DNA of 64,000 bases from the NCBI RefSeq assembly GCF_000710035.2, contig NZ_JMJJ01000004.1, forward strand, positions 1,054,001 to 1,118,000, given 5' to 3'. Below the pieces are notes generated by a model. The model had not been told where the DNA came from and did not search any database. It saw nothing but the letters and a program-made list of their open reading frames with translations. The DNA comes from Pantoea ananatis LMG 2665. GTDB lineage: Bacteria; Pseudomonadota; Gammaproteobacteria; Enterobacterales; Enterobacteriaceae. Both the position numbers and the translations under genes were made by a program. Numbering within the stretch: position 1 is the first letter of the stretch; every line of letters starts with the position of its first letter. Of this stretch, positions 1 to 64,000 are shown piece by piece.

Positions 1-2975
1 ATCGTGCCGGCAATAAAGGCGATAGAGGTCATTACGATAGGACGCAGGCGCAGACGGCAGGCTTCCAGCGCCGCTTCTGTAATGCCTTTGCCCTGAATCT
101 CCAGTTCGCGGGCGAACTCCACAATCAGAATGGCGTTCTTACAGGCCAGCCCCATCAGCACGACCAGTCCAACCTGCACGAATACGTTGTTATCCCCACC
201 GGTTAACCAGACGCCCACAAGGGCAGACAGCATGGTCACCGGCACAATCAGGATCACCGCAAGCGGCAGCGTCCAGCTCTCATACAGTGCAGCCAGCACT
301 AAAAACGCCAACAGGACAGCGACAGGGAAAACAATCAGGGCCGTATTACCCTGCGTCGCCTGCTGATAGCTGAGATCGGTCCATTCGATATTCATGCCGT
401 TCGGCAGCAGCTGACCCGACATCGTTTCAAGTTGACGCATCGCCTGGGCCGATGAGAGCACGCGTGGATCGGCATCGCCGATCAAGTCAGCCGCCGGATA
501 GCCGTTATAACGAATCACCGGATCGGGGCCGTAGGCCGTGGTGATATGCACCATGCTGCCAATCGGCACCATCTCACCGCGGTCGTTACGGGTACGCAGG
601 TTCGCGATGTCCTCAACGCTGTCGCGGAATTCCCCGTCGGCCTGCGCCATCACGCGCCAGGTGCGCCCAAAACGGTTAAAGTCATTAACGTAGGATGAAC
701 CCAGATAAGTTTGTAGCGTACTGAACAGATCGGTTAACGCTACGCCCTGTGCTTTCGCCTTATCGCGGTCTACCTGCACCTCCAGCTGTGGCACGTTGGC
801 CTGATAAGAGGAGATCGGGAAGTGCATGCCCGGCGTCTGCATAACCGCGCCCGAGAGGGTGTTAATCGCGGTCTGCAGTGCGCCATAGCCCAGTCCGGCC
901 CGATCCTGAACGTAAAGGGAATAGCCCGAACCCTGGCCTAGTCCCAGGATAGGCGGTGGCATAATTGAAAAGCCAAATCCCTGTTGAATGCGGGAAATTT
1001 TCGCATTGATCTCCGCGTTAATCTGCGCCGCCGTTAGTTTACGTTCGCTGAACGGCTTCAGGCCAAAAAAGACCGTGCCGCTGTTCGGCGTATTGGTAAA
1101 CTGCAACGCGTTCAGGCCGGGGAAGGCCACCGCATAGGCCACGCCTTCCGTTTGCAGGCCGATTTCGCTCATCTGACGAATCACTTCATCGGTGCGCGCC
1201 AGCGACGAGCCTTCCGGCATTTTGACGCCGCCGATCAGGTAAAGCTTGTCCTGAGTGGGAATAAACCCGCCCGGCACCGCATGAAACATCCAGCCCGCGC
1301 CAGCCAGTAACACCAGGTAAACACCAAACACCGCGCCGCGACGACGCAGGGTTTTCCCCACCATCGATTCATAGCCGTGCGCGCTACGCTGAAAGAAGCG
1401 GTTAAACGGGCGGAAAATCCAGCCAAACAGCCTGTCGATCAGGCGCGTCGGCATATCTTTGGGGGCCTGATGATCCTTCAGTAACATCGCGGCCAGTGCG
1501 GGAGACAGGGTCAGTGAGTTGATGGCGGAGATCACGGTTGAAATCGCAATCGTGGTGGCGAACTGTTTGTAAAACTGGCCGGTCACGCCCGACAGAAACG
1601 CCATGGGCACGAACACCGCGCACAGCACGAGGGCGATGGCAATGATCGGGCCGGATACCTCACGCATCGCCTGATGGGCAGCGGCTTTGGGTGACAGTCC
1701 CATCTCAATATTGCGTTCAACGTTTTCCACCACCACGATGGCATCGTCCACCACGATACCGATGGCCAGCACCAGTCCGAACAGGCTTAGCGTGTTGAGC
1801 GAGAACCCAAGCAGATACAGCACGCTAAAGGTGCCGACCACGGATACCGGAACCGCCAGCAGGGGAATAATGGAAGCGCGCCAGGTTTGCAGGAACAAAA
1901 TCACCACCAGCACCACTAAAAACACCGCTTCCAGCAGGGTTTGCACCACAGCCTTAATGGAGTCGCGAACAAACACGGTGGGATCGTAAGGCGCAGCCCA
2001 CTTCACATCGTTCGGGAAACGGGTGGCCAGTTCATCCATTTTGGCACGCACCGCGTTTGACAGATCGATAGCATTGGCGCCAGGTGCCTGGAAAATACCA
2101 ATACCGACGGCGTCTTTGTTATTGAGCTGCGAACGCAGGGCATAGCTGCCTGAACCCATTTCAATGCGCGCCACGTCACGCAGCCGGACCAGTGAGCCGT
2201 CCTCTGACGTTTTCAGAATGATATCGCCAAACTGCTGCTCGTTTTCCAGCCGTCCCTGCATATTAATGGACAGCAGAAAATCGCTCTGTTTTTTTAACGG
2301 TTCCGCCCCAAGTTGCCCCGCAGAAACCTGTACGTTCTGCTCCTGCATCGCTTTCACAACGTCCGAGGCGGTTAAGCCGCGCGCCGCCACTTTGTTGGGA
2401 TCGAGCCAGACGCGCATCGCGTATTCACCCGCGCCAAAAATCTGGATTTGCCCCACGCCCGGCAGACGGGCCAGCTCATCTTTGACTTTCAGCGTGGCGT
2501 AGTTACGCAGATAGAGTGAATCGTAGGTGTTATTAGGGGAAAACAGATGCACCACTAAGGTCAGGGTCGGCGACATTTTTTGCGTCGTGATCCCGAGACG
2601 TCGCACGTCCTCCGGCAACCGCGCCTCGGCCTGGGCTACGCGGTTTTGCACCTGAACCTGGGCCTGATCCGGATCGGTACCCGGGCGGAAGGTCACGGTG
2701 GTCACCAGCACACCGTCAGAGCCGGCCACGGACTTCATGTACATCATGTTTTCAACGCCGTTAATCGCCTCTTCCAGCGGCGTTGCCACGGAGTCGGCGA
2801 TGGCTTTCGGGTTAGCACCGGGATATTCGGCACGCACCTGCACGCTGGGCGGCACCACGTCCGGATACTCACTGATGGGCAGCAGCGGGATGGCGATCAG
2901 CCCGGTCATAAAAATCAAGACGGACAGCACGGCGGCAAAGATAGGCCGATCAATAAAAAAGCGGGAAAAATCCAT
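1..2975 (-). CDS. oqxB: RND multidrug efflux permease OqxB (3' end outside window)
   Basis: This is the inner-membrane proton-driven pump of a tripartite RND multidrug exporter. Reading leftward from ATG at 2973-2975, the frame is open to the window edge, so about 990 of the roughly 1050 residues of the family are present. The protein begins MDFSRFFIDRPIFAAVLS, then has the periplasmic porter region with EYPGANPK and EEAINGVENMMYMKS, and membrane helices with the GIVVDDAIVVVEN motif that carries the proton-relay aspartates. I recall OqxB of Klebsiella as nearly collinear with it. The gene starts 12 bases after oqxA and has a GAGG ribosome site, so the two are cotranscribed. The OqxB name rests on remembered sequence and on the adjacent rarA. 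A sister MexF/AdeB-type pump is the alternative. Confidence 0.9.
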   Translation of the reverse strand, partial: MDFSRFFIDRPIFAAVLSVLIFMTGLIAIPLLPISEYPDVVPPSVQVRAEYPGANPKAIADSVATPLEEAINGVENMMYMKSVAGSDGVLVTTVTFRPGTDPDQAQVQVQNRVAQAEARLPEDVRRLGITTQKMSPTLTLVVHLFSPNNTYDSLYLRNYATLKVKDELARLPGVGQIQIFGAGEYAMRVWLDPNKVAARGLTASDVVKAMQEQNVQVSAGQLGAEPLKKQSDFLLSINMQGRLENEQQFGDIILKTSEDGSLVRLRDVARIEMGSGSYALRSQLNNKDAVGIGIFQAPGANAIDLSNAVRAKMDELATRFPNDVKWAAPYDPTVFVRDSIKAVVQTLLEAVFLVVLVVILFLQTWRASIIPLLAVPVSVVGTFSVLYLLGFSLNTLSLFGLVLAIGIVVDDAIVVVENVERNIEMGLSPKAAAHQAMREVSGPIIAIALVLCAVFVPMAFLSGVTGQFYKQFATTIAISTVISAINSLTLSPALAAMLLKDHQAPKDMPTRLIDRLFGWIFRPFNRFFQRSAHGYESMVGKTLRRRGAVFGVYLVLLAGAGWMFHAVPGGFIPTQDKLYLIGGVKMPEGSSLARTDEVIRQMSEIGLQTEGVAYAVAFPGLNALQFTNTPNSGTVFFGLKPFSERKLTAAQINAEINAKISRIQQGFGFSIMPPPILGLGQGSGYSLYVQDRAGLGYGALQTAINTLSGAVMQTPGMHFPISSYQANVPQLEVQVDRDKAKAQGVALTDLFSTLQTYLGSSYVNDFNRFGRTWRVMAQADGEFRDSVEDIANLRTRNDRGEMVPIGSMVHITTAYGPDPVIRYNGYPAADLIGDADPRVLSSAQAMRQLETMSGQLLPNGMNIEWTDLSYQQATQGNTALIVFPVAVLLAFLVLAALYESWTLPLAVILIVPVTMLSALVGVWLTGGDNNVFVQVGLVVLMGLACKNAILIVEFARELEIQGKGITEAALEACRLRLRPIVMTSIAFIAGT

Positions 2976-2987
2976 AACAACCTCAGG

Positions 2988-4142
2988 TTATCGCGCGGCA
3001 GTCGCGGCCATATCGACGGTTTTTGCCGTTACCGGCATACCAGGCATAAACACTTTTTGCAGGCCGGCAACGATAACCCGATCGCCCGCCTGTAAACCGG
3101 TGGTAACGATGCGTAATCCGTCCGCCATCGCGCCGGGATGAACATCACGACGTTGGGCTTTACCCTGTGCATCGACCACATAGACATACTTGCGGTCCTG
3201 ATCGGTCAGCACGGCTTTGTCGTCGATTAACACGGCATTAAACTGCGCGCTACCGGGAAGGCGAACGCGGGCAAACAGGCCGGGCGTATAGGTGCGCTGG
3301 CGGTTGTCCAGAAGGGCGCGCATGCGGATCGTACCGGTGCTGGCATTAAGTTGGTTATCAAGAAAATCGACGTTGCCGCGATGTGGATAACCTTGTTCGC
3401 CGGCCAGGCCGATTTCAACGGGCAGGGCATGCCGCTGTTGTCCCTGACGTGCCATAGCCTGATAGTGCAGGAAGGTGGTCTCATCGACGTCGAAATAGAC
3501 AAACATCTTGTCCTGCGAAACCAGTGTGGTCAGTACGCTGGCGCTGTCGCCAGCGGTGACAAGATTACCGGCAGTAATCATGGCCCGGCTGGCCCGTCCG
3601 TCGATCGGCGCGGTGACGCGGGTGAAATCCAGATTGAGTTGAGCCATGTCGACAGAGGATTCGGCGGCCAGGACATCAGCCTGAGCCTGACTGGCTGTTG
3701 AACGTCGCTGTTCCCACATCTCGCGTGACACCGCCTGTGTACCCACCAGCTTCTCGGTGCGTGCCGATTCGCTGCGTGTCAGGCTGGCCTGACTGCGCGC
3801 GCGGGCCAGCGTCGCTTTTGCCTGTTCCAGTGCGGCACGGTAGCTGCGATCGTCGATGGTAAACAGGACCTGACCTTTCCTGACCTCGTCGCCTTCATGA
3901 TAATTAACGCTATCGATATAACCCGAAACGCGAGGCCGGAGCTGCACGCTTTCTACGGCTTCAACGCGCCCGTTGAAGCTGTCCCATTGACTGACAGGCT
4001 TCACCAACACATCCGCAACGCTGACGTCGGGCGGCGGCGGCGGGGCATTTTTAGCCTGGCCCGTGTCACAACCGCTTAGCAGACTAACCAGCAGCCCCAT
4101 TCCCAGCAGGGAAGATCCCTGACGAACCCAGTGAGTAATCAT
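2988..4142 (-). CDS. oqxA: RND efflux periplasmic adaptor OqxA
   Basis: This 384-residue membrane-fusion protein links the OqxB pump to an outer-membrane channel. A lipoprotein signal is visible (LLSGC, about residues 21-25). It is followed by WDSFNGRVEAVESVQLRPR and GYIDSVNYHEGDEV of the lipoyl/beta-barrel domain, an Ala/Gln-rich alpha-hairpin (about residues 105-170), then LDFTRVTAPIDGRASRA, the usual return strand. The C-terminal VFMPGMPVTAKTV matches my memory of Klebsiella OqxA. It lies directly upstream of oqxB in the same operon and is divergent from rarA. Length and domain order are normal for the family. Confidence 0.9.
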   Translation of the reverse strand: MITHWVRQGSSLLGMGLLVSLLSGCDTGQAKNAPPPPPDVSVADVLVKPVSQWDSFNGRVEAVESVQLRPRVSGYIDSVNYHEGDEVRKGQVLFTIDDRSYRAALEQAKATLARARSQASLTRSESARTEKLVGTQAVSREMWEQRRSTASQAQADVLAAESSVDMAQLNLDFTRVTAPIDGRASRAMITAGNLVTAGDSASVLTTLVSQDKMFVYFDVDETTFLHYQAMARQGQQRHALPVEIGLAGEQGYPHRGNVDFLDNQLNASTGTIRMRALLDNRQRTYTPGLFARVRLPGSAQFNAVLIDDKAVLTDQDRKYVYVVDAQGKAQRRDVHPGAMADGLRIVTTGLQAGDRVIVAGLQKVFMPGMPVTAKTVDMAATAAR

Positions 4143-4189
4143 TTTTGTGATCCCGCGATGACAGTGAAATAAGGCCCGAAGGCCAATAT

Positions 4190-4210
4190 TTGCAACTTCT
4201 ATGGTTGCAA
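4190..4210. promoter_or_regulatory. Inverted repeat TTGCAAC-N7-GTTGCAA upstream of oqxA
   Basis: Two perfect 7-base arms (4190-4196 and 4204-4210) lie 48 bases upstream of the oqxA start, where a repressor would act on the pump promoter. In Klebsiella, oqxAB is controlled by the activator RarA and the repressor OqxR, whose gene lies past oqxB. If it is present here it is outside the window. Assigning this site to OqxR is inference. The rest of the 302-base oqxA-rarA gap gave no convincing MarA-type box. Confidence 0.45.
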
Positions 4211-4444
4211 TTTATCGCGAGGAGTGTAGGCTTGTGCGACTAAGAACTGCAAGAATTACTGATACACTTTATGTGCGGTTTTCAACGCCGCGATCGGTGC
4301 CTGACAGCAGCCAAAAATAAGCCCCATAAAAAGTGCGGCATTTAATGTATTAATTAAACTTGCATTAAATGGCATTGTCAGCCACGCTTTAAGTGTAACT
4401 GCAACTGATACTAATACTGTTCGCGCCGCGACGGGAGAATAAAC

Positions 4445-4792
4445 ATGATGAGTAACGCTTTTATTCACGACCTGATTAGCTGGATCGATAACAATATCGA
4501 AGCACGTCTCGATCTCGACACCGTTTCTGAGCGCGCTGGCTATTCTAAATGGCACCTGCAACGGATGTTTAAAGAGCACACCGGCTATCCACTGGGTGAA
4601 TACATTCGCATGAAGAAATTGAAAAAATCGGCCGACCGTTTGACCAGCACCAACGAGCCTATCCTGAATGTAGCGATATCGCTGGGATTTGACTCGCAAC
4701 AGTCTTTTAACCGCAGCTTTAAGCGTCAGTACGGTGTTGCCCCGGGTGCATGGCGCCGTCACACTGTGCCTTCGCAGTCAGCCATGCAGTAA
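4445..4792 (+). CDS. rarA: AraC/XylS-family activator, RarA-like
   Basis: This is a 115-residue single-domain AraC protein of the MarA/SoxS/RamA/RarA size class. It has no effector domain, only two helix-turn-helix units. GYSKWHLQRMFKEHTGYPLGEYI forms the first recognition helix region and LGFDSQQSFNRSFKRQYGVAPGAWR the second. It is divergent from oqxAB, which is the Klebsiella rarA-oqxAB arrangement, so it probably activates the pump and other multidrug genes. The start is set by GGGAG eight bases before ATG; a second Met follows at once. RamA is the main alternative, but the neighbourhood favours RarA. A terminator follows. Confidence 0.85.
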   Translation: MMSNAFIHDLISWIDNNIEARLDLDTVSERAGYSKWHLQRMFKEHTGYPLGEYIRMKKLKKSADRLTSTNEPILNVAISLGFDSQQSFNRSFKRQYGVAPGAWRRHTVPSQSAMQ

Positions 4793-4808
4793 AAGCAGTT
4801 TACCGCCA

Positions 4809-4837
4809 GGGCCAGGCAATCTGGCCCGCGCTTTTTT
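4809..4837 (+). terminator. Rho-independent terminator after rarA
   Basis: The stem GGGCCAG-GCAAT-CTGGCCC (4809-4827) is followed after four bases by six T residues. It lies between the rarA stop and the ribonuclease gene and separates their transcription. Confidence 0.75.
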
Positions 4838-4888
4838 ATCGCCCGCTAAAGCTGTTATCATCTGCATCCTGTTTAAAGGGATGCCATC

Positions 4889-5326
4889 ATGTCAAAAAAA
4901 CTGTGGGTTGGACTGGTTCTGATCCTTGTTCTCTGTTGGGTGGGGTTAAGACCTTATCTGACGTCTGCACCAGCCAAAACGTCGGCCTCGGATATCGCTG
5001 CCTTAACGGATGTGCGAACGGTCGCCCGTTGGGTGCTGCAGCATCAGCAATTGCCCGATTACTACATTACCAAAAAGCAGGCGCGTCGCCTTGGCTGGAA
5101 TCCAGCGAAAGGGGACTTGTGTGAGGTGTTGCCGGGGCGGGCCATCGGCGGCGATCGCTTTTCCAACCGGGAACGAAAATTGCCTGAACGCGCCGATCGC
5201 CAATGGTTCGAGGCGGATGTGAACTACCGCTGCGGCCACCGTGAGGCTGACAGGCTGGTCTACTCCTCTGATGGTCTGGTTTTCCTCTCGACCGATCACT
5301 ATCGCACCTTTAAGCCGGTTCAGTAA
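4889..5326 (+). CDS. Barnase-family ribonuclease with N-terminal membrane/signal segment
   Basis: This 145-residue guanyl-specific ribonuclease is of the barnase (N1/T1) fold. Residues 5-24 form one hydrophobic segment (VGLVLILVLCWVGL), either an uncleaved anchor or a signal peptide, so the enzyme acts outside the cytoplasm or is exported. The catalytic set aligns with barnase: YITK (K27 region), GGDRFSNRE (R59 region), E108 for the general base E73, R118 and R122 for R83 and R87, and H137 for H102. All the active-site residues are present, so it should be active. Its inhibitor gene starts 3 bases after the stop. Whether it acts in nutrition or competition is not shown by the sequence. Confidence 0.9.
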   Translation: MSKKLWVGLVLILVLCWVGLRPYLTSAPAKTSASDIAALTDVRTVARWVLQHQQLPDYYITKKQARRLGWNPAKGDLCEVLPGRAIGGDRFSNRERKLPERADRQWFEADVNYRCGHREADRLVYSSDGLVFLSTDHYRTFKPVQ

Positions 5327-5328
5327 CC

Positions 5329-5592
5329 ATGCTGACCTTAAGCTTTGATCTGCGCCAGCTCATCGATCGCGAGGCTTTCTATCATGCGTTTGCGGCGCAG
5401 AGCGATTGTCCTGCCGGATTTGGCAATAATCTGGATGCGCTATGGGACTGGCTGACCGGAGGAATGGCGTTGCCCGCCACGATTCATCTGCTGCATGTAG
5501 AACGGCGCAATGAGGAACTGGCCCCGGTAGTGGCGTTGCTGGAAGAGGCGGCGCAGTCGCTGGCGGGCGAGCTGCGCCTGATTTACGGTTAG
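5329..5592 (+). CDS. Barstar-family ribonuclease inhibitor
   Basis: This 87-residue barstar-like protein is the cytoplasmic inhibitor of the upstream ribonuclease. It shows the barstar pattern: an N-terminal strand, a helix ending in FGNNLDALWDWLTG (the barnase-binding helix, with the family Asn-Leu-Asp-Ala-Leu-Trp-Asp core), and a short C-terminal strand. It is translationally close to the RNase gene (2-base gap), so the two are made together. Its last 4 bases overlap the end of the convergent srfC. Confidence 0.9.
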   Translation: MLTLSFDLRQLIDREAFYHAFAAQSDCPAGFGNNLDALWDWLTGGMALPATIHLLHVERRNEELAPVVALLEEAAQSLAGELRLIYG

Positions 5593-7964
5593 TGGCGCAG
5601 TGGCTTAAGCAGGGCTGTAAGTGACTCTCGCGCTGCCACCGGCAGGTCGCCCCCACCGGTATAGCCATTGTTTTCGATAATCACTGTGTTAAGCCCCACC
5701 AGCCAGTCGTAAATATAATAGGCCGTATGGTTTGCTGGCGCGGCGGAAAGCTTCGTCAGGCGCTGTCCTGCACTGAAATTAACGCTGGGTGCCGGCGGGC
5801 GCGAGAAAACAGGCTGCCCGCGATTGACCCGGCTGCCAGGACGTTCCGATTCCGGACGCTGCAGGAAGCCCAGCCAGGCCACAAAATCCCCCAGCACCGT
5901 CATCGCGCGCGTGACCTGACGGTCAGCACGTGATTCATGCGTCATGCTCTGCGCATCGGGTTCATGCAGCGCCTGCTGCAGGGACTGCAGAATACCGGTA
6001 CGAAAGCTGGCCGTGATCAACTCTTCGATCAACCACTCCATCGTGGCTTTATCAATATTCAGTAAAGCCAGCAGGCTCTGATTTTCCGGCAGCTGACGCA
6101 GGTGGTTAAGCCACAGGCTAAACACCTGACGCGGGAACTGTGCCGATCCCTGACCGAAGCTGGTCTGCTTCTGGGCGGGCTGTTCAACTTCGTTATCGCT
6201 GAACAAATCAAATTCAAAGCCAATACCAAACTGATTTTCCGGGGCCTGAATGCTGGACGTCGCCGCCGGAACGGATGAGGTGGACTGGTTGAGCCAGAGC
6301 TGACGCAGGGCCTCGCGGGAGGGCTGTAAGCGCTCAAGCAGTTCGCCATGTAAACCGGTGCGGTGTTGTAAACACTTCAGCAGTGTATCGGCGATGCTTT
6401 GCTTGCGTGCCGCCTGGTCGGGCGATGCACCCGCTTCCGTCCAGGGCTGAAGGCGACGCTCGACAACGGTGTGCTGAATTTGTGCCAGTTGGGCGATCAG
6501 CATATCGCGACGGGCTTCAGGCTGCATTTCTTCCTGTAGCCAATCAGACATCCGGTCCACGCCTGCGCGATCCAGTGCCAGCATGGAACCCCATTGCTGA
6601 CCCGGCTGCCCCACCTGACGCTGCACTGCCTCGTCGACGTTGATCTGCTGATGCCGCGCATCGTAAGGGGTAATAGCCCAAATCAGACGGGGTTTCTCGC
6701 CCGCCTCATTGACCGGCTGGTGACGCTGCCATTCCCGTAACGCCTGACTGGCGACGTCAACATCCTGACGCTGGCTGGCGGCGGTGCAGATTAACAGCAA
6801 ATCGATACTCTGGCGGGCGGCATAAATGCCCGGTATCAGTGTACGTTTGTGCTCCAGCAGGCGTGCGCGTAATGCATCCTGCTGCTGCAGGCGCTGGCGC
6901 TCTTCACGCAGGGCCGGATCGCTGGGCGTACCCGGTGCGGGCAGCTCCAGCATGTCTGCGTCATCATAGAGCGCGGTGCGCGGGGTGGAGCTAAGGGGAA
7001 TAGTGACCTCAAGCGTGAGCAGGGCAAGTAATCCCAACGCCACGTTCTGCGGTTTACCCAGACGATTACCGTTTAACGGGCAAACCTCGATCGGCAGCAA
7101 CTGATCCTGCTCGCTGGCGGGAACAATCAGCTGCTCCGCGGGCAACAGGGCGTTATCCGTCAGCAGGCTAAGCGGAGCCAGTACCCGGGTGCTGTTACGA
7201 AGCTGATGGCGCAGATGCAGTAAACTCCGCACCAGCTCATTCAGGGCGGGCTCGGCTGGCCACAGCAGTGAAAACAGCTGCACGCGGTCGTCAACGCTCA
7301 GCCAGGGTGCCAGTTCAACAGCCTGTGGCCAGAAGTGGCGATCAAGCTGTGCATCATACAGGTGATGACGACGGCACCAGGACCAGAGCGTGACCAGCGC
7401 GTCGCTCTCCAGGCCCGGCAGTGGCGTGGTTAAGCGATGGCGTTGCAGGCGTTGCAACACGCTGTCAATTTTCGCGGTGTCGGGCTGGGTGACACCTCCA
7501 CCACAGGAGATGGCCAGGCGCAGCACGTCGGCCTCGCTTAGCAGCGTCAGCTCAACGGGCCACTCTGAAGAGAGGGGTTCCCGCTGGTGGGTAAAACGCG
7601 TTGCGGTGGCGAAGTCGAGATTGCCGGGATTCACATTCTGAAAATAATTCACCGGTTTATCACTTAACGCGGTGATCAACTGGCCCTGTGCATCGGCCAC
7701 CATTTCCGTCAACAGCCAGGCTTTACCCGCCTGGGACTGGCCAAACAGCGCCAGCGTCACCGGGCGCGCAACCTGCTGCGCCAGTGCCTGGGCCTGTACA
7801 CGAGCCTGCCGTAGCTGCAGGGTCAGGGTTTCGGCTTCCAGAGCCAGACGGGGCGACTGCTCGCGGGTATTCTCAATCCAGGCCAGGCTGCCGTTCAGGG
7901 CGTCCTGCAATAAACTCAGGCGTTTTGCCAGCGTCTGCGGCTGGCGGGGTTTTACCGATCTCAT
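5589..7964 (-). CDS. srfC: SrfC-like putative virulence factor (P-loop protein)
   Basis: This is a 791-residue cytoplasmic protein and the third gene of a srfABC operon. After a helical N-terminus rich in Gln/Leu/Arg (residues 10-68, probable coiled coil) comes a P-loop-like segment GQSQAGKA at residues 75-82. The usual Ser/Thr after the Lys is Ala here, so nucleotide binding may be altered. The rest is helical with no motif I can name. It starts by ATGA overlap with the srfB stop (7961-7964), so translation is coupled. The family was named in Salmonella as SsrB-regulated factors; its biochemical role is not established. The assignment rests on size, order and partner. Confidence 0.8.
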   Translation of the reverse strand: MRSVKPRQPQTLAKRLSLLQDALNGSLAWIENTREQSPRLALEAETLTLQLRQARVQAQALAQQVARPVTLALFGQSQAGKAWLLTEMVADAQGQLITALSDKPVNYFQNVNPGNLDFATATRFTHQREPLSSEWPVELTLLSEADVLRLAISCGGGVTQPDTAKIDSVLQRLQRHRLTTPLPGLESDALVTLWSWCRRHHLYDAQLDRHFWPQAVELAPWLSVDDRVQLFSLLWPAEPALNELVRSLLHLRHQLRNSTRVLAPLSLLTDNALLPAEQLIVPASEQDQLLPIEVCPLNGNRLGKPQNVALGLLALLTLEVTIPLSSTPRTALYDDADMLELPAPGTPSDPALREERQRLQQQDALRARLLEHKRTLIPGIYAARQSIDLLLICTAASQRQDVDVASQALREWQRHQPVNEAGEKPRLIWAITPYDARHQQINVDEAVQRQVGQPGQQWGSMLALDRAGVDRMSDWLQEEMQPEARRDMLIAQLAQIQHTVVERRLQPWTEAGASPDQAARKQSIADTLLKCLQHRTGLHGELLERLQPSREALRQLWLNQSTSSVPAATSSIQAPENQFGIGFEFDLFSDNEVEQPAQKQTSFGQGSAQFPRQVFSLWLNHLRQLPENQSLLALLNIDKATMEWLIEELITASFRTGILQSLQQALHEPDAQSMTHESRADRQVTRAMTVLGDFVAWLGFLQRPESERPGSRVNRGQPVFSRPPAPSVNFSAGQRLTKLSAAPANHTAYYIYDWLVGLNTVIIENNGYTGGGDLPVAARESLTALLKPLRH

Positions 7965-10924
7965 CGTTTACACACACTCCCGCTGTCAATCCAGTATTGC
8001 GCATTGGCATTGCCCGTGGCGGAGAGAGTATTGAGTTTGAGGCTCAGATGTTCAAGCGGAACACGCGTGCCATCATCCAGTTTAGCCTCGCTTAACACCA
8101 GATTTTCAGGGCCGGGCGCACCCGGACCGGCCTTCACGGCGAGCTTGACGCGCAGGACACTTTCCCCCGCAACCTTACGCGCCAGCGCTGCATCATTGAG
8201 CGTCAGGCTGTAGAGTGGCGAGGCAGGCCAGCGCTCATTATCTAACTGGCGGAATCCCAGGCACACGTTGCCGCGAATACGAAAGCTGGTTTTGCGATCC
8301 AGCGAAAACTGCTGATCGTCGAGGTCGATTTCGCTGTAGCACAGGTTTTCGTCCGTCAGCGCCTGATTTTCGTCCAGCATACCGAGATAACGAATGGTTG
8401 AATAAGGCTCAAAGTCGCCTGCACGGAACCAAAAGCTGCTCAGGCGCAAATCCAGCGCCAGCAGGCACAGCATTGCGCCGACCGCGGCGGTCGATTTGGG
8501 GTTATCAATGCGACCATGTTTATTAAACGGATACCAGTCGCTGGTGTGATAGCCCTCAAGCGATAAAATACGGCTGCCCGGCAGCGGCTGCAGATGACGT
8601 ACCAGCGCCTGAATGCCAGGGAAGCGCGAAGGACGTCCGGTCAGCAACAGGACGTCACACTGGTAGAGTGACACCACTTCACACATAGAGCGCAGCGCCG
8701 GAATGATCGCCATGCGATGCTGCATAAACTCACCGTGCAACTGAGCCATGCTGACCACCAGCGGCACCTCAAGCAGATCAAAGCGGCTGTTGCCGCCGAG
8801 TTCACGCTGTATTTCACCGTTAACAAACGCCAGCACCGCATCGGCAGGGCGCTGATCGACCAGTTCGCCGAACAGCGCATTGATCTCGGCGTGGCTTTCC
8901 AGCGGATCCCAGTTTTCGTAGCGCTCCAGCACCGCCTGAGCCAGCGGGATAAACAGCTGCAGCGTCGCCTGCTGGCGTAACGTGGCCTGTCCGTCCATGC
9001 GGCTGTCGTGACCAAACAGCTTGTTGATCAGCGGCTCAGCCAGGGTTAGCCCGGCTTTTTGCAGGCTCTGTTGCAGAGCGGGTAAAATCCACAGCTGGAT
9101 CACGTCCAGCAGAATATCGTCACCGGCGACTTTGAAACCTTCACGGAACAGCAGGCGTGGGGTGATTTTGACGTTATTACCCTGGCCGTCGTCAAGACGA
9201 TACTGGGTAATCGCTAAATCGGTGGTGCCACCGCCTATATCAATAGAGGCAATACGCAGGCTTTTACCCGGCAGTTCATCCGCCTCACGCGGGCGGTCGG
9301 GACGTGCCATGCTGCTAAAGAAATCTTCTGCCCGTCCGGCAAAGTTCACCTGCGTCTCATTAAACAGCCACACCATCTGGCCACAGGTGGCTTCGTCCCA
9401 CTCCATCTGCACATCCGGAACGGGCTTGCTGCTCTGGGCCTGGCTCTGCTCGGTAAAATCCTCATCGGCCGGGTGCCAGCCCTCGGCTTTCCACACCAGC
9501 GCGATGGCTTCCTGCATGCGGCGGCGGAAGATCTCCCGTTCAGGTTTTGGCATGGCAGACGGCAGGGTCAAAATAACGTGGCGCAGCTGACGCGGGGCAT
9601 GGCTTTGCGGCATACGTTGGCGTTGTGCCGCACTGTTCATTTGCATTAGCGCCTGAGCCAGCAACTCACACAACATAAAGGTCATCAGCGAACTGCGGCT
9701 GTAGTGGGCGGAGAACACCGGTAAGCGCTCATCCACGGGCAGGGCGTACAGCGGCTGACCTTCATCATTCATTAACGAGGTAAACGGCGCGGCGCAGGCC
9801 TGAGGTTCCCCCTGCGGGCTCTGCTGATTAAAGCGCCAGCCCGGCTGATAGCGTGCTTCATCCCACAGGTAACGGCGTGGACTGGACAGGCCGGTACTGC
9901 CTTCCAGACCGGCGCGTTGCAGGGCCAGGCGACTGGCTTCACGCCCGACGCGGGTTAACGAGGGCCACATAAAAGCCTGCTCGCGGCCGCTTTCCAGTGA
10001 AAAATTGGCTTTACCAAAACGCGCTTCGGCAAATTCCAGCCGGCTGTCGAACAGTTCGTTATACACCCGATGCGGCTGAGACAGGTCGCGCATTTGCAGT
10101 TCATAGGTCTGCTTCAGGCCGTTGCTCTCTTCCGGATGGTCTTCCACCAGAATGCCGCAGGTGTGGGAATTCCCTACGTCGAGAATAATATCGACGTTGA
10201 CCGCCGGGGTTTGCAGCGTGGCGGCCTGAATGTGGATCTCGGTCAGGTTAAGCTGCTCGCCCAGTAATTCCAGCAGGTTAAGGTAATGCGCCTGATATTC
10301 AAACTCGCGCAGTGCCTGGCTGATGGCCTGCTCCCGGCGATCGGCTACGCGGTCGGTGAAGGACTCACGCAACCAGCCATCAACCCAGGTATGGTCAAGG
10401 AATTCGCCCAGCTCGTAGTTATGCCAGGCCAGCGCAAAGGTCACGCCGTTCTGCGCATCGGAAGGCGTGAGTCCGAGTTGCTCGCCGCCGTCTTCATCAG
10501 CGACGCAGCGGGTATCGAAAGCCAGCGTGACGCGGTGCGTATTGCCGGTGCTGTCGGGTTTATCCAGGGCCACCAGACGCATGCGCGCCCAGTTTTCAGG
10601 GCCGCCAATAAAGCGGCGGCCCGATGCGCAACGCAGCATCGGCAGGGGCAACCAGCAGGCTTCCAGCAGCGTCAGCGAGTCTGACAGGGCGATGTCGGTT
10701 TCAGGACGAACCACTTCAGGCGCGCCACCGTCCTGTGGGTAAAGTAAAAATTTGCCGCTGTTGCCGTCCACGTTCAGTCGCAGCAAGGGGCCGTTTGCCG
10801 TCTGGCGCACAAACTGGCGACGCGCTTGAGGCGCGGAAAGCTGCAGACCAAAATCCAGGAACTGCACGCCGCTGTTCTCAATCAGAGAAATTTTCTGCTT
10901 ATCATCGATCAGGGGAGCCAACAT
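7961..10924 (-). CDS. srfB: SrfB-like protein with actin/Hsp70-type ATPase motifs
   Basis: This 987-residue protein is the central gene of the srf operon. It carries two phosphate-binding motifs of the actin/Hsp70/sugar-kinase superfamily: DVGNSHTCG near residue 250 and DIGGGTTDLA near residue 560. A later VLLLTGRPSRFPGIQ near residue 755 resembles the adenosine motif. These point to an ATP-binding, Hsp70- or ParM-like core embedded in a much larger protein. Gene order (srfA, srfB, srfC) with a 2-base gap before and a 4-base overlap after shows tight coupling. The sequence supports ATP binding but not a substrate. No signal peptide is seen. Confidence 0.85.
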   Translation of the reverse strand: MLAPLIDDKQKISLIENSGVQFLDFGLQLSAPQARRQFVRQTANGPLLRLNVDGNSGKFLLYPQDGGAPEVVRPETDIALSDSLTLLEACWLPLPMLRCASGRRFIGGPENWARMRLVALDKPDSTGNTHRVTLAFDTRCVADEDGGEQLGLTPSDAQNGVTFALAWHNYELGEFLDHTWVDGWLRESFTDRVADRREQAISQALREFEYQAHYLNLLELLGEQLNLTEIHIQAATLQTPAVNVDIILDVGNSHTCGILVEDHPEESNGLKQTYELQMRDLSQPHRVYNELFDSRLEFAEARFGKANFSLESGREQAFMWPSLTRVGREASRLALQRAGLEGSTGLSSPRRYLWDEARYQPGWRFNQQSPQGEPQACAAPFTSLMNDEGQPLYALPVDERLPVFSAHYSRSSLMTFMLCELLAQALMQMNSAAQRQRMPQSHAPRQLRHVILTLPSAMPKPEREIFRRRMQEAIALVWKAEGWHPADEDFTEQSQAQSSKPVPDVQMEWDEATCGQMVWLFNETQVNFAGRAEDFFSSMARPDRPREADELPGKSLRIASIDIGGGTTDLAITQYRLDDGQGNNVKITPRLLFREGFKVAGDDILLDVIQLWILPALQQSLQKAGLTLAEPLINKLFGHDSRMDGQATLRQQATLQLFIPLAQAVLERYENWDPLESHAEINALFGELVDQRPADAVLAFVNGEIQRELGGNSRFDLLEVPLVVSMAQLHGEFMQHRMAIIPALRSMCEVVSLYQCDVLLLTGRPSRFPGIQALVRHLQPLPGSRILSLEGYHTSDWYPFNKHGRIDNPKSTAAVGAMLCLLALDLRLSSFWFRAGDFEPYSTIRYLGMLDENQALTDENLCYSEIDLDDQQFSLDRKTSFRIRGNVCLGFRQLDNERWPASPLYSLTLNDAALARKVAGESVLRVKLAVKAGPGAPGPENLVLSEAKLDDGTRVPLEHLSLKLNTLSATGNANAQYWIDSGSVCKR

Positions 10925-10926
10925 AG

Positions 10927-12276
10927 TTACTTACTCTCACGCTTAATCGTAATGGGATACACACGATCCGCACTGTACTGCGCTTCACAGACGGCCGCGC
11001 CAATGCTGGAATGACACACTAACAATGGCATACGGTAACGGGATTTGTCCGCGCACCGGGCAGTAAAGCGGCTCTCAATCACCAGGTTTCCTGCGCTGGT
11101 CATCGCGGCCGTCACGTCGGCCTTACAGGTGGTATTGCCCTGGCTGATCTGCACGCTGCCTTTCCCTTTATTGAACTGGAAACGCATCACCGGCGGTTTA
11201 CCGGTCGGGGTTTTGATCTGTTCAATATCCACACGCCAGCGGCCATCAATGACCTGTACCTGTCCATCGCGCACGGCATCCGGCGTCACCACCAGATCGT
11301 CGGGTTTGGCGGGCACAGCAGGCACCACCACATTTGAAAGGGTTGATGAGGGCGCGGGCGCAGCGGAAGTCGGTGCAGCCGCAGTTGATGCATTTGCGAC
11401 CACCGCCGCCGGTTTCTGCGGCAGCGTGGCAGACAGTTTTTCAGCAGACGCGACGACTGCCGGTGGCTTAGTGGCTGTAACCGGCGCGGGAGCCGGCGTG
11501 TTTTGCGCGACCGGTTGCGTGACCGTCACCGGTTCTGACTGAGGCATATGCAAGATCACAGCGGTCGCTGCTGCCGCGGCAACCGCCAGGGTTGGAAGTA
11601 AATACCACAGGCGGAAAGGCCGACGACGCGCTGTCGCCGTGGGCGTAGGTTCTGGGGCCTGAACCGCGCTTTCCTGGACCGGCGGCGTCACGATCTCCGG
11701 CTCCGGTGCGACAACAGGTTCGGGTTCAGAGGCGGCAGCGATCGTCACCGGTTCGGGCGGTGGTTCAACCAGCACGGTTGGCAGCGACTCTTCAAGACTG
11801 TCTCGCAGGCAGGCCAGCGCATCGTCGCGATTCCGCTCCTGCGCGTCAACAAACCCCCAAAAGGTTATGACGGGTTTGCCGTTGACCAGATAAACATATT
11901 GCTGATTGGGAAACTGCAAGCTTTTGCCTAACAGCGCGCCGAACAGGCGCATTGCCGGATTGGCCGCACCGCTTGCGCTGGCGCTGATGGCTTGCAGATC
12001 CTGCTGACAGGCTGTGAGATGTTGTAAAGCCTGGCGGCGTTCATAATCGCTGGCGCCCATCCAGGACTTAACCTTGCCCGGGAAGGGCGAGTACCAGTCA
12101 AGCCGGTCGCCACGTTCGTTCGTTTGTGGAATCGCCAGGCAATTTGCCAGCGCGCTCTGACGGCGCAAACGCAGGGTTTCACGGATTTGCAGGGCGGACG
12201 CATATACAGGCTGGCCGTTCTCGCCCAAAGCCAGAACCGCATCCAGATTGCCGCTGCGCAGAAAAGTTTTTGCCAC
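10927..12276 (-). CDS. srfA: SrfA-like membrane-anchored protein
   Basis: This 449-residue protein is the first gene of the srf operon. A cytoplasmic-looking N-terminal region (1-215), Pro/Glu-rich around 160-205, is followed by one membrane helix (WYLLPTLAVAAAAATAVI, about residues 222-240). A long Pro/Ala/Val/Thr-rich linker (about 245-320) precedes a compact C-terminal domain with several cysteines (TCKAD, ARCADK, LVCHSS, AVCEAQ) that could form disulfides in the periplasm. With SrfB and SrfC it would give a membrane-tethered ATPase assembly, which is inference. The name rests on operon position and overall type; it is the least conserved member. Confidence 0.65.
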   Translation of the reverse strand: MAKTFLRSGNLDAVLALGENGQPVYASALQIRETLRLRRQSALANCLAIPQTNERGDRLDWYSPFPGKVKSWMGASDYERRQALQHLTACQQDLQAISASASGAANPAMRLFGALLGKSLQFPNQQYVYLVNGKPVITFWGFVDAQERNRDDALACLRDSLEESLPTVLVEPPPEPVTIAAASEPEPVVAPEPEIVTPPVQESAVQAPEPTPTATARRRPFRLWYLLPTLAVAAAAATAVILHMPQSEPVTVTQPVAQNTPAPAPVTATKPPAVVASAEKLSATLPQKPAAVVANASTAAAPTSAAPAPSSTLSNVVVPAVPAKPDDLVVTPDAVRDGQVQVIDGRWRVDIEQIKTPTGKPPVMRFQFNKGKGSVQISQGNTTCKADVTAAMTSAGNLVIESRFTARCADKSRYRMPLLVCHSSIGAAVCEAQYSADRVYPITIKRESK

Positions 12277-12438
12277 CTGTTAAGCCCTTATCGGTCGTTG
12301 TCTGAGGCAGAAGATCGCGTGTTATCGTCGATTACGGTGATTTTACGTGGGACAATGGCAAATCAAACCGCTGAAAAAGGGGATAAATGCGTGGTTTTTT
12401 GACCCGCTGGCGGGAAAATAACCAATGCCCAGATGATG

Positions 12439-13614
12439 TTACGCTGTTTTACGCTTTAATAACAGATGTGCAACCACACCGCCGACCAGGCCCCAGAACG
12501 CCGCGCCGATGCCGCAGAGCGTTACCCCGGATGCGGTGATCAAAAAGGCTATCAGGGCGCTGTCCCGCTCCTCGGGCTGCTCAAGCGCCCGTTGCAGACT
12601 GCCGCCGAGCGTGGCAAGCAGTGCCAGCCCCGCCAGCACCTGCACCATTACCGCAGGCAGTGCGCTGAATAACACGGCAATTAACGCGCCGGAAAAGCCA
12701 GCCAGCAGATAAAAAAAACCGGCCAGCGCGGCAGCTATCCAACGGCGACGGGGATCGACATCCACATCTTCTCCCATGCAAATGGCCGCCGTAATCGCCG
12801 CCACACAGACCGAAAACCCGCCAAACGGTGACAAGACCAGGGCCAGCAGTCCTGTCCAGCTCATCAACGCGGAGACCGGGGGACGGTAGCCATGGGCGTG
12901 CAATGTGGCGATGCCAGGTGCATTTTGTGACGCCATGGTCACCAGAAAATAGGGAAGGCCAACACCGATGAGTACAGGCCATGAAAAGGTCGGCCAGACA
13001 GGGCCGGGAAGGCTAAAACTCGCCGCATGGACGGGAAAATGAAGGCTGTTTTGCCCGTATGCGACAGCCAGGCCTGCCAGCAGCGCGATCAGAATGGCGT
13101 AGCGAGCCAACCACCGGCGTGCCAGCAGCCAAACACAGCACATTGCGCCCGCCAGGGTAAAATTTACCGCTAAATCGCTAAACGTCTGCAGGCCAAAGCG
13201 CAGTAAAATCCCGGCCAGCATGGCGGCGGCCAGCGAGGCAGGGATGTAGTTCATTAGTCGGGCAAACAGGCCCGTCACCCCGCACAACACAATCAGGGCA
13301 TTGGCAAAAACAAACACGCCGACGGCTTCGTGTATCGATGCGCCCTGAAGGCTGGTGGCGAGTAATGCCGCGCCCGGCGTGGACCAGGCGGCTAAAATCG
13401 GCATCCGGTACGCCAGAGAGAGCCCCGCTGAAGCAATGCCCATCGCCAGGCCAATGACGGAGAGCCAGCCGGCAATTTGCGCGGATGAGGCGCCCGCGGA
13501 CAGGGCAACCTGATAGATAATCGCACCGGTACTGCTGTAGCCCACTAATACCGCCACCAGGCCGGAAACGGCCATGGGCAGGGTAACGGGAAAGGGTGCG
13601 CGGCGTGCTGACAT
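12439..13614 (-). CDS. ydcO: BenE-family benzoate:H+ symporter, YdcO-like
   Basis: This 391-residue integral membrane protein has about twelve hydrophobic segments. It matches the BenE family, with SGLVAVLVGYSSTGAIIYQ at the first helix and AWSTPGAALLATSLQG in the substrate region. It should import benzoate or a related aromatic acid with protons; the true substrate of YdcO proteins is uncertain. The start is placed at 13614 because AGAGGG precedes it, although the frame is open to an ATG at 13671 that lies inside the operator. It is divergent from ydcN, as in E. coli. srfA follows on the same strand after 162 bases with no clear terminator. Confidence 0.85.
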   Translation of the reverse strand: MSARRAPFPVTLPMAVSGLVAVLVGYSSTGAIIYQVALSAGASSAQIAGWLSVIGLAMGIASAGLSLAYRMPILAAWSTPGAALLATSLQGASIHEAVGVFVFANALIVLCGVTGLFARLMNYIPASLAAAMLAGILLRFGLQTFSDLAVNFTLAGAMCCVWLLARRWLARYAILIALLAGLAVAYGQNSLHFPVHAASFSLPGPVWPTFSWPVLIGVGLPYFLVTMASQNAPGIATLHAHGYRPPVSALMSWTGLLALVLSPFGGFSVCVAAITAAICMGEDVDVDPRRRWIAAALAGFFYLLAGFSGALIAVLFSALPAVMVQVLAGLALLATLGGSLQRALEQPEERDSALIAFLITASGVTLCGIGAAFWGLVGGVVAHLLLKRKTA

Positions 13615-13625
13615 GGTGTAACCCT

Positions 13626-13674
13626 CTTGTGCGTTATAGCGCACATCCTCGCACAGGGCGTTATAACGCACAAG
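13626..13674. promoter_or_regulatory. Paired palindromic operators between ydcO and ydcN
   Basis: Perfect 13-base arms CTTGTGCGTTATA (13626-13638) and TATAACGCACAAG (13662-13674) form a large inverted repeat. Each arm is part of its own smaller palindrome: GTGCGTTATAGCGCAC at 13629-13644 (one mismatch) and the perfect GCGTTATAACGC at 13659-13670. One copy sits next to each divergent gene start, as expected for two YdcN dimers controlling both promoters. The binding protein is inferred from position. Confidence 0.75.
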
Positions 13675-13706
13675 TGTTACACTAGAGCGGTAAAGCAGGA
13701 GATAAC

Positions 13707-14252
13707 ATGGAAAATTTGCATCAATATCTTGGCGATGGGCTAAAACAATTGCGCCAGGCCAATGGCTGGAGCCTGAGCTTAACCGCAGAAAAAACGGGCG
13801 TCAGTAAGGCGATGCTGGGCCAGATTGAACGCGGCGAGTCCAGCCCCACGGTCGCGACCTTGTGGAAAATAGCGACCGGCTTCAACGTTCCGTTCTCATT
13901 TTTTGTTCATTCCGGGACACATTCCGCAGGCGAGGTGACCGGTTACCGGCAGCAGAATGCGCAGATGGCGGTTACGCCGCTGCTGCCTTACGACGCCCGG
14001 TTGCGTTTTGATTTACTGGCGGTTGAGCTGGCAGCGGGTGCGCAAAGCGACTCCACTGCCCATGAGAAAGGGGTGATTGAGCAGGTGGTGGTACTGGAAG
14101 GGGAACTGTTGTTAGGCGTGGAAGAGACCTGGCGACGGCTTAAACAGGGCGAAGCCTTTCAGTTCCGGGCCGACGTCGCTCACAGCTATCGTAATCCCCT
14201 TGACCGCCGACTGCGGTTTCACAGCCTGATCCACTATCTGGGCCGAACCTGA
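13707..14252 (+). CDS. ydcN: XRE-family regulator with C-terminal cupin sensor, YdcN/SutR-like
   Basis: This 181-residue DNA-binding protein has an N-terminal lambda-repressor-type helix-turn-helix (about 8-62, with LSLTAEKTGVSKAMLGQIERG) and a C-terminal cupin (about 105-175, with VVVLEGELLLGVEETW and RADVAHSYRNP) that should bind a small ligand. Such proteins usually regulate the neighbouring transporter or enzyme. It is divergent from ydcO and faces two palindromic sites that it probably binds, giving autoregulation. The start is supported by AGGAG seven bases upstream. The E. coli homologue YdcN (SutR) is linked to sulfur utilisation genes. Confidence 0.85.
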   Translation: MENLHQYLGDGLKQLRQANGWSLSLTAEKTGVSKAMLGQIERGESSPTVATLWKIATGFNVPFSFFVHSGTHSAGEVTGYRQQNAQMAVTPLLPYDARLRFDLLAVELAAGAQSDSTAHEKGVIEQVVVLEGELLLGVEETWRRLKQGEAFQFRADVAHSYRNPLDRRLRFHSLIHYLGRT

Positions 14253-14404
14253 GCTTACAAATTGAAACCAGCCGCGTCTGTTCAGGCCCGACCGGCATTT
14301 GTATACTTCGTTTCCCTTGTATGGCGCGCTTTGCAGGCTGTATCAACGCCCGCCGTCTGCGCCATACTGACGCTTTATCTGTTACCGATTTGTGAGGAAT
14401 GACT

Positions 14405-14962
14405 ATGGCTATAACCACACTTGATGCGAAAACCGCTCTGATCGTCATCGATCTGCAAGAGGGGATTGTTGCGCTGCCAGTTGTGCACGAGCCACAGCCG
14501 GTGATTGAACGCTGCGCGCGACTTGCCAGCGCTTTTCGTGAAAAGGATCTGCCCGTCGTGCTCGTCAACGTGGCAGGCGGTGCGCCTGGTCGCAATGAAC
14601 AGCCGCGTCACGAAGGCGAGCTGCCTGCAAACTGGGCGACCCTGGTGCCCGCCATGACACCGCAGCATAACGATCTGACCATCACCAAAAAAACCTGGGG
14701 CGCGTTTCATGACACCGCGCTGCATGATGAACTGCAAAAGCGTGGCATTACCCAGGTGGTCATTTGCGGCATTGCCACCAGTATTGGCGTGGAATCTACG
14801 GCGCGTGAGGCGTACGCATCAGGTTACAACGTCACGCTTGCAGTGGATGCGATGACCGATCTCAATAGTGATACGCACGAAAACAGCATCACGCGCGTTT
14901 TTCCCCGCCTGGGTGAAACGGGCAGCTATAATGATGTGATTGCCAAACTGAACGCGCTGTAA
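14405..14962 (+). CDS. Isochorismatase-fold hydrolase lacking the nucleophilic Cys
   Basis: This 185-residue protein has the isochorismatase/nicotinamidase fold. Asp16 (VIDLQEG) and Lys95/96 (TKKTWGAF) give two of the three catalytic positions. The motif that normally reads GxxTxxCVxxTA is GIATSIGVESTA here, so Gly128 replaces the Cys nucleophile used by amidohydrolases of the family. EntB-type isochorismatases also lack that Cys, so the fold can still hydrolyse a vinyl ether. The substrate is unknown. The start at 14405 is chosen because GAGGA lies directly before the first ATG (14399) and at proper distance from the second. It stands alone between ydcN and a decayed toxin-antitoxin pair. 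Confidence 0.8.
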   Translation: MAITTLDAKTALIVIDLQEGIVALPVVHEPQPVIERCARLASAFREKDLPVVLVNVAGGAPGRNEQPRHEGELPANWATLVPAMTPQHNDLTITKKTWGAFHDTALHDELQKRGITQVVICGIATSIGVESTAREAYASGYNVTLAVDAMTDLNSDTHENSITRVFPRLGETGSYNDVIAKLNAL

Positions 14963-14968
14963 ACCCTG

Positions 14969-15390
14969 TCAGGCAGGCCAGGGATTGAGCAGCATCACGC
15001 CCGGTCCCTGGAAATCCTTCAGGTTACGCGTGACCTGAATGACATCGTGCTGTAGCGCCGTTGCCGCAATCAGCGCATCGGTTGCGGAACGTCAGTCGGG
15101 CAGGTGCAGCATGGCGCACCGGCCTGCGAACAGGCCATCAATCGGCAACCTTCGCTGGCGATCCGCCCCAAGCTCCTGCGTCTGATACCCGTGGCGCAAA
15201 CGTTGTGCCTGCTCCCCATTCAGCCCTTCAAGACGCAAAATACCTGTCTTTGTTTCCAGCCGCGTCAGCGCTGAAATGAACGTGCTGTCAAGGTCAATAG
15301 CATTAGCCCTGCCAGGACATGGGGATCAATACGCGGCGTGCCTGCCTTACGCAACCCAGAAAGGATCGGGTTATCCAGCAGATAACGCAT
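14969..15390 (-). pseudogene. Degraded VapC-type PIN-domain toxin
   Basis: Reading leftward from ATG at 15388-15390, the sequence gives MRYLLDNPILSGLRKAG, the start of a PIN-domain RNase toxin. Normal members have MRYLLDTNVLSELRKA, so the DTN of the first acidic site is already damaged. A frameshift near 15300 is needed to continue into AIDLDSTFISALTRLETKTG. An in-frame TGA interrupts the last part (CAMLHLPD, stop, RSATDALIAATALQHD), and the end VTRNLKDFQGPGV followed by LLNPW is intact. At least two lesions make this a pseudogene. It overlaps the decayed antitoxin gene by TGATG, the normal arrangement for a phd-vapC pair. Confidence 0.85.
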
Positions 15391-15639
15391 CAGAAGCCGG
15401 CATCTCGTCCGGTGATGACAGGCCGTTCAGGTGCGAAATCGACATCTGCCGTTTCAGGCATTGCCAGCGTCATGGCCAGTTTTTTTTACCTCCCGTTAAC
15501 CTCGGATATGCCTCAACCGTTAACAGGAAATGAGCGGTTTAGCGTGATCGGTGATGTACACTGGACCTTCCTCCGCCTCTTTTTTCGCCTTGGTAACATC
15601 CTGATTAAAGGCACGACTGAAACAGATTTTGCTGCTCAA
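15390..15639 (-). pseudogene. Degraded Phd/YefM-type antitoxin
   Basis: From a TTG at 15637-15639, with AAGGAG 8 bases upstream, the frame reads SSKICFSRAFNQDVTKAKKE and continues EEGPVYITDHAKPLI. This is the Phd/YefM DNA-binding half. It then hits TAA; shifting frame recovers LTVEAYPRLTGGKKN, and a further shift gives MTLAMPETADVDFAPERP followed by VITGRDAGF, the toxin-binding tail. Two or more frameshifts, one at a run of eight A residues in this orientation, break it. Its stop overlaps the vapC start. It is the partner of the adjacent broken PIN toxin, so the whole module is dead. Confidence 0.8.
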
Positions 15640-15838
15640 CGTGCGTGCTCCTTATGATGTCGTTACGTTACTGCATGGATTTTAGGAGCGTGGACTTTGT
15701 TTGAGCGAGTTTTGAACAAAAATTCGAGTGCTTTCGCAAATAGGTATTCTGGAGGCCGACGTTGACGGCGAAAGAGGGTAATGCGTCAGGGGATTGTGCC
15801 AGGCGCGATGAGAATAACCTGAGAGGTCGCCACGCTGC

Positions 15839-15865
15839 GCCGCCGCGTTGTGCTCACGCGGCGGC
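15839..15865 (-). terminator. Strong GC hairpin downstream of pqqU
   Basis: The stem GCCGCCGCGT (15839-15848), a 7-base loop and ACGCGGCGGC (15856-15865) lie just past the pqqU stop. No T-run follows on the minus strand, so this may be a transcript-end-protecting structure rather than a classical intrinsic terminator. The remaining sequence from 15640 to 15838 holds nothing I recognise. Confidence 0.4.
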
Positions 15866-15873
15866 CATGTTCA

Positions 15874-18000
15874 CTACTGGAAAGCGTAACTGACCGTCAG
15901 GCCCACGCTGTAGTTGCGCCCCGGAGCCGGTTCAAAGTAGCGACCGTTGCTTTCATTGACGATCACCGAGCCAACGTAGTTGCGGTCAAACAGGTTATCC
16001 ACCCGACCAAACAAATCCAGCGTCCAGGCATCGACAAGCCACTTATAGCCGCTGTTGACCGAGGTGATGGCATAGGAAGGCGCACGGACCGCATTGCTGT
16101 CATCCGCTGCGATGTTGCTCATATAACGCCATTCCGCTCCAGCATAAAAGCCTTCTTCAGGTGCATAAGCCAGCCCGGTATACAGCATATTGCGCGCAAT
16201 GCCCGGAATACGGTTGCCGTCGCAGCTGGCGTTGCCGCAGGCATTACTGTGGTAGCGCGCATCCAGCAGCGTATAGGCCATTTTCAGTCGCCAGTCGTAG
16301 TTAACCTGCTGATCGAACGCCAGTTCGAGGCCACGCCGACGGGTTTCTCCGGCATTTTTGTAAGTGGTGCGTCCGCCGCTGCTGCTGTCGACAACAATTT
16401 CATCCTGAGTATCGGTCTGGAAAACGGCAGCGCTGAGCAGGCCATTGCCCAGACGTTTTTTGCTGCCTAACTCAACCGTGTCGCTGGTCGCGGGTTTCAG
16501 CCCCAGGTTCAGGCCGGACTGATCGTCTGAACGATAGGACAGCTCATTAATCGTCGGGGTTTCAAATCCACGGCCGGCAGATAAATAGGCATTCCAGCTG
16601 TCGTCAAACGCATACTTCAGCGCGGCGGCGGGCAGCCATTTGTGATAACGGGCATCGCCACTGTCATCGCCGTTGCCTGGCGTGATGTAAAAGTCGTTGG
16701 AGTCAAAACTGACCGTACTGAAACGGACGCCTGCATCCAGCGACCATTTTTGACTGAGCTGCCAGGTGGTCTGCAAATAGGGATCAAGATTCCACATCAG
16801 GTTACGTTCGTTGCGCCGCATATTTCCCTGCTCACCAAACTGCGTCACGCCGTTGGCCGTAGTGAAATTCTCAAAACCTTTGCGCTGTTCGCTCATGGTT
16901 TCGTAATCCAGCCCGGCAGTCAGCGTGACCGGAACCGAAAACAGATCATCACGGTGTGTCCAGCGGGTATCAATGCCCTGATAGTGGCGGGTCAACGCGA
17001 TCACGCCGCCGGGATGCGATGGGCTTTGCTGAAAGTTGGCAGGAATGGACTGGAACTGCGTCGTTTCACGCATCCCGGCATATATCATCACGCTCAGGTC
17101 GTCGTTTTCGCTCATCCGACGCTGATAGTGCAGGCCGCCCTGGGTTTGATCGACGGTTTTGCGGGTGTTGTAAAGTGAGACATTACTGACAACCTGACGG
17201 GGATTCGCGCGCCACTGGTCAGGCGTTAACCCACCCGGGTCCTGCGCGTCGATATGTACGCTGTTAAACAGTAAGGTCAGGGTGCTGACGTCATCAATGC
17301 GTACGCCCAGCTTTGCGTTACCCAGATTTTTTTGCGCGGCGCTGTGGTCGCGATAACCGTGAGTGGTAAAGCGCGAGGCGGAAAGCGTGTAATTGACATC
17401 GCCGGCTTTTGTGCCGTCGCCGGTGGCGCCGCTGGCTTTCACGCTGTTGCGCCAGCTACCGTAGCTGCCAAACCAACTGCCTGCTTCAAGCGTGGGGGGC
17501 TGCTGACCGGTCTGAGTGGTAACGTTAATGACGCCGCCGGAGGCATTGCCATACAGCGCAGAAAACGGCCCACGCAGCACCTCCACCCGATCGACCGAAC
17601 CGATATCAATATTGGACGTTTGTCCCTGACCATCCGGCATGGTGGCCGGAATGCCATCGACATAAATGCGCAGGCCACGGACCCCGTAAGTCGAACGGGA
17701 ACCAAAGCCGCGCACGGACAACTGCAGGTCCTGTGCATAATTTTGTCGGTTTTGGATCTGCAACCCCGGTACGCTGGTCAGGTTTTCTGACAGGTTAACG
17801 CGCGGGGCGGCCTGACGCATATCGTCGCCGTTTACCACGCTCACGGCGGCAGGCGTATCAAGTTCATTAAGGCCTTTTGCTGGCGGCGCGGCGCTGACAA
17901 CAAGGGTATTACCGCCATCTGCCGCAAACAGCGGCAGCGGAAAGAGGGCAGGCAGCACTAATAACGGCAGGCTTGCCTGGCGTGATCGCTTAATATTCAT
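15874..18000 (-). CDS. pqqU: TonB-dependent receptor for PQQ, PqqU (YncD)
   Basis: This 708-residue outer-membrane gated channel closely parallels E. coli YncD, later named PqqU for PQQ import. After a signal peptide (MNIKRSRQASLPLLVL, cleavage after FAA near residue 27) comes the TonB box region (NTLVVSAAP) and a plug domain with LQLSVRGFGSRSTYGVRG and VEVLRGPFSALYGNASGG. The rest is a 22-strand barrel ending SYAFQ, with a C-terminal Phe-x as expected. The start at 18000 is chosen because it gives the signal peptide directly; the frame extends to 18063. It lies 5 kb from a complete pqq operon, which fits a recapture role. Confidence 0.9.
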   Translation of the reverse strand: MNIKRSRQASLPLLVLPALFPLPLFAADGGNTLVVSAAPPAKGLNELDTPAAVSVVNGDDMRQAAPRVNLSENLTSVPGLQIQNRQNYAQDLQLSVRGFGSRSTYGVRGLRIYVDGIPATMPDGQGQTSNIDIGSVDRVEVLRGPFSALYGNASGGVINVTTQTGQQPPTLEAGSWFGSYGSWRNSVKASGATGDGTKAGDVNYTLSASRFTTHGYRDHSAAQKNLGNAKLGVRIDDVSTLTLLFNSVHIDAQDPGGLTPDQWRANPRQVVSNVSLYNTRKTVDQTQGGLHYQRRMSENDDLSVMIYAGMRETTQFQSIPANFQQSPSHPGGVIALTRHYQGIDTRWTHRDDLFSVPVTLTAGLDYETMSEQRKGFENFTTANGVTQFGEQGNMRRNERNLMWNLDPYLQTTWQLSQKWSLDAGVRFSTVSFDSNDFYITPGNGDDSGDARYHKWLPAAALKYAFDDSWNAYLSAGRGFETPTINELSYRSDDQSGLNLGLKPATSDTVELGSKKRLGNGLLSAAVFQTDTQDEIVVDSSSGGRTTYKNAGETRRRGLELAFDQQVNYDWRLKMAYTLLDARYHSNACGNASCDGNRIPGIARNMLYTGLAYAPEEGFYAGAEWRYMSNIAADDSNAVRAPSYAITSVNSGYKWLVDAWTLDLFGRVDNLFDRNYVGSVIVNESNGRYFEPAPGRNYSVGLTVSYAFQ

Positions 18001-18385
18001 CTGTATTTGGCCTGAAAGCGTGGATCCCTGGGTATATGTCGCCTGCCAGAGTGACGAAAACAACGGTGGCTATCGGCAGGTCGCGAAAATGGTGGTACTA
18101 AATGAACCAACTGGAACAATCGCGACACATGTTACTGGTTTTGTCAGAGGTTTGGAAAGCGTAAATGATTGGCCGGTTTATGTGATCGCATCGTCGCCAA
18201 CCTTGTTATTCTCTGACCGGCTTGACGCCGCGAAGAGGCCTGTCGGGCCACGATGTCTTCATGGCCCGTTACGCGCAGGTCACGGCGTGCCGACGGGACG
18301 CGGCGGGTAACAGATGCTACATTTGAGCCTGCGCCGTCAGGTACACAGAAGACGGATACCCATAATCAGAACGAAGGAAATCAGC

Positions 18386-19246
18386 ATGAAACAACCTGAT
18401 GTTGCAGTACTGGGATTAGGGGCGATGGGGCATGCCTTTGCCGCTAATTTACTGAAAAAGGGGTTCAGGGTGTACGGCTGGAACCGCACCCGTGCGCGGG
18501 GGGAAGATTTGATTGCGGCGGGGCTGACGTTAACCGATTCCGCAGCGGAAGCCGTTCAGAAGGCGGACGTGGTAATTGCCATGTTGTCCGACGGCGAGAC
18601 CACAGAGCAGGTCCTGCACGAGGCGAAAGCGGCGCTGAAACAGGGCGCAACGCTGTGCCAGATGGGCACGATCGGCGTTGAAAAAACGGATGCGCTGATC
18701 ACTTTCTTTGCTCAGGCTCGTCCCGATGTGGTGTTTATCGACGCGCCGGTTTCCGGTACCAAGGCGCCCGCAGAGAACGCCCAGATTCTGGTGATGGCCA
18801 GTGGCGATCGGTCCCGTGCTCAGGCCGCAGAGGCCGTCTTCGACGCGATAGGTAAAGGAACGCAGTGGCTGGGTGAGGCGGGCAAGAGCGCGCGCATGAA
18901 GCTAGTCATCAACAGCTGGCTGATTGGTCTGATGCAGAGCCTGGCCGAAAGTACCCGGCTTGCCGACCAGTTTGGTTTCTCAACCGACGATCTGTGGCAG
19001 GTGCTGGACGGTGGCCCGCTGGCGGCGCCTTATGCCAAAATGAAGCTGGGCATGATGGCCAGCGATGATTATACCCCGCAGATGCATCTGCAATGGGCGC
19101 TTAAAGACGCGAAGCTGGCACTGGACGCCTCAGACAGTTCACTGCCCGCGCTGGAAAATATCGCCAGCGTCTGGCAGCAGGCCGTGGAAGCTGGGCACGG
19201 TGAAGAGGACTTAGCCGTGATCTATAAATATCTTAAGTCGCAATGA
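18386..19246 (+). CDS. NAD(P)-dependent oxidoreductase, 3-hydroxyisobutyrate dehydrogenase family
   Basis: This 286-residue beta-hydroxyacid dehydrogenase has the Rossmann start AVLGLGAMGHAFAANLLKKG (about residues 6-25), the substrate motif FIDAPVSGTKAPAENAQ (about 117-133) and the catalytic lysine in GKSARMKLVINSW (about 167-179). It should oxidise or reduce a small 2- or 3-hydroxy acid or a related imine with NAD(P). The start is set by AAGGAA seven bases before ATG 18386. Its stop overlaps the start of the next gene (ATGA), so enzyme and AraC regulator are coupled. The substrate is unknown. The 385-base gap before it (18001-18385) holds one 7-bp hairpin (18244-18268) and no gene. Confidence 0.85.
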   Translation: MKQPDVAVLGLGAMGHAFAANLLKKGFRVYGWNRTRARGEDLIAAGLTLTDSAAEAVQKADVVIAMLSDGETTEQVLHEAKAALKQGATLCQMGTIGVEKTDALITFFAQARPDVVFIDAPVSGTKAPAENAQILVMASGDRSRAQAAEAVFDAIGKGTQWLGEAGKSARMKLVINSWLIGLMQSLAESTRLADQFGFSTDDLWQVLDGGPLAAPYAKMKLGMMASDDYTPQMHLQWALKDAKLALDASDSSLPALENIASVWQQAVEAGHGEEDLAVIYKYLKSQ

Positions 19247-20025
19247 GTTCAAGGGTCAGTTTTGATTTCAGCACACGCCCGCTGGTGCCGCTGGCGCACG
19301 ACTATTCGCATGGTGCGACAGAACCCTGGCACCATCACAGCTGCGCGCAGCTTATTCATACGCTGAGCGGCGTCGTGCGCGTGGAAACAGAACAGGGCAG
19401 TTGGACCGTACCGCCAAGTCGTGGCGTCTGGCTGCCCGCTTTAACCCGTCATCGCTTGTACATTACCGGCGCAGTCGCCGCACGCACGCTGTTTATCGAT
19501 CCCCTTGCCAGGGCCGATCTTCCCGCCAACTGCCAGGTCGTGCAGATTTCAGCGCTGCTGCGCGAGCTGATCATCCACGCCATCGATTTGCCCGTGTCCT
19601 ATGCGCCAGCCAGCCGTAGCGAACGGATTTATGAATTGATTCTGGATGAAATTCGCGGCATGGATGCGCTGCCTTATGCGTTGCCCCTGCCACAGAGCCC
19701 ACGTTTACGGGCGCTGTGCATGCAGATTCAGGCCGATCTGGCGGGCGACTGGTCTCTGGCGGCGGCCAGCGCCAGGCTCAACCTGTCTGGCCGGACGCTG
19801 GCTCGCCATTTCGTGCGTGAAACCGGCCTGCAGTTCAGTGACTGGGTCCGGCGGGCGCGCGTGGCTGTTGCCCTGACGCGTCTGGCGCAGGGCGACAGCG
19901 TATTGCGCGTGGCTTTGGATCTGGGCTATGAAAGCCCGAGTGCCTTTAGCGCCATGTTTCGCCGTCTGCTGGGTGTATCGCCAACGGACTATTTTCCTGC
20001 GGCAGAAAGTGGCTTGCCGCGTTAA
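19243..20025 (+). CDS. AraC-family regulator with N-terminal cupin
   Basis: This 260-residue AraC regulator has an N-terminal cupin sensor (HHHSCAQLIHTLSGVVRVET, about residues 27-46) and a C-terminal double helix-turn-helix (about 160-255) with LNLSGRTLARHFVRETG and LGYESPSAFSAMFRRLLGVSP. It resembles the NimR (YeaM) type of exporter/enzyme regulator. It overlaps the preceding dehydrogenase by 4 bases and probably controls it. Its last 80 bases overlap the end of leuA on the other strand, an unusually long convergent overlap. Confidence 0.85.
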   Translation: MSSRVSFDFSTRPLVPLAHDYSHGATEPWHHHSCAQLIHTLSGVVRVETEQGSWTVPPSRGVWLPALTRHRLYITGAVAARTLFIDPLARADLPANCQVVQISALLRELIIHAIDLPVSYAPASRSERIYELILDEIRGMDALPYALPLPQSPRLRALCMQIQADLAGDWSLAAASARLNLSGRTLARHFVRETGLQFSDWVRRARVAVALTRLAQGDSVLRVALDLGYESPSAFSAMFRRLLGVSPTDYFPAAESGLPR

Positions 20026-21661
20026 GCAACGCCTGCAGTGCGGCGCGCGACGTATCATTATCGATGCTGACGCCCCAGTGGCGTTCGCCCTGAAGGTTGA
20101 TGCAGCTGACATAGGCAACTGAGCGGCTGTCGCTACGTTTTCCCAGCGTATGTTCATGATAATCTTCAATGGTCAGCGCCAGGTCGAGGGACTGACGGAG
20201 TGCCGTCACAGCGGCGGAAAGCAGGCCATTACCGCGGCCTGTCAGACGCAGAGTGCGGCCCTGATGATGGACGTGGGCACGCAGTTGCGTCTGCTCGCCC
20301 GACTCGCTTTGACTGTGCGCTTCCATCAGGCGCAGAGCGGGCTGCTCAATCTGATAGTGACGGCAGAAAAGCTGCCAGACAGCGTGCTGCGTCATTTCTT
20401 TACCGTGCAGATCGCTCTCCTGCTGAACGCAACGGCTGAAATCCTGCTGCAGAGGGCGGGGAAGTTGCAGGCCATGATTTTGCTCCAGCAACCAGGCGGC
20501 GCCGCTTTTACCCGACTGGCTGTTTACCCGAATCACAGCTTCGTAACTGCAGCCGATATCGGCAGGATCGAGCGGCAAATAGGGGATCTGCCACTGCGTT
20601 TCCTTATGCTGGCGGCGGTAAGCGAATCCCTTCTTGATCGCATCCTGATGCGAGCCGGAAAAAGCGGTAAATACCAGCTCCCCGGCATAGGGATGACGGG
20701 GATGAACCGGCAGTTTATTGCAGTCGGTCACCACCTCAATAACCCGCGCCATATCACTAAAGTCGAGTCCCGGCGCAATGCCCTGGGTATAAAGATTTAA
20801 CGCCAACGTCACCAAATCAACGTTACCTGTACGTTCACCATTGCCAAACAGGCAGCCTTCAATCCGATCCGCGCCTGCCAGCAGGGCCAGTTCCGCGCAG
20901 GCGACGCCCGTTCCTCTGTCGTTATGAGGATGAACGCTGATACATACCGCGTCGCGTCGGCTAAAGTGACGGCAGAAAAACTCTATCTGATCGGCATAGA
21001 CGTTGGGCGTATTCACTTCAACAGTGGCGGGCAGGTTGATGATCATGGGACGTTCCGGGCTGGGTTGCCAGACCTCTGCTACCGCCTCACATATCTCCAG
21101 CGCGAAGGCCGGCTCTGTAAAACAGAAGGTTTCGGGTGAATATTCAAAGCTCCACTGTGTGTCAGGCGCGGCCTCACATGCAGCACGAATCTGTCTTGCG
21201 CTCGTGGTCGCCAGCGCCACGATCTGTGTTTTACTCTGATTAAACACGCGTTCGCGAAATAAGGGGGCGGTGGCATTATACAAATGCACAATGGCGCGCG
21301 GTGCGCCCTCCAGTGCGCAGAATGTTCTGTCAATCAGGTCGTGACGTGCTGGCGTTAACACCTGCAACGTCACGTCATCAGGAATGCGCTTTTGTTCGAT
21401 AAGATCCCGCACGAAGTCAAAATCCGTTTGCGAGGCAGAAGGAAAGGCGGCTTCAATCTCTTTAACGCCGCAGTCCAGTAATAATTGCCAGAACTGCAGT
21501 TTCTGCGCACGATTCATCGGTTCTGCCAGGGCCTGATTGCCATCCCGCAGGTCGGTAGACAGCCAGCGCGGCGCACGGGTGATCTGCTGTGAAGGCCACT
21601 GGCGAGAGGCCAGATCAACGGACGGGAACGGACGATATTTCTCAGCCGGATGCATCAACAT
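19946..21661 (-). CDS. leuA: 2-isopropylmalate synthase, long form
   Basis: This enzyme joins acetyl-CoA and 2-oxoisovalerate, the first step of leucine synthesis. The 571-residue protein is of the longer bacterial/fungal type, distinct from the 523-residue E. coli LeuA. The TIM-barrel starts WLSTDLRDGNQALAEPM (metal-binding Asp and Gln), with HPHNDRGTGVACAELA and GNGERTGNVDLVTLALN. The C-terminal regulatory domain begins near NSQSGKSGAAWLLEQNHG. The start at 21661 is chosen because AGGAG lies 6 bases upstream; an ATG at 21667 lies too close to it. There are no leuBCD nearby, so it is either a second synthase or the only one moved from the leu operon. Confidence 0.88.
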   Translation of the reverse strand: MLMHPAEKYRPFPSVDLASRQWPSQQITRAPRWLSTDLRDGNQALAEPMNRAQKLQFWQLLLDCGVKEIEAAFPSASQTDFDFVRDLIEQKRIPDDVTLQVLTPARHDLIDRTFCALEGAPRAIVHLYNATAPLFRERVFNQSKTQIVALATTSARQIRAACEAAPDTQWSFEYSPETFCFTEPAFALEICEAVAEVWQPSPERPMIINLPATVEVNTPNVYADQIEFFCRHFSRRDAVCISVHPHNDRGTGVACAELALLAGADRIEGCLFGNGERTGNVDLVTLALNLYTQGIAPGLDFSDMARVIEVVTDCNKLPVHPRHPYAGELVFTAFSGSHQDAIKKGFAYRRQHKETQWQIPYLPLDPADIGCSYEAVIRVNSQSGKSGAAWLLEQNHGLQLPRPLQQDFSRCVQQESDLHGKEMTQHAVWQLFCRHYQIEQPALRLMEAHSQSESGEQTQLRAHVHHQGRTLRLTGRGNGLLSAAVTALRQSLDLALTIEDYHEHTLGKRSDSRSVAYVSCINLQGERHWGVSIDNDTSRAALQALLNAASHFLPQENSPLAIHPADGETWR

Positions 21662-21847
21662 AGTCATCTCCTTGTAGGTGTTAATCCAGTGTGGCGTGGC
21701 GTTACGCCCGCCGCGCGCGAAAAACTGACAACCTGAAGCGCAAAAGTGACAATTTTGTTGACGCCTTGTGGCGCTGAGTGCGCAGGCGTTTGCTGAAGGG
21801 GAAAGAGAGCGGTAGCATAACCTGATGCTTCTCAAGGTGGTTTCCCT

Positions 21848-22870
21848 ATGCTGGTTTTCGACGGGCACAACGATCTGTTACTCAATCTGTGGCTGTACCA
21901 TCGCGATGCGCCCGCAGAGGCTTTCTATGCGGGCGTGCCAAAAGGTCACCTCGACTTTCCTCGTATGCAGCAGGGCGGTTTTGCCGGTGGGCTGTTTGCT
22001 GTTTTTGTGCCGCCGCAGGACTATCTCGCTCAGGTCGCCCCGGCTCGCGCCGCGCAAGAACCCTATGATCCGCTGACAATCATGTGGCAGCAGCTGGCGA
22101 TACTGCAGCAGATCGCTGCGCAGTCAGCGGGCCGTGCCAGGCTATGCCACAGCGCTGCAGAGATTGAAGCCTGCCGTGCTGAGGGCGTGCTGGCGCTGGT
22201 GGCGCATATTGAAGGGGCCGACGCGCTGGATGCGGAGGGCGAAACGCTAAACGCCTTCTACCAGGCAGGTGTTCGCTCTATCGGCCCATTCTGGAATCTG
22301 AAAAATCGCTTCGGCGAAGGGGTTAACGGCAGTTTTCCAGGTTCGCCGGATACGGGGCCAGGCCTGACGGCAGAAGGGGAAGCGCTTATCAGGCAGGCCG
22401 CTGCCTTAAACATGATGATTGATGTGTCGCATATGAATGAAAAAGCCTTCTGGGATACGGCCCGGCTTTCCGCTGCGCCGCTGGTGGCCAGCCACTCTAA
22501 TGCTCACGTTTTATGTGCTCAGCCGCGCAACCTGACCGATAACCAGCTTAAGGCGATCCATGCCAGCGGTGGGCTGGTTGGCATAAACTTTGGCAATGCG
22601 TTCCTTCGTGCTGATGGAAAACGCGACAGCGATACCGATCTGACAGAAATCGTCAAACATTGCGATCACTTAATTAACATAATGGGCGAAGATCACGTGG
22701 CATTCGGTTCAGACTTTGACGGGATCTCGCCGCCTGAGGCGTTAGGTGACGTCAGCGGTCTGCCGCGATTGCTCGCCGTTTTTCGCGACTCGGGCTATGA
22801 TCAACGCATGCTGGAAAAATTAACGTGGGGAAACTGGCTGCGGGTTTTGCAACACACCGGACTGCACTAA
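21848..22870 (+). CDS. Membrane-dipeptidase-family (M19) metallopeptidase
   Basis: This 340-residue protein is of the renal dipeptidase family. The first zinc site is FDGHNDLLL (His7 and Asp9). Later sites are HIEGADAL (Glu, near 120), DVSHMNEK (His, near 195) and ASHSNAHV (His, near 216). GSDFDGISPPEAL closes the active site. It lacks a signal peptide, so it is cytoplasmic. Dipeptidase genes commonly sit just before pqqA in enterobacteria. A role in trimming peptides around PQQ maturation is a guess. It ends 145 bases before pqqA. Confidence 0.85.
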   Translation: MLVFDGHNDLLLNLWLYHRDAPAEAFYAGVPKGHLDFPRMQQGGFAGGLFAVFVPPQDYLAQVAPARAAQEPYDPLTIMWQQLAILQQIAAQSAGRARLCHSAAEIEACRAEGVLALVAHIEGADALDAEGETLNAFYQAGVRSIGPFWNLKNRFGEGVNGSFPGSPDTGPGLTAEGEALIRQAAALNMMIDVSHMNEKAFWDTARLSAAPLVASHSNAHVLCAQPRNLTDNQLKAIHASGGLVGINFGNAFLRADGKRDSDTDLTEIVKHCDHLINIMGEDHVAFGSDFDGISPPEALGDVSGLPRLLAVFRDSGYDQRMLEKLTWGNWLRVLQHTGLH

Positions 22871-22925
22871 CACGTTTTCTTACGGGCTTTTCATTGATTT
22901 CACCTGGCCGTCTGCGTGAAAATAG

Positions 22926-22995
22926 TGTGACAAGGTTCGCATTTTAATCCCTGTCACAATGCTGTCTTGCAGTCATTCATTTGTCTGTTTATCTC
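22926..22995 (+). promoter_or_regulatory. pqq promoter region with inverted repeat
   Basis: TGTGACA (22926-22932) and TGTCACA (22952-22958) form a 7-base inverted repeat with a 19-base gap. Downstream, TTGCAG (22967-22972), a 17-base spacer and TATCTC (22990-22995) give a weak sigma-70-like promoter about 20 bases before the pqqA start. Which protein binds the repeat is unknown. Confidence 0.35.
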
Positions 22996-23015
22996 AATCT
23001 ATAAGGAAGAAAGTT

Positions 23016-23087
23016 ATGTGGAAAAAACCAACGTTTGTTGACCTGCGCCTCGGTCTGGAAGTGACGCTGTACATCTCCAACCGCTAA
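23016..23087 (+). CDS. pqqA: PQQ precursor peptide PqqA
   Basis: This 23-residue peptide, [20 protein letters not shown] followed by SNR, is the substrate from which PQQ is built. Glu15 and Tyr19 in EVTLY are the residues that PqqE joins and that become the cofactor. AAGGAAGAAAGTT upstream is a strong ribosome site. It is the first gene of pqqABCDEF, followed by a hairpin that may let it be expressed in excess of the enzymes. Confidence 0.97.
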
Positions 23088-23092
23088 TCACT

Positions 23093-23121
23093 TGCCCGCC
23101 GTCTGTGCGGGCATTTTGTTT
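23093..23121 (+). terminator. Attenuating hairpin between pqqA and pqqB
   Basis: TGCCCGC (23093-23099), a 7-base loop and GCGGGCA (23107-23113) are followed by TTTTGTTT. It resembles a leaky terminator or RNA-processing site. In other bacteria pqqA transcript exceeds that of pqqB-F, consistent with partial read-through. Confidence 0.65.
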
Positions 23122-23139
23122 CAACACCTGGTTCCTTTC

Positions 23140-24057
23140 ATGTTTATTAAAGTCCTTGGATCGGCTGCAGGCGGTGGATTCCCTCAGTGGAATTGCAACT
23201 GCCCCAACTGTGATGGTGTGCGTAACGGGACTCTGCAGGCCAGCCCGCGCACCCAGTCCTCCATCATCATCAGTGATAACGGTGAAGACTGGGTTCTCTG
23301 CAATGCCTCACCTGACATCAGCCAGCAAATACTGCACACGCCTGAATTAGTGAAAAAGGGCGTTCTGCGCGGGACCGCGATCGGCGGCATTATTCTTACC
23401 GACAGTCAGATTGACCACACCACCGGGCTGCTCAGCCTGCGTGAGGGCTGCCCACATCAGGTGTGGTGTACACCCGAAGTGCATGACGATCTGACGACCG
23501 GTTTCCCGGTGTTTACCATGCTGAAACACTGGAATGGCGGACTTCAACACCGGCCCATTCGTCCGTTAACGCCGTTTAACGTGGATGTGTGTCCGGATCT
23601 CCAGTTTACCGCTATCCCGATCCTCAGCAATGCACCGCCGTATTCACCTTACCGTGACCGTCCGTTACCGGGCCACAACGTCGCGCTGTTTATTGAAAAC
23701 CGCGCCAACGGCCAGACGCTCCTGTATGCCCCGGGGCTTGGGGAGCCGGATGCGGTGATCCTGCCCTGGCTTGAGCAGGCCGACTGCCTGCTGATTGATG
23801 GTACGGTATGGCAGGATGATGAATTACTGACCGCGGGCGTGGGTAAAAATACCGGCAAGGCCATGGGCCACCTGGCGCTGGCCGAAGAGCAGGGGCTGAT
23901 GGCACTGCTCGCCCGTCTGCCAGCAAAACGAAAGATTTTAATCCATATTAACAACACGAATCCCGTTCTCAACGAACAGTCACCTCAGCGGCAGTACCTG
24001 ACACAACAGGGCATTGAGGTGAGTCACGACGGGATGGCGATACATCTTCAGGACTAA
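23140..24057 (+). CDS. pqqB: PQQ biosynthesis protein PqqB
   Basis: This 305-residue metallo-beta-lactamase-fold protein of PQQ synthesis is thought to act as a hydroxylase on the cross-linked Glu-Tyr intermediate. It begins [27 protein letters not shown] is a likely structural metal site, and [19 protein letters not shown] is the family's degenerate metal motif (the usual HxHxDH is altered). The start at 23140 follows the family N-terminus; the frame is open to 23092 but that would begin inside the hairpin. No strong ribosome site is seen. pqqC starts 3 bases after its stop. Confidence 0.95.
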
Positions 24058-24060
24058 ACG

Positions 24061-24816
24061 ATGCTGATTACGGAAACCCTGTCGCCGCAGGCCTTTGAAC
24101 AGGCGCTGCGTGATAAAGGCGCCTACTACCATATTCATCACCCGTACCATATTGCGATGCATAACGGTCAGGCCACGCCTGAGCAGATTCAGGGATGGGT
24201 GGCGAATCGCTTTTACTACCAGACCAGCATTCCGCTGAAAGACGCGGCGATCATGGCCAACTGCCCCGATCCGGCAACCCGACGTAAATGGGTACAACGC
24301 ATCCTGGATCATGATGGTAGCCAGGGCGAAGATGGTGGCATTGAGGCCTGGTTACGCCTGGGCGAAGCGGTGGGCTTAAGCCGGGATGAACTGGTCTCGG
24401 AGCAGCATGTCCTGCCGGGCGTCCGGTTTGCGGTTGATGCCTATGTCAGTTTTGCCCGTCGCGCAAACTGGCAGGAAGCGGCCTGCAGCTCGCTGACCGA
24501 GCTGTTTGCGCCTCAGATACATCAGTCGCGGCTCGACAGCTGGCCGCAGCACTATCCGTGGATCAAAGAAGAAGGTTACTTCTATTTCCGTAGCCGCCTG
24601 AGTCAGGCCAACCGCGACGTGGAGCACGGCCTGGCGCTGGCGCTGGCGTTTTGCGACACCGCGGAAAAACAGAACCGCATGCTGGAGATCCTGCAGTTCA
24701 AGCTGGATATTCTGTGGACCATGCTGGATGCCATGACCATGGCTTACGAACTTCAACGCCCGCCTTATCATAGCGTGACGGATAAAGCGGCCTGGCACAC
24801 AACCCGACTGGTATAA
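24061..24816 (+). CDS. pqqC: Pyrroloquinoline-quinone synthase PqqC
   Basis: This 251-residue cofactorless oxidase performs the final eight-electron oxidation and ring closure to PQQ. The whole length matches the all-helical PqqC family, including [20 protein letters not shown] near the start, [16 protein letters not shown], and [20 protein letters not shown] later. It is the third gene of pqqABCDEF and cytoplasmic. pqqD starts 2 bases after the stop. Nothing appears altered. Confidence 0.96.
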
Positions 24817-24818
24817 CG

Positions 24819-25097
24819 ATGAACGAACACACAATTGCCGCCTTTCGCCGGGGCTACCGTATGCAATGGGAAGCGGCACAGGACAGCCACGTCGTGCTTT
24901 ACCCGGAAGGCATGGCGAAACTCAATGAAACCGCCGCCGCCATTCTGGAGCTGGTTGACGGCAAGCAGGATATCGCCGCGATCATTGCCATTCTGGATGC
25001 GCGTTTCCCCGAGGCCGGCGGTGTGGGCGAGGATGTCAAAGAATTCCTGCAGTCAGCCTATGAACAGAAGTGGATACAGTTTCGTGAACCAGCATAA
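24819..25097 (+). CDS. pqqD: PqqA-binding chaperone PqqD
   Basis: This 92-residue RiPP recognition element holds the PqqA peptide and presents it to PqqE. It has the typical winged-helix features [34 protein letters not shown] and [15 protein letters not shown]. Its last 14 bases overlap the start of pqqE, consistent with the tight PqqD-PqqE partnership. In some bacteria the two are fused; here they are separate genes. Confidence 0.95.
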
Positions 25098-26226
25098 ACC
25101 CGGCGTCAATCCGCCCCTGTGGCTGCTGGCCGAGCTGACGTACCGCTGTCCGCTCCAGTGCCCGTACTGCTCAAATCCACTGGATTTTGCCCAGCAGGAA
25201 AAAGAGCTGAGCACTGAACAGTGGATCGACGTCTTTCGCCAGGCACGCGCCATGGGCAGCGTTCAGCTCGGCTTTTCCGGCGGGGAGCCGTTAACGCGCA
25301 AAGACCTGCCCGACCTGATCAAAGCGGCACGTGACTTAGGTTTTTATACCAATCTGATCACCTCCGGGATTGGCCTGACGGAGAAAAAGCTTGAGGCTTT
25401 CAGCGACGCGGGACTGGATCATATTCAGATCAGTTTCCAGGCCAGTGATGAAACCCTTAACGCGGCGCTGGCCGGCTCTAAGAAGGCGTTTCAGCAGAAG
25501 CTGGAGATGGCGCGCGCGGTCAAAGCCCACGGCTATCCCATGGTGCTGAACTTCGTGCTGCATCGTCACAATATCGATCAGATCGATAAGATTATCGACC
25601 TGTGCATCGAGCTTGAAGCCGATGATGTGGAGCTGGCGACCTGTCAGTTTTACGGCTGGGCGCAGTTAAACCGTGAGGGATTGCTGCCTACCCGTGAGCA
25701 GATCGCCCGGGCCGAAGGCATCGTGAATCAGTACCGTGCGCGCATGAGCGACAGCGGTAGCCTCACCAATCTGCTGTTCGTGACGCCTGACTATTATGAA
25801 GAACGTCCCAAGCCCTGCATGGGCGGTTGGGGCGCGATCTTCCTGAGCGTCACGCCCGATGGCACCGCGCTTCCGTGCCACAGCGCACGCCAGCTGCCGG
25901 TGGCTTTCCCCTCTGTGCTTGAACAGAGCCTGGAGGATATCTGGTACCACTCGTTTGGCTTCAACCGCTATCGCGGCTATGACTGGATGCCGGAACCCTG
26001 TCGCTCCTGTGACGAAAAAGAGAAAGATTTTGGCGGCTGTCGCTGTCAGGCCTTTATGCTTACCGGCGATGCAGACAATGCCGATCCGGTCTGCAGCAAA
26101 TCGCCGCACCATGGCAAAATCCTTGATGCCCGCCGTGAAGCCGACTGCAGCGACATTAAAATTGGTCAGCTTCAGTTCCGCAATCGCAGCAATTCTCAGC
26201 TGATCTATAAAACGCGGATTCTGTAA
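25084..26226 (+). CDS. pqqE: Radical SAM PqqA peptide cyclase PqqE
   Basis: This 380-residue radical-SAM enzyme forms the carbon-carbon bond between Glu15 and Tyr19 of PqqA. The first cluster motif is CPLQCPYC (Cys22, Cys26, Cys29), followed by the GGEPL SAM motif. The C-terminal SPASM domain has [23 protein letters not shown] and DPVCSK for extra iron-sulfur clusters. The start is GTG at 25084, which gives the family N-terminus [15 protein letters not shown] and the usual 380-residue length; the open frame upstream is pqqD in another frame. Its stop overlaps the pqqF ATG by one base. Confidence 0.96.
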
Positions 26227-28487
26227 TGCATTCACGCTGCCTGCAACTCAATGGACTGAACGTAACGCTGTGCCACCAGCCTGACGCCACCCAGGCGGCG
26301 GCGCTGGTCAAAGTGGCGGCAGGCAGCCATGACGAGCCAGAGCGCTGGCCTGGACTCGCGCATTTGCTGGAGCACCTGCTTTTTACTGGCAGTCAGCGCT
26401 GGCCGCATGACGGGCGGCTGATGAGTTGGGTTCAGGCGAACGGCGGACAGGTGAATGCTACTACCCAGGCACGCGAAAGCGCCTGGTTTTTTGAGGTCAC
26501 CCCCAACAACTTCAGTGAAGGCCTGTTGCGCCTGCAGGATATGCTGAGTGCGCCGAGCCTGACCCGCGAGGCCATCAGCCAGGAAATCGCGGTGATTGAT
26601 GCAGAGTACCGCCTGCTGCAGCGCCATGCTGCGGCCCGCGCGGAAGCCGCCATGTTTACGCCAGTGACGTCTCCGGCGCAGTTTAAACGCTTTCATGTCG
26701 GGAACAGGATGTCGTTCGGTGACAACGTCACTAATTTGCAGGCGGCGCTGCGGGCTTTTCATCAGCGCTTCTTTCACTCAGACAACCTGACGCTGTGGCT
26801 GCAGGGCCCACAGTCGCTGGAACAGCTCACCGCGTTGGCGAAGGCGTTTGCCGCTGCGTTTCAGCCACGCAACAGTGCCAGGCGGCCCGATGCCCCGGTA
26901 ATGCTTTCGCCCAACAGGGCGCTGGCGTTACAGCAGGAAGGGCCATCAGCACTCTGGCAAAGCTGGATTTTACCCGCGCAACTTCGTGACAGCGTCACTT
27001 TACTGCGCGAGTTTTTCCTTGATGATGCCCCAGGCGGGCTGCTGGAAACGCTGTATGCACGCACGCGGGCCAGCCAGCCTGACGTGAAATGGCTTTATCA
27101 GTCGGACGCGGACATGTGGGTGGCGGTCACGTTCGTCACGGAGGATCCGGCCGCTGTTCCGCCCCTGATCGCGTCCTTTCTTGAGGCGCTGCGCCATACC
27201 ACGCCGGTGCAGCGGCAGCACTACTGGCAGTTGGCGCAGCAGCGCCTGGCCGCACAGTCCCCCCTGCAGCAACTTCAGGCGCGCGCGCTGGGCTTTGCGG
27301 CCGTGGGCGACTGTCCCGACCTGGACGCCTTACTGAACGAAATGCACGCCGCCACAGCGACCACGCTGATGAGCGCCGCCGAGGTTAAAGGTGAAACGCA
27401 CAGGGTTCAGGGTTATGACCTGTCACTGACAGCCTGGCAAAAGCCCGTGATGAATTGCCCGCCCGTCAGGTGGACATTTTACCCGCAGCCGAATCTCTTG
27501 CCGCTGCGTGCAGAGCCGACCGGTCAGGCCGTGTTACCCCATATCACACCGGATGAGACGCAGGGCACGCTGGTGCTGCGTCCTGAACTTTATACAACAT
27601 GGGCAGCCGGCGCGGCCTGCGAGCCTGAGTTACGCCCCGTGTTTGCGGTGCTGCGGCATTTTTCCGGCAGCGGAGAGTGGCGTGAGGTGCAGGGCGTCTG
27701 GCAACTCACCCTGCGCCTGCCGTCAGACAAGACGCTGCTCAGTGCGGCACTGGGGCAGCTTGTGCAATGCCTGATGCAGACACACAGCGTATCCACGCCG
27801 GTGATACCGGGCATTGCGATACGCGAACTGCTGCGCCAGCTGCCGCTCCGGCTGGCGACGTCACTCAATCCGCAATGCTGGCGTGCCGTCCTGCTCGGGG
27901 GCAATGCCGAACAGCATCGGCTCGTGTCCCGGCAGTTGAGTGTGCTGACGGTGAATTCACCTACGCGCCCTGAGTACCGCTGCGTAGGCGGTGAAACCTG
28001 TATTCCCCATCCCAGCGATGACAGTGCCGTTCTGCTGTTTATTCCCCTGGGCGACCCACAGCAGCTGGCCGCACTTCGCGCGCTGGCGCTGATCTGTGAG
28101 CCACGCTTTTATCAGCGCTACCGGGTAGAACAGCCGATCGGCTACGTCGTCAGTTGCCGCTACCATCGCAGTACGGATAGTGATGGTCTTCTCTTTGCGC
28201 TTCAGTCACCGGATTGTCCGGCATCGACCCTGATCCAATTCTGCGAAGACTTTCTGCGTGACATAGCGATCTACATTGCCCAGCAGGCAATCGATCCGCT
28301 CAAAACGCCGCTTTTGCAGGTGAAAGAAGATGCACGTGGAGTGGCGTTACGCCAGGCGAATGGGTTGCCAAACCTGGAGGCGGAGAAGATAGCCGCACTC
28401 ACTGAGGGAGAGGTGAAGCAGTTACAGCAGCAGTTACTGACCGATCGGCACCGCTGGCAGATCCTGTATGCTAAAGGTAAGAATTAG
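26226..28487 (+). CDS. pqqF: PqqF M16 zinc protease
   Basis: This 753-residue pitrilysin-family protease is thought to release the cross-linked Glu-Tyr from PqqA. The inverted zinc motif is HLLEH (His46, Glu49, His50), and Glu127 in IAVIDAEYRL is the third ligand at the standard spacing. It has the four-lobe length of the family. It starts by one-base overlap with the pqqE stop. PqqF is the last gene of the enterobacterial pqq operon, as in Klebsiella. No terminator is evident after it; the 118 bases to yceI contain that gene's ribosome site. Confidence 0.93.
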   Translation: MHSRCLQLNGLNVTLCHQPDATQAAALVKVAAGSHDEPERWPGLAHLLEHLLFTGSQRWPHDGRLMSWVQANGGQVNATTQARESAWFFEVTPNNFSEGLLRLQDMLSAPSLTREAISQEIAVIDAEYRLLQRHAAARAEAAMFTPVTSPAQFKRFHVGNRMSFGDNVTNLQAALRAFHQRFFHSDNLTLWLQGPQSLEQLTALAKAFAAAFQPRNSARRPDAPVMLSPNRALALQQEGPSALWQSWILPAQLRDSVTLLREFFLDDAPGGLLETLYARTRASQPDVKWLYQSDADMWVAVTFVTEDPAAVPPLIASFLEALRHTTPVQRQHYWQLAQQRLAAQSPLQQLQARALGFAAVGDCPDLDALLNEMHAATATTLMSAAEVKGETHRVQGYDLSLTAWQKPVMNCPPVRWTFYPQPNLLPLRAEPTGQAVLPHITPDETQGTLVLRPELYTTWAAGAACEPELRPVFAVLRHFSGSGEWREVQGVWQLTLRLPSDKTLLSAALGQLVQCLMQTHSVSTPVIPGIAIRELLRQLPLRLATSLNPQCWRAVLLGGNAEQHRLVSRQLSVLTVNSPTRPEYRCVGGETCIPHPSDDSAVLLFIPLGDPQQLAALRALALICEPRFYQRYRVEQPIGYVVSCRYHRSTDSDGLLFALQSPDCPASTLIQFCEDFLRDIAIYIAQQAIDPLKTPLLQVKEDARGVALRQANGLPNLEAEKIAALTEGEVKQLQQQLLTDRHRWQILYAKGKN

Positions 28488-28605
28488 AATAATCACACAC
28501 TGATATTGCTGAATAATTTTGATTGTTTACGCCAAATCTGTTCACTTTTACTTCCTGCTTATATGGCTCAGACTCAAGGTGATGTCATAAAATAAGGAAG
28601 TAAAA

Positions 28606-29190
28606 GTGAAGAATGTAAAACGTTTCACGCTGCCACTGCTCGCAGCTGCTGCACTGTATGTTCCGGTTTCTCAGGCTGAAGCCATGCATTATCAACTCGA
28701 CCCGCAACATACCTCTGTTGTGGTAAGTTGGGAGCACTTCGGCTTCTCCCATCCGACTGCTGACATTCCAGACACGACAGGTTCTCTGGTTTTTGACAGC
28801 AGCAAGCCTGAGCAGTCGCGCGTTGACGTCACGTTACCGGTTAGCAAAATCGACAGCCATGTTCCTGCCCTGACCAAGGAATTCAAAGGCGCGGAATATT
28901 TCGACGTGGCGAAGTATCCCACTGCAACCTTCCGCAGCACCAAAGTTATTGCCAAAGGCGATAACAAATTTGATGTTGAAGGGAACCTCACTCTGAAAGG
29001 CATTACCAAACCTGTGACGCTGCATGCCACGCTGAATAAGCAGGGTGAGCATCCGATGGTCAAGAAGCAGGCGATTGGTTTTGACGCCACCGGTACCATT
29101 AAGCGTTCTGACTTCAAACTGGACAAATATGTCCCAGCAGTCAGTGATGACGTGACACTGACTATTTCTACGGAAGCGTACGCCAAGTAA
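28606..29190 (+). CDS. YceI-family periplasmic lipocalin-like protein
   Basis: This 194-residue exported protein has a signal peptide (KRFTLPLLAAAALYVPVSQA, cleaved near residue 26) followed by the YceI domain: YQLDPQHTSVVVSWEHFGFS, EYFDVAKYPTATFRS, GNLTLKGITKPVTL. The family binds isoprenoids such as ubiquinone in a lipocalin-like barrel; E. coli YceI is induced by osmotic stress and high pH. The start is GTG at 28606 with AAGGAAG 6 bases upstream. It is monocistronic, ending at a clear terminator. Confidence 0.9.
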   Translation: MKNVKRFTLPLLAAAALYVPVSQAEAMHYQLDPQHTSVVVSWEHFGFSHPTADIPDTTGSLVFDSSKPEQSRVDVTLPVSKIDSHVPALTKEFKGAEYFDVAKYPTATFRSTKVIAKGDNKFDVEGNLTLKGITKPVTLHATLNKQGEHPMVKKQAIGFDATGTIKRSDFKLDKYVPAVSDDVTLTISTEAYAK

Positions 29191-29208
29191 ATTCCGTTTA
29201 CTTTTCCG

Positions 29209-29238
29209 GCCCGGCACCCAGGTGTCGGGCTTTTTTTT
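29209..29238 (+). terminator. Rho-independent terminator after the YceI gene
   Basis: GCCCGGCACC (29209-29218) pairs with GGTGTCGGGC (29221-29230) with one G-T pair, followed by eight T residues. It is a strong classical terminator. Confidence 0.92.
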
Positions 29239-29557
29239 GCAGCAGATTACGCCGCCGCCGGCCAGGCTAAGCGCCATTCGTCGTCCTTCCACTCACCCCT
29301 CGGCATCCTTTCGCCCTGCGACAGTACAAGCAAAAAAATGCATCTCATCATGGTGTTCCTGCGGATTCACCACGCCATCGTCTGTTTCGGAAATAACAGA
29401 TCGCCTGCCGAACCTAAAAAAATGAGGTCAGAATCACAAATTCACATCGAGATTTTATTGGCAACGGCGTGATGCCGTATTGACAGAAAAGTTATTCCGA
29501 TCCCTGTATTTAACCTGTTGTTTTATAACGTGAAGCTAATCGTCTTTCCTGAATCAG

Positions 29558-29581
29558 TAAATGTGATTTGTTTCACATAAA
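29558..29581 (+). promoter_or_regulatory. CRP (cAMP receptor) site upstream of the PTS operon
   Basis: TGTGATTTGTTTCACA at 29562-29577 has both perfect half-sites TGTGA and TCACA at the consensus N6 spacing, with A/T flanks. It lies about 135 bases before the first gene of the PTS operon, a location for catabolite activation. The rest of the 480-base gap (29239-29712) shows no gene. Confidence 0.8.
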
Positions 29582-29712
29582 TAAGCTGGTTCAAGGGGCT
29601 GTCAATATATTGCCTGCATAAATTCCTCTCGTTTTTGTGATCTCACTTGCAAATACCAGGCTGATATCCCGAAACAATAGCTTCAGACGCATTAAGCCAG
29701 AAGGATGTCAGG

Positions 29713-30693
29713 ATGAGAATCGGAATGGTCATTAGCGGCGGCGACGTCACCGGCATTAATAATTTCATTTTCCAGATAGCCAGGATGACGCAGGCGGAGA
29801 TGATATTATTTAACGGCGGCATTCCAGGCTTGCTGGATAATGTCTGCCAGGAAATTTCTCAGCGCGATTTAGTGGATTTTTCCATTACTTCTCTTCCGGT
29901 AATGCAGTCAGGCCGAACCGCGCGAAAATTAATTCGTAGCGAATATGAAACGATCGCCCGGCAGTTAAAAGCATTACGCATCGACGTATTAATTCTGGCT
30001 GGAGGCGACGGATCGCTGCAATTTCTGCATACGCTCAGTGAATTTGGTGTGAACTGTTTTGGCATCGGCATGACGATTGACAACGATGTCTACGGCAGTG
30101 ATTACACCGTGGGCTTTTCCACCGCCTGTGAGCAGGTATTAAAAGAGGTGGCAAAGCTCAGAAACACCGGTCGGGCATTAACGGGCCGGGTATTTATGGT
30201 GGAACTGCTCGGCGGCTACTGTGGCGAATTGACGCTCCAGTCAGCGCTCAAATCCAACGCCGACTTTGCGCTGATCCCGGAATGCCAGATCCCCACAAAC
30301 GTGCTGGCAGAACGCATCACTCAGCGCCTCAGCGAACAAAACAGCGTGGTAATCCTCTGCTCAGAAGGTTACACACGGGAATATTCACCGGGCTTTCAGG
30401 GGGCGATTGACACATTAATTAAGCAGCTTGAACCGTTGATCGGCGTGCGCATTCGCAAAACGATCGTCGGCTATGGACTGCGAAATGGCGATCCCACCTG
30501 TGAGGAAATTTATCAGGGCACCATTATGGCAAGTGAAGTGGTTCGTTGTATTCAATCCGGAATGCGCAATAAAGCCGTGATTATTAACGGCAGTAATAAG
30601 CCTATTCCGATTGACTTAATAAGCATGAAAAAACGCCTGGTCGATACAGAAGGGCATCATTATAAACTCGCTAAACAACTGCATATATTGTGA
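29713..30693 (+). CDS. PfkA-like phosphofructokinase paralogue of a PTS operon
   Basis: This 326-residue protein has the ATP-dependent 6-phosphofructokinase fold. SGGD at the start, LAGGDGS (ATP site), TIDNDVYGSDYTVGFSTAC with the catalytic aspartate, and VELLGGYCGELTLQ all align with PfkA. Differences are informative: PfkA has PGTIDND where this has GMTIDND, the MGR substrate arginine is LGG, and IQRGGSP is LRNGDP. Loss of the fructose-6-phosphate-contacting arginine suggests a different sugar phosphate, perhaps a ketose or pentulose phosphate delivered by the PTS genes that follow. It is the first gene of the operon, 10 bases before the IIB gene, under a CRP site. Confidence 0.82.
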   Translation: MRIGMVISGGDVTGINNFIFQIARMTQAEMILFNGGIPGLLDNVCQEISQRDLVDFSITSLPVMQSGRTARKLIRSEYETIARQLKALRIDVLILAGGDGSLQFLHTLSEFGVNCFGIGMTIDNDVYGSDYTVGFSTACEQVLKEVAKLRNTGRALTGRVFMVELLGGYCGELTLQSALKSNADFALIPECQIPTNVLAERITQRLSEQNSVVILCSEGYTREYSPGFQGAIDTLIKQLEPLIGVRIRKTIVGYGLRNGDPTCEEIYQGTIMASEVVRCIQSGMRNKAVIINGSNKPIPIDLISMKKRLVDTEGHHYKLAKQLHIL

Positions 30694-30702
30694 GGAGAAA
30701 AC

Positions 30703-31017
30703 ATGCTGAAAATTTTATGTGTCTGTGGTTGTGGTCTGGGGTCAAGTTTCGCTATCGAAATGAGTGCGAAAGCCGTTTTAAAAAAACTGGAGATTGACGC
30801 CGACATCGATCACACCACGATTTCAGAAGCTAACGCATTTAAATCCGACATGATCCTGACGCAAAAAGCCTTTGCGGATGTCTTAAATGCCGACGCCACA
30901 CCAGAACAGATTAAACGCGTAATTATATTAAATAAACTCACCGATAAAGCTGAAATTGAGCAAAAAATCGTGGCTTTCTTAAAAGAGCGTAATGTGAAGG
31001 TTGCTAATCATGAATAG
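30703..31017 (+). CDS. PTS sugar permease IIB component (ascorbate/SgaB type)
   Basis: This 104-residue phosphocarrier has a phosphocysteine in the N-terminal loop ILCVCGCGLGSSFAIEM, the P-loop-like site of the lactose/ascorbate IIB fold. It relays phosphate from IIA (33552-33989) to sugar bound by IIC. It overlaps the IIC start by 8 bases. The AGGAG ribosome site is good. The IIB-IIC order with distant IIA is unlike E. coli ulaABC, where the three are contiguous. Confidence 0.88.
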   Translation: MLKILCVCGCGLGSSFAIEMSAKAVLKKLEIDADIDHTTISEANAFKSDMILTQKAFADVLNADATPEQIKRVIILNKLTDKAEIEQKIVAFLKERNVKVANHE

Positions 31018-32377
31018 TGTAATTAATTTTCTGGTTAAAGACTTACTGGGGCAGGCATCCATTCTGATCGCGTTTATTGCGCTAATCGGACTGGTCCTGC
31101 AAAAAAAATCTGCCGGCAAGGTGGTAGAAGGCACGTTTAAAACCCTGTTGGGGTTCTTAATCATGATGGCCGGCATCAACATCATCGTGGGCGCGCTGAC
31201 CTTCCTTAACAGCATCTTCACCCACGGTTTTGGGATGCAGGGCTACATCACCGACGTGGCGGCGATTGCTGGACTGGCAAACCGCGAGTTGGGATCGGAA
31301 GTGGCCATGACGCTGCTGGTGATCTTCATCGTCAACATCATCATTGCCCGCCTGACACCGTTTAAATACATCTTCCTGACTGGCCAGGCGCTACTGTGGA
31401 TGGCCACCATTGGCGCGGTTATCGGCTATAAAGCCGGCCTCACCGGATTACCGCTCATTTTAACCGGTGGTATTTTTGGCGGCGTGATGGCTGTTGTGAT
31501 GCCAGCGCTGGCGCAGCCGGTGGTGCGTCGTATCACCGACTCGGACGATGTCGCGCTCGGTCACTTCTGCACCATTGGTTACCTGCTCACTGCGGCAGTG
31601 GCGAAGGTGGTCGGAAAAGGCTCACGCTCGACGGAAGACTTAAAGCTGCCCGATAACTTTAAGTTTCTGCAGGACACCTATCTGTCCATGGCGGTGGTGA
31701 TGGTGCCGATGTACCTGATTCCTGCCGTGGCGGCAGGCCCGGCTTTTATCGCCCAGTACAGTAGCGGCACCAACTACCTGATGTATGCCTTTATGCAATC
31801 CATCCAGTTTGTGGCAGGCGTGTTTGTGCTCTACAGCGGCGTGCGACTGCTGCTGAACGAACTGGTGCCGGCTTTCCGCGGTATTGCCATGCGACTGGTG
31901 CCGGATGCGAAACCCGCCCTCGACTGTCCCGTTATGTTCCCTTATGCGCCAAACGCGGTCATTGTCGGCTTTCTCGCGACAACGCTGGGCTCTGTGGTGG
32001 GGATGCTGGTTTTCCCGATGTTTGGTCTGGCGATGATTTTGCCCGGTCTGCTGACTAACTTTTTTGCCGGCGGAACGGCAGGCGTGTTCGGTAACGCGCT
32101 GGGCGGACGACGCGGGGCGATGATCGGCGGATTCGTCCACGGCCTGTTTATCACTTTCCTGCCCGCCATTCTGGTGCCGATGCTGGAAAGCTACGGTTTT
32201 ACCGGCGTGACCTTCAGCGATTCCGACGTCATCAGTACCGGCCTGGTGCTGGGACATGCTTTCCAGAATAACTGGCTGTTCGTTGCCGTGTTCATTGCTT
32301 TTGTTACCGCTATCGCCTGGTTTGTTAACGGAAAATCCACTAAACCCCGTGAGGAAAACGTGCATGAAACTTTATAA
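31010..32377 (+). CDS. PTS permease IIC component (ascorbate/SgaT-UlaA type)
   Basis: This 455-residue membrane transporter has about eleven hydrophobic segments. Recognisable family stretches are LLGFLIMMAGINIIVGAL, YIFLTGQALLWMATIGAV, and the C-terminal FAGGTAGVFGNALGGRRGAM re-entrant region with GGFVHGLFITFLPA. The UlaA family carries L-ascorbate, but relatives carry other sugars, and the aldolase and kinase in this operon argue against ascorbate. The start at 31010 is preferred to the upstream TTG (31001) because GAAGG lies 8 bases before it. The 3' end overlaps the aldolase start by 14 bases. Confidence 0.88.
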   Translation: MNSVINFLVKDLLGQASILIAFIALIGLVLQKKSAGKVVEGTFKTLLGFLIMMAGINIIVGALTFLNSIFTHGFGMQGYITDVAAIAGLANRELGSEVAMTLLVIFIVNIIIARLTPFKYIFLTGQALLWMATIGAVIGYKAGLTGLPLILTGGIFGGVMAVVMPALAQPVVRRITDSDDVALGHFCTIGYLLTAAVAKVVGKGSRSTEDLKLPDNFKFLQDTYLSMAVVMVPMYLIPAVAAGPAFIAQYSSGTNYLMYAFMQSIQFVAGVFVLYSGVRLLLNELVPAFRGIAMRLVPDAKPALDCPVMFPYAPNAVIVGFLATTLGSVVGMLVFPMFGLAMILPGLLTNFFAGGTAGVFGNALGGRRGAMIGGFVHGLFITFLPAILVPMLESYGFTGVTFSDSDVISTGLVLGHAFQNNWLFVAVFIAFVTAIAWFVNGKSTKPREENVHETL

Positions 32378-33206
32378 CTTTACCGAATTGCTGAAAATTG
32401 CCAAAGAACGCCAATTTAAAGCGGTAGGGTCATTTAATTTACACTGTCTGGAAATGTTACCGGCTTTTTTTAAAGCCGCCGAAAATACCAACAGCCCATT
32501 AATGATTCAAATTTCAACCGGTACAGCGAAATATTTGGGACATGAATTACTGGTGGATGCAATTAAATCGCTGTCAAAGAGTAAAAATATTCCGACCTGT
32601 TTGCACCTGGATCACTGTTCCGATTTAGACGCGATTCAGACGGCAATTCAAGCCGGATTTAGTTCAGTAATGTATGACGGGTCACATTTACCGCTTGATG
32701 AGAATATTGCCAATACCCGCAGGGTGATTGATATGGCCCGCCCCGTGAATGTCTCTGTGGAAGCGGAGCTGGGCGCAATTGGCGGCTCTGAAGACGGGAA
32801 ATGTGTGGAAATGAGCGATATTGCGTTCACCACGGTAGAGGATGCCAAACGTTTTGTGAATGAAACCGGCGTGGATATGCTGGCCATTTCCATCGGCACG
32901 GTTCACGGGCTCTACACCGGCAAAGCCCATATTCAGCATCAACGGCTGGCGGAGATTACGGCTGCCACGGCTACGCCGCTGGTTCTGCACGGTGGTACCG
33001 GGGTCAGTGACGAGGACATGCGCCTGGCGGTGGGCAGCGGTATCGAAAAAGTGAACGTGGGAACGGAAATGAATGTGCAGTGGGTTGCCCAATGCAAGGC
33101 AACGTTTGAAAAAGGCAAAGTTAACGACAGCGTGCGTAATTTCCTCGTGCCTGCGAATAATGCAGTGACCAATGTATTAGTAGAAAAAATGCAGCTGTTC
33201 CGTTAA
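32364..33206 (+). CDS. Class II ketose-bisphosphate aldolase (GatY/KbaY/FbaA type)
   Basis: This 280-residue zinc aldolase cleaves a ketose 1,6-bisphosphate (or pentulose equivalent) to dihydroxyacetone phosphate and an aldehyde. Zinc ligands are in LHLDHCSD and in GTVHGLY and LHGGTGV; SSVMYDGSHLP carries the catalytic region. It is shorter than FbaA and matches the tagatose-bisphosphate aldolase type. The start at 32364 is defined by GAGGAAAACGTGC upstream and the family N-terminus; it overlaps IIC by 14 bases. With the PfkA-like kinase it would complete a sugar to triose pathway, as inferred from the operon. Confidence 0.9.
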   Translation: MKLYNFTELLKIAKERQFKAVGSFNLHCLEMLPAFFKAAENTNSPLMIQISTGTAKYLGHELLVDAIKSLSKSKNIPTCLHLDHCSDLDAIQTAIQAGFSSVMYDGSHLPLDENIANTRRVIDMARPVNVSVEAELGAIGGSEDGKCVEMSDIAFTTVEDAKRFVNETGVDMLAISIGTVHGLYTGKAHIQHQRLAEITAATATPLVLHGGTGVSDEDMRLAVGSGIEKVNVGTEMNVQWVAQCKATFEKGKVNDSVRNFLVPANNAVTNVLVEKMQLFR

Positions 33207-33272
33207 GCACTTTTATTATCCCGACGTGAATAAACCTGAAGTGCCCTGGCGCTTTTCGGGGCAGGAGACGCT

Positions 33273-33542
33273 ATGTTTGGATTCATGAAAAAGAAAGTGG
33301 AAAATACGGCCTCAGAGGATGCAGAACGCGATCGTCAGGCAGAACAGGTCAGTCAAAAAATAACGGCGCTGGAAGCAAAGCTGGCAGCGAATTCAGGCGA
33401 CACTGAAACGCAAAAACAATTAATGCTGGAATATAACCGTGCATTATCATTGTTTGCGAAAAGTCGCCTTTACCGGGATGACATTGATCCTCTTTTTGTG
33501 AAAATTGATGAATTACGCAATCTGGTGCGTAAATCAGTTTAA
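33273..33542 (+). CDS. Small charged coiled-coil protein of unknown function
   Basis: I do not recognise this 89-residue protein. After MFGFMKKK it is strongly helical and charged (EDAERDRQAEQVSQKITALE, then EAKLAANSGDTETQK), consistent with a coiled coil, ending in a Lys/Arg/Leu tail. No membrane segment or metal motif is present. It lies between the aldolase and the IIA gene, with GGAGACGC before it and 9 bases to IIA, so it is part of the operon. A scaffold or regulatory role is a guess. Confidence 0.7.
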   Translation: MFGFMKKKVENTASEDAERDRQAEQVSQKITALEAKLAANSGDTETQKQLMLEYNRALSLFAKSRLYRDDIDPLFVKIDELRNLVRKSV

Positions 33543-33551
33543 GGAGCAGTA

Positions 33552-33989
33552 ATGACCATTAAACAGTTATTACAGGAAGCCAATGCTGTTCAGGTAGGTA
33601 TTGCCGCCAGGGACTGGCAGCAGGTTATCGCCATGGCGGCCAGGCCGCTGGTGGAGGGCGGCTATATTCAGGCCTCTTATCCTCAGGCGGTGATCGAGAA
33701 TACGCTGACTCACGGTGCCTATTACGTGTTTGAAGAAGGTATCGCCATCCCGCATGCCCGCCCGGAAACGGGCGTTATTCGCGACTGTTTCAGCATGGTC
33801 CTGCTTTCGGAGCCGGTCTCGTTTGACGGCAGCGACAAGGCGGATATTGTGATCATGTTTGGTGCCCGTGATAGTAATGCCCACATAGAAGAGGGGATTC
33901 GCGCGATTGTCACCCTGCTAGAGGATGAAGAAACGTTGGTCAGGTTACGTCAGGCCAGCAGCGTCGCGGAAGTGATGGAGATCCTATGA
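33552..33989 (+). CDS. PTS IIA component (ascorbate/mannitol-fructose type)
   Basis: This 145-residue phosphoryl carrier is of the PTS-EIIA type 2 fold. The phosphohistidine is in EEGIAIPHARPETGV, the family motif, near residue 68. It takes phosphate from HPr and passes it to the IIB. The start follows AAGGAGCAGT. It lies downstream of the aldolase rather than next to IIB/IIC, and overlaps the next gene by 4 bases (ATGA). Confidence 0.9.
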   Translation: MTIKQLLQEANAVQVGIAARDWQQVIAMAARPLVEGGYIQASYPQAVIENTLTHGAYYVFEEGIAIPHARPETGVIRDCFSMVLLSEPVSFDGSDKADIVIMFGARDSNAHIEEGIRAIVTLLEDEETLVRLRQASSVAEVMEIL

Positions 33990-34627
33990 CCAGTGAAACT
34001 GTCATCAAGCGGGTGGTGTTGGTTAACGGCATTCCCGCCTCAGGCAAAAGCACGCTGGCCCGTGCGCTGTCACGGCGTTTTTCCCTGCCGGTTCTCACGC
34101 TGGACAGCCTGAAGGAGCCTTTTATGTCCAGCTTTGCGCCGGTCGATCGCCAGCGTAACCGGCAGTTGGGCTGTGCAGCGTACCAGGCTATCTGGAACAT
34201 TGTCGCTCAGTCCCCGGCTGATTGCGTCTTCCTGATCGATGCATGGTTTGGGTTTCAGCCCAAAAGCGTACTGGAGCAGGGATTAAAGCGGGCTGGCGTG
34301 AGCGAGGTGCTGGAGGTCTGGATGCAGATAGCGCCGGACGCCGCCGTCGCGCGCTATCAGTCACGGCTCACGCAGCGCATGCCGGGCCATCCGGGCGCCG
34401 AGTACCTTCCCGAGCTGCGTCGCCTGGCGGAGGAGGCGCAGCCGATGGCGCTGGGGCCGATGTTGAAAGTCAATGCCAGTGCCATTGACGAGCACGCGGT
34501 GGGCCAGTGGCTGGCTCAACATCTGAGGAGGGCAGGCTATACTGCTTCTGTTAAGGATGAAACAGAGGAAGAGCAGCATGCCACAGCCACCCTATCTGCA
34601 AGCGGGCGAGAGCGTCGTGCTTTATGA
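33986..34627 (+). CDS. P-loop (AAA_33/zeta-like) kinase of the PTS operon
   Basis: This 213-residue ATP-binding protein has a Walker A GIPASGKST at residues 14-22 and a short-kinase fold like zeta toxin, gluconate kinase or chloramphenicol phosphotransferase. The segment CVFLIDAWFGFQPKSVLEQG is the likely Walker B/substrate region. It overlaps IIA by 4 bases, so it is translated with the PTS genes. A small-molecule kinase is the simplest idea. A toxin role is unlikely because there is no antitoxin gene. The substrate is unknown. The charged C-terminus overlaps the DCC gene by 50 bases. Confidence 0.75.
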   Translation: MTSETVIKRVVLVNGIPASGKSTLARALSRRFSLPVLTLDSLKEPFMSSFAPVDRQRNRQLGCAAYQAIWNIVAQSPADCVFLIDAWFGFQPKSVLEQGLKRAGVSEVLEVWMQIAPDAAVARYQSRLTQRMPGHPGAEYLPELRRLAEEAQPMALGPMLKVNASAIDEHAVGQWLAQHLRRAGYTASVKDETEEEQHATATLSASGRERRAL

Positions 34628-35024
34628 TGGCGTATGTAAACTCTGTACGGGCTGGGTGCGTTTTCTGCTGCGCCATCGGCTGGCGCGGCAGGTTCGTTTT
34701 GCTTCCGTGCAAAGTGAACAGGGCAAAGGGCTGCTGAAATGGGCCGGCCTGCCCGAGGATAATATCAATACGATCGTCTATATCCATAGCGAGGGTCATT
34801 GGCTGCGTGCCCAGGCGGTGCTGCGGGTGATGCAGCAGTTACCGCTGCCGTGGCGGGCGCTGAGCGTCCTGCGCGCGTTTCCCGACCCCATCAGTAATTT
34901 TTTCTACAACGGTATCGCGCTCAACCGCTACAGGCTGTTCGGGCGCCATACCCTGGAACAGGCGATTACGGCCGATTATCCGGGGCGTTTTCTCTCATCG
35001 CCGCCTGACAGCGGTGCGGGTTAG
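34578..35024 (+). CDS. DCC-family thiol-disulfide oxidoreductase-like protein (DUF393)
   Basis: This 148-residue protein has the family signature YDGVCKLCTGWVRFL, where Asp-Gly-x-Cys-x-x-Cys gives a thioredoxin-like active site, followed by RFASVQSEQGKGLL and NRYRLFG. Relatives such as YuxK are predicted disulfide oxidoreductases of unknown substrate. The start at 34578 is set by GAGGAAGAGCAGC; the frame is open to 34557. It overlaps the end of the P-loop kinase gene and may be co-transcribed with the PTS operon, although its role there is unclear. Confidence 0.85.
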   Translation: MPQPPYLQAGESVVLYDGVCKLCTGWVRFLLRHRLARQVRFASVQSEQGKGLLKWAGLPEDNINTIVYIHSEGHWLRAQAVLRVMQQLPLPWRALSVLRAFPDPISNFFYNGIALNRYRLFGRHTLEQAITADYPGRFLSSPPDSGAG

Positions 35025-35160
35025 GTTAAATCCGCGATAATGTGAATTAAAACCGTCATTTTTCTTCAGATTTACTAATATTTTACAGGCAGGTTTACGG
35101 CGTGATGGAAAAGTAATGCGCTGTGCTTGAGCTGTAATATTATTCAAAATGGAGAAAAAT

Positions 35161-35568
35161 ATGCGCAATACCTCTGGACGTTCGGCCGTCGCCGTGACGC
35201 TGTATGCTCTTCTGGAGCCTGTACCGCTTGGCTTTTTCGTGGCGGCCTGGCTGTTCGATATCATCTATATGAAAACCTTTATCATTCTCTGGTCAATCAG
35301 TGCCAGCTGGTTAATCGCCATTGGCCTTGTGATTGCCATCCTGCCCAGAATAATTAGTCTGATTTATATGTTTCGCGGCAGCACTGCGCCAGAGAAAACC
35401 CATTTCTGGCTCTCTCTGGTCGCCATCATTCTGGCCATTGCCAATGCCTTTATTCACAGCCGTGATGCGTATGCGGTGGTGCCAACGGCGGCGATTCTGT
35501 CGACCCTGGTCGTGATACTGCTGCTGCTGGCGAACGTGCAACTTGCGCTACGTCAACGTACTGCTTAA
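35161..35568 (+). CDS. DUF2231-family four-helix membrane protein
   Basis: This 135-residue inner-membrane protein has four hydrophobic segments at about residues 20-37, 42-65, 80-98 and 105-130, the DUF2231 layout. The start at 35161 is chosen because GGAG lies 6 bases before it. It ends 12 bases before the sugar dehydrogenase lipoprotein gene, so they form an operon. DUF2231 proteins are often found beside sorbosone-dehydrogenase genes, where they may help electron delivery, which is inference. Confidence 0.75.
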   Translation: MRNTSGRSAVAVTLYALLEPVPLGFFVAAWLFDIIYMKTFIILWSISASWLIAIGLVIAILPRIISLIYMFRGSTAPEKTHFWLSLVAIILAIANAFIHSRDAYAVVPTAAILSTLVVILLLLANVQLALRQRTA

Positions 35569-35580
35569 GGAGAAGCCATA

Positions 35581-36882
35581 ATGAAAATGCCGCAACAATC
35601 CCTTATTGCGCTGACGATGATGGCCCTGCTGGCGGGTTGTGATACCGGGGCGACAATCGATCCGCAAAAGCAAATCGGTGCCAATCCCGAGTTACCGGAA
35701 GCCAAAAACTTTATGGTGCCGCCCATGCAGGTACCGGAAGGCGCACCCTGGAAGAACGGTGAAAAGCCAACGGTGGCGCAGGGGCTGAAAATTGAAAAGA
35801 TTGCCGACCATCTTCAGCATCCGCGTCAGGTTTATGTTCTGCCGAATAACGACATCCTGATCGCCGAATCGAACGGCATGCCAAAACCGACCACCAAGCC
35901 CAAAGAGCTGATCACCGGGCTGGTGAAAAATGCCTCGGGCAAAGGGGGCAAGGGCGGCAACCGCATCACGCTGCTGCGCAACGTAAACGGTAAATGGGAA
36001 CAGCATCGCTTTATTGAAAACCTGAGTGCCCCCTTTGGTATGCAGCTGGTGGGGAACACGCTGTACGTGGCTAACGCAGACAGTCTGGTGAAATTCCCCT
36101 ACAGCGAAGGGCAAACCGAAATTCGCACCGCGCCCCAGTGGGTCACCGAGTTACCTGGCGGGCCCATTAATCACCACTGGACGAAAGCGCTGTTGGCCAG
36201 CCCGGACGGCAGCAAGCTCTATGTCGGCGTCGGTTCCAACAGCAACATTACCGAGAACGGCATTGGCGCCGAATATCGCCGCGCCGCGATTCTGGAAGTG
36301 GATGCCGCCAGCGGCGCCAGCCGGATCTACGCTAGCGGGCTGCGTAATCCCACCGGCCTTGACTGGGAACCCCAGACGAAGCAGCTATGGGCGGTGATTA
36401 ATGAGCGTGATGAAATCGGCTCTGACCTGGTGCCTGATTACCTGACCTCGGTTAAAGAGAACGGCTTCTATGGCTGGCCTTACAGCTATTTCGGCCAGCA
36501 TGTTGACGTGCGGGCGCAGCCACAGCGGCCGGACCTGGTTGAAAAGGCGATTAAGCCTGACTATGCGCTGAGTTCGCATGTCGCACCGCTCGGACTGCTG
36601 TTCTACGGCGCTGAGAACATGCCGCAGTATCGCGGTGGCGCGTTTATCAGTGAGCACGGCAGCTGGAACCGCAAACCCCTCAACGGTTACAAAGTGATTT
36701 GGGTGAAGTTTGAGAACGGCAAACCGGTAGGGCAACCGCAAACCGTGGTATCCGGCTTCTTAACCCAAGACGAGAAACAGGTGCGTGGCTTACCGGTCGG
36801 TCTGGCCAGCGACAAACAGGGCGGTCTGATCATTGCGGATGACGCCGGTGATACGATCTGGCGCGTCAGTTCGGCGAACTAA
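35581..36882 (+). CDS. PQQ-dependent sugar/sorbosone dehydrogenase-family lipoprotein
   Basis: This 433-residue periplasmic lipoprotein has the lipobox LLAGC (Cys near residue 20). The beta-propeller resembles soluble glucose dehydrogenase and Yli-type aldose dehydrogenases: LQHPRQVYVLPNNDILIAES, YASGLRNPTGLDWEP, INERDEIGSDLVPDYL, AFISEHGSWNRKPLNGYKV and LIIADDAGDTIWRV. Such proteins use PQQ with Ca and pass electrons to ubiquinone. The pqq operon 12 kb upstream supplies the cofactor. The sugar is not determined. It is the second gene of an operon with the DUF2231 gene and ends at a bidirectional terminator. Confidence 0.85.
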   Translation: MKMPQQSLIALTMMALLAGCDTGATIDPQKQIGANPELPEAKNFMVPPMQVPEGAPWKNGEKPTVAQGLKIEKIADHLQHPRQVYVLPNNDILIAESNGMPKPTTKPKELITGLVKNASGKGGKGGNRITLLRNVNGKWEQHRFIENLSAPFGMQLVGNTLYVANADSLVKFPYSEGQTEIRTAPQWVTELPGGPINHHWTKALLASPDGSKLYVGVGSNSNITENGIGAEYRRAAILEVDAASGASRIYASGLRNPTGLDWEPQTKQLWAVINERDEIGSDLVPDYLTSVKENGFYGWPYSYFGQHVDVRAQPQRPDLVEKAIKPDYALSSHVAPLGLLFYGAENMPQYRGGAFISEHGSWNRKPLNGYKVIWVKFENGKPVGQPQTVVSGFLTQDEKQVRGLPVGLASDKQGGLIIADDAGDTIWRVSSAN

Positions 36883-36898
36883 GGCTAAACTGCAGACA

Positions 36899-36993
36899 CA
36901 AAAAAGGATTTGGCATTACGCCAAATCCTTTTTTTATGCATTCGTTGCCCGGCGGGTAACCGGATGGCGAACGAGGTGCTCAGCACTCTCCAC
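36899..36993 (-). ncRNA. Predicted antisense small RNA (antitoxin of a type I pair)
   Basis: A leftward RNA of about 95 bases is predicted from the promoter at 37000-37028 to the terminator at 36900-36935. Its 5' end is complementary to the toxin mRNA leader: 36986-36993 pairs fully, position 36985 mismatches and 36978-36984 pairs. The DNA repeat itself runs 18 of 19 bases between 36978-36996 and 37174-37192. Start position and length are inferred. The layout matches IstR-1 and OrzO, which pair with and silence a hydrophobic-peptide mRNA. No reading frame of note is present. Confidence 0.6.
36900..36935. terminator. Bidirectional rho-independent terminator
   Basis: GGATTTGGC (36906-36914), ATTAC and GCCAAATCC (36920-36928) form the stem. 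It has A residues on the left (36900-36905) and T residues on the right (36929-36935), so it can stop both the rightward dehydrogenase transcript and a leftward RNA from the antisense promoter at 37000-37028. Confidence 0.9.
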
Positions 36994-36999
36994 AAATTG

Positions 37000-37028
37000 A
37001 TTGTAAAGAGGGCTGCGCAAGACTTCAA
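37000..37028 (-). promoter_or_regulatory. Sigma-70 promoter of the antisense RNA
   Basis: On the minus strand, TTGAAG (37023-37028), a spacer of exactly 17 bases and TACAAT (37000-37005) differ from consensus by two positions in the first box and one in the second. Start of transcription is expected near 36993. Confidence 0.65.
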
Positions 37029-37040
37029 GTTTGGCGAAAA

Positions 37041-37060
37041 TACTGTATATTTATACATGT
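37041..37060. promoter_or_regulatory. LexA (SOS) box
   Basis: TACTGTATATTTATACATGT agrees with the E. coli LexA consensus at 16 of 20 positions. The left half is perfect (CTGT) and the right half is ACAT where ACAG is expected. It lies between the antisense promoter and the peptide gene, overlapping where the rightward promoter must lie. It suggests DNA-damage induction of the peptide. Confidence 0.65.
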
Positions 37061-37116
37061 GTTGAGTGTTGGGTATCGCCGCAGGGTTAACTGATTGCTT
37101 CCAGGGGAGCTCGGTA

Positions 37117-37149
37117 ATGCAAATCCCGGCAGGTAACAGGTGGTGCTGA
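37117..37149 (+). other. Short upstream reading frame in the toxin leader
   Basis: ATG at 37117 opens a 10-codon frame, [10 protein letters not shown], ending TGA at 37149, with GGGGAG upstream. It lies before the antisense target (37174-37196), in the position of tisA in tisAB. Whether it is translated is unknown. Confidence 0.3.
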
Positions 37150-37272
37150 CCTGTGGCTTAAACCCCGAGTGCCGCTCAGCCCTCTCCACAAAGTTGTGCT
37201 CAGGCACCTGGCGGGTAACGGTAAGGCCCTGGTTGCTGAACAGCGCGCTCCTGTTGCGGGAGAAGGAAAGTG

Positions 37273-37362
37273 ATGGAACTGACGAAGCTGATTCTGGAAA
37301 TCATCCGGATCATCTTGCAGATCATCGTTGCCCTTATGCAACTGACCGGTCATGCAAATTAA
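37273..37362 (+). CDS. 29-residue hydrophobic peptide, candidate SOS-induced type I toxin
   Basis: The peptide [20 protein letters not shown] followed by LMQLTGHAN is 29 residues long, with one hydrophobic Ile/Leu helix from about 5 to 22 broken by a few charges. AAGGAAAGTG before ATG 37273 is a strong ribosome site, and a terminator follows 15 bases after the stop. TisB, ZorO and DinQ are of the same length and make-up (27-29 residues, membrane-inserting), but the sequence is not one I recognise. A LexA box and a divergent complementary RNA upstream give the regulatory signature of those toxins. It would act in the inner membrane to depolarise it. Confidence 0.75.
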
Positions 37363-37376
37363 CCGGAACTTTGACC

Positions 37377-37404
37377 AAGGCGGAGCTAACCACTCCGCCT
37401 TTTT
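37377..37404 (+). terminator. Terminator of the hydrophobic-peptide transcript
   Basis: AAGGCGGAG (37377-37385), loop CTAACCA and CTCCGCCTT (37393-37401) are followed by a T-run to 37404. It makes the peptide mRNA a discrete short transcript. Confidence 0.9.
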
Positions 37405-37508
37405 CGTTGTCAATTGCCTGTCATCTTTCCCGGCTACAGTGGCGCGGCAATCGGGTGCCTGAAAGGCACAACTTATCCAGACATCAGACCAGTTCCGGGA
37501 GCTTTTTC

Positions 37509-38138
37509 ATGTCACTTGCCATTGTCAAACCCGCCAAACTCCAGCAGACCGAAATTGACGCCAGCGTACGTATGCGCGAAACCCAGATTGGCTCACAGTG
37601 TGAAATTCTGGCGCACAGTTACCTTGAATACAGCACCCTTGGCGACTTCTCTTACGTCGGTGAACACTGCTGCATCGCTGACAGCGCAATAGGCCGCTTC
37701 ACCGCCATTGCCAATCAGGTACGCATCGGTGCACCTAACCATCCAATGGATCGGGCGTCGCAACACCGCTTTACCTATTGTCCGGAGTATTACGATGCTA
37801 CGGCCACGCGCGACCACGGTTTTTTCAGCGCCCGCCGCGAAGACCGGGTGATCATTGGCAACGATGTCTGGATAGGTCATGGCGTGATTGTCCTGCCCGG
37901 CGTGACGGTAGGCGATGGTGCGGTGCTGGCGGCAGGTGCGGTGGTGACCAAAGATGTGGCGCCCTATACCGTCGTGGGTGGCGTGCCGGCTAAACCGATC
38001 CGCGTGCGTTTTCATCCGGCGATTGCAATCCGGCTACAGCAGATTGCCTGGTGGAACTGGCCGCTGGAAAAAATCATGGCTAACCTGGCCGATTTTCAGT
38101 CAGGGGATATTGAGCAGTTTTGTGCCAGACATGGCTGA
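37509..38138 (+). CDS. Left-handed beta-helix acyltransferase, phosphonate-metabolism-like (DapH/CatB type)
   Basis: This 209-residue hexapeptide-repeat acetyltransferase starts at [11 protein letters not shown] (ATG 37509). Repeats are visible at [28 protein letters not shown] and [18 protein letters not shown] through [13 protein letters not shown], ending [11 protein letters not shown]. The [14 protein letters not shown] stretch and C-terminal [10 protein letters not shown] match a family often found in phn (phosphonate) operons, but no phn genes are near. The acyl acceptor is unknown. It is an orphan, just downstream of the type I toxin-like locus and convergent with the catalase gene. 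Confidence 0.82.
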
Positions 38139-38159
38139 GCGCGTTTGCGCAAAAGAGTA

Positions 38160-38179
38160 ACGGTGGCTTACGCCACCGT
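38160..38179. terminator. Hairpin between convergent acyltransferase and catalase genes
   Basis: ACGGTGGC-TTAC-GCCACCGT is an 8-bp perfect stem. It has no T-run on either side, so its terminator role is uncertain. Confidence 0.45.
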
Positions 38180-38191
38180 CAGATGTGCGGG

Positions 38192-39658
38192 TTATCGCTT
38201 AGCGCGTGCTTCCTGCACCTTGTTGGCGATACGATCGCCAATGGTTTGGTCGATGTTGCGCCAGTACTGAAACGCTCGCGAAAGCACCGGCTCTTCAACC
38301 CCGTTCAGCAGATGACCGCTAACGTTGTTGACCAGCCTGTCGCGCGCGGCATCATCCATTACCTTGTTGATCAGGGTATTTGCCTGGCCCACGTCGTCAT
38401 CGTCCTGACGCAGTGAGTAAGGGGCACGAACCATGTCGCCGCTGGCTGACCAGACCGAGTCGGTGGGATAGCGGTCGCCATCTGCCACCGGGCCGCCTTT
38501 GCTGTTGGGGGCGTAAACCGGGTCGGATACCGGATTCATCCGCATCGCCCCGTCTTTGCTGTAGCTGTTCACCGGCGACTGCGGGGCATTAACCGGGATC
38601 TGTTTATAGTTCACTCCAAGCCGTGCGCGATGGGCGTCCGCATAGGCAAACACGCGACCAATCAGCATCTTATCCGGGCTGAGCCCGATGCCGGGGACCA
38701 GATTATTCGGTTCAAATGCGGCTTGTTCAATCTGCGCATGGTTGTCCGTCGGGTTGCGGTTCAGCGTCAGCTTGCCAACTTTGATCAGTGGATAATCACT
38801 GTGCGGCCACACCTTGGTCAAATCGAAAGGATTGAAACGATAGCTGTCAGCCTCAGCAAACGGCATGATCTGCATGTACAGGGTCCAGCTCGGGAATTGG
38901 CCGTTTTTGATCGACATAAACAGGTCACGCGTATGGTAATCGCCATCTTCGCCTGCCAGTTTATCGGCTTGCTCCTGCGTCAGGTATTCAATGCCCTGGT
39001 CGGTGTGGAAATGGTATTTCACCCAGAACTTTTCACCCTGTTCATTGACCCACATATAAGTGTGGCTGGAATACCCATTCATATGACGCCAGTTTTTGGG
39101 AATCCCACGGTCGCCCATTAGCCAGGTGACCTGATGCGAGGATTCGGGTGACAGCGTCCAGAAATCCCACTGCATATCATTGTCACGCAGATTGTTATCG
39201 GCGCGGCGCTTTTGTGAGCGAATAAAGTGCTGAAACTTCATGGGATCGCGAATAAAGAACACCGGTGTATTGTTGCCCACCATGTCGTAATTGCCTTCGC
39301 GGGTATAAAACTTAATGGAAAATCCGCGCGGATCGCGCCAGGTATCCGGGCTGCCGCGCTCGCCAGCCACCGTTGAAAAACGCATCACCACGTCAGTTTT
39401 CGTGCCCGGCTGAAAAACGTTGGCTTTGGTGTAGCGACTCACATCTTCAGTCACCTCAAAAAAGCCAAATGCGCCGCTTCCTTTCGCATGGGGCTGCCGC
39501 TCGGGAATGCGTTCCCGGTTGAAGTTGGCCATCTGCTCAATCAGGTAATGGTCGTGAAGCACCAGGGGGCCATCGGGACCGACGGAAAGGGAATGCTCAT
39601 CGCTGGCCACCGGAATACCGGCATCGGTTGTGGTGGGTTTACGCTCATCATGACTCAT
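38192..39658 (-). CDS. Monofunctional heme catalase (small-subunit, clade 3)
   Basis: This enzyme breaks down hydrogen peroxide. The 488-residue protein has the catalytic His in [16 protein letters not shown] (His57), the catalytic Asn in [14 protein letters not shown] and the heme-ligand Tyr in [14 protein letters not shown]. The NADPH-binding face has HRARLG and NSYSKDG. It is the KatA type without the extra domain of large catalases. The start at 39658 is placed by GGAG 9 bases upstream; an ATG at 39673 lacks a ribosome site. It is monocistronic, with a 321-base upstream gap shared with the sugar operon. Confidence 0.93.
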
Positions 39659-39918
39659 CGAAATAGTCTCCATTTTTATAAGGGTAATGCATGGATTAAG
39701 CGTAGCGCATATCTGGCCATTGCATCGGCTAATCCTCCCAGGTTTTCACATTTACTACTGCCGGCCATGGCTGACCTGGCGCAGTCGTCCACGTTTTACT
39801 GGCTGCTCCCGCAGGTCGTTGCCCGCGCTGATTAATCCGTGACCGCTCTCGCATTTTGGTTATTTCAGCGACAACAAGGATTGCGTGTTCACGCCAGAAG
39901 CGTAAATTCTAATATAAC

Positions 39919-39936
39919 TTCACAGTTAGTTGTGAA
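39919..39936. promoter_or_regulatory. Inverted repeat upstream of the sugar ABC operon
   Basis: TTCACA-GTTAGT-TGTGAA has 6-base perfect arms and lies 43 bases before the isomerase-like gene. It is a candidate operator for the RpiR regulator encoded in the operon. The orientation (TTCACA before TGTGAA) is the reverse of a CRP site. Confidence 0.5.
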
Positions 39937-39979
39937 AAAGAAAAGTACATTACAACCCTGTTACTAAGGATTGAGCCTC

Positions 39980-40960
39980 ATGTCAGATTTAAAGTTTGCT
40001 ACTCGTCTTAACTCCTTTGCTTCGGGGGCACATCTCTACTGGCCAGATTTGCAGGGCAAGCCCTCTGTACTGCAAATGGTGGCGCGCGCGGGCAAGGTTA
40101 AAGGCTTAACGCATTTGGATCTCAACTATCCCCAGCACCTCACCAGTGACAGTAAAACGCTGCGCCAGGCTATTGAGGATGCCGGGCTGGCGGTCAACGG
40201 CATGCAGATGCGGTGGGATGCACCGCAGTTCAAAATTGGCGCATTTACCCATCCGGATCCGAAAATTCGCCGTGAGGCGATTGACCTGACCAAGCGGGGA
40301 ATCGATACCGGACGGGAATTTGGCTCCCGCTTAATGACGTTATGGATGGGTCAGGACGGTTTCGACTACTGCTTCCAGGTCGATTACAAAAAAATCTGGG
40401 AAGACGCCGTCAGCGCGGTGCGTGAAATCGCCGACTACGCGCCGGACGTGGATGTGAGCATTGAATACAAACCCAACGAGCCGCGTGCCTACAGCATTTT
40501 TCCCAACGTGACCACCTGCCTGCTGGCCGTGGAAGAGGCCGGAAGCCCGAACCTCGGCATCACGCTGGATTTCGCCCATGTCCTGTTCGCCAATGAAATT
40601 CCTGCCTGGGCGGCGGCCATGGTGGCGCGTCGTTCCCGGCTGCTGGGGCTGGATTTAAACGACGGCTGGGGCAAACGTGACGACGGACTGATGGCGGCAT
40701 CGGTTAATCCGCGCGCCACGTTGGAGTTTCTGTGGCAGATGCAGCGTGATGGTTATCAGGGCGCCTACTATTTTGACACCTTCCCGGATGCCAGCGGACT
40801 GGATCCAGTACGTGAAGCCGAAACCAACATTGCCACCGTGACGCGATTACTCAAGCTTTGCGACCAGCTTAATGATAATCCGGCGCTGGCAGAGGCGATC
40901 AGCCGTCAGGATGCGGTCGCCTCACAGCAAATCGTCAACGACATTATGCTGGCGCGTTAA
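39980..40960 (+). CDS. Xylose-isomerase-like TIM-barrel protein
   Basis: This 326-residue sugar isomerase/epimerase is of the AP-endonuclease-2 TIM-barrel fold. Metal ligands are predicted in VSIEYKPNEP (Glu), LDFAH (Asp, His) and LDLNDGWGKRDD (Asp/Asn). FATRLNSF at the start and YYFDTFPD near the end fit sugar isomerases of the rhamnose/IolE sort. The start at 39980 is supported by AAGGA 9 bases upstream. It is the first gene of an operon with an ABC sugar importer, RpiR regulator and PfkB kinase, so it probably converts the imported sugar or its phosphate. Confidence 0.82.
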   Translation: MSDLKFATRLNSFASGAHLYWPDLQGKPSVLQMVARAGKVKGLTHLDLNYPQHLTSDSKTLRQAIEDAGLAVNGMQMRWDAPQFKIGAFTHPDPKIRREAIDLTKRGIDTGREFGSRLMTLWMGQDGFDYCFQVDYKKIWEDAVSAVREIADYAPDVDVSIEYKPNEPRAYSIFPNVTTCLLAVEEAGSPNLGITLDFAHVLFANEIPAWAAAMVARRSRLLGLDLNDGWGKRDDGLMAASVNPRATLEFLWQMQRDGYQGAYYFDTFPDASGLDPVREAETNIATVTRLLKLCDQLNDNPALAEAISRQDAVASQQIVNDIMLAR

Positions 40961-41025
40961 CGCACGACGCCGGCTGCAGAACAGCAATTTCTTACCCTAC
41001 AAACGCAGAATAAAAGGCTGAAAAA

Positions 41026-42066
41026 ATGAAAAAACGTTTACTCGCCGTTATCGCTTCGTCGCTCTTGTGTGCCAGCGTTTATGCTGCCGATCTGGCACCG
41101 CTTAAGTCCGATACGGAACAGGACCGCACCGACTGGTCAACGCTCGACAGTCGCTATGGCGCGATGCCGAAAGTCGATAAATCGCTCAAAATCGGTGGCG
41201 TATCCAAAACCCTGACCAATGAATACTGGCGTTTGCTGGGCGAGGGCTACCAGAACGCCGCCAAAAAATATGGCATCACCGTTGCTTATCAGGCCGCGGC
41301 AAATGAAGACGATCAACTGGGCCAGTTGTCGATTGCCGAAACCATGATTTCTCAGGGCTATAACGGCCTGCTGGTCTCTCCGCAAACCGACATTAACCTT
41401 GAGCCTGCACTGGAAAGCGCCAACAGTAAAAAAATCCCGGTTGTGAACGTCAATGACGCGGTGATGCCGAATGCGGAACACTACGTCGGTAATGTCCAGA
41501 AAGACAACGGCGTGCGCGTAGCGAAATGGTTTATTGAGCACCATCCGCAGGGCGGCAAGGTTGCGGTGATCGAAGGACAGCCTGGCGTCTATGCTGCCGG
41601 TCAGCGCACCAGCGGCTTTAAAGAAACGCTCAAGGCCAACGGCAAATTCAATGTGGTGGCCAGCGTACCGGCTAACTGGAGTCGTGAGCAGGCCTTTAAT
41701 GCGGCGAGCACTATCCTGCAACAGCATCCTGACCTGATCGGTTTTTATGCCAATAACGACACGATGGCGCTGGGCGTGGTGGAAGCGGTACGCGCCATGG
41801 ACAAAGCCAAACAGGTGGCCGTATTCGGAACCGATGGGATCTCCGATGCCTATGCCTCCATCAAGCGCGGCGAACTGACCGGTACCGTGGACAGCTTCCC
41901 GGTGCTGACGGGTGAAGTGGCGATGGATGTGATGCTGCGCTTGATTAACGGCCAGAAAATCTCACGCGTGGTGTCCACACCGCAGGCGCTCATCACCAAA
42001 GAGAATGCGGATGCGTTTTCCACTCAAGACATGGAAAAGCTGCGTCAACTGTTAGCTAAACAGTAA
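41026..42066 (+). CDS. Sugar ABC transporter periplasmic binding protein (RbsB-like)
   Basis: This 346-residue binding protein has a clear signal peptide (MKKRLLAVIASSLLCASVYA, cleaved after Ala20). The type I periplasmic-binding fold has GEGYQNAAKKYGI, ETMISQGYNGLLVSPQ and YANNDTMALGVVEAVRAMDK, similar to ribose and allose binding proteins. It delivers a monosaccharide or polyol to the permease encoded downstream. It is the second gene of the operon. The sugar cannot be named from sequence. Confidence 0.9.
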   Translation: MKKRLLAVIASSLLCASVYAADLAPLKSDTEQDRTDWSTLDSRYGAMPKVDKSLKIGGVSKTLTNEYWRLLGEGYQNAAKKYGITVAYQAAANEDDQLGQLSIAETMISQGYNGLLVSPQTDINLEPALESANSKKIPVVNVNDAVMPNAEHYVGNVQKDNGVRVAKWFIEHHPQGGKVAVIEGQPGVYAAGQRTSGFKETLKANGKFNVVASVPANWSREQAFNAASTILQQHPDLIGFYANNDTMALGVVEAVRAMDKAKQVAVFGTDGISDAYASIKRGELTGTVDSFPVLTGEVAMDVMLRLINGQKISRVVSTPQALITKENADAFSTQDMEKLRQLLAKQ

Positions 42067-42082
42067 GCCTGGCGGAGAGCGT

Positions 42083-43582
42083 ATGGAACAGTATCGTTTA
42101 ATGATGCGCGGCATCAACAAAACCTACGGCAGCGCCGCAGCTTTACAAAATGTCGACTTTTTTGTGAAGCCCGGTGAAGTGCATGCCTTGATCGGTGAGA
42201 ATGGCGCGGGCAAATCTACGCTGCTAAACATTCTCTCCGGCGTGCGCGGCGCGGACAGTGGCGAAATCAGCGTCAACGGCCAGACGGTGCAGATGAAAAG
42301 CCCACTCAGCGCGCGTCATGCGGGGATCGCGATGATCCATCAGGAACTGCAGCATGTTCCAGAGCTCTCGGTCGCGCAGAATATGTTTCTGGGCCGCCCA
42401 CTGACCAAAGCAAAAGGCTGGTGGGTGGATAAAAAAGCCCAGCTGTCGCGTGCCGCGCTGATTCTGAAACGGCTCGATCCGACGATCGATCCCAACAGCC
42501 CGATTAAACATCTTAAGGTTTCGCAGCAGCAGATTGTCGAAATAGCCCGTGCGTTGCTGGATGACGCCAAAATCATCGCGATGGATGAGCCGACTTCCAG
42601 TCTGACGCCGCGCGAGTTTGACCGGCTGGCTGAACTGATCGCCGACCTCAAATCGCTGGGCGTCTCTTTAATCTATGTATCACATAAGATGAACGAGATT
42701 TTCAGAGTCTGTGACCGGGCGACGATCATGCGCGATGGCAAACAGGTTGGGGTGGTGAACATCTGCGATGAAGATGAAGAAAGCATCGTGGCTAAAATGG
42801 TCGGGCGCAAAATAGAACGGCTCGATCACAACGCCTTTGTCACCGCTCAGGAAGTATTACGCGTCGAAAATCTGGCGCGTAGCAATGAAATATCGCCCGC
42901 TAATTTTAGCGTCAACGCCGGGGAAGTGTTGGGCATTGCGGGGCTGGTCGGCGCAGGACGTACCGAGTTGCTTAAGCTGATTGCCGGTATCGACAGGCGC
43001 AGCAGCGGCACGGTGAAGGTCAATGGGTATTCCGTTCCAAACCATAATATCAGCGCGGCCATAAAAGCGGGGATTGGTCTGGTGCCGGAAGATCGTAAAA
43101 AAGAGGGGATCATTAAAGCCCGCCCGGTGAAAATGAATATGGCGCTGCCGTCCATGCGTCAGTTCACCCTGGGCGGCGTAATCAATAAGCAGCGGTTAAA
43201 CAGGGCAGCATATGAGGTGATGAGCGATCTTAAACTGCGCCCCATGGATATTGAGAAAACCATCGGTACGCTCAGTGGCGGTAATCAACAAAAAGTCATT
43301 ATCGGACGCTGGGTAGCCGCTGACGCAAAAGTCTTTTTATTCGATGAACCCACGCGCGGCATTGATATTGGTGCCAAGTCAGAAATCTATAATTTAATTG
43401 AACGACTGGCGAAGGCAGGTAAAGCCATTATTGTTGTCTCATCGGAAATGACGGAAATCATTCGTATCTCCGATCGTGTACTGGTGATGCGCGAAGGGAA
43501 AATAACCAAAGAGTTAAAGGGCGAGGCTATCACCGAAGACAATATTGCCCGTTTTGCCATTAAAGATCTTGAAACTGCCTGA
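42083..43582 (+). CDS. Sugar ABC transporter ATP-binding protein (RbsA-like)
   Basis: This 499-residue protein has two fused ATPase domains, as in RbsA/AlsA. The first has Walker A GENGAGKST and signature LKVSQQQIVEIARA before Walker B IIAMDEPTSSL. The second has the degenerate Walker A GLVGAGRTELLK and signature SGGNQQKVIIGRW, then LFDEPTRGIDIGAK. It powers import with the permease at 43612. The gap from the binding-protein gene is 16 bases, with GGAG present. All catalytic motifs of the first half are present, and the degeneracy in the second is normal. Confidence 0.93.
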   Translation: MEQYRLMMRGINKTYGSAAALQNVDFFVKPGEVHALIGENGAGKSTLLNILSGVRGADSGEISVNGQTVQMKSPLSARHAGIAMIHQELQHVPELSVAQNMFLGRPLTKAKGWWVDKKAQLSRAALILKRLDPTIDPNSPIKHLKVSQQQIVEIARALLDDAKIIAMDEPTSSLTPREFDRLAELIADLKSLGVSLIYVSHKMNEIFRVCDRATIMRDGKQVGVVNICDEDEESIVAKMVGRKIERLDHNAFVTAQEVLRVENLARSNEISPANFSVNAGEVLGIAGLVGAGRTELLKLIAGIDRRSSGTVKVNGYSVPNHNISAAIKAGIGLVPEDRKKEGIIKARPVKMNMALPSMRQFTLGGVINKQRLNRAAYEVMSDLKLRPMDIEKTIGTLSGGNQQKVIIGRWVAADAKVFLFDEPTRGIDIGAKSEIYNLIERLAKAGKAIIVVSSEMTEIIRISDRVLVMREGKITKELKGEAITEDNIARFAIKDLETA

Positions 43583-43611
43583 TCTAATACCTGTATATAA
43601 AGGCGATAACC

Positions 43612-44583
43612 ATGACGACTGAAACGAACATGCAGCCGGTGAGCCGCGCCTCTCCGCTGTTAAAATTTAATCTGCGCGATGCCGGCACGTTAATTGGATT
43701 ACTGATTATTGTGGTGACATTTTCTTTTCTGTCGCCGGTATTTTTTACCGTTCCGAATCTGCTCAATATTCTGCAGCAGTCCTCCATTAATGCCTTAATT
43801 GCGCTGGGCATGACGCTGGTGATCATTTCAGGCGGAATTGATTTATCGGTTGGGCCAACGGCTGCGCTCTCTGCCGTGTTGGGCGCCACGCTGATGGTGT
43901 CTGGCGTGCCGGTGCCGCTGGCCATCATGGCCACGCTTTGCGTCGGCGCAGTCAGCGGGATATTTAGCGGGACGCTTATCGCTTATGCCGGGCTGCAACC
44001 CTTTATCGTCACGCTGGGTGGCCTGTCGCTGTTTCGTGCTATTGCGCTGATCTCCACCGGCGGTAATCCCGTATTCGGTATTCCCATGTCGTTCCGTAGC
44101 CTGATCAACAGCACGGTGTTCGGCGTGCCCACGCCGATCGTCGTGGTCGCCGTGATTGCGCTGTGCCTCTGGACGGTCATGAATAAAACCCCGCTGGGAG
44201 AGTACATTCTGGCGATTGGCGGTAATGAAGAAGCGGCCCGCGTGGCAGGTGTGCCGGTTAAACGTACCAAAGTCACGGTTTACGTGATCTCTGGCATGCT
44301 GGCCTCTCTGGCGTCGCTGATTCTGATTGGCCGTCTGGGTGCGGCGGAACCCACCATCGGCAACCTGTGGGAGCTGGATGCCATTGCGGCCGCTGCCATC
44401 GGCGGTGCGTCACTGATGGGCGGCAAAGGCAGTATCTTTGGCACCCTGATTGGCGTGATTATTCTCGGGGCGTTACGTAACGGCCTGACCTTGCTTAATA
44501 TTCAGGCGTTTTATCAATTGCTCGCTACGGGTCTTATTATTATCATAGCGATGTTGATTGACCGAGCGACCCGAGGCAAGTAA
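43612..44583 (+). CDS. Sugar ABC transporter permease (RbsC-like)
   Basis: This 323-residue inner-membrane permease has about ten helices. Signature stretches are ALIALGMTLVIISGGIDLSV, GNEEAARVAGVPVKRTKVTVY (the ATPase-contacting loop) and AIAAAAIGGASLMGGKGSI. It forms the channel for the sugar importer. It ends by a one-base overlap with the RpiR gene (TAATG). The start has GGCGATAACC upstream, a moderate ribosome site. Confidence 0.92.
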   Translation: MTTETNMQPVSRASPLLKFNLRDAGTLIGLLIIVVTFSFLSPVFFTVPNLLNILQQSSINALIALGMTLVIISGGIDLSVGPTAALSAVLGATLMVSGVPVPLAIMATLCVGAVSGIFSGTLIAYAGLQPFIVTLGGLSLFRAIALISTGGNPVFGIPMSFRSLINSTVFGVPTPIVVVAVIALCLWTVMNKTPLGEYILAIGGNEEAARVAGVPVKRTKVTVYVISGMLASLASLILIGRLGAAEPTIGNLWELDAIAAAAIGGASLMGGKGSIFGTLIGVIILGALRNGLTLLNIQAFYQLLATGLIIIIAMLIDRATRGK

Positions 44584-45440
44584 TGAAGCAAGATCCGCGA
44601 GCCATTGGCGCTCAAATTCGTATGCGATTACCCCAACTGACGCCGTTAGAACGGCGAGTCATTGAGGCAATCATTGCCAGAACGGATATCACCGAACACA
44701 CGTCTTTAAAAGAGATTGCGCAGGAAAACGGCGTATCGGAAGCCATGATAGTTAAGATCACTAAAAAGCTTAACTTCACGGGGTTCAGGAATTTCAGAAG
44801 CAGTTTAATTTATTATAACGCCTCTGAAGTGGCAGGTTTACATGCGGAAATTGAGCCCGATGATTCATCGGAACAATTACTGGCAAAAGTCTTCAGAACA
44901 TCTATTCAGGCTATTGAAGAAACGTTGTCGATTTTAGATGTATCTGAATTTAACCGCGCAGCAGATATTATTTTTAAAGCGCGTCATATTGATCTTTATG
45001 CGGTAGGGGGATCGGCCACGGTTGCCCGCGATCTCTCCCACAAGATGCTGAAGATCGGCATTAAGTCCACCGCCTACGATGACGCCCATATTATGCTGAT
45101 GTCTGCCGCCGTGTTATCTGACGATGATGTCGTGATTGCGATTAGTCACTCCGGTGCGACGCGTGCTGTTAACGATCCGGTTAAATTAGCCGGACGTAAC
45201 GGTGCCAGAGTGATTGTGATTACGAATTACGCCGAGTCGCCTATTGCGCGTCATGCGCATGTGGTACTTAATTCAACTTCTCAGGGATCGCATCTGTTAG
45301 GTGAAAATGCCGCATCACGAATTGCCCAGCTGAATATACTGGATGCGCTGTTCGTGGCCATCGCGAAAAAGGATTTAACGCGTGCGGAGAAAAACCTGAT
45401 GAAAACCCAGCATGCGGTTCAGGATCTGCGGGAATTCTGA
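44583..45440 (+). CDS. RpiR/MurR-family sugar-phosphate-sensing regulator
   Basis: This 285-residue transcription factor has an N-terminal helix-turn-helix (about 20-75, TSLKEIAQENGVSEAMIVKI) and a C-terminal SIS domain (about 125-260) with YAVGGSATVARDLSHKM and VVIAISHSGATRAV that binds phosphosugar. It probably represses the operon until the sugar phosphate appears. It is inside the operon, overlapping the permease stop, so it is autoregulated. The candidate operator is at 39919-39936. Confidence 0.88.
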   Translation: MKQDPRAIGAQIRMRLPQLTPLERRVIEAIIARTDITEHTSLKEIAQENGVSEAMIVKITKKLNFTGFRNFRSSLIYYNASEVAGLHAEIEPDDSSEQLLAKVFRTSIQAIEETLSILDVSEFNRAADIIFKARHIDLYAVGGSATVARDLSHKMLKIGIKSTAYDDAHIMLMSAAVLSDDDVVIAISHSGATRAVNDPVKLAGRNGARVIVITNYAESPIARHAHVVLNSTSQGSHLLGENAASRIAQLNILDALFVAIAKKDLTRAEKNLMKTQHAVQDLREF

Positions 45441-45442
45441 GC

Positions 45443-46300
45443 ATGAGTAAAATTGCAGTTACCGGCAGTCTTCACTACGACATTATGCTGGATGCGCATC
45501 ATCGGCCTGAAAAAGGCGAAACGGTTATGGGAACCGCCTGCCACTACAAGTTTGGGGGCAAGGGCGGCAATCAGGCGATAGCGGCCGCAAAAGCAGGTGC
45601 AGATGTCCGTTTTATTGGTGCGGTAGGGGCCGATGAACAGGGCGCGTTTTTGCTGAAAACGCTGCGCCAGGCAGGGGTGAATACCGACGCGGTCACGAGG
45701 ATTGACGATATTGCGTCTGGCATGAGCGTTGCCATTACCGATGCTGAAGGCGATTACGGCGCGGTGGTGGTGTCCAACGCCAATCAACATATCGCTGCCG
45801 AGCCGTTCATGCAGGCCGGTTTCTGGCAGGATGTGTCCATGCTGGTGCTGCAGAATGAGGTGCCGGAAGCCATTAATCTGGTCGCGGCGCAGGCGGCGCG
45901 GCAGCAGCAGATTCCGGTGTGCATTAATGCGGCACCGGCCCGGCCACTCTCTCCCGAATTCGCGCGCTGCATTGATTTGCTGGTGGTGAATGGGGTTGAA
46001 GCCCGGGATATGACTGGCATCGCGGTGACCGATCTGGCCTCAGCCAGGCAGGCTGCAGCAGAGCTGGCACTGTGTTTTGACCGCGTGGTGGTGACTGCCG
46101 GAGAGCACGGTGTGGCCTTCAGTGAAGCAGGGGAAACGCAGGCTTTTCCTGCCCGTCAGGTCACGCTGGTCAGCACCCATGGCGCGGGCGACTGCTTCAT
46201 GGGCGTGCTGTGTCAGGCGCTTAACGCTGGCGATAAACTCGCGGGCGCGGTCGCTAAAGCCAACAATGCGGCGGCAGATCACGTTTCCCGCCCGGCCTGA
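45443..46300 (+). CDS. PfkB-family sugar kinase (ribokinase-like)
   Basis: This 285-residue carbohydrate kinase begins KIAVTGSLHYDI. The sugar site is KFGGKGGNQAIAAAKAGA and the catalytic anion hole is STHGAGDCFMG with Asp as base (usual motif DTxGAGD, here STHGAGD). It should phosphorylate the imported or isomerised sugar. It starts 2 bases after the RpiR gene and ends the operon at a symmetrical terminator. The substrate may be ribose-like or a ketose; this is not determined. Confidence 0.9.
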   Translation: MSKIAVTGSLHYDIMLDAHHRPEKGETVMGTACHYKFGGKGGNQAIAAAKAGADVRFIGAVGADEQGAFLLKTLRQAGVNTDAVTRIDDIASGMSVAITDAEGDYGAVVVSNANQHIAAEPFMQAGFWQDVSMLVLQNEVPEAINLVAAQAARQQQIPVCINAAPARPLSPEFARCIDLLVVNGVEARDMTGIAVTDLASARQAAAELALCFDRVVVTAGEHGVAFSEAGETQAFPARQVTLVSTHGAGDCFMGVLCQALNAGDKLAGAVAKANNAAADHVSRPA

Positions 46301-46305
46301 TAAAA

Positions 46306-46333
46306 AAAATGCAACGTCAGTGACGTTGCATTT
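46306..46333. terminator. Bidirectional terminator between the sugar operon and curA
   Basis: AAAATGCAACGTCA (46306-46319) and TGACGTTGCATTTT (46321-46334) are perfect 14-base arms separated by one base, with A and T runs on either side. It serves both convergent transcripts. Confidence 0.85.
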
Positions 46334-46350
46334 TGCCAGCCAGAGCGGGA

Positions 46351-47382
46351 TTACGAGGCCACTTTAACGACCGTTTTCCCAAAGTTTTTGCCGTTCAGCA
46401 TATCAATAAAGGCTTTAGGGGCATTTTCCAGGCCCTCAATGACGTGCTCGCGATATTGAATTTTCTTGCTCTCCACCAGCGGGGTCATGGCTTTCAGGAA
46501 CTCCGGATAGCGATCGCCGTAGTCCTGGAAAATAATGAAACCCTGCATGCGAATACGGCGTTTCAAAATGCCTGCCATAATCAGCGAGGTTCTGTCCGGA
46601 CCGGCAGGCAGCTCTTTCTGGCTGTAGGCGGAAACCAGCCCACAGACCGGCACGCGCGCGGCAGTGTTCAACAGCGGGAACACGGCATCGAATACTTTAC
46701 CGCCCACGTTTTCGAAATAGATATCAATACCGTCCGGGCAGGCGTTTTTCAGCTGCTCTTCGAAGTCCTGACTGTGGTGATCGATACAGGCATCGAACCC
46801 CAGATTTTCAACGGCATGGCGGCATTTCTCTTCACCACCAGCCACGCCTACCACGCGGCAGCCTTTCATTTTACCTAACTGGCCCACGGTGGCGCCCACA
46901 GGACCCGTTGCGGCGGCAACCACAAGGGTTTCACCTTCTTTCGGCTGACCGATATCCATTAACCCCATATAGGCCGTAAAGCCGGGCATACCGAGAATAC
47001 CCAGCGCCCAGGAAGGATGGGGCAGATCGTTATCAAGGCGGGCAACATCGTCACCTCTGGAAACGGCATATTCCTGCCAGCCGCTCTGTGAAAGAACCCA
47101 GTCGCCTTCTTTAAACTCACCGTTTTTTGATGCGACGACCTGACAGACCGTACCGCCTACCATCGGCTGATCCAGCTCTGCCGGTGGCGCGTAAGATTTT
47201 CCCTCGTCCATGCGTCCACGCATGTAAGGGTCGAGTGACAGATAAATCGTCCGCAGTAAGATCTCGCCCTCTTTGATCTCAGGCGTTGGCTGCGCAACAT
47301 AACGGAAATTATCTTCCGTTGGTTCACCCTGTGGGCGTGAAGCCAAAAGCCAGGCGTGATTTGTTGTCGATTGTTCAGTCAT
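46351..47382 (-). CDS. curA: NADPH-dependent enone reductase CurA (YncB)
   Basis: This 343-residue medium-chain reductase lacks zinc ligands. It matches E. coli CurA/YncB in LSLDPYMRGRMDE near residue 50 and GMPGFTAYMGL and AAATGPVGATVGQLGK for NADPH binding. FENVGGKVFDAVFP completes the fold. It reduces the C=C of curcumin and other enones. The gene is alone, convergent with the sugar operon, and has AAGGACGACACT upstream. It is cytoplasmic. Confidence 0.88.
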   Translation of the reverse strand: MTEQSTTNHAWLLASRPQGEPTEDNFRYVAQPTPEIKEGEILLRTIYLSLDPYMRGRMDEGKSYAPPAELDQPMVGGTVCQVVASKNGEFKEGDWVLSQSGWQEYAVSRGDDVARLDNDLPHPSWALGILGMPGFTAYMGLMDIGQPKEGETLVVAAATGPVGATVGQLGKMKGCRVVGVAGGEEKCRHAVENLGFDACIDHHSQDFEEQLKNACPDGIDIYFENVGGKVFDAVFPLLNTAARVPVCGLVSAYSQKELPAGPDRTSLIMAGILKRRIRMQGFIIFQDYGDRYPEFLKAMTPLVESKKIQYREHVIEGLENAPKAFIDMLNGKNFGKTVVKVAS

Positions 47383-47753
47383 AGTGTCGTCCTTTGCATG
47401 GGCAAACCGCTGAGGCTTGCCGGGAATGAATGGCTAAAGTGTAGATGAGTGAAAAAAGCATGCTTAACCCTGCTGGCTGTTAACCTGCCGGCGGGAAAGG
47501 GTCAGAAGGGCGCGCCACTAAGCGCAGCGCCTCTTTTACGGGGCATTCGGATTGCTCTGAATCCACGGCGCGGAGGCGGTGGTGCGAGTGCACTGCGCCG
47601 GTTGGCGGCTGTTTTTGCAGGAGATGATGGCGGCCGTCATCGAACGCATCCTTTGCAGGATTGGCTTTCGCGTGTGCCGGGGTGAATGATCAGCGACAGC
47701 GGCGAGAGCAGGGGATCTGCAGCGCCACAACTTTCGTGGCGCTGGCGGAAAGC
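47383..47753. other. Intergenic region with one hairpin
   Basis: No convincing gene is seen in these 371 bases. A perfect hairpin AGCGCCAC-N7-GTGGCGCT at 47721-47743 lies just past the stop of the FAD oxidoreductase gene and could mark its transcript end, though no T-run follows. Confidence 0.4.
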
Positions 47754-48875
47754 TTAACTGAACCTTTCCGGGCGGAAAGCGGCAAGCATGGGATGTTTCG
47801 CACCGTGGAGCATTTCTTCCGTAAGAAGCTCGCCCAGGATCAGCGCCAGGGTTGCGCCTGAATGGGTGAAGGCGACAAAACATCCCGGTACTTTCTCTAA
47901 TTCGCCCACCACGGGTTCTCCATCACCCGGAACAGGCTTCAGCCCGATTTTCCAGCTTCTGGCTTCGAGCGATGCGCCATCGCCAATCAGTTTCCCCGCC
48001 TCCGTCATTAACTCACGGATAACCGATTGATCAATACTGTACTGACCATCGGCATGTGCAACGATATCCTCTTCGTACCAGTCATGATCGACCGCCAGCG
48101 TGTTTCCCGGATTAGGCCGTATTGCTGCACGTGGGGTGTTCATCACCACCTGCAGCGCATGATCCTGTGCGGTGCTGGTGACCAGCATGGAGACAGGGGA
48201 CGCGTTTGGAATACGCACCCCGAGCGGGGCAATGACCTCTGGTGTCCAGGGGCCGCAGGCGACGAGCACCTGGTCTGCATGGAATTCGCCCCGTTTCTCG
48301 CTGCGTACGCCCGTCGCCCGTCCGGCGGCCGTCAGCACGCTTGCTTTTCCCGCGTGCTCGATAACTTCGCCTCCTGATGCCTTGAATGCCTCAATGAGAT
48401 GGTCCATAAGATGGGGCAGACTGACCCAACCTTCACCGGGATTAGCAATGGCTACGCTGGCGAGCGCGGTGCTGTTCACCTGAGGATCAACCTGATTCAC
48501 TGTGGTTCGATCGAGAAGATGAGATGCGTAGCCATGCGCTTTTTCATAATCATGGCGTGCTTTTGTCCCGGCATCATCGTCTGCAGCCCAGAACAGCGCG
48601 CCATCGAAACGCAACCAGTCGCGATCGGGATAGCGCGCAAACAGGGTCCGGTATCGATCAATACCGGCCATTCTTAACGCATGATAAGGTTGCGAACGTT
48701 CACCGGCAGAGTTGAGCCAGGACAGTGAACGTCCCGAGGCACCTGAACAGAGTTCGGCTTCGGTGACCAGCGTGACGTTGGCCCCGGCGCTGACCAGTTG
48801 CCATGCCGCAGATACACCCAGGATACCGCCGCCCAGCACAACAACGCGTTTGACCTCAGATTTTTCAGTCATCAT
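47754..48875 (-). CDS. FAD-dependent amino-acid oxidoreductase (DadA/DAO-like)
   Basis: This 373-residue flavoprotein has a Rossmann ADP-binding start VVVLGGGILGVSAAWQLVSAG and SGASGRSLSWLNSAG, typical of D-amino-acid or N-methyl amino-acid oxidases. Later CGPWTPEV and C-terminal GCFVAFTHSGATLALILG complete the DAO fold. It should oxidise a secondary or D-amine. It is the last gene of the ABC operon, downstream of the Gfo/Idh gene after 28 bases. AAGGA lies upstream; a second Met three bases later is an equal start. Confidence 0.85.
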   Translation of the reverse strand: MMTEKSEVKRVVVLGGGILGVSAAWQLVSAGANVTLVTEAELCSGASGRSLSWLNSAGERSQPYHALRMAGIDRYRTLFARYPDRDWLRFDGALFWAADDDAGTKARHDYEKAHGYASHLLDRTTVNQVDPQVNSTALASVAIANPGEGWVSLPHLMDHLIEAFKASGGEVIEHAGKASVLTAAGRATGVRSEKRGEFHADQVLVACGPWTPEVIAPLGVRIPNASPVSMLVTSTAQDHALQVVMNTPRAAIRPNPGNTLAVDHDWYEEDIVAHADGQYSIDQSVIRELMTEAGKLIGDGASLEARSWKIGLKPVPGDGEPVVGELEKVPGCFVAFTHSGATLALILGELLTEEMLHGAKHPMLAAFRPERFS

Positions 48876-48903
48876 TGATTCCTTCTGTTAAACGTTTCGC
48901 CAG

Positions 48904-49977
48904 TCAGGCCAAACGTACGTGGTTTTGCCGATGGAGTTGATCGATAAGCGTCAGTACCGCAAGCGCCTCATCCGTCTCAACAGGCAGAGGGCCGCCATGT
49001 AAAAGTGCCCGGGCAAGCAGCTGATAAAATGCAGGATAGTTACCGCGTTGCATGACAACGGCATCGCTTTCGCCCGCTGTGCCTGCTCTGGCAGATTTTT
49101 CGGGCGGCGTAACGCCGTACTGGCTGTCAGTTGGTGACAAGCCCGCGGCAAGCTGGAGTTCCTGATTATCCAGCCCCCAGTGGGTAAAACCGCGTTTGCT
49201 GCCCAGCAGATGGAAGCGCGGCGCATTCAGTGCGGCCTGACCATTCATCCACAACCGTGAACGTACGCCGTTTTTATGCAGTAAGGAGACAAAGCAATCT
49301 TCATCGCTGTCCGACTGCTGCCCTGAATAGCGGGCCAGCTCGGCACTGGCTTCCTGTACGGGGCCAAATAACTGCATGGCCTGGTCAATCAGATGACTGC
49401 CCAAATCCAGCAGCAGGCCGCCACCTTGTTCAAGTGAAACGCTGTCACGCCAGTTACCAAAGCCTTCAGGTCGCCACCACTCAAAGCGGGACTCAAAACT
49501 TCTAACCGTGCCAAATGCCGCTTCCTGCACCAGATGTTTAAGCGTCAGAAAATCCCCATCCCAGCGGCGATTGTGAAAGACCGTCAGTCGCGTATTGGCC
49601 TGTCGGGCGGCGGCAATCATTGCCTCTGCCGCCGCCGCGTCAGGTGCGAAGGGCTTGTCCACCACCAGATGCAGACCGCGGCGGATCGCCGCTAAAGCCT
49701 GATCGCGATGCTGGGCGGGAGGCGTGGCCAGCACAACAAGGTCCAGGGCGACTTCTCCGCTGTCGATAAGCTGCAGCAGTGAGGGCCAGTCCGGCACTAT
49801 TCTTGCCTGCGGATAGCGCTGCTGTGCCGCTGCCACGCGTTGGGGATCCTGGCTGACGATGACCACAAGCCGGTAATCTGCATTATGCGAAATCAGCGGG
49901 GCGTGAAAAACACTCCCCGCAATACCAAAACCCACCAGCGCCGTGCGAACGGGGCCTGAAACGTGATGATGTGCCAT
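48904..49977 (-). CDS. Gfo/Idh/MocA-family NAD(P) oxidoreductase
   Basis: This 357-residue dehydrogenase has a Rossmann domain TALVGFGIAGSVFHAPLIS, the family motif VVDKPFAPDAAAAEAM (the EKP motif reads DKP here) and the C-terminal half with LLDLGSHLIDQAMQLFG. It belongs to the YdgJ-like branch of the Gfo/Idh/MocA family, whose members oxidise sugars, polyols or rhizopine-type inosamines. It overlaps the ATPase gene stop by one base (49977) and is in the operon with the FAD enzyme. The pair could act sequentially on an N-substituted amino acid; this is inference. Confidence 0.85.
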   Translation of the reverse strand: MAHHHVSGPVRTALVGFGIAGSVFHAPLISHNADYRLVVIVSQDPQRVAAAQQRYPQARIVPDWPSLLQLIDSGEVALDLVVLATPPAQHRDQALAAIRRGLHLVVDKPFAPDAAAAEAMIAAARQANTRLTVFHNRRWDGDFLTLKHLVQEAAFGTVRSFESRFEWWRPEGFGNWRDSVSLEQGGGLLLDLGSHLIDQAMQLFGPVQEASAELARYSGQQSDSDEDCFVSLLHKNGVRSRLWMNGQAALNAPRFHLLGSKRGFTHWGLDNQELQLAAGLSPTDSQYGVTPPEKSARAGTAGESDAVVMQRGNYPAFYQLLARALLHGGPLPVETDEALAVLTLIDQLHRQNHVRLA

Positions 49978-50723
49978 TAGAGCACCTCCGATAAAAAACG
50001 CTGTAAACGTGCAGACTGCGGACGTTCGAACAGTTGCTCGGGCGTGCCGGCTTCGACAATTTCGCCTTCATCCATAAACACCACCTGATCGGCAACCCGA
50101 CGGGCAAATCCCATTTCATGGGTGACTACCACCATCGTCATGCCGCGCTGGCAGAGTTCGGCCATTAACGTCAGGACGCCTTTCACCAGCTCCGGATCGA
50201 GCGCCGAGGTTGCTTCATCAAACAGCATCACTTCGGGCTCCATCGCCAATGCACGCGCGATAGCCACACGTTGTTGCTGACCACCGGAAAGGTCGCGGGG
50301 GCGATGATCGGTACGTTGCGCTAATCCCACTTCGGCCAGACGTTGCAGGGCAATAGCCTGTGCCTCCGCTTTAGAGCGGCCTTGTACTTTCCAGGGGGCC
50401 AGCGCCACGTTTTCCAGCGCGCTGTGATCGGGAAACAGGTTAAAGTGTTGAAACACCATGCCGATGCGTAAACGCAGTGCATCGGGTTTGTCCTTTAATA
50501 CCGAACGGCCGGCAAGCAACACATCGCCGCTCTTGGGTTCGTGCAGCCGGTTAATGCCCCGCAGCAAGGTTGACTTTCCCGACCCGGAAGGGCCGATGAT
50601 GCAGGTGGTGGTGCCGGGCGCGACGGTTAACGACACATTGCGTAGCACTTCAATCGGGCCATAAGCCAGGGTCAGGTTACGCAGCTCAAGGCTGGCACCA
50701 TGAAAAGCAGAAGACGTTGCCAT
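49977..50723 (-). CDS. Polar amino-acid ABC transporter ATPase (GlnQ/HisP type)
   Basis: This 248-residue ATPase has Walker [10 protein letters not shown], signature [15 protein letters not shown] and Walker [15 protein letters not shown], followed by [17 protein letters not shown], the HisP-type switch. It drives import with the permease at 50725. The permease stop lies 1 base before its start, and it overlaps the next gene by one base, so the genes are translationally coupled. The motifs are intact. Confidence 0.92.
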
Positions 50724-50724
50724 A

Positions 50725-51531
50725 TCAGTGTCCTTGTCCGCTGGTCAGCGAGGCCGTGGGTGCCACCGCCCGTTTCACATCGACTTCATCAATTTCCTTC
50801 AGACCACTCTGAGGAGCTGAAGCACGTCGGCGTCCGGTGCGGTAACGAACATCAATATGGTTTACCGCATGGGTGAGTGGCACAGTAATCACCAGATAAA
50901 ACAGGCCAGCCAGCATCAGGGGAGAAAGATTACCGCTCAGTACTGCCGCGTCCTGACCAACCCTGAACAGCTCTCGCTGACTGCTCATCAGCCCCAGTAA
51001 ATAGACCAGTGAAGAGTCTTTGATGATGGCGATAAACTGGTTAACGATGGCGGGCAGTACGCGCCGAATCCCCTGTGGAATGATCACCAGCCGCATTGCC
51101 CGGCCATAACTCATCCCCAGCGCCCGACAGGCTTCCATCTGTCCCTGTTCGATGCTCTGAATGCCTGAACGAAAGATTTCGCCCATATAGGCACTTGCGA
51201 TCAGGCTCAGCGCAAAGATGCCGAGTGGATAAGGCGTGGGGCCGAACAGCTGATAACTGAAACGCGCAAGCCCCTGACCAATAAGTAAAATGGTGAGGAT
51301 AGAGGGCAAGCCGCGAAACAAATCGGTATAAAGCCGGGCCGGTATGCGCAGCCAGCGCGACGGTGAGATCCCCATCAGCGCCAGGATCAGACCAAACAAG
51401 GTGCCAAGCAGCGTGGCCGCGACTGAGATGATAAGGGTATTAACCAGACCTGTTGCCAGCAGCTGCGGCAGAACGTCCATCATCGCAGGGATATCGAAGA
51501 AGGTACGCGAAAGAATAGTGATCAGATCCAT
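50725..51531 (-). CDS. Polar amino-acid ABC transporter permease (HisM/GlnP type)
   Basis: This 268-residue permease has about five hydrophobic helices. The EAA loop [21 protein letters not shown] and [19 protein letters not shown] are the ATPase-contacting segments. It has a hydrophilic C-terminal extension of about 40 residues ([20 protein letters not shown] onward) beyond the usual length. It is cotranscribed with the binding protein upstream and ATPase downstream. It carries an amino-acid-like solute. Confidence 0.9.
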
Positions 51532-51604
51532 AGCCGACTCTCTGTTGCGGGTGACAGGCCGAGCCCATCACCGGATGCATTCACACGCACAGGATGCGCG
51601 GGGA

Positions 51605-52426
51605 TTATTGATGCTGAGGCAGATACTGTTTTGGCATCGGCGAACCCGGGAACCACTTCTCATAAAGCTGCTTCCAGGTGCCATCCTGCATTGCGTCTTT
51701 AATGGCTTTATCCAGAGCCGCTTTGAAGGCGGGTTTGTTTTTCGCAATCGCCACGCCAGCAGGCGCATCAAAAGAGGGGATATCAGCGGCGGTCACCAGG
51801 GAAAAACGCGTGGCATAATCTTTGGCGGCCTCGTAATCCAGGAACATGGCGTCAAGCGTGCCGTTATTGAGCGCAGATACGGCAGCGTTGTTATCGGGAA
51901 AGCGAACCAGATCGGTTTGTGTAAAGTGCTGCAGTGCATAGCTTTCCTGCAGCGTTCCCTGAATGACGCCGAGGCGCTTGTGGGCCAGCGTCTCAACGTT
52001 TTTCACGCCGGAATCCTTACGCGTTAACACCGTCAGGTAACCCGCCAGATAACCTGTTGAGAAATCGACCGTCTTTTCACGGGCGGGCGTGATGCCAATT
52101 GCGGCTACGCCTGCGTCATATTGCCCGTTGGCAACGGCAGGGAGGATGGCCGAGAAATCCTGTCCGACAAAGTCCACTTTATCGATACCGATCCGATGGG
52201 CGACATTTCTAAAAAATTCGACGTCAAATCCAGTGAAGTTGCCGTTTTTATCAGTAAAGGTATAGGGCTTAGCATCCCCCAGGCTGGCGACTCGCAGCTG
52301 TCCCGGTTCGATCAGGCCATAGGGATTATTATCACTTGCCGCGTGGGCGCTGAAGCTGGCTAAGAGCGTTAACGCCATGCCGAACAGGGCTGCGGGTAGA
52401 GGGGGAAAACGTTTATGCGATGTCAT
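51605..52426 (-). CDS. Periplasmic amino-acid-binding protein (family 3)
   Basis: This 273-residue solute-binding protein has a signal peptide (about 29 residues ending SFSAHAA). The family signature [40 protein letters not shown] and [16 protein letters not shown] are present. It gives specificity to the importer. It is the first gene of the operon, divergent from the LacI regulator across a gap with two perfect TGAGACCGGTCTCA operators. The ligand is unnamed; the downstream oxidases suggest an N-substituted amino acid. Confidence 0.9.
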
Positions 52427-52485
52427 AAAGCTCTTCCAATTTTGCAGGTGAAACTTCAGAGTCCACTCAGTCGGTCACGTTATTT

Positions 52486-52544
52486 TGAGACCGGTCTCAG
52501 TGAGGGGCGAAATAAGACCGGTACATGTTGTGAGACCGGTCTCA
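52486..52544. promoter_or_regulatory. Tandem LacI-family operators
   Basis: The 14-base palindrome TGAGACCGGTCTCA occurs perfectly at 52486-52499 and 52531-52544, centres 45 bases apart. A degenerate third copy TAAGACCGGTACA lies at 52513-52525. The central CCGG pair of a symmetrical palindrome is typical of LacI-family sites. The spacing would permit a DNA loop over both divergent promoters. Confidence 0.85.
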
Positions 52545-52556
52545 AGTGGATACAAT
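52528..52556 (+). promoter_or_regulatory. Promoter of the LacI-family gene overlapped by its operator
   Basis: TTGTGA (52528-52533), 17 bases and TACAAT (52551-52556) form a good sigma-70 promoter. The second operator (52531-52544) covers the -35 box and spacer, so the regulator should repress itself. Confidence 0.65.
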
Positions 52557-52621
52557 GATATTAAGCACACGCGTTAAACAGCGTCAATCCAGATGTTATC
52601 AACTTGTGATTCGAATTTATT

Positions 52622-53698
52622 ATGACAACAAAAAAGAACCCGTTACGGGGAGCGACGGTAGCGGATGTCGCACGTCAGGCAGGCGTTTCAAAAGCCCAGG
52701 CAGCGCGAGCCTTAGGGGGCTACGGTTCCGTCAGCGAGGAGGTGCAAACCCGCGTGACCCAGGCGGCTGAAACGCTGGGCTACCGGCCAAACGAGCTGGC
52801 GCGCAGTATGAATACCGGGCGTTCAAACACGATTGGGGTCATCGTGGGCGATATCGAAAACCCCCATTTTGGCCTGGCGTTACGCGGTATGGCCGACGTT
52901 GCACGCCAGGCGGGTTTTCATTTGCTTCTGAGTAACAGCGACGAAACCGTGGAAGAGGAGCGGGAAGCCGTACGTGTGATGCTGGATAAACGGGTCGATG
53001 GGATCATCGTGGCCCCCTGTAGCTCCCTGGCCCATGACAACGACCATCTTAAGCAGGTACTGGCAGAAGGGCGTGCACTGATGACGTTTGACCGCTCAGT
53101 AGAAGGGCTGGAGGTGGAAACTATTCAGGCAAACTTTTTGACCGTGGCGAAAGAGGCCACGCAATTGCTACTGAACGCCGGTCATCAGCGTATTGCTTAT
53201 CTTTCGAGTATGCGCATCGCTACAGCTTACTCCCACAGCGTGCCGCTGGGGCCGACGCCCGTCGCGCAACGTGTAAAAGGAATGATCGATGCGCATCATG
53301 AAGCCGGAAAAGTTCTGGATCCGGCGTTGGTTCGCCTGAATGCCATTAACAACGACGGTATTGAGCAACTATTAACGGAGCTGTTCGCCCTTCCTGAACC
53401 GCCCAGCGCGTTGATTGCTTCTGACAATCTTATCGCCATGGGAATATTGCGCGGCTTGGCAAAGCGCGGGCTGCGCGTGCCAGAGGATATCTCCTTCGTC
53501 ATGTATGATGATTTTCCCTGGACGGAACTGATGACGCCCGCACTTACGGTCGTGGCTCAGCCCGTTTATGAGATGGGCAGGGAAGCTGCGCGAAGATTGA
53601 TTTGCCACATTCGACAGCAACCCGCCGGAGCACTACCTGTATTTGAAAGCTGGATGGTCGTGAGAGGCTCCATTGGTAAAAAACGGGCCGCTGACTGA
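52622..53698 (+). CDS. LacI-family transcriptional regulator
   Basis: This 358-residue repressor has an N-terminal helix-turn-helix (TVADVARQAGVSKAQAARAL, about residues 12-31) and hinge (GYRPNELARSMNTGRS). The periplasmic-binding-like sensor is about residues 68-350, with IGVIVGDIENPHFGLALRG and ALIASDNLIAMGILRGLAKR. It sits divergent from the amino-acid-type ABC operon. LacI proteins usually sense sugars, so control of an amino-acid-type importer suggests the ligand is sugar-amino-acid hybrid or an opine; this is inference. The ribosome site is weak. Confidence 0.9.
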   Translation: MTTKKNPLRGATVADVARQAGVSKAQAARALGGYGSVSEEVQTRVTQAAETLGYRPNELARSMNTGRSNTIGVIVGDIENPHFGLALRGMADVARQAGFHLLLSNSDETVEEEREAVRVMLDKRVDGIIVAPCSSLAHDNDHLKQVLAEGRALMTFDRSVEGLEVETIQANFLTVAKEATQLLLNAGHQRIAYLSSMRIATAYSHSVPLGPTPVAQRVKGMIDAHHEAGKVLDPALVRLNAINNDGIEQLLTELFALPEPPSALIASDNLIAMGILRGLAKRGLRVPEDISFVMYDDFPWTELMTPALTVVAQPVYEMGREAARRLICHIRQQPAGALPVFESWMVVRGSIGKKRAAD

Positions 53699-53733
53699 TT
53701 TGTACGCCGGTCAAGAACAAGCCGCGCGCTGAT

Positions 53734-53757
53734 ACCGCCAGGCCGTGACCTGGCGGT
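53734..53757 (+). terminator. Hairpin after the LacI-family gene
   Basis: ACCGCCAGG-N6-CCTGGCGGT is a 9-bp perfect stem 36 bases after the stop. The T content after it is low, so it may be a weak terminator. Confidence 0.55.
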
Positions 53758-54093
53758 TATCATTAAAAACTGCACGCCCCTGGGGCGGTTTATCGCGTGA
53801 TTTACCTCAACATCGGCGCCTGGCACAAACGCATCGTTATTCCTCGCCGGTGTTGCCGCTTTCCCGACGCGGTCAGGCCTGAATCAGAGTGGCGAATAGC
53901 CACAGCGTGCAGAAAGCACTGCGGGAGCCTCGCTTATCTTCTGGCCCAGGCTCGCCAGTAAGCCCTCTCCAGCGTCGCTGCTCAGGACGCTGGTGCAATA
54001 CCGGCAATAGCCTGCCCCGGTTTTGACTTCACGGCCTGCCTGACCTGTTCGGCCATAGCGATATTTCCTGTTCGATCACGCAAAATGCCGATC
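53758..54093. other. Intergenic region with no recognised feature
   Basis: These 336 bases between the LacI hairpin and the end of the acetyltransferase gene show frames interrupted by stops on both strands. I see no known motif, repeat or RNA gene. Confidence 0.4.
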
Positions 54094-54699
54094 TCACCTT
54101 GGGGTTTTCCTGGGGCAAAATGCCGTGCGGGCGCGGTCTTCATCATTGATTTCGCGAATAATACGACAAGGGTTGCCTGCAGCAAGTACGCCTGACGGAA
54201 TATCTTTGACCACGACGCTTCCCGCCCCGATGACAACGTCATTGCCGATGGTAATGCCCGGAACAATGCTGACACCTGCGCCGATCCAGACATTATTGCC
54301 GATGGTCACGGGAAGCGCATATTCAAGTCCCTGATTACGGCGTTCAGAATCCAGAGGATGGCCTGCGGTATAAATACCGACGTTTGGGGCGAGAAAAACA
54401 TTATCCCCGATCACCACGTCCGCCCCATCAAGAATAACAAGATGATGGTTAGCATAAAAATTGTCGCCAACCCTGATGTTAGCGCCATAGTCACAGTAGA
54501 AAGGCGGTTCAATAACAGGGTTGTTGCCGCACTTTTTAAGAAGCCGCTGCAGGATAGCCAGGCGCGCTTCCTTATTGTCGGGTCGACTCAGGTTATAGTC
54601 ATAACAGAGTGCCTTGGCCTGATCCCGGAGATGAAGAATGCGCTCATCGTAAGTGGCATCGTAGAGATCACCATCAGGTACACAGGTTACATCGTTCAT
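54094..54699 (-). CDS. Maltose/galactoside O-acetyltransferase-like (Maa/LacA)
   Basis: This 201-residue hexapeptide-repeat acetyltransferase has an N-terminal helical cap (ERILHLRDQAKALCYDYNLS) and left-handed beta-helix repeats NIRVGDNFYANHHLVILDG, TIGNNVWIGAGVSIVPGITI and GNDVVIGAGSVVVKDI. The catalytic His is in YTAGHPLDSERR. It acetylates sugars, perhaps as a detoxification step. The start at 54699 is preferred to 54714 because AAGGAAG lies four bases before it. It is a solitary gene, tail-to-tail with the LacI gene. Confidence 0.9.
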   Translation of the reverse strand: MNDVTCVPDGDLYDATYDERILHLRDQAKALCYDYNLSRPDNKEARLAILQRLLKKCGNNPVIEPPFYCDYGANIRVGDNFYANHHLVILDGADVVIGDNVFLAPNVGIYTAGHPLDSERRNQGLEYALPVTIGNNVWIGAGVSIVPGITIGNDVVIGAGSVVVKDIPSGVLAAGNPCRIIREINDEDRARTAFCPRKTPR

Positions 54700-54848
54700 C
54701 GGCTTCCTTATCATTTTTTTGAAGATCGTTGTCCAGAAGAAAGTGTATTCGATTTTTATTGCCTCAGGGACGAAAGGGCTACCCTGGCAGCACCAATGAT
54801 ATAACGTTGCACCGCAACGTCTTAAAAATCTACATGCTATGCCCCATC

Positions 54849-54862
54849 CACAATATATTGTG
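54849..54862. promoter_or_regulatory. Palindrome CACAATATATTGTG in an AT-rich gap
   Basis: This perfect 14-base palindrome is in the 486-base gap between the acetyltransferase and the 128-residue protein (54700-55185), which is richer in A+T than its surroundings. A short inverted repeat ACGTTGC-ACC-GCAACGT lies at 54804-54820. No gene is seen in the gap. Confidence 0.4.
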
Positions 54863-55185
54863 CGAAAGTCATTTCGTTAAATTCCCGTGCATTTATCGGT
54901 ATTTCATTCAAAGAAATCTTTTAATCATTAACAACGTCATGCATTACGTTTGAGATGCTGATACTCATGGGCAGGGGTAAATGCAGGCCTCAACAGCCGT
55001 TTCCACTTCGACGTATGACGCGTAGCGACTTCGTGTCGCGACGCTGCGGGAGACCTGTGTCATTATGGGCGTGAAGGGCACGGATGCAGAGCACCTTGCC
55101 GCCTGCCATCAAGCCGATAAGACATAAAAGCGTTGTTATTTCAGCGAGTCATCTTCAATACTTTAGGACAAAAAAGGAGCGAGAT

Positions 55186-55572
55186 ATGCAGTCAGTGCAT
55201 CTTATGGGAGAAGGCTATGAACCTCATGTCGATCAGGAAGGGGGCAAACTGGTCTACTCACTCCCTGTCGATTCGGGATTTATCACCTATGAATTTGCAT
55301 TTGAGATTAAGCGGGAAGATCTTGATGTCCTGCTGACTGATAATTACCGACGCGCCGTTCTCGAAATTACTGCGCATACAGTGCTTCAGCATTCGACGCT
55401 AAAAGGAAATGACCGCTTAACCCAGCGCGATTTCGATAACCTCGTTGCCGACACGCTTCACTCAACACCCGAATTCCTGCAGAGCTTTATCTCTCAGATC
55501 AGTCATGATCACCATATTGGTATTGAAGGTTATGCACAAAACATCATGGCGCGACGTTCTTTGGCAAAATAA
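55186..55572 (+). CDS. Unrecognised 128-residue protein
   Basis: I do not recognise this protein. It is soluble and rich in His/Asp, with no signal peptide and no clear motif. A beta-rich N-terminus (KLVYSLPVDSGFITYEFAFE) is followed by helices (REDLDVLLTDNYRRAVLEIT and DFDNLVADTLHSTPEF). The start at 55186 has an AAGGAG ribosome site 7 bases upstream; the frame is open to 55084 but without a site. It stands alone downstream of an AT-rich gap. An immunity-like or antitoxin role is possible but unsupported. Confidence 0.75.
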   Translation: MQSVHLMGEGYEPHVDQEGGKLVYSLPVDSGFITYEFAFEIKREDLDVLLTDNYRRAVLEITAHTVLQHSTLKGNDRLTQRDFDNLVADTLHSTPEFLQSFISQISHDHHIGIEGYAQNIMARRSLAK

Positions 55573-55709
55573 CGATGTTGAGCACCGGGAATGCAGGCTT
55601 TATGATCCGTTCAGCATGGTCATCAAATACCGTTAGTGGACAGAGAACGATACCGGACAGCTGGTGGCACGAATCCTGCTGAAATAATATCGCTTTTGTT
55701 AACGGGCTT

Positions 55710-56147
55710 TTAATCAGAAGCCATGCTGCCAATGGCCTCAAGCCCCACTCGCTGTCCGTAAGAAAGCTCCAGCGTATTGCCATCAGGATCAGCGAAGAAA
55801 ACGTAATAACCCACAGGATCACCCGCATTTTCAGGCTCTTTACGCAAAACACCTTCAGTGCGCGCCATTTTAATTTTCTTATCCATTTCTTCCCGGCTGG
55901 CACATGCCACGCCGAGATGCCCAAAGTGACCTAAGGGCGTGTCTGTGACCTTGTCTGACTGAACCAAAACCAGCGCAAATGGACGGCTGTGATCACTGAG
56001 CCATGCCACTTTACGTGCATCCGGAACGTTGGGTTCGCGACGGTGGACAACAACCATACCGGCATAGCGTTCATAAAAAGCAATGCTCTTATCTAAGTCT
56101 CTGACAGCGAATGCAACGTGCGTAAAACCAACATCGACTATTTTCAT
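55710..56147 (-). CDS. VOC-superfamily protein (glyoxalase/dioxygenase-like)
   Basis: This 145-residue protein has the vicinal-oxygen-chelate fold. The first metal His is in FTHVAFAVRDLDKSIAFYER, the second in GHFGHLGVACAS and the Glu in FADPDGNTLELSY. All three ligand positions of the fold are present. It should bind a divalent metal and act as a lyase, dioxygenase or resistance-type thiol transferase. The start at 56147 gives the normal length; the ribosome site is weak. It is a single gene between unrelated units. Confidence 0.85.
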   Translation of the reverse strand: MKIVDVGFTHVAFAVRDLDKSIAFYERYAGMVVVHRREPNVPDARKVAWLSDHSRPFALVLVQSDKVTDTPLGHFGHLGVACASREEMDKKIKMARTEGVLRKEPENAGDPVGYYVFFADPDGNTLELSYGQRVGLEAIGSMASD

Positions 56148-56380
56148 ATACCCAATCCGCCCAATGCGTAGCAAAACATGCATTCTAAAAGCTCAGGTTA
56201 AGTTTAGGTCAAGCTTAAAGACCGGTTTGAGCCGCTGAAAATATTCGAATGGGACAAACTGCGTCCTGTTATGGTGCCGTTGCGGAAGCATCATCCCTGT
56301 AAAGGGTTATTCAACCCACCTCCAACACCGCCCCTTCTTCAACACGCGGGTCTGATATGAAACAGAACCTGTGCAGGAAT

Positions 56381-57280
56381 TTACGTCGATTGTTGCCGCC
56401 ATTTCCTGACGTGGTCAATCAGGGCGCGAAGCTTTGGGGCCATATTGCGACGCTGAGGGAAATACAGATAGAAGCCTGGAAATGTTGGCAGAAAGTCATC
56501 AAGTACGGATACAAGCTCACCGCTCTCAATATAGGGCCTGAACGTTTCCTGAGTGGCCAGTGTGATGCCTCCGCCGGTTAGAGCCAGCCTCAACATCAGA
56601 CGCAGATCATTAGTGGTAATTTGCGGCTCAATCGCAAGGTCGAACGCGCTTCCGTTCTCTTCAAATGGCCAGCGATAAGGCGGAATATGCGGGGACTGGC
56701 GCCAGCCGATACACTGGTGATGTACAAGATCGCGCGGATGAACAGGCAGGCCGTTGGCAGTGAAGTAGGAAGGGGATGCGACCACCATTTCGCGTTGCTC
56801 ACCGGTCAGGGGAACCGCAATCATGTCTTTTTCAATGACTTCTCCAAGCCTTACGCCGGCATCGTAACCTGCAGCCACGATATCAAACTCTTCGTCCGTC
56901 ACAACAATATCGAGCGTCACGGCCGGATTGGCCGCTGCAAACGAAGCGATCAACGGACCTGACAGGAATTCTTCCGCTATCGATGTCACCGCGATTCTGA
57001 GAAGTCCACGTGGCGCAGGGTCAGAAACGATCTCTTCGAACGCAGCGTTAATTCCGGTTAAAGGTAATGACAGCGATTTATGCAGTTGTTCTCCCGCTTC
57101 CGTTAAATTAACCGCGCGGGTGGTGCGCATGACAAGCATCGTCCCGAAAGTATCTTCAAGCCGTCTCATTCCCTGACTGACCGCCGAACGAGTCACACCC
57201 AGCCGTGCGGCGGCTTTACTGAAATTACCTTCTTCTGCTACCGCGATAAAAACGGGCAAAAGGTTAAGATCGATTTTCAT
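56381..57280 (-). CDS. LysR-family regulator divergent from an SDR gene
   Basis: This 299-residue LysR protein has an N-terminal helix-turn-helix FSKAAARLGVTRSAVSQGM (about residues 19-37) and an effector domain with the usual two lobes (about 90-295). It is divergent from a short-chain dehydrogenase at 57379 with a 98-base gap, the standard layout in which a LysR protein controls its divergent neighbour. The ligand is unknown. Its length and domain order are normal. Confidence 0.9.
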   Translation of the reverse strand: MKIDLNLLPVFIAVAEEGNFSKAAARLGVTRSAVSQGMRRLEDTFGTMLVMRTTRAVNLTEAGEQLHKSLSLPLTGINAAFEEIVSDPAPRGLLRIAVTSIAEEFLSGPLIASFAAANPAVTLDIVVTDEEFDIVAAGYDAGVRLGEVIEKDMIAVPLTGEQREMVVASPSYFTANGLPVHPRDLVHHQCIGWRQSPHIPPYRWPFEENGSAFDLAIEPQITTNDLRLMLRLALTGGGITLATQETFRPYIESGELVSVLDDFLPTFPGFYLYFPQRRNMAPKLRALIDHVRKWRQQST

Positions 57281-57378
57281 TGTTTAATGCTGCTAACCAC
57301 TGAGTACATTGAAAGCAGGATACCTGAACTTATCGTAACGTCCTATTCTCTCTCCGAACCCATTTGAAGGAGAACGTT

Positions 57379-58101
57379 ATGAATAAGGTTATATTAATTA
57401 CCGGCGCATCCAGTGGTATTGGGGAAGGTATTGCCAGAGAGTTAGGGGCGACAGGCGCGAAGGTGTTACTGGGAGCACGCAGACTGGCGCGTATTGAAGC
57501 CATTGCAGCGGAAATCTGCAGCGCAGGCGGTATCGCGCAAGCACATTTGTTGGATGTCACAGACCGGGTATCTATGGCCGCTTTTGTTCAGGCCGCGCTG
57601 GATAACTGGGGCAGGGTTGATGTTCTCATCAATAATGCGGGCGTTATGCCGCTTTCACCGCTTGCAGCCGGAAAACAGGACGAATGGGAACGCATCATTG
57701 ACGTCAATATCAAGGGCGTGCTGTGGGGAATGGGTGCCGTACTTCCGTTGATGGAAGCGCAGGGTTCCGGACAGATAATCAATATTGGCTCGATTGGCGC
57801 CCTTTCTGTCGTACCCACCGCCGCGGTCTACTGTGCCTCCAAGTTCGCCGTACGGGCTATTTCTGATGGCCTGCGGCAGGAAAGCTCAAAAATCCGCGTG
57901 ACCTGTGTCAATCCAGGGGTGGTAGAAAGTGAACTGGCGTCGACGATTACCCATGCGGAAACGATGGCGGCAATGGACGCTTACCGTTCTGTTGCCCTTA
58001 AACCCGCGGATATTGCCCGTGCCGTAAGGCACATTATTGAAGCGCCTGAAAACGTTGACACAACAGAAATAACTATCAGACCCACAGCGTCGCCAAACTG
58101 A
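57379..58101 (+). CDS. Short-chain dehydrogenase/reductase
   Basis: This 240-residue NAD(P)-dependent oxidoreductase has the cofactor motif LITGASSGIGEGIARELGAT, the NNAGVMPL stabilising motif and the catalytic tetrad (Ser of NIGSIGALSVVPTAAVYCAS with Tyr and Lys in YCASKFAV). It acts on a small alcohol or ketone. The start at 57379 is set by GAAGGAG 6 bases upstream. The neighbour LysR gene probably controls it. The substrate is unknown; the family is closest to YdfG-like enzymes. Confidence 0.92.
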   Translation: MNKVILITGASSGIGEGIARELGATGAKVLLGARRLARIEAIAAEICSAGGIAQAHLLDVTDRVSMAAFVQAALDNWGRVDVLINNAGVMPLSPLAAGKQDEWERIIDVNIKGVLWGMGAVLPLMEAQGSGQIINIGSIGALSVVPTAAVYCASKFAVRAISDGLRQESSKIRVTCVNPGVVESELASTITHAETMAAMDAYRSVALKPADIARAVRHIIEAPENVDTTEITIRPTASPN

Positions 58102-58294
58102 AGCCTGAGGTTAACTGTCATGTGCACTTTTCATTCAATACCTCGGGAGCAACATTTCCAGGATAACGTTCAGTCTGTTATCTGACGCTGTGGATGCTGG
58201 GTGTTAAGCGCACCTATCTGTTATCAACAGGCATCCATCAGCATGAACGCATCTCAAAAAATGTGGCCTTCAGTAAAGACAGGGATCTCAATAT

Positions 58295-59200
58295 TTATTT
58301 GTCACGAAACGCATTGTGCAGAAGTCGCCACATATGATGAGCTGCTGGCGTAAAGCGCCTGTCCGAGTTCCGTAGCAGGTGACACTGGGCGCTACTGGCG
58401 ATCGGGTGGTCGAGTGGAACGGCGACAAGCGCGCCCTGGCGAATAGGATCGGCAGCGGCGTAGGCCGTCATAAACGAGACGCCGAGCCCCGCCTGGCTGA
58501 GGTGCATGGCGGTGGAGAAGAGGTTGCATCGGTAGGCCGGGTGAAATTGCAAACCCTGGCTTTTGAACATCGCATTCATGTGCCGCTGCAGGCCGAAGTT
58601 CTCCGTCAGGGCAATAAGCGGGTGAGCGGTCAACTCTTCAATGGTAATGCTGGCGCGATTGGCAATGGGGTGCTGCGGCGCGACGACGGCACAAATCGGC
58701 CCCCACTGAAAGCTGTGGCGCTTGAGTTCCGGTGTGCCGATCGGGCCAAAGGCCAGCGCCATATCCGCTTCGCCGCTCACGATATCGTTCATCATCTCCT
58801 GCATGCTGCCCACGACAATATCGACAAACACCTGCGGGTAACACTGGGCAAACTCACGCATGACGCCCTCAATAAACGCCGTGATCAATCCGCCGCCGAT
58901 GCGCACCGAAATCGTCCCGCCGCGCATATGGCGCAGATCTTTAAGCTGACTCTCCAGCTTTTCGCGCCGCTGACGGCTGGTAAAATAATCCGCCGCCAGC
59001 AGGCGTCCCGCTTCGGTCAACACCACATTACGCCCGCGCCGTTCCAGCAGGGGAAGCTGCAGCGAACGTTCAAGCTGGGCAATCTGCCGGCTGACCACGG
59101 ATGCGTTAACGCCGAGGATATCTGCCGCGCGGCGAATGCCGCCCTGGTTACCGACTTCATACAGATAACCCACCTGTTTATCCTGGAACATCTGCCACAC
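58295..59200 (-). CDS. LysR-family regulator of the yjiHG-peptidase operon
   Basis: This 301-residue LysR regulator has a helix-turn-helix GGIRRAADILGVNASVVSRQ (about residues 19-38), then the effector domain with GTISVRIGGGLITAFIEGV and YPQVFVDIVVG. It is divergent from yjiH-yjiG and the M20 hydrolase, so it probably senses their substrate. E. coli has a LysR gene (yjiE) beside its yjiHG-iadA genes, but I do not claim this is HypT/YjiE. The candidate operator region is at 59234-59276. Confidence 0.88.
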   Translation of the reverse strand: MWQMFQDKQVGYLYEVGNQGGIRRAADILGVNASVVSRQIAQLERSLQLPLLERRGRNVVLTEAGRLLAADYFTSRQRREKLESQLKDLRHMRGGTISVRIGGGLITAFIEGVMREFAQCYPQVFVDIVVGSMQEMMNDIVSGEADMALAFGPIGTPELKRHSFQWGPICAVVAPQHPIANRASITIEELTAHPLIALTENFGLQRHMNAMFKSQGLQFHPAYRCNLFSTAMHLSQAGLGVSFMTAYAAADPIRQGALVAVPLDHPIASSAQCHLLRNSDRRFTPAAHHMWRLLHNAFRDK

Positions 59201-59233
59201 TTCCTCGTTACTGTTGACCAGAGAGCAACAATA

Positions 59234-59276
59234 ACATCATTTGATGGCTATTTATCAAGCCGTTTAAATAGTGATA
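59234..59276. promoter_or_regulatory. Dyad elements between LysR and yjiH
   Basis: CATCA-TT-TGATG (59234-59245) and TTATCA-N14-TGATAA (59251-59256, 59271-59276) are inverted repeats 35-75 bases upstream of the LysR start, where such proteins bind. The remaining gap to 59563 is low in GC and has no gene. Confidence 0.5.
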
Positions 59277-59563
59277 ATCAAATTAATGGCCAGGCGTTGA
59301 GAGAGCGTAAATAAAAAAGTAAAAGTGCTCTTATTGCACCAAAAATGCGCCCCAAAATGGGGGGGATACTTTTTTGCGATTCGATGCAGGCGTAATGAAA
59401 TAGCAATTTCCGGCAAAGAAATAAATTTCTCGCGAGTTTTAGTGAGGGGGTTTTATTGCGCCATTAATCTTAATAAAAGGCATTTATTTTACGGCTGGGC
59501 TATTCAGGCATGGATCCTGCTTAGTATCAGGACTTTTCCCTTACAGATGTAAAGAGAGATGAT

Positions 59564-60247
59564 ATGAGCGAACCAAAAACACTGAATGAGCCAGAAAAAG
59601 AGGCCACAGAGGCGTGGAACGTCGGGCCCGGCGCGTGGATCTCACTGGTCATTGTGCTGCTTGTCTTTTCAGGCTTCTTTTTCAAGGTTGACGGCATGGC
59701 ATGGCTGGGCGCGTTTGATTTCACCACGCTTGGCGGCGCGTTCGGCACCATGAAGACGCCGGAAACCAACACCTTTATCGGCAGCGGCGGCATCAGTGCC
59801 AAAGCGGGTTTCCTCTTCGCGCTTTCGCTGGTGCCCACGGTGATGCTGGCACTTGGCCTGCTGGAAATCTTCACCCATTATGGCGCGATCCGCGCAGCGC
59901 ATAAATTACTCACGCCGCTGTTAAAACCACTGCTCGGCCTTCCGGGTTATACCGGCCTTGCGCTGATTACCGACCTGCAAAGTACCGATGCTGGCGCGGC
60001 ATTAACGAAAGAGCTCTATGACAGCAAAAAGATCACCCGCAAAGACGTGGTGATTATGGGATCCTGGCAATACTCCGGCGCCGGGTTGATTAATAACTAT
60101 TTTTCTATCGGCTCGGCGATGTTCGCTTCACTCACCATCCCGATTATTATTCCGTTGGTTTTAATGTTTGTGCTTAAATTCGTTGGCGCAGCCGTGGTGC
60201 GACTGGCATTAAATACTGTTTATAAGCGAGATTTCGACAATGAGTAA
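59564..60247 (+). CDS. yjiH: YjiH-like nucleoside-recognition-domain membrane protein
   Basis: This 227-residue inner-membrane protein has about five helices of the nucleoside-recognition/SpmA-related (Gate) fold. PGAWISLVIVLLVFSGFFFK is the first helix, and GLPGYTGLALITDLQSTDAG and MGSWQYSGAGLINNYFSIGS are conserved Gly-rich re-entrant segments. With YjiG it makes a probable transporter, tied in E. coli to peptide degradation (iadA). The ribosome site AGAGAGATGAT lies before ATG 59564. It overlaps yjiG by 8 bases. Confidence 0.85.
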   Translation: MSEPKTLNEPEKEATEAWNVGPGAWISLVIVLLVFSGFFFKVDGMAWLGAFDFTTLGGAFGTMKTPETNTFIGSGGISAKAGFLFALSLVPTVMLALGLLEIFTHYGAIRAAHKLLTPLLKPLLGLPGYTGLALITDLQSTDAGAALTKELYDSKKITRKDVVIMGSWQYSGAGLINNYFSIGSAMFASLTIPIIIPLVLMFVLKFVGAAVVRLALNTVYKRDFDNE

Positions 60248-60707
60248 TCAGGCAAAAGTCTCCAGTAATCCGTTTGATATTTTCGTAATTGGTGCGCGCA
60301 AGGGTTTTAATATTGCCATTAATAATTTGATGCCGAATGTATTAATGGCCTACGTGATCGCCGAAATGCTTAATTTGTTAGGGGTGATGCAGATTATTGG
60401 CCACGTGTGCGCACCGTTGATGGGGCTATTCGGCCTGCCCGGTGAGGCGATCACCGTGTTGTTAACCGCCTGGCTCTCGTCATCTGCCGGAACCGGCGTT
60501 GCCATCAGCCTGCTAAGCAAAGGCCAGCTTGATATCGGGCAGATCACGATTCTTGCGCCCGCCATCTTTTTGATGGGTTCGCAACTCCAGTACATGGGGC
60601 GCCTGCTGGGCGTGGCCGATGTACCGAAAAAGTACTGGCCGCTACTGATGGCGGTCAGCATTCTCAATGCTGTAATCGCCATGTTGATTATGCGCGTTAT
60701 TGCCTGA
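60240..60707 (+). CDS. yjiG: YjiG-like nucleoside-recognition-domain membrane protein
   Basis: This 155-residue inner-membrane partner of YjiH shows the Gate/SpmB fold: ARKGFNIAINNLMPNVLMAY, LFGLPGEAITVLLTAWLSSS and ILAPAIFLMGSQLQYMGRLL. The two halves form one transport unit. It overlaps yjiH by 8 bases and is followed after 17 bases by the M20 hydrolase, so the three genes form an operon. The solute could be an acylated or isoaspartyl-type dipeptide; this is inference from the E. coli operon. Confidence 0.85.
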   Translation: MSNQAKVSSNPFDIFVIGARKGFNIAINNLMPNVLMAYVIAEMLNLLGVMQIIGHVCAPLMGLFGLPGEAITVLLTAWLSSSAGTGVAISLLSKGQLDIGQITILAPAIFLMGSQLQYMGRLLGVADVPKKYWPLLMAVSILNAVIAMLIMRVIA

Positions 60708-60724
60708 GCATTAAGGAGTAAGAC

Positions 60725-61828
60725 GTGTCACCTACACTTGAGCACTTTAATTACCTGCACCAGATCCCGGAACTGGGGTTCGAAGAGTACAAGACGTCCG
60801 CCTACATCGCGGGCGTGCTGGAGGCGGCAGGCTACCAGGTCACGCGCCAGGTTAATAACACCACCGGTATTGTCGCGGTGCTGGACAGCGGTAAGCCCGG
60901 CCCGACCTTAGCGCTGCGCGCCGATATGGATGCGCTGGGGCATATCATTGACGGCAAACATGTGGCGCGCCACACCTGCGGGCACGATGGTCACTCCACC
61001 GTCGTATTGACCACGGCCCAGGAGGTGATGGCTGAGGAGCGGGTGAAAAAGGGCAGGCTGAAGCTGATTTTCCAGCCTGCTGAGGAGTTAGGCACCGGCG
61101 CGATAGCCCTGACCGAAGGCGGCGTGTTGGATGATGTTGATATGTTGCTTGGCTTTCATCTGCGCCCGCTGGAGGAGTGCCCGATGGGCCAGGCCGTGCC
61201 GGCAATGTACTACTCCGCGTCCGCCACGGTGGAAGTGGTGTTTCATGGCAAAGCGGCGCACGCTGCGCGCCCGCACTTAGGCGTTAACGCGTTGGATGCC
61301 GCCGCCCATGCGGTGCAGGCGGTAAACGGCATTCATCTTGCGCCCTCGCTGACATGGAGCGCGAAAGCGACGCGTTTTCTCTGCGATGCGGGCGTGACCA
61401 ACTCGATTCCTGATCGCGCGCAGGTGTGCTGGGATCTGCGCGCCGCAGAGAACGAAGCGATGGATAGCCTCAAACCCCAAGTGATACGCGCGATTGAGAG
61501 CAGCGCCGCCGCGTATGGTGCGCGCGCGGAAATTCGCATTCTGAAAGAGATGCCCGCCGCGATTATCCATGACGAGGCAACAGCGGTCATCACACGTGCT
61601 ATCCGCAGTGTGTTTGGTGAAACCGGCCTTACCGCGGCTAAATCGACACCAGGCAGTGAAGATTTCTTCCACTATCTGCGTCTTCGGCCTCAAATCAAAG
61701 GCGGCTTCTGGGGACTGGGCGCCAACCTGACGCCCGGCCTGCATCATCCGGAGATGCATTTTGACCGCGATGCGTTGGCGCTGGGAGTGAAAGTGTTTAA
61801 AGCCTGTGTGGAGGATGTGCTGGGCTGA
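60725..61828 (+). CDS. M20-family amidohydrolase (hippurate hydrolase-like)
   Basis: This 367-residue zinc amidohydrolase or dipeptidase has metal ligands in LRADMDAL, HTCGHDGHST, FQPAEELGTGA and LGFHLRPLE, and the last in TPGLHHPEMHFD. The lid domain (about residues 175-290) has FHGKAAHAARPHLGVNALDA. It resembles aminoacylase/IAA-amidohydrolase proteins. The start is GTG 60725 with AAGGAG 5 bases upstream. It takes the place of iadA (isoaspartyl dipeptidase) in the E. coli yjiH-yjiG-iadA operon, so an N-acyl amino acid is a likely substrate. Confidence 0.9.
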   Translation: MSPTLEHFNYLHQIPELGFEEYKTSAYIAGVLEAAGYQVTRQVNNTTGIVAVLDSGKPGPTLALRADMDALGHIIDGKHVARHTCGHDGHSTVVLTTAQEVMAEERVKKGRLKLIFQPAEELGTGAIALTEGGVLDDVDMLLGFHLRPLEECPMGQAVPAMYYSASATVEVVFHGKAAHAARPHLGVNALDAAAHAVQAVNGIHLAPSLTWSAKATRFLCDAGVTNSIPDRAQVCWDLRAAENEAMDSLKPQVIRAIESSAAAYGARAEIRILKEMPAAIIHDEATAVITRAIRSVFGETGLTAAKSTPGSEDFFHYLRLRPQIKGGFWGLGANLTPGLHHPEMHFDRDALALGVKVFKACVEDVLG

Positions 61829-62237
61829 CCATCAGCGTTACAGTGACGTGCCGAGCTCGTCGGATATCAGTATTGCAGAAGAGAGGGCCGACAATGCTGT
61901 TCGACGTTCTCGGCCATCATAGTGAAGCCGCTATGGGCATCCTTTTCAGGTGAGTGGCCCTGTGACTTGTACCCAAGCGTAAACGTTCCTTTTCGGCGGG
62001 CTTTGCCGTCTGCGGGGAGGAGGGCACCGGTATCCGTCACCGTCACGGGGGGCCAATTTCACTCTCTTTAGCGATATCGGTTACCGGATGGGGCTGGTGG
62101 CACAGATGGCGACGAATGCCTAACCGAACGCCTCTGCCTGAAATGGCGAATCGGGTTGTTTTGTCGTGCGCCACAGGGTAAATACGGGACAAAGCGTCGG
62201 CTATGTTTTTGCTGCTTGTCGGCAAAACGCTGAAAAA
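61829..62237. other. Intergenic region with no recognised gene
   Basis: These 409 bases between the M20 gene and the arsC stop contain short frames on both strands but no motif, repeat or RNA gene that I can support. Confidence 0.4.
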
Positions 62238-62666
62238 TCAGTGACCGATCCGGTTGCCGTACTCATCAATAACTTTTTCGCCATCCTCTTTCGTAAACGC
62301 TCCCTTCTGTGGCTCAGGCAGAATGCCCAGAACGGCCTCAGACGGACGACAGAGCCTTGTGCCGAGCGGCGTCACGACTATCGGACGGTTGATGAGGACA
62401 GGATGAGCCAGCATAGCATCCAGCAGTTCATCATCATTGAACCGATCTTCGGCCAGCCCCAGATGTTCATACGGCTCTGTGTTTTTGCGCAGCAGATCGC
62501 GCACGCGGATCCCCATATCCGCTATCCGTTTTTTAAGCTCGTCGCGGGAGGGGGGCGTCTCCAGATATAAAATCACTGTCGGCTCCACGCCACCGTTGCG
62601 GATAAGCGCCAGGGTGTTACGCGACGTCCCACAGGCCGGGTTGTGGTAAATGGTGATGTTAGTCAT
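62238..62666 (-). CDS. arsC: Glutaredoxin-dependent arsenate reductase ArsC
   Basis: This 142-residue enzyme reduces arsenate to arsenite with glutaredoxin. The catalytic Cys is in YHNPACGTSRNTLALIRNGG (Cys12), with Arg residues of the ArsC fold in LINRPIVVTPLGTRLCRPSE. Its length is that of plasmid and chromosomal ArsC. The start at 62666 is supported by GGAG 8 bases upstream; the frame is open upstream to 62756 without a site. It follows arsB by 50 bases in the standard ars operon order. Confidence 0.95.
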   Translation of the reverse strand: MTNITIYHNPACGTSRNTLALIRNGGVEPTVILYLETPPSRDELKKRIADMGIRVRDLLRKNTEPYEHLGLAEDRFNDDELLDAMLAHPVLINRPIVVTPLGTRLCRPSEAVLGILPEPQKGAFTKEDGEKVIDEYGNRIGH

Positions 62667-62715
62667 AAATGGCACTCCGTTACGGGGCTGCGCTGGCGCA
62701 GTCACGTTGTATAGG

Positions 62716-63999
62716 TTAAACAGAAAGACGCAGGGCCAGCGCCGCCAGCGTGACAAAAAGTACCGGCAGGGTCATCACAACGCCCACGCGGAAGTAGTTG
62801 CTCCAGCTGATGGTGATATTTTTCTGCGCCAGAACGTGTAGCCACAGCAGGGTCGCCAGGCTGCCGATGGGGGTGATTTTCGGACCAAGATCGCAACCGA
62901 TGATATTGGCGTAAATCATCGCCTCTTTCACCACACCCTCAGCCGTGCTGCCATCAATGGAAAGGGCACCGACCAGGACGGTAGGCATGTTGTTCATCAC
63001 CGATGACAGAAAGGCCGTCAGAAAACCGGTAGCGAATGTGGCTCCCCATACACCATGCTCTGCAAACCCGTTCAGGGCGGACGAGAGGTAATCCGTCAGT
63101 CCGGCGTTACGCAGGCCATAAACCACCAGATACATACCCAGCGAGAAGGTGACGATCTGCCAGGGCGCGCCTTTCAGGACTTTACGGGTATCAATCACCT
63201 GTCCTTTACGGGCAACCAGCCACAGAATAAATGCCGCGACCGCAGCAACCAGACTGACCGGAACGCCGAGCGGCTCCAGAGCAAAAAAACCGGTCAGCAA
63301 CAGACACAGAACCAGCCATCCGGCTTTAAAGGTTCGCACGTCACGAATGGCTTCCCGTGGTACCTTTAGTTTTGCCATGTCATAGGCGACCGGGATGTCT
63401 TTACGGAAGAAGAAGTGAAGCATAACCAGCGTGGCCGCCACGGATGCCATGTTGACCGGCATCATGACAGACGCATATTCGCTGAATCCCAGCTTAAAAA
63501 AGTCCGCCGTCACGATGTTAACCAGGTTCGACACGATGAGTGGCAGGCTGGATGTGTCAGCGATAAAACCTGCCGCCATCACAAACGCCAGCGTTGCGCC
63601 GGGGCTGAAGCCCAGTGCCAGCAGCATGGCAATGACAACAGGCGTCAGGATCAGTGCCGCCCCGTCATTGGCAAACAAGGCCGCCACTGCCGCACCCAGC
63701 AGAACACTATACGTGAACAGCAGCCTGCCTTTACCGCCACCCCATCGGGAAACGTGCAGGGCAGCCCACTCAAAAAAACCAGATTCATCGAGCAGCAGGC
63801 TGATGATAATCACCGCGATAAACGTGGCCGTCGCGTTCCAAACGATCTGCCAGACGGCCGTAATATCGCCGAAATGCACTACGCCCGTCAGCAGGGCCAG
63901 CACAGCCCCGATAACAGCACTCCAGCCAATACTCAGCCCTTTTGGCTGCCAGATAACCAGTACCAGTGTCAGGACGAATATAGCGCCTGCCAGAAACAT
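62716..63999 (-). CDS. arsB: Arsenite efflux pump ArsB
   Basis: This 427-residue inner-membrane arsenite:proton antiporter (429 in E. coli) has twelve hydrophobic segments. [59 protein letters not shown] and [20 protein letters not shown] are its conserved stretches. The start ATG is at 63997-63999, the last bases of the window, so the ribosome site is not visible. ArsR would be expected just outside, giving arsRBC. Confidence 0.95.
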
Positions 64000-64000
64000 A

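What the first reader, a model, noticed from the sequence alone, without database searches (positions are those of the whole stretch)
36899..37404. Candidate new SOS-induced type I toxin-antitoxin locus
A 29-residue hydrophobic peptide gene (37273-37362) with a strong ribosome site and its own terminator sits behind a LexA box, and a divergent small RNA is predicted with 5' complementarity to its leader. This is the architecture of TisB/IstR-1, DinQ/AgrB and ZorO/OrzO, yet the peptide sequence is not one I recognise, so it may be a distinct family. The peptide sequence, repeat, promoter and terminators are seen directly; toxicity and pairing are inferred.
Basis: partly seen in the sequence, partly recalled or inferred. 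Interest (0 to 1): 0.88.

Follow-up and report, generated by a model that had tools for sequence, protein, structure and literature searches.

The report
DNA-damage-triggered toxin–antitoxin locus in Pantoea
Nearly every Pantoea bacterium carries a tiny membrane-peptide gene that DNA damage should switch on and that a matching small RNA should silence; it belongs to no catalogued peptide family, but it is built like the E. coli TisB self-toxin system and has close plasmid-borne relatives lacking the DNA-damage switch.

Summary
The peptide (GTG 37270 to stop 37362) is found in 56 of 62 Pantoea genomes. In 45 distinct chromosomal loci examined in detail, all have a LexA box at the same place (the window's scores 20.9 bits; the best unrelated site in 64 kb scores 10.4). 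In all 45 the 7-nt core of the antitoxin 5' end and of its leader target is identical, although four different cores occur (44 of 44 automatic matches; 18 expected after re-pairing; the 45th read by eye). The ORF is under purifying selection (dN/dS about 0.24). Pfam and NCBIfam do not recognise the peptide (TisB model 7-8 bits, cut-off 38; no DinQ/DqlB match). The architecture is that of tisB/istR-1: a leader hairpin with a GUGGUG loop, at the same place as the 5' structure essential for tisB standby translation, occurs with compensatory changes here and in tisB, dinQ and dqlB. Plasmids of eight enterobacterial genera carry relatives; the ten read in detail lack a conserved LexA box and have different pairing sequences. 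I read it as a new family within a known kind: SOS-induced, standby-controlled type I toxin–antitoxin.

The parts
36899..36938 (-). Rho-independent terminator of the predicted antitoxin sRNA; A/T tracts on both sides, so probably also terminates the upstream dehydrogenase gene
   Evidence: 15/15 bp inverted repeat 36900-36914/36920-36934; AAAGGATTTGGC...GCCAAATCC conserved in the relatives printed
36899..36994 (-). Predicted antitoxin sRNA, about 95 nt; 5' end inferred from the promoter, not mapped
   Evidence: promoter, hairpin and terminator order
36948..36963 (-). Antitoxin hairpin with loop GGUUACCCGCC (GGUUACCAGCC in most relatives, as in IstR-1)
36978..36996 (-). Antitoxin 5' pairing segment (repeat copy 1)
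   Evidence: core identical to copy 2 in all 45 chromosomal loci
37000..37028 (-). Antitoxin promoter, -35 TTGAAG and -10 TACAAT, spacing 17
   Evidence: relatives keep a -10-like TANNNT on the leftward strand
37041..37060 (+). LexA (SOS) box TACTGTATATTTATACATGT over the toxin promoter
   Evidence: 20.9 bits, best of 64 kb; a box at the same place in 45/45 chromosomal loci, usually with both half-sites perfect
37064..37404 (+). Predicted toxin mRNA with a leader of about 205 nt; transcription start inferred
   Evidence: -10-like TATACA at 37052-37057, terminator 37377-37401
37129..37154 (+). Leader hairpin (GCAGGT-aa-CAG-GUGGUG-CUG-ACCUGU), counterpart of the tisB standby 5' structure
   Evidence: 213 of 225 cells paired in 25 distinct hairpins including tisB and dqlB, against 60-96 with the partner slid by 1-3 nt
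37174..37192 (+). Antitoxin target in the leader (repeat copy 2)
37248..37267 (+). Shine-Dalgarno region, GGAG paired with upstream CTCC (RBS-sequestering hairpin as in tisB)
   Evidence: fold; CTCC...GGAG in the relatives and in tisB
37270..37362 (+). Toxin ORF, GTG start, [30 protein letters not shown] (30 aa; 29 aa from ATG 37273)
   Evidence: AlphaFold2 model a single helix 2-29, mean pLDDT 91
37377..37409 (+). Terminator of the toxin mRNA
   Evidence: GGCGGAG...CTCCGCC conserved

Best explanation
This is a chromosomal, SOS-controlled type I toxin-antitoxin locus of the tisB/istR-1 kind. In undamaged cells LexA covers the toxin promoter (37041-37060), and a divergent sRNA of about 95 nt, made from its own promoter, pairs through its 5' end with the leader (37174-37192 and flanks). 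The leader folds so that the Shine-Dalgarno sequence is in a hairpin. Translation then needs ribosome standby next to the 37129-37154 hairpin, just upstream of the antitoxin target, so antitoxin pairing blocks standby. DNA damage removes LexA, toxin mRNA outgrows the antitoxin, and a 30-aa single-helix hydrophobic peptide is made that inserts in the inner membrane and slows or depolarises the cell. Shown here: the sequence elements, their genus-wide conservation, selection on the peptide, co-variation of antitoxin and target, co-variation of the leader hairpin. Inferred from the TisB, DinQ and DqlB literature: transcription, LexA repression, standby, membrane toxicity.
For: Peptide found in 56/62 Pantoea genomes, downstream of the same PQQ-type dehydrogenase gene in 27/29 named loci. 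dN/dS 0.24 over 31 distinct ORFs. LexA box in the same place in 45/45 chromosomal loci and no conserved one in ten plasmid relatives. Antitoxin/target cores CTCTCCA, CTCCTCA, CTCATCA, TTCCTCA match within the locus in 44/44 automatic matches, shuffled mean 17.8, maximum 30 in 10,000 shuffles. In the duplex matrix the cognate leader is the strongest or near-strongest partner, and chromosomal against plasmid classes separate clearly. Leader hairpin shared with tisB, dinQ, dqlB at -124 to -156 from the start; in tisB the matching outer stem was shown by compensatory mutation to be essential for translation and toxicity (PMC7708055). The helix core aligns to TisB ([10 protein letters not shown] / LKLIVAALQL) and is modelled as one helix. 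A system with the same leader hairpin and layout, DqlB/agrB of pOXA-48, is a proven type I addiction module (PMC12365149).
Against: No transcript, LexA binding, pairing or toxicity data. The window's own LexA box has one imperfect half-site (CAT for CAG), as in 11 of the 45 loci. The peptide C-terminus (QLTGHAN) differs from the basic tail of TisB. Related sequences inflate the permutation test; I count at least three coordinated core changes on the chromosome, plus the separate plasmid pairing classes.
Confidence: 0.82

Rival explanations
1. It is simply a diverged tisB/istR-1 orthologue, not a separate family.
For: Same layout, same leader hairpin, IstR-like antitoxin loop GGUUACCAGCC, alignable helix core; weak TIGR04459 hit.
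Against: TIGR04459 scores 7-8 bits against a cut-off of 38. The same genome has a separate, better TisB-like ORF (L029, TIGR04459 23.7 bits) with no LexA box or leader hairpin. The closest relatives of the window peptide are plasmid modules, not TisB. Site differs from E. coli (PQQ dehydrogenase gene, not ivbL/emrD).
Confidence: 0.25
2. A domesticated plasmid addiction module: a plasmid-borne type I system entered the Pantoea ancestor and its constitutive promoter was replaced by a LexA-controlled one. This concerns origin and is compatible with the mechanism above.
For: Plasmid relatives keep the peptide motif, the leader hairpin and the 3' end but have no conserved LexA box and usually a TATAAT-like toxin promoter; P. 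agglomerans HJS002 holds a chromosomal (L043) and a plasmid (L031) copy.
Against: Direction not established; chromosomal copies could equally have seeded plasmids, and tisB and dinQ are also SOS-controlled.
Confidence: 0.4
3. An SOS-induced small membrane peptide with a non-toxic role (signalling, membrane-protein modulation), with the sRNA only fine-tuning its dose.
For: Toxicity of any member of this peptide family is untested; no paper found.
Against: The safeguards (LexA, antisense RNA, sequestered Shine-Dalgarno) are those of systems with proven toxins; homologous architecture in DqlB and TisB is toxic (PMC12365149, PMC7708055).
Confidence: 0.13
4. Chance: an ORF in a conserved regulatory RNA, with no translated peptide.
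For: Codons 18-26 are nearly frozen at synonymous sites, so part of the conservation is at RNA level.
Against: dN/dS 0.24 overall and 0.21 in codons 2-15, where synonymous change is abundant; ribosome site and start invariant; frame shared with plasmid copies at 38-52% identity.
Confidence: 0.03

Closest known systems
tisB/istR-1 (E. coli; TIGR04459, PF13939)
   Same: LexA box, divergent antitoxin, leader hairpin with GUGGUG loop, antitoxin target just 3' of it, Shine-Dalgarno hairpin, 29-30 aa helix, IstR-like antitoxin loop
   Different: Peptide far below TisB cut-offs, GTG start, QLTGxAx C-terminus, other pairing sequence, other chromosomal site; a separate decayed TisB-like copy exists in the same genome
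dinQ/agrB (E. coli; NF041472)
   Same: LexA control, divergent antitoxin, leader hairpin, GTG start
   Different: Peptide not matched by NF041472; only one antitoxin copy here; different pairing
DqlB/agrB (pOXA-48 and other plasmids; NF041473; PMC12365149)
   Same: Leader hairpin, layout, short hydrophobic helix, plasmid members without LexA control
   Different: Peptide not matched by NF041473; the plasmid relatives found here (e.g. IncT Rts1) are a different peptide family
zorO/orzO (E. coli)
   Same: Reported antitoxin that pairs far upstream of the RBS, with leader structure (PMC7708055, PMC9860968)
   Different: Not compared here at sequence level

Membership tests
Type I toxin-antitoxin (mechanism class) | Small hydrophobic peptide gene under coding selection | tested here: met
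   dN/dS 0.24; single helix model
Type I toxin-antitoxin (mechanism class) | Adjacent sRNA gene with evolutionarily maintained complementarity to the toxin mRNA | tested here: met
   identical cores in 45/45 loci with four variants; cognate duplex preference. Expression of the sRNA itself not shown
Type I toxin-antitoxin (mechanism class) | Peptide toxic and rescued by the sRNA | not testable with these tools
   needs expression experiment
TisB family | Match above curated TisB cut-off | tested here: not met
   7.3-7.8 bits against 38
TisB family | Orthologous site next to ivbL/emrD | tested here: not met
   downstream of a PQQ-type dehydrogenase gene
TisB-like standby systems (architecture) | LexA box over the toxin promoter | tested here: met
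   45/45 loci
TisB-like standby systems (architecture) | 5' leader structure upstream of the antitoxin target | tested here: met
   95% of pair cells standard, with compensatory changes
TisB-like standby systems (architecture) | Inactive primary mRNA activated by 5' processing; S1-dependent standby | not testable with these tools
   needs Northern blot and toeprint
DinQ (NF041472) / DqlB (NF041473) | Match above curated cut-off | tested here: not met
   no match at E<=10 for the window peptide or two plasmid relatives
ZorO/OrzO | Sequence relationship to ZorO | not tested
   ZorO sequence not fetched

The most novel reading that the evidence does not exclude
Across this superfamily the antitoxin recognises its mRNA at two places: the known 5'-end antisense pairing, and a loop-loop contact between the antitoxin hairpin (ACC or ACCA) and the standby hairpin of the leader (UGGU). 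In three plasmid relatives (L065, L066, L069) the leader loop is UGGA and the antitoxin loop is UCCA, a matched double change; the ACC core is present opposite UGGU in the 45 Pantoea loci, IstR-1 and AgrA/AgrB. The same module would be used as an SOS device on chromosomes and as an addiction module on plasmids by exchanging only the promoter and the 5' pairing segment, which keeps co-resident copies from silencing each other.
Probability: 0.3. Interest if true: 0.68.

Novelty: new member of a known kind. Interest (0 to 1): 0.56.

Why it matters
It gives a plant-associated and opportunistic genus a genus-wide DNA-damage-induced membrane peptide, a candidate cause of dormancy or persistence that I did not find described in the papers searched. 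It links SOS type I loci (tisB, dinQ) and plasmid addiction modules (dqlB and the relatives found here) through one shared leader element with compensatory changes, which makes the origin and re-wiring of these systems testable. It also shows that plasmids such as Rts1 and pT-OXA-181 (IncT) and some Klebsiella plasmids carry type I-like loci that the profile libraries used here miss.

Tried and rejected
Rfam: no family reaches gathering score; STnc380 (27.7 bits, gathering 60) is driven mostly by the terminator stem. Pfam: no hit for the peptide. blastn against E. coli genomes and phages, tblastn of the window peptide against plasmids and phages: no match; plasmid relatives appear only by DNA similarity of the 3' half or with a plasmid peptide as query. 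Weak matches elsewhere (L024, L025, L098-L100) look like chance or in-gene matches. Rejected: ATG 37273 as the only start. Rejected: that the plasmid relatives are DqlB.

Full report
WHAT IS THERE. The window lies in a Pantoea genome: the nearest named relatives of the locus are P. allii and P. stewartii. Between a PQQ-type dehydrogenase gene (ends 36882) and a hexapeptide acetyltransferase gene there are, in order: a perfect inverted repeat with A/T tracts (36900-36934), a leftward promoter, a LexA-like box, a leader of about 205 nt, a 30-codon ORF (GTG 37270 to TAA 37362) and a terminator (37377-37401). The LexA box is by far the best in 64 kb, 20.9 bits against 10.4 for the next site, on a matrix of 18 E. 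coli boxes that I supplied from general knowledge.

CONSERVATION. A profile of the peptide matches 56 of 62 genomes of the genus at E<=0.01; a few of these also have a plasmid-type copy. Only 4 of 198 genomes drawn from the wider family matched, two of them Pantoea including the window's own. In 27 of 29 named loci the gene sits downstream of the same dehydrogenase gene, so it is a fixed chromosomal locus. In 31 distinct ORFs dN/dS is 0.24 (0.21 in codons 2-15). The GTG at 37270 is invariant; one orthologue reads GTG-ATT with no ATG (L015), and plasmid relatives read GTG-ATA or GTG-GTA, so GTG is the likelier start.

REGULATORY ELEMENTS. All 45 distinct chromosomal loci carry CTG-N10-CAG or CAT at about -227 from the start; most have both half-sites perfect. 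The antitoxin promoter keeps its hexamers while the middle of the -10 changes (TACAAT, TAGAAT, TATGAT; read). The antitoxin 5' end and its target have four different cores (CTCTCCA, CTCCTCA, CTCATCA, TTCCTCA); within a locus the two copies agree in 44 of 44 automatic matches, and by eye in the 45th (L043). Re-pairing at random gives 17.8 on average and 30 at most in 10,000 shuffles. Relatedness weakens the permutation, but several coordinated changes remain. Predicted duplexes favour cognate partners, most clearly between the chromosomal class and each plasmid class; within the chromosomal class some non-cognate pairs are equally strong.

RELATIVES ON PLASMIDS. blastn and tblastn found modules with the same order of parts on plasmids of Pantoea, Mixta, Erwinia, Serratia, Klebsiella, Citrobacter, Proteus (Rts1) and Providencia. 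Their peptides (for example MITLGSILLILQILHVSLRIIVVIKQLTGRP) are 38-52% identical to the window peptide and share the QLTG motif (QLTR in Rts1). None of the ten read in detail has a conserved LexA box (one isolated 13.7-bit site in the Serratia copy). Their antitoxin/target pairs are unrelated in sequence to the chromosomal one but matched within each locus. P. agglomerans HJS002 has both kinds. The direction of transfer is not known.

RELATION TO KNOWN SYSTEMS. NCBIfam models for TisB (7.3-7.8 bits, cut-off 38), DinQ and DqlB do not recognise the peptide, and Pfam has no hit. The peptide nevertheless aligns to TisB across the helix core. A leader hairpin with the motif C[AG]GGTGG[TA]GC[TC]G lies 124-156 nt upstream of the start in the Pantoea loci, the plasmid loci, tisB, dinQ and dqlB. 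In 25 distinct hairpin sequences 213 of 225 pair cells are standard, against 60-96 when the 3' partner is slid by one to three positions, with A-U/G-C exchange at the inner stem and several pair types in the outer stem. In tisB the outer stem corresponds to stem 2 of the published standby pseudoknot, shown by compensatory mutations to be needed for translation and toxicity (PMC7708055; the mapping of its numbering onto the sequence is mine). Stem 1 of that model keeps a C-A mismatch in the Pantoea chromosomal family and the first plasmid class, while an inner CRG/CYG stem co-varies everywhere; that is a comparative hint, not a test. DqlB/agrB of pOXA-48 is a validated addiction module (PMC12365149). 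I found no paper that describes the present peptide, but the library holds open-licence papers only, and the specialised type I toxin database was not available.

MECHANISM. The best-supported reading is an SOS-induced, standby-controlled type I toxin-antitoxin locus. Steps shown by sequence: LexA box, antitoxin gene, maintained pairing, standby-type hairpin, paired Shine-Dalgarno region, coding selection, helix. Steps inferred: LexA repression, transcripts, processing, standby, membrane effect.

UNEXPLAINED. Codons 18-26 (ATC ATC GTT GCC CTT WTG CAA CTG ACC) are almost frozen even at synonymous sites. They contain a small GTTGC/GCAAC inverted repeat that tisB also has (read). The antitoxin loop ACC(A) and leader loop UGGU are complementary and switch together to UCCA/UGGA in one plasmid group. 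This may be a second contact, but only one such switch was seen; part of it could be a relic of the antitoxin gene having arisen by duplication of the leader, which the collinear repeats suggest.

Noticed in passing
G000:C11:354830-354898 (L029, L101): Same genome carries a TisB-like ORF (MRWIEIARVFLKLMVALLQLLEIIVNSFR) with the tisB-like ribosome-site region and an IstR-like terminator, but no LexA box and no leader hairpin: looks like a decayed tisB/istR locus.
   Followed up: partly
window 37321-37347 and orthologues: Codons 18-26 of the toxin gene are nearly invariant at synonymous sites and include a GTTGC/GCAAC inverted repeat also present in tisB; points to an RNA-level constraint inside the ORF.
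   Followed up: partly
L070 (Proteus plasmid Rts1), L067 (Citrobacter pT-OXA-181), L066 (Klebsiella pHNLDL3-2): Plasmids carry unannotated, or mis-started, type I-like modules of this peptide family, next to a plasmid SOS inhibition gene in Rts1 and pT-OXA-181.
   Followed up: partly
L072 (tisB leader) against L001-L023: Comparative data favour an extended hairpin (outer stem plus inner CRG/CYG stem) for the tisB-type standby element; stem 1 of the published pseudoknot has a mismatch in the Pantoea chromosomal family.
   Followed up: partly
L005 (Pantoea sp. GD03673): Stop codon of the toxin ORF lost (TAA to TTA), extending the peptide by nine residues.
   Followed up: no
G060:C4:259827-259865 and G061:C1:2046990-2047028: A second partial match (last 13 residues) lies within about 250 nt of the full toxin gene in two genomes, possibly a decayed tandem copy.
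   Followed up: no
L097 (G180, another genus) and L095 (G196): L097 is an apparently complete relative with its own repeat pair and no LexA box; L095 keeps only the toxin 3' part without the leader, a remnant.
   Followed up: partly
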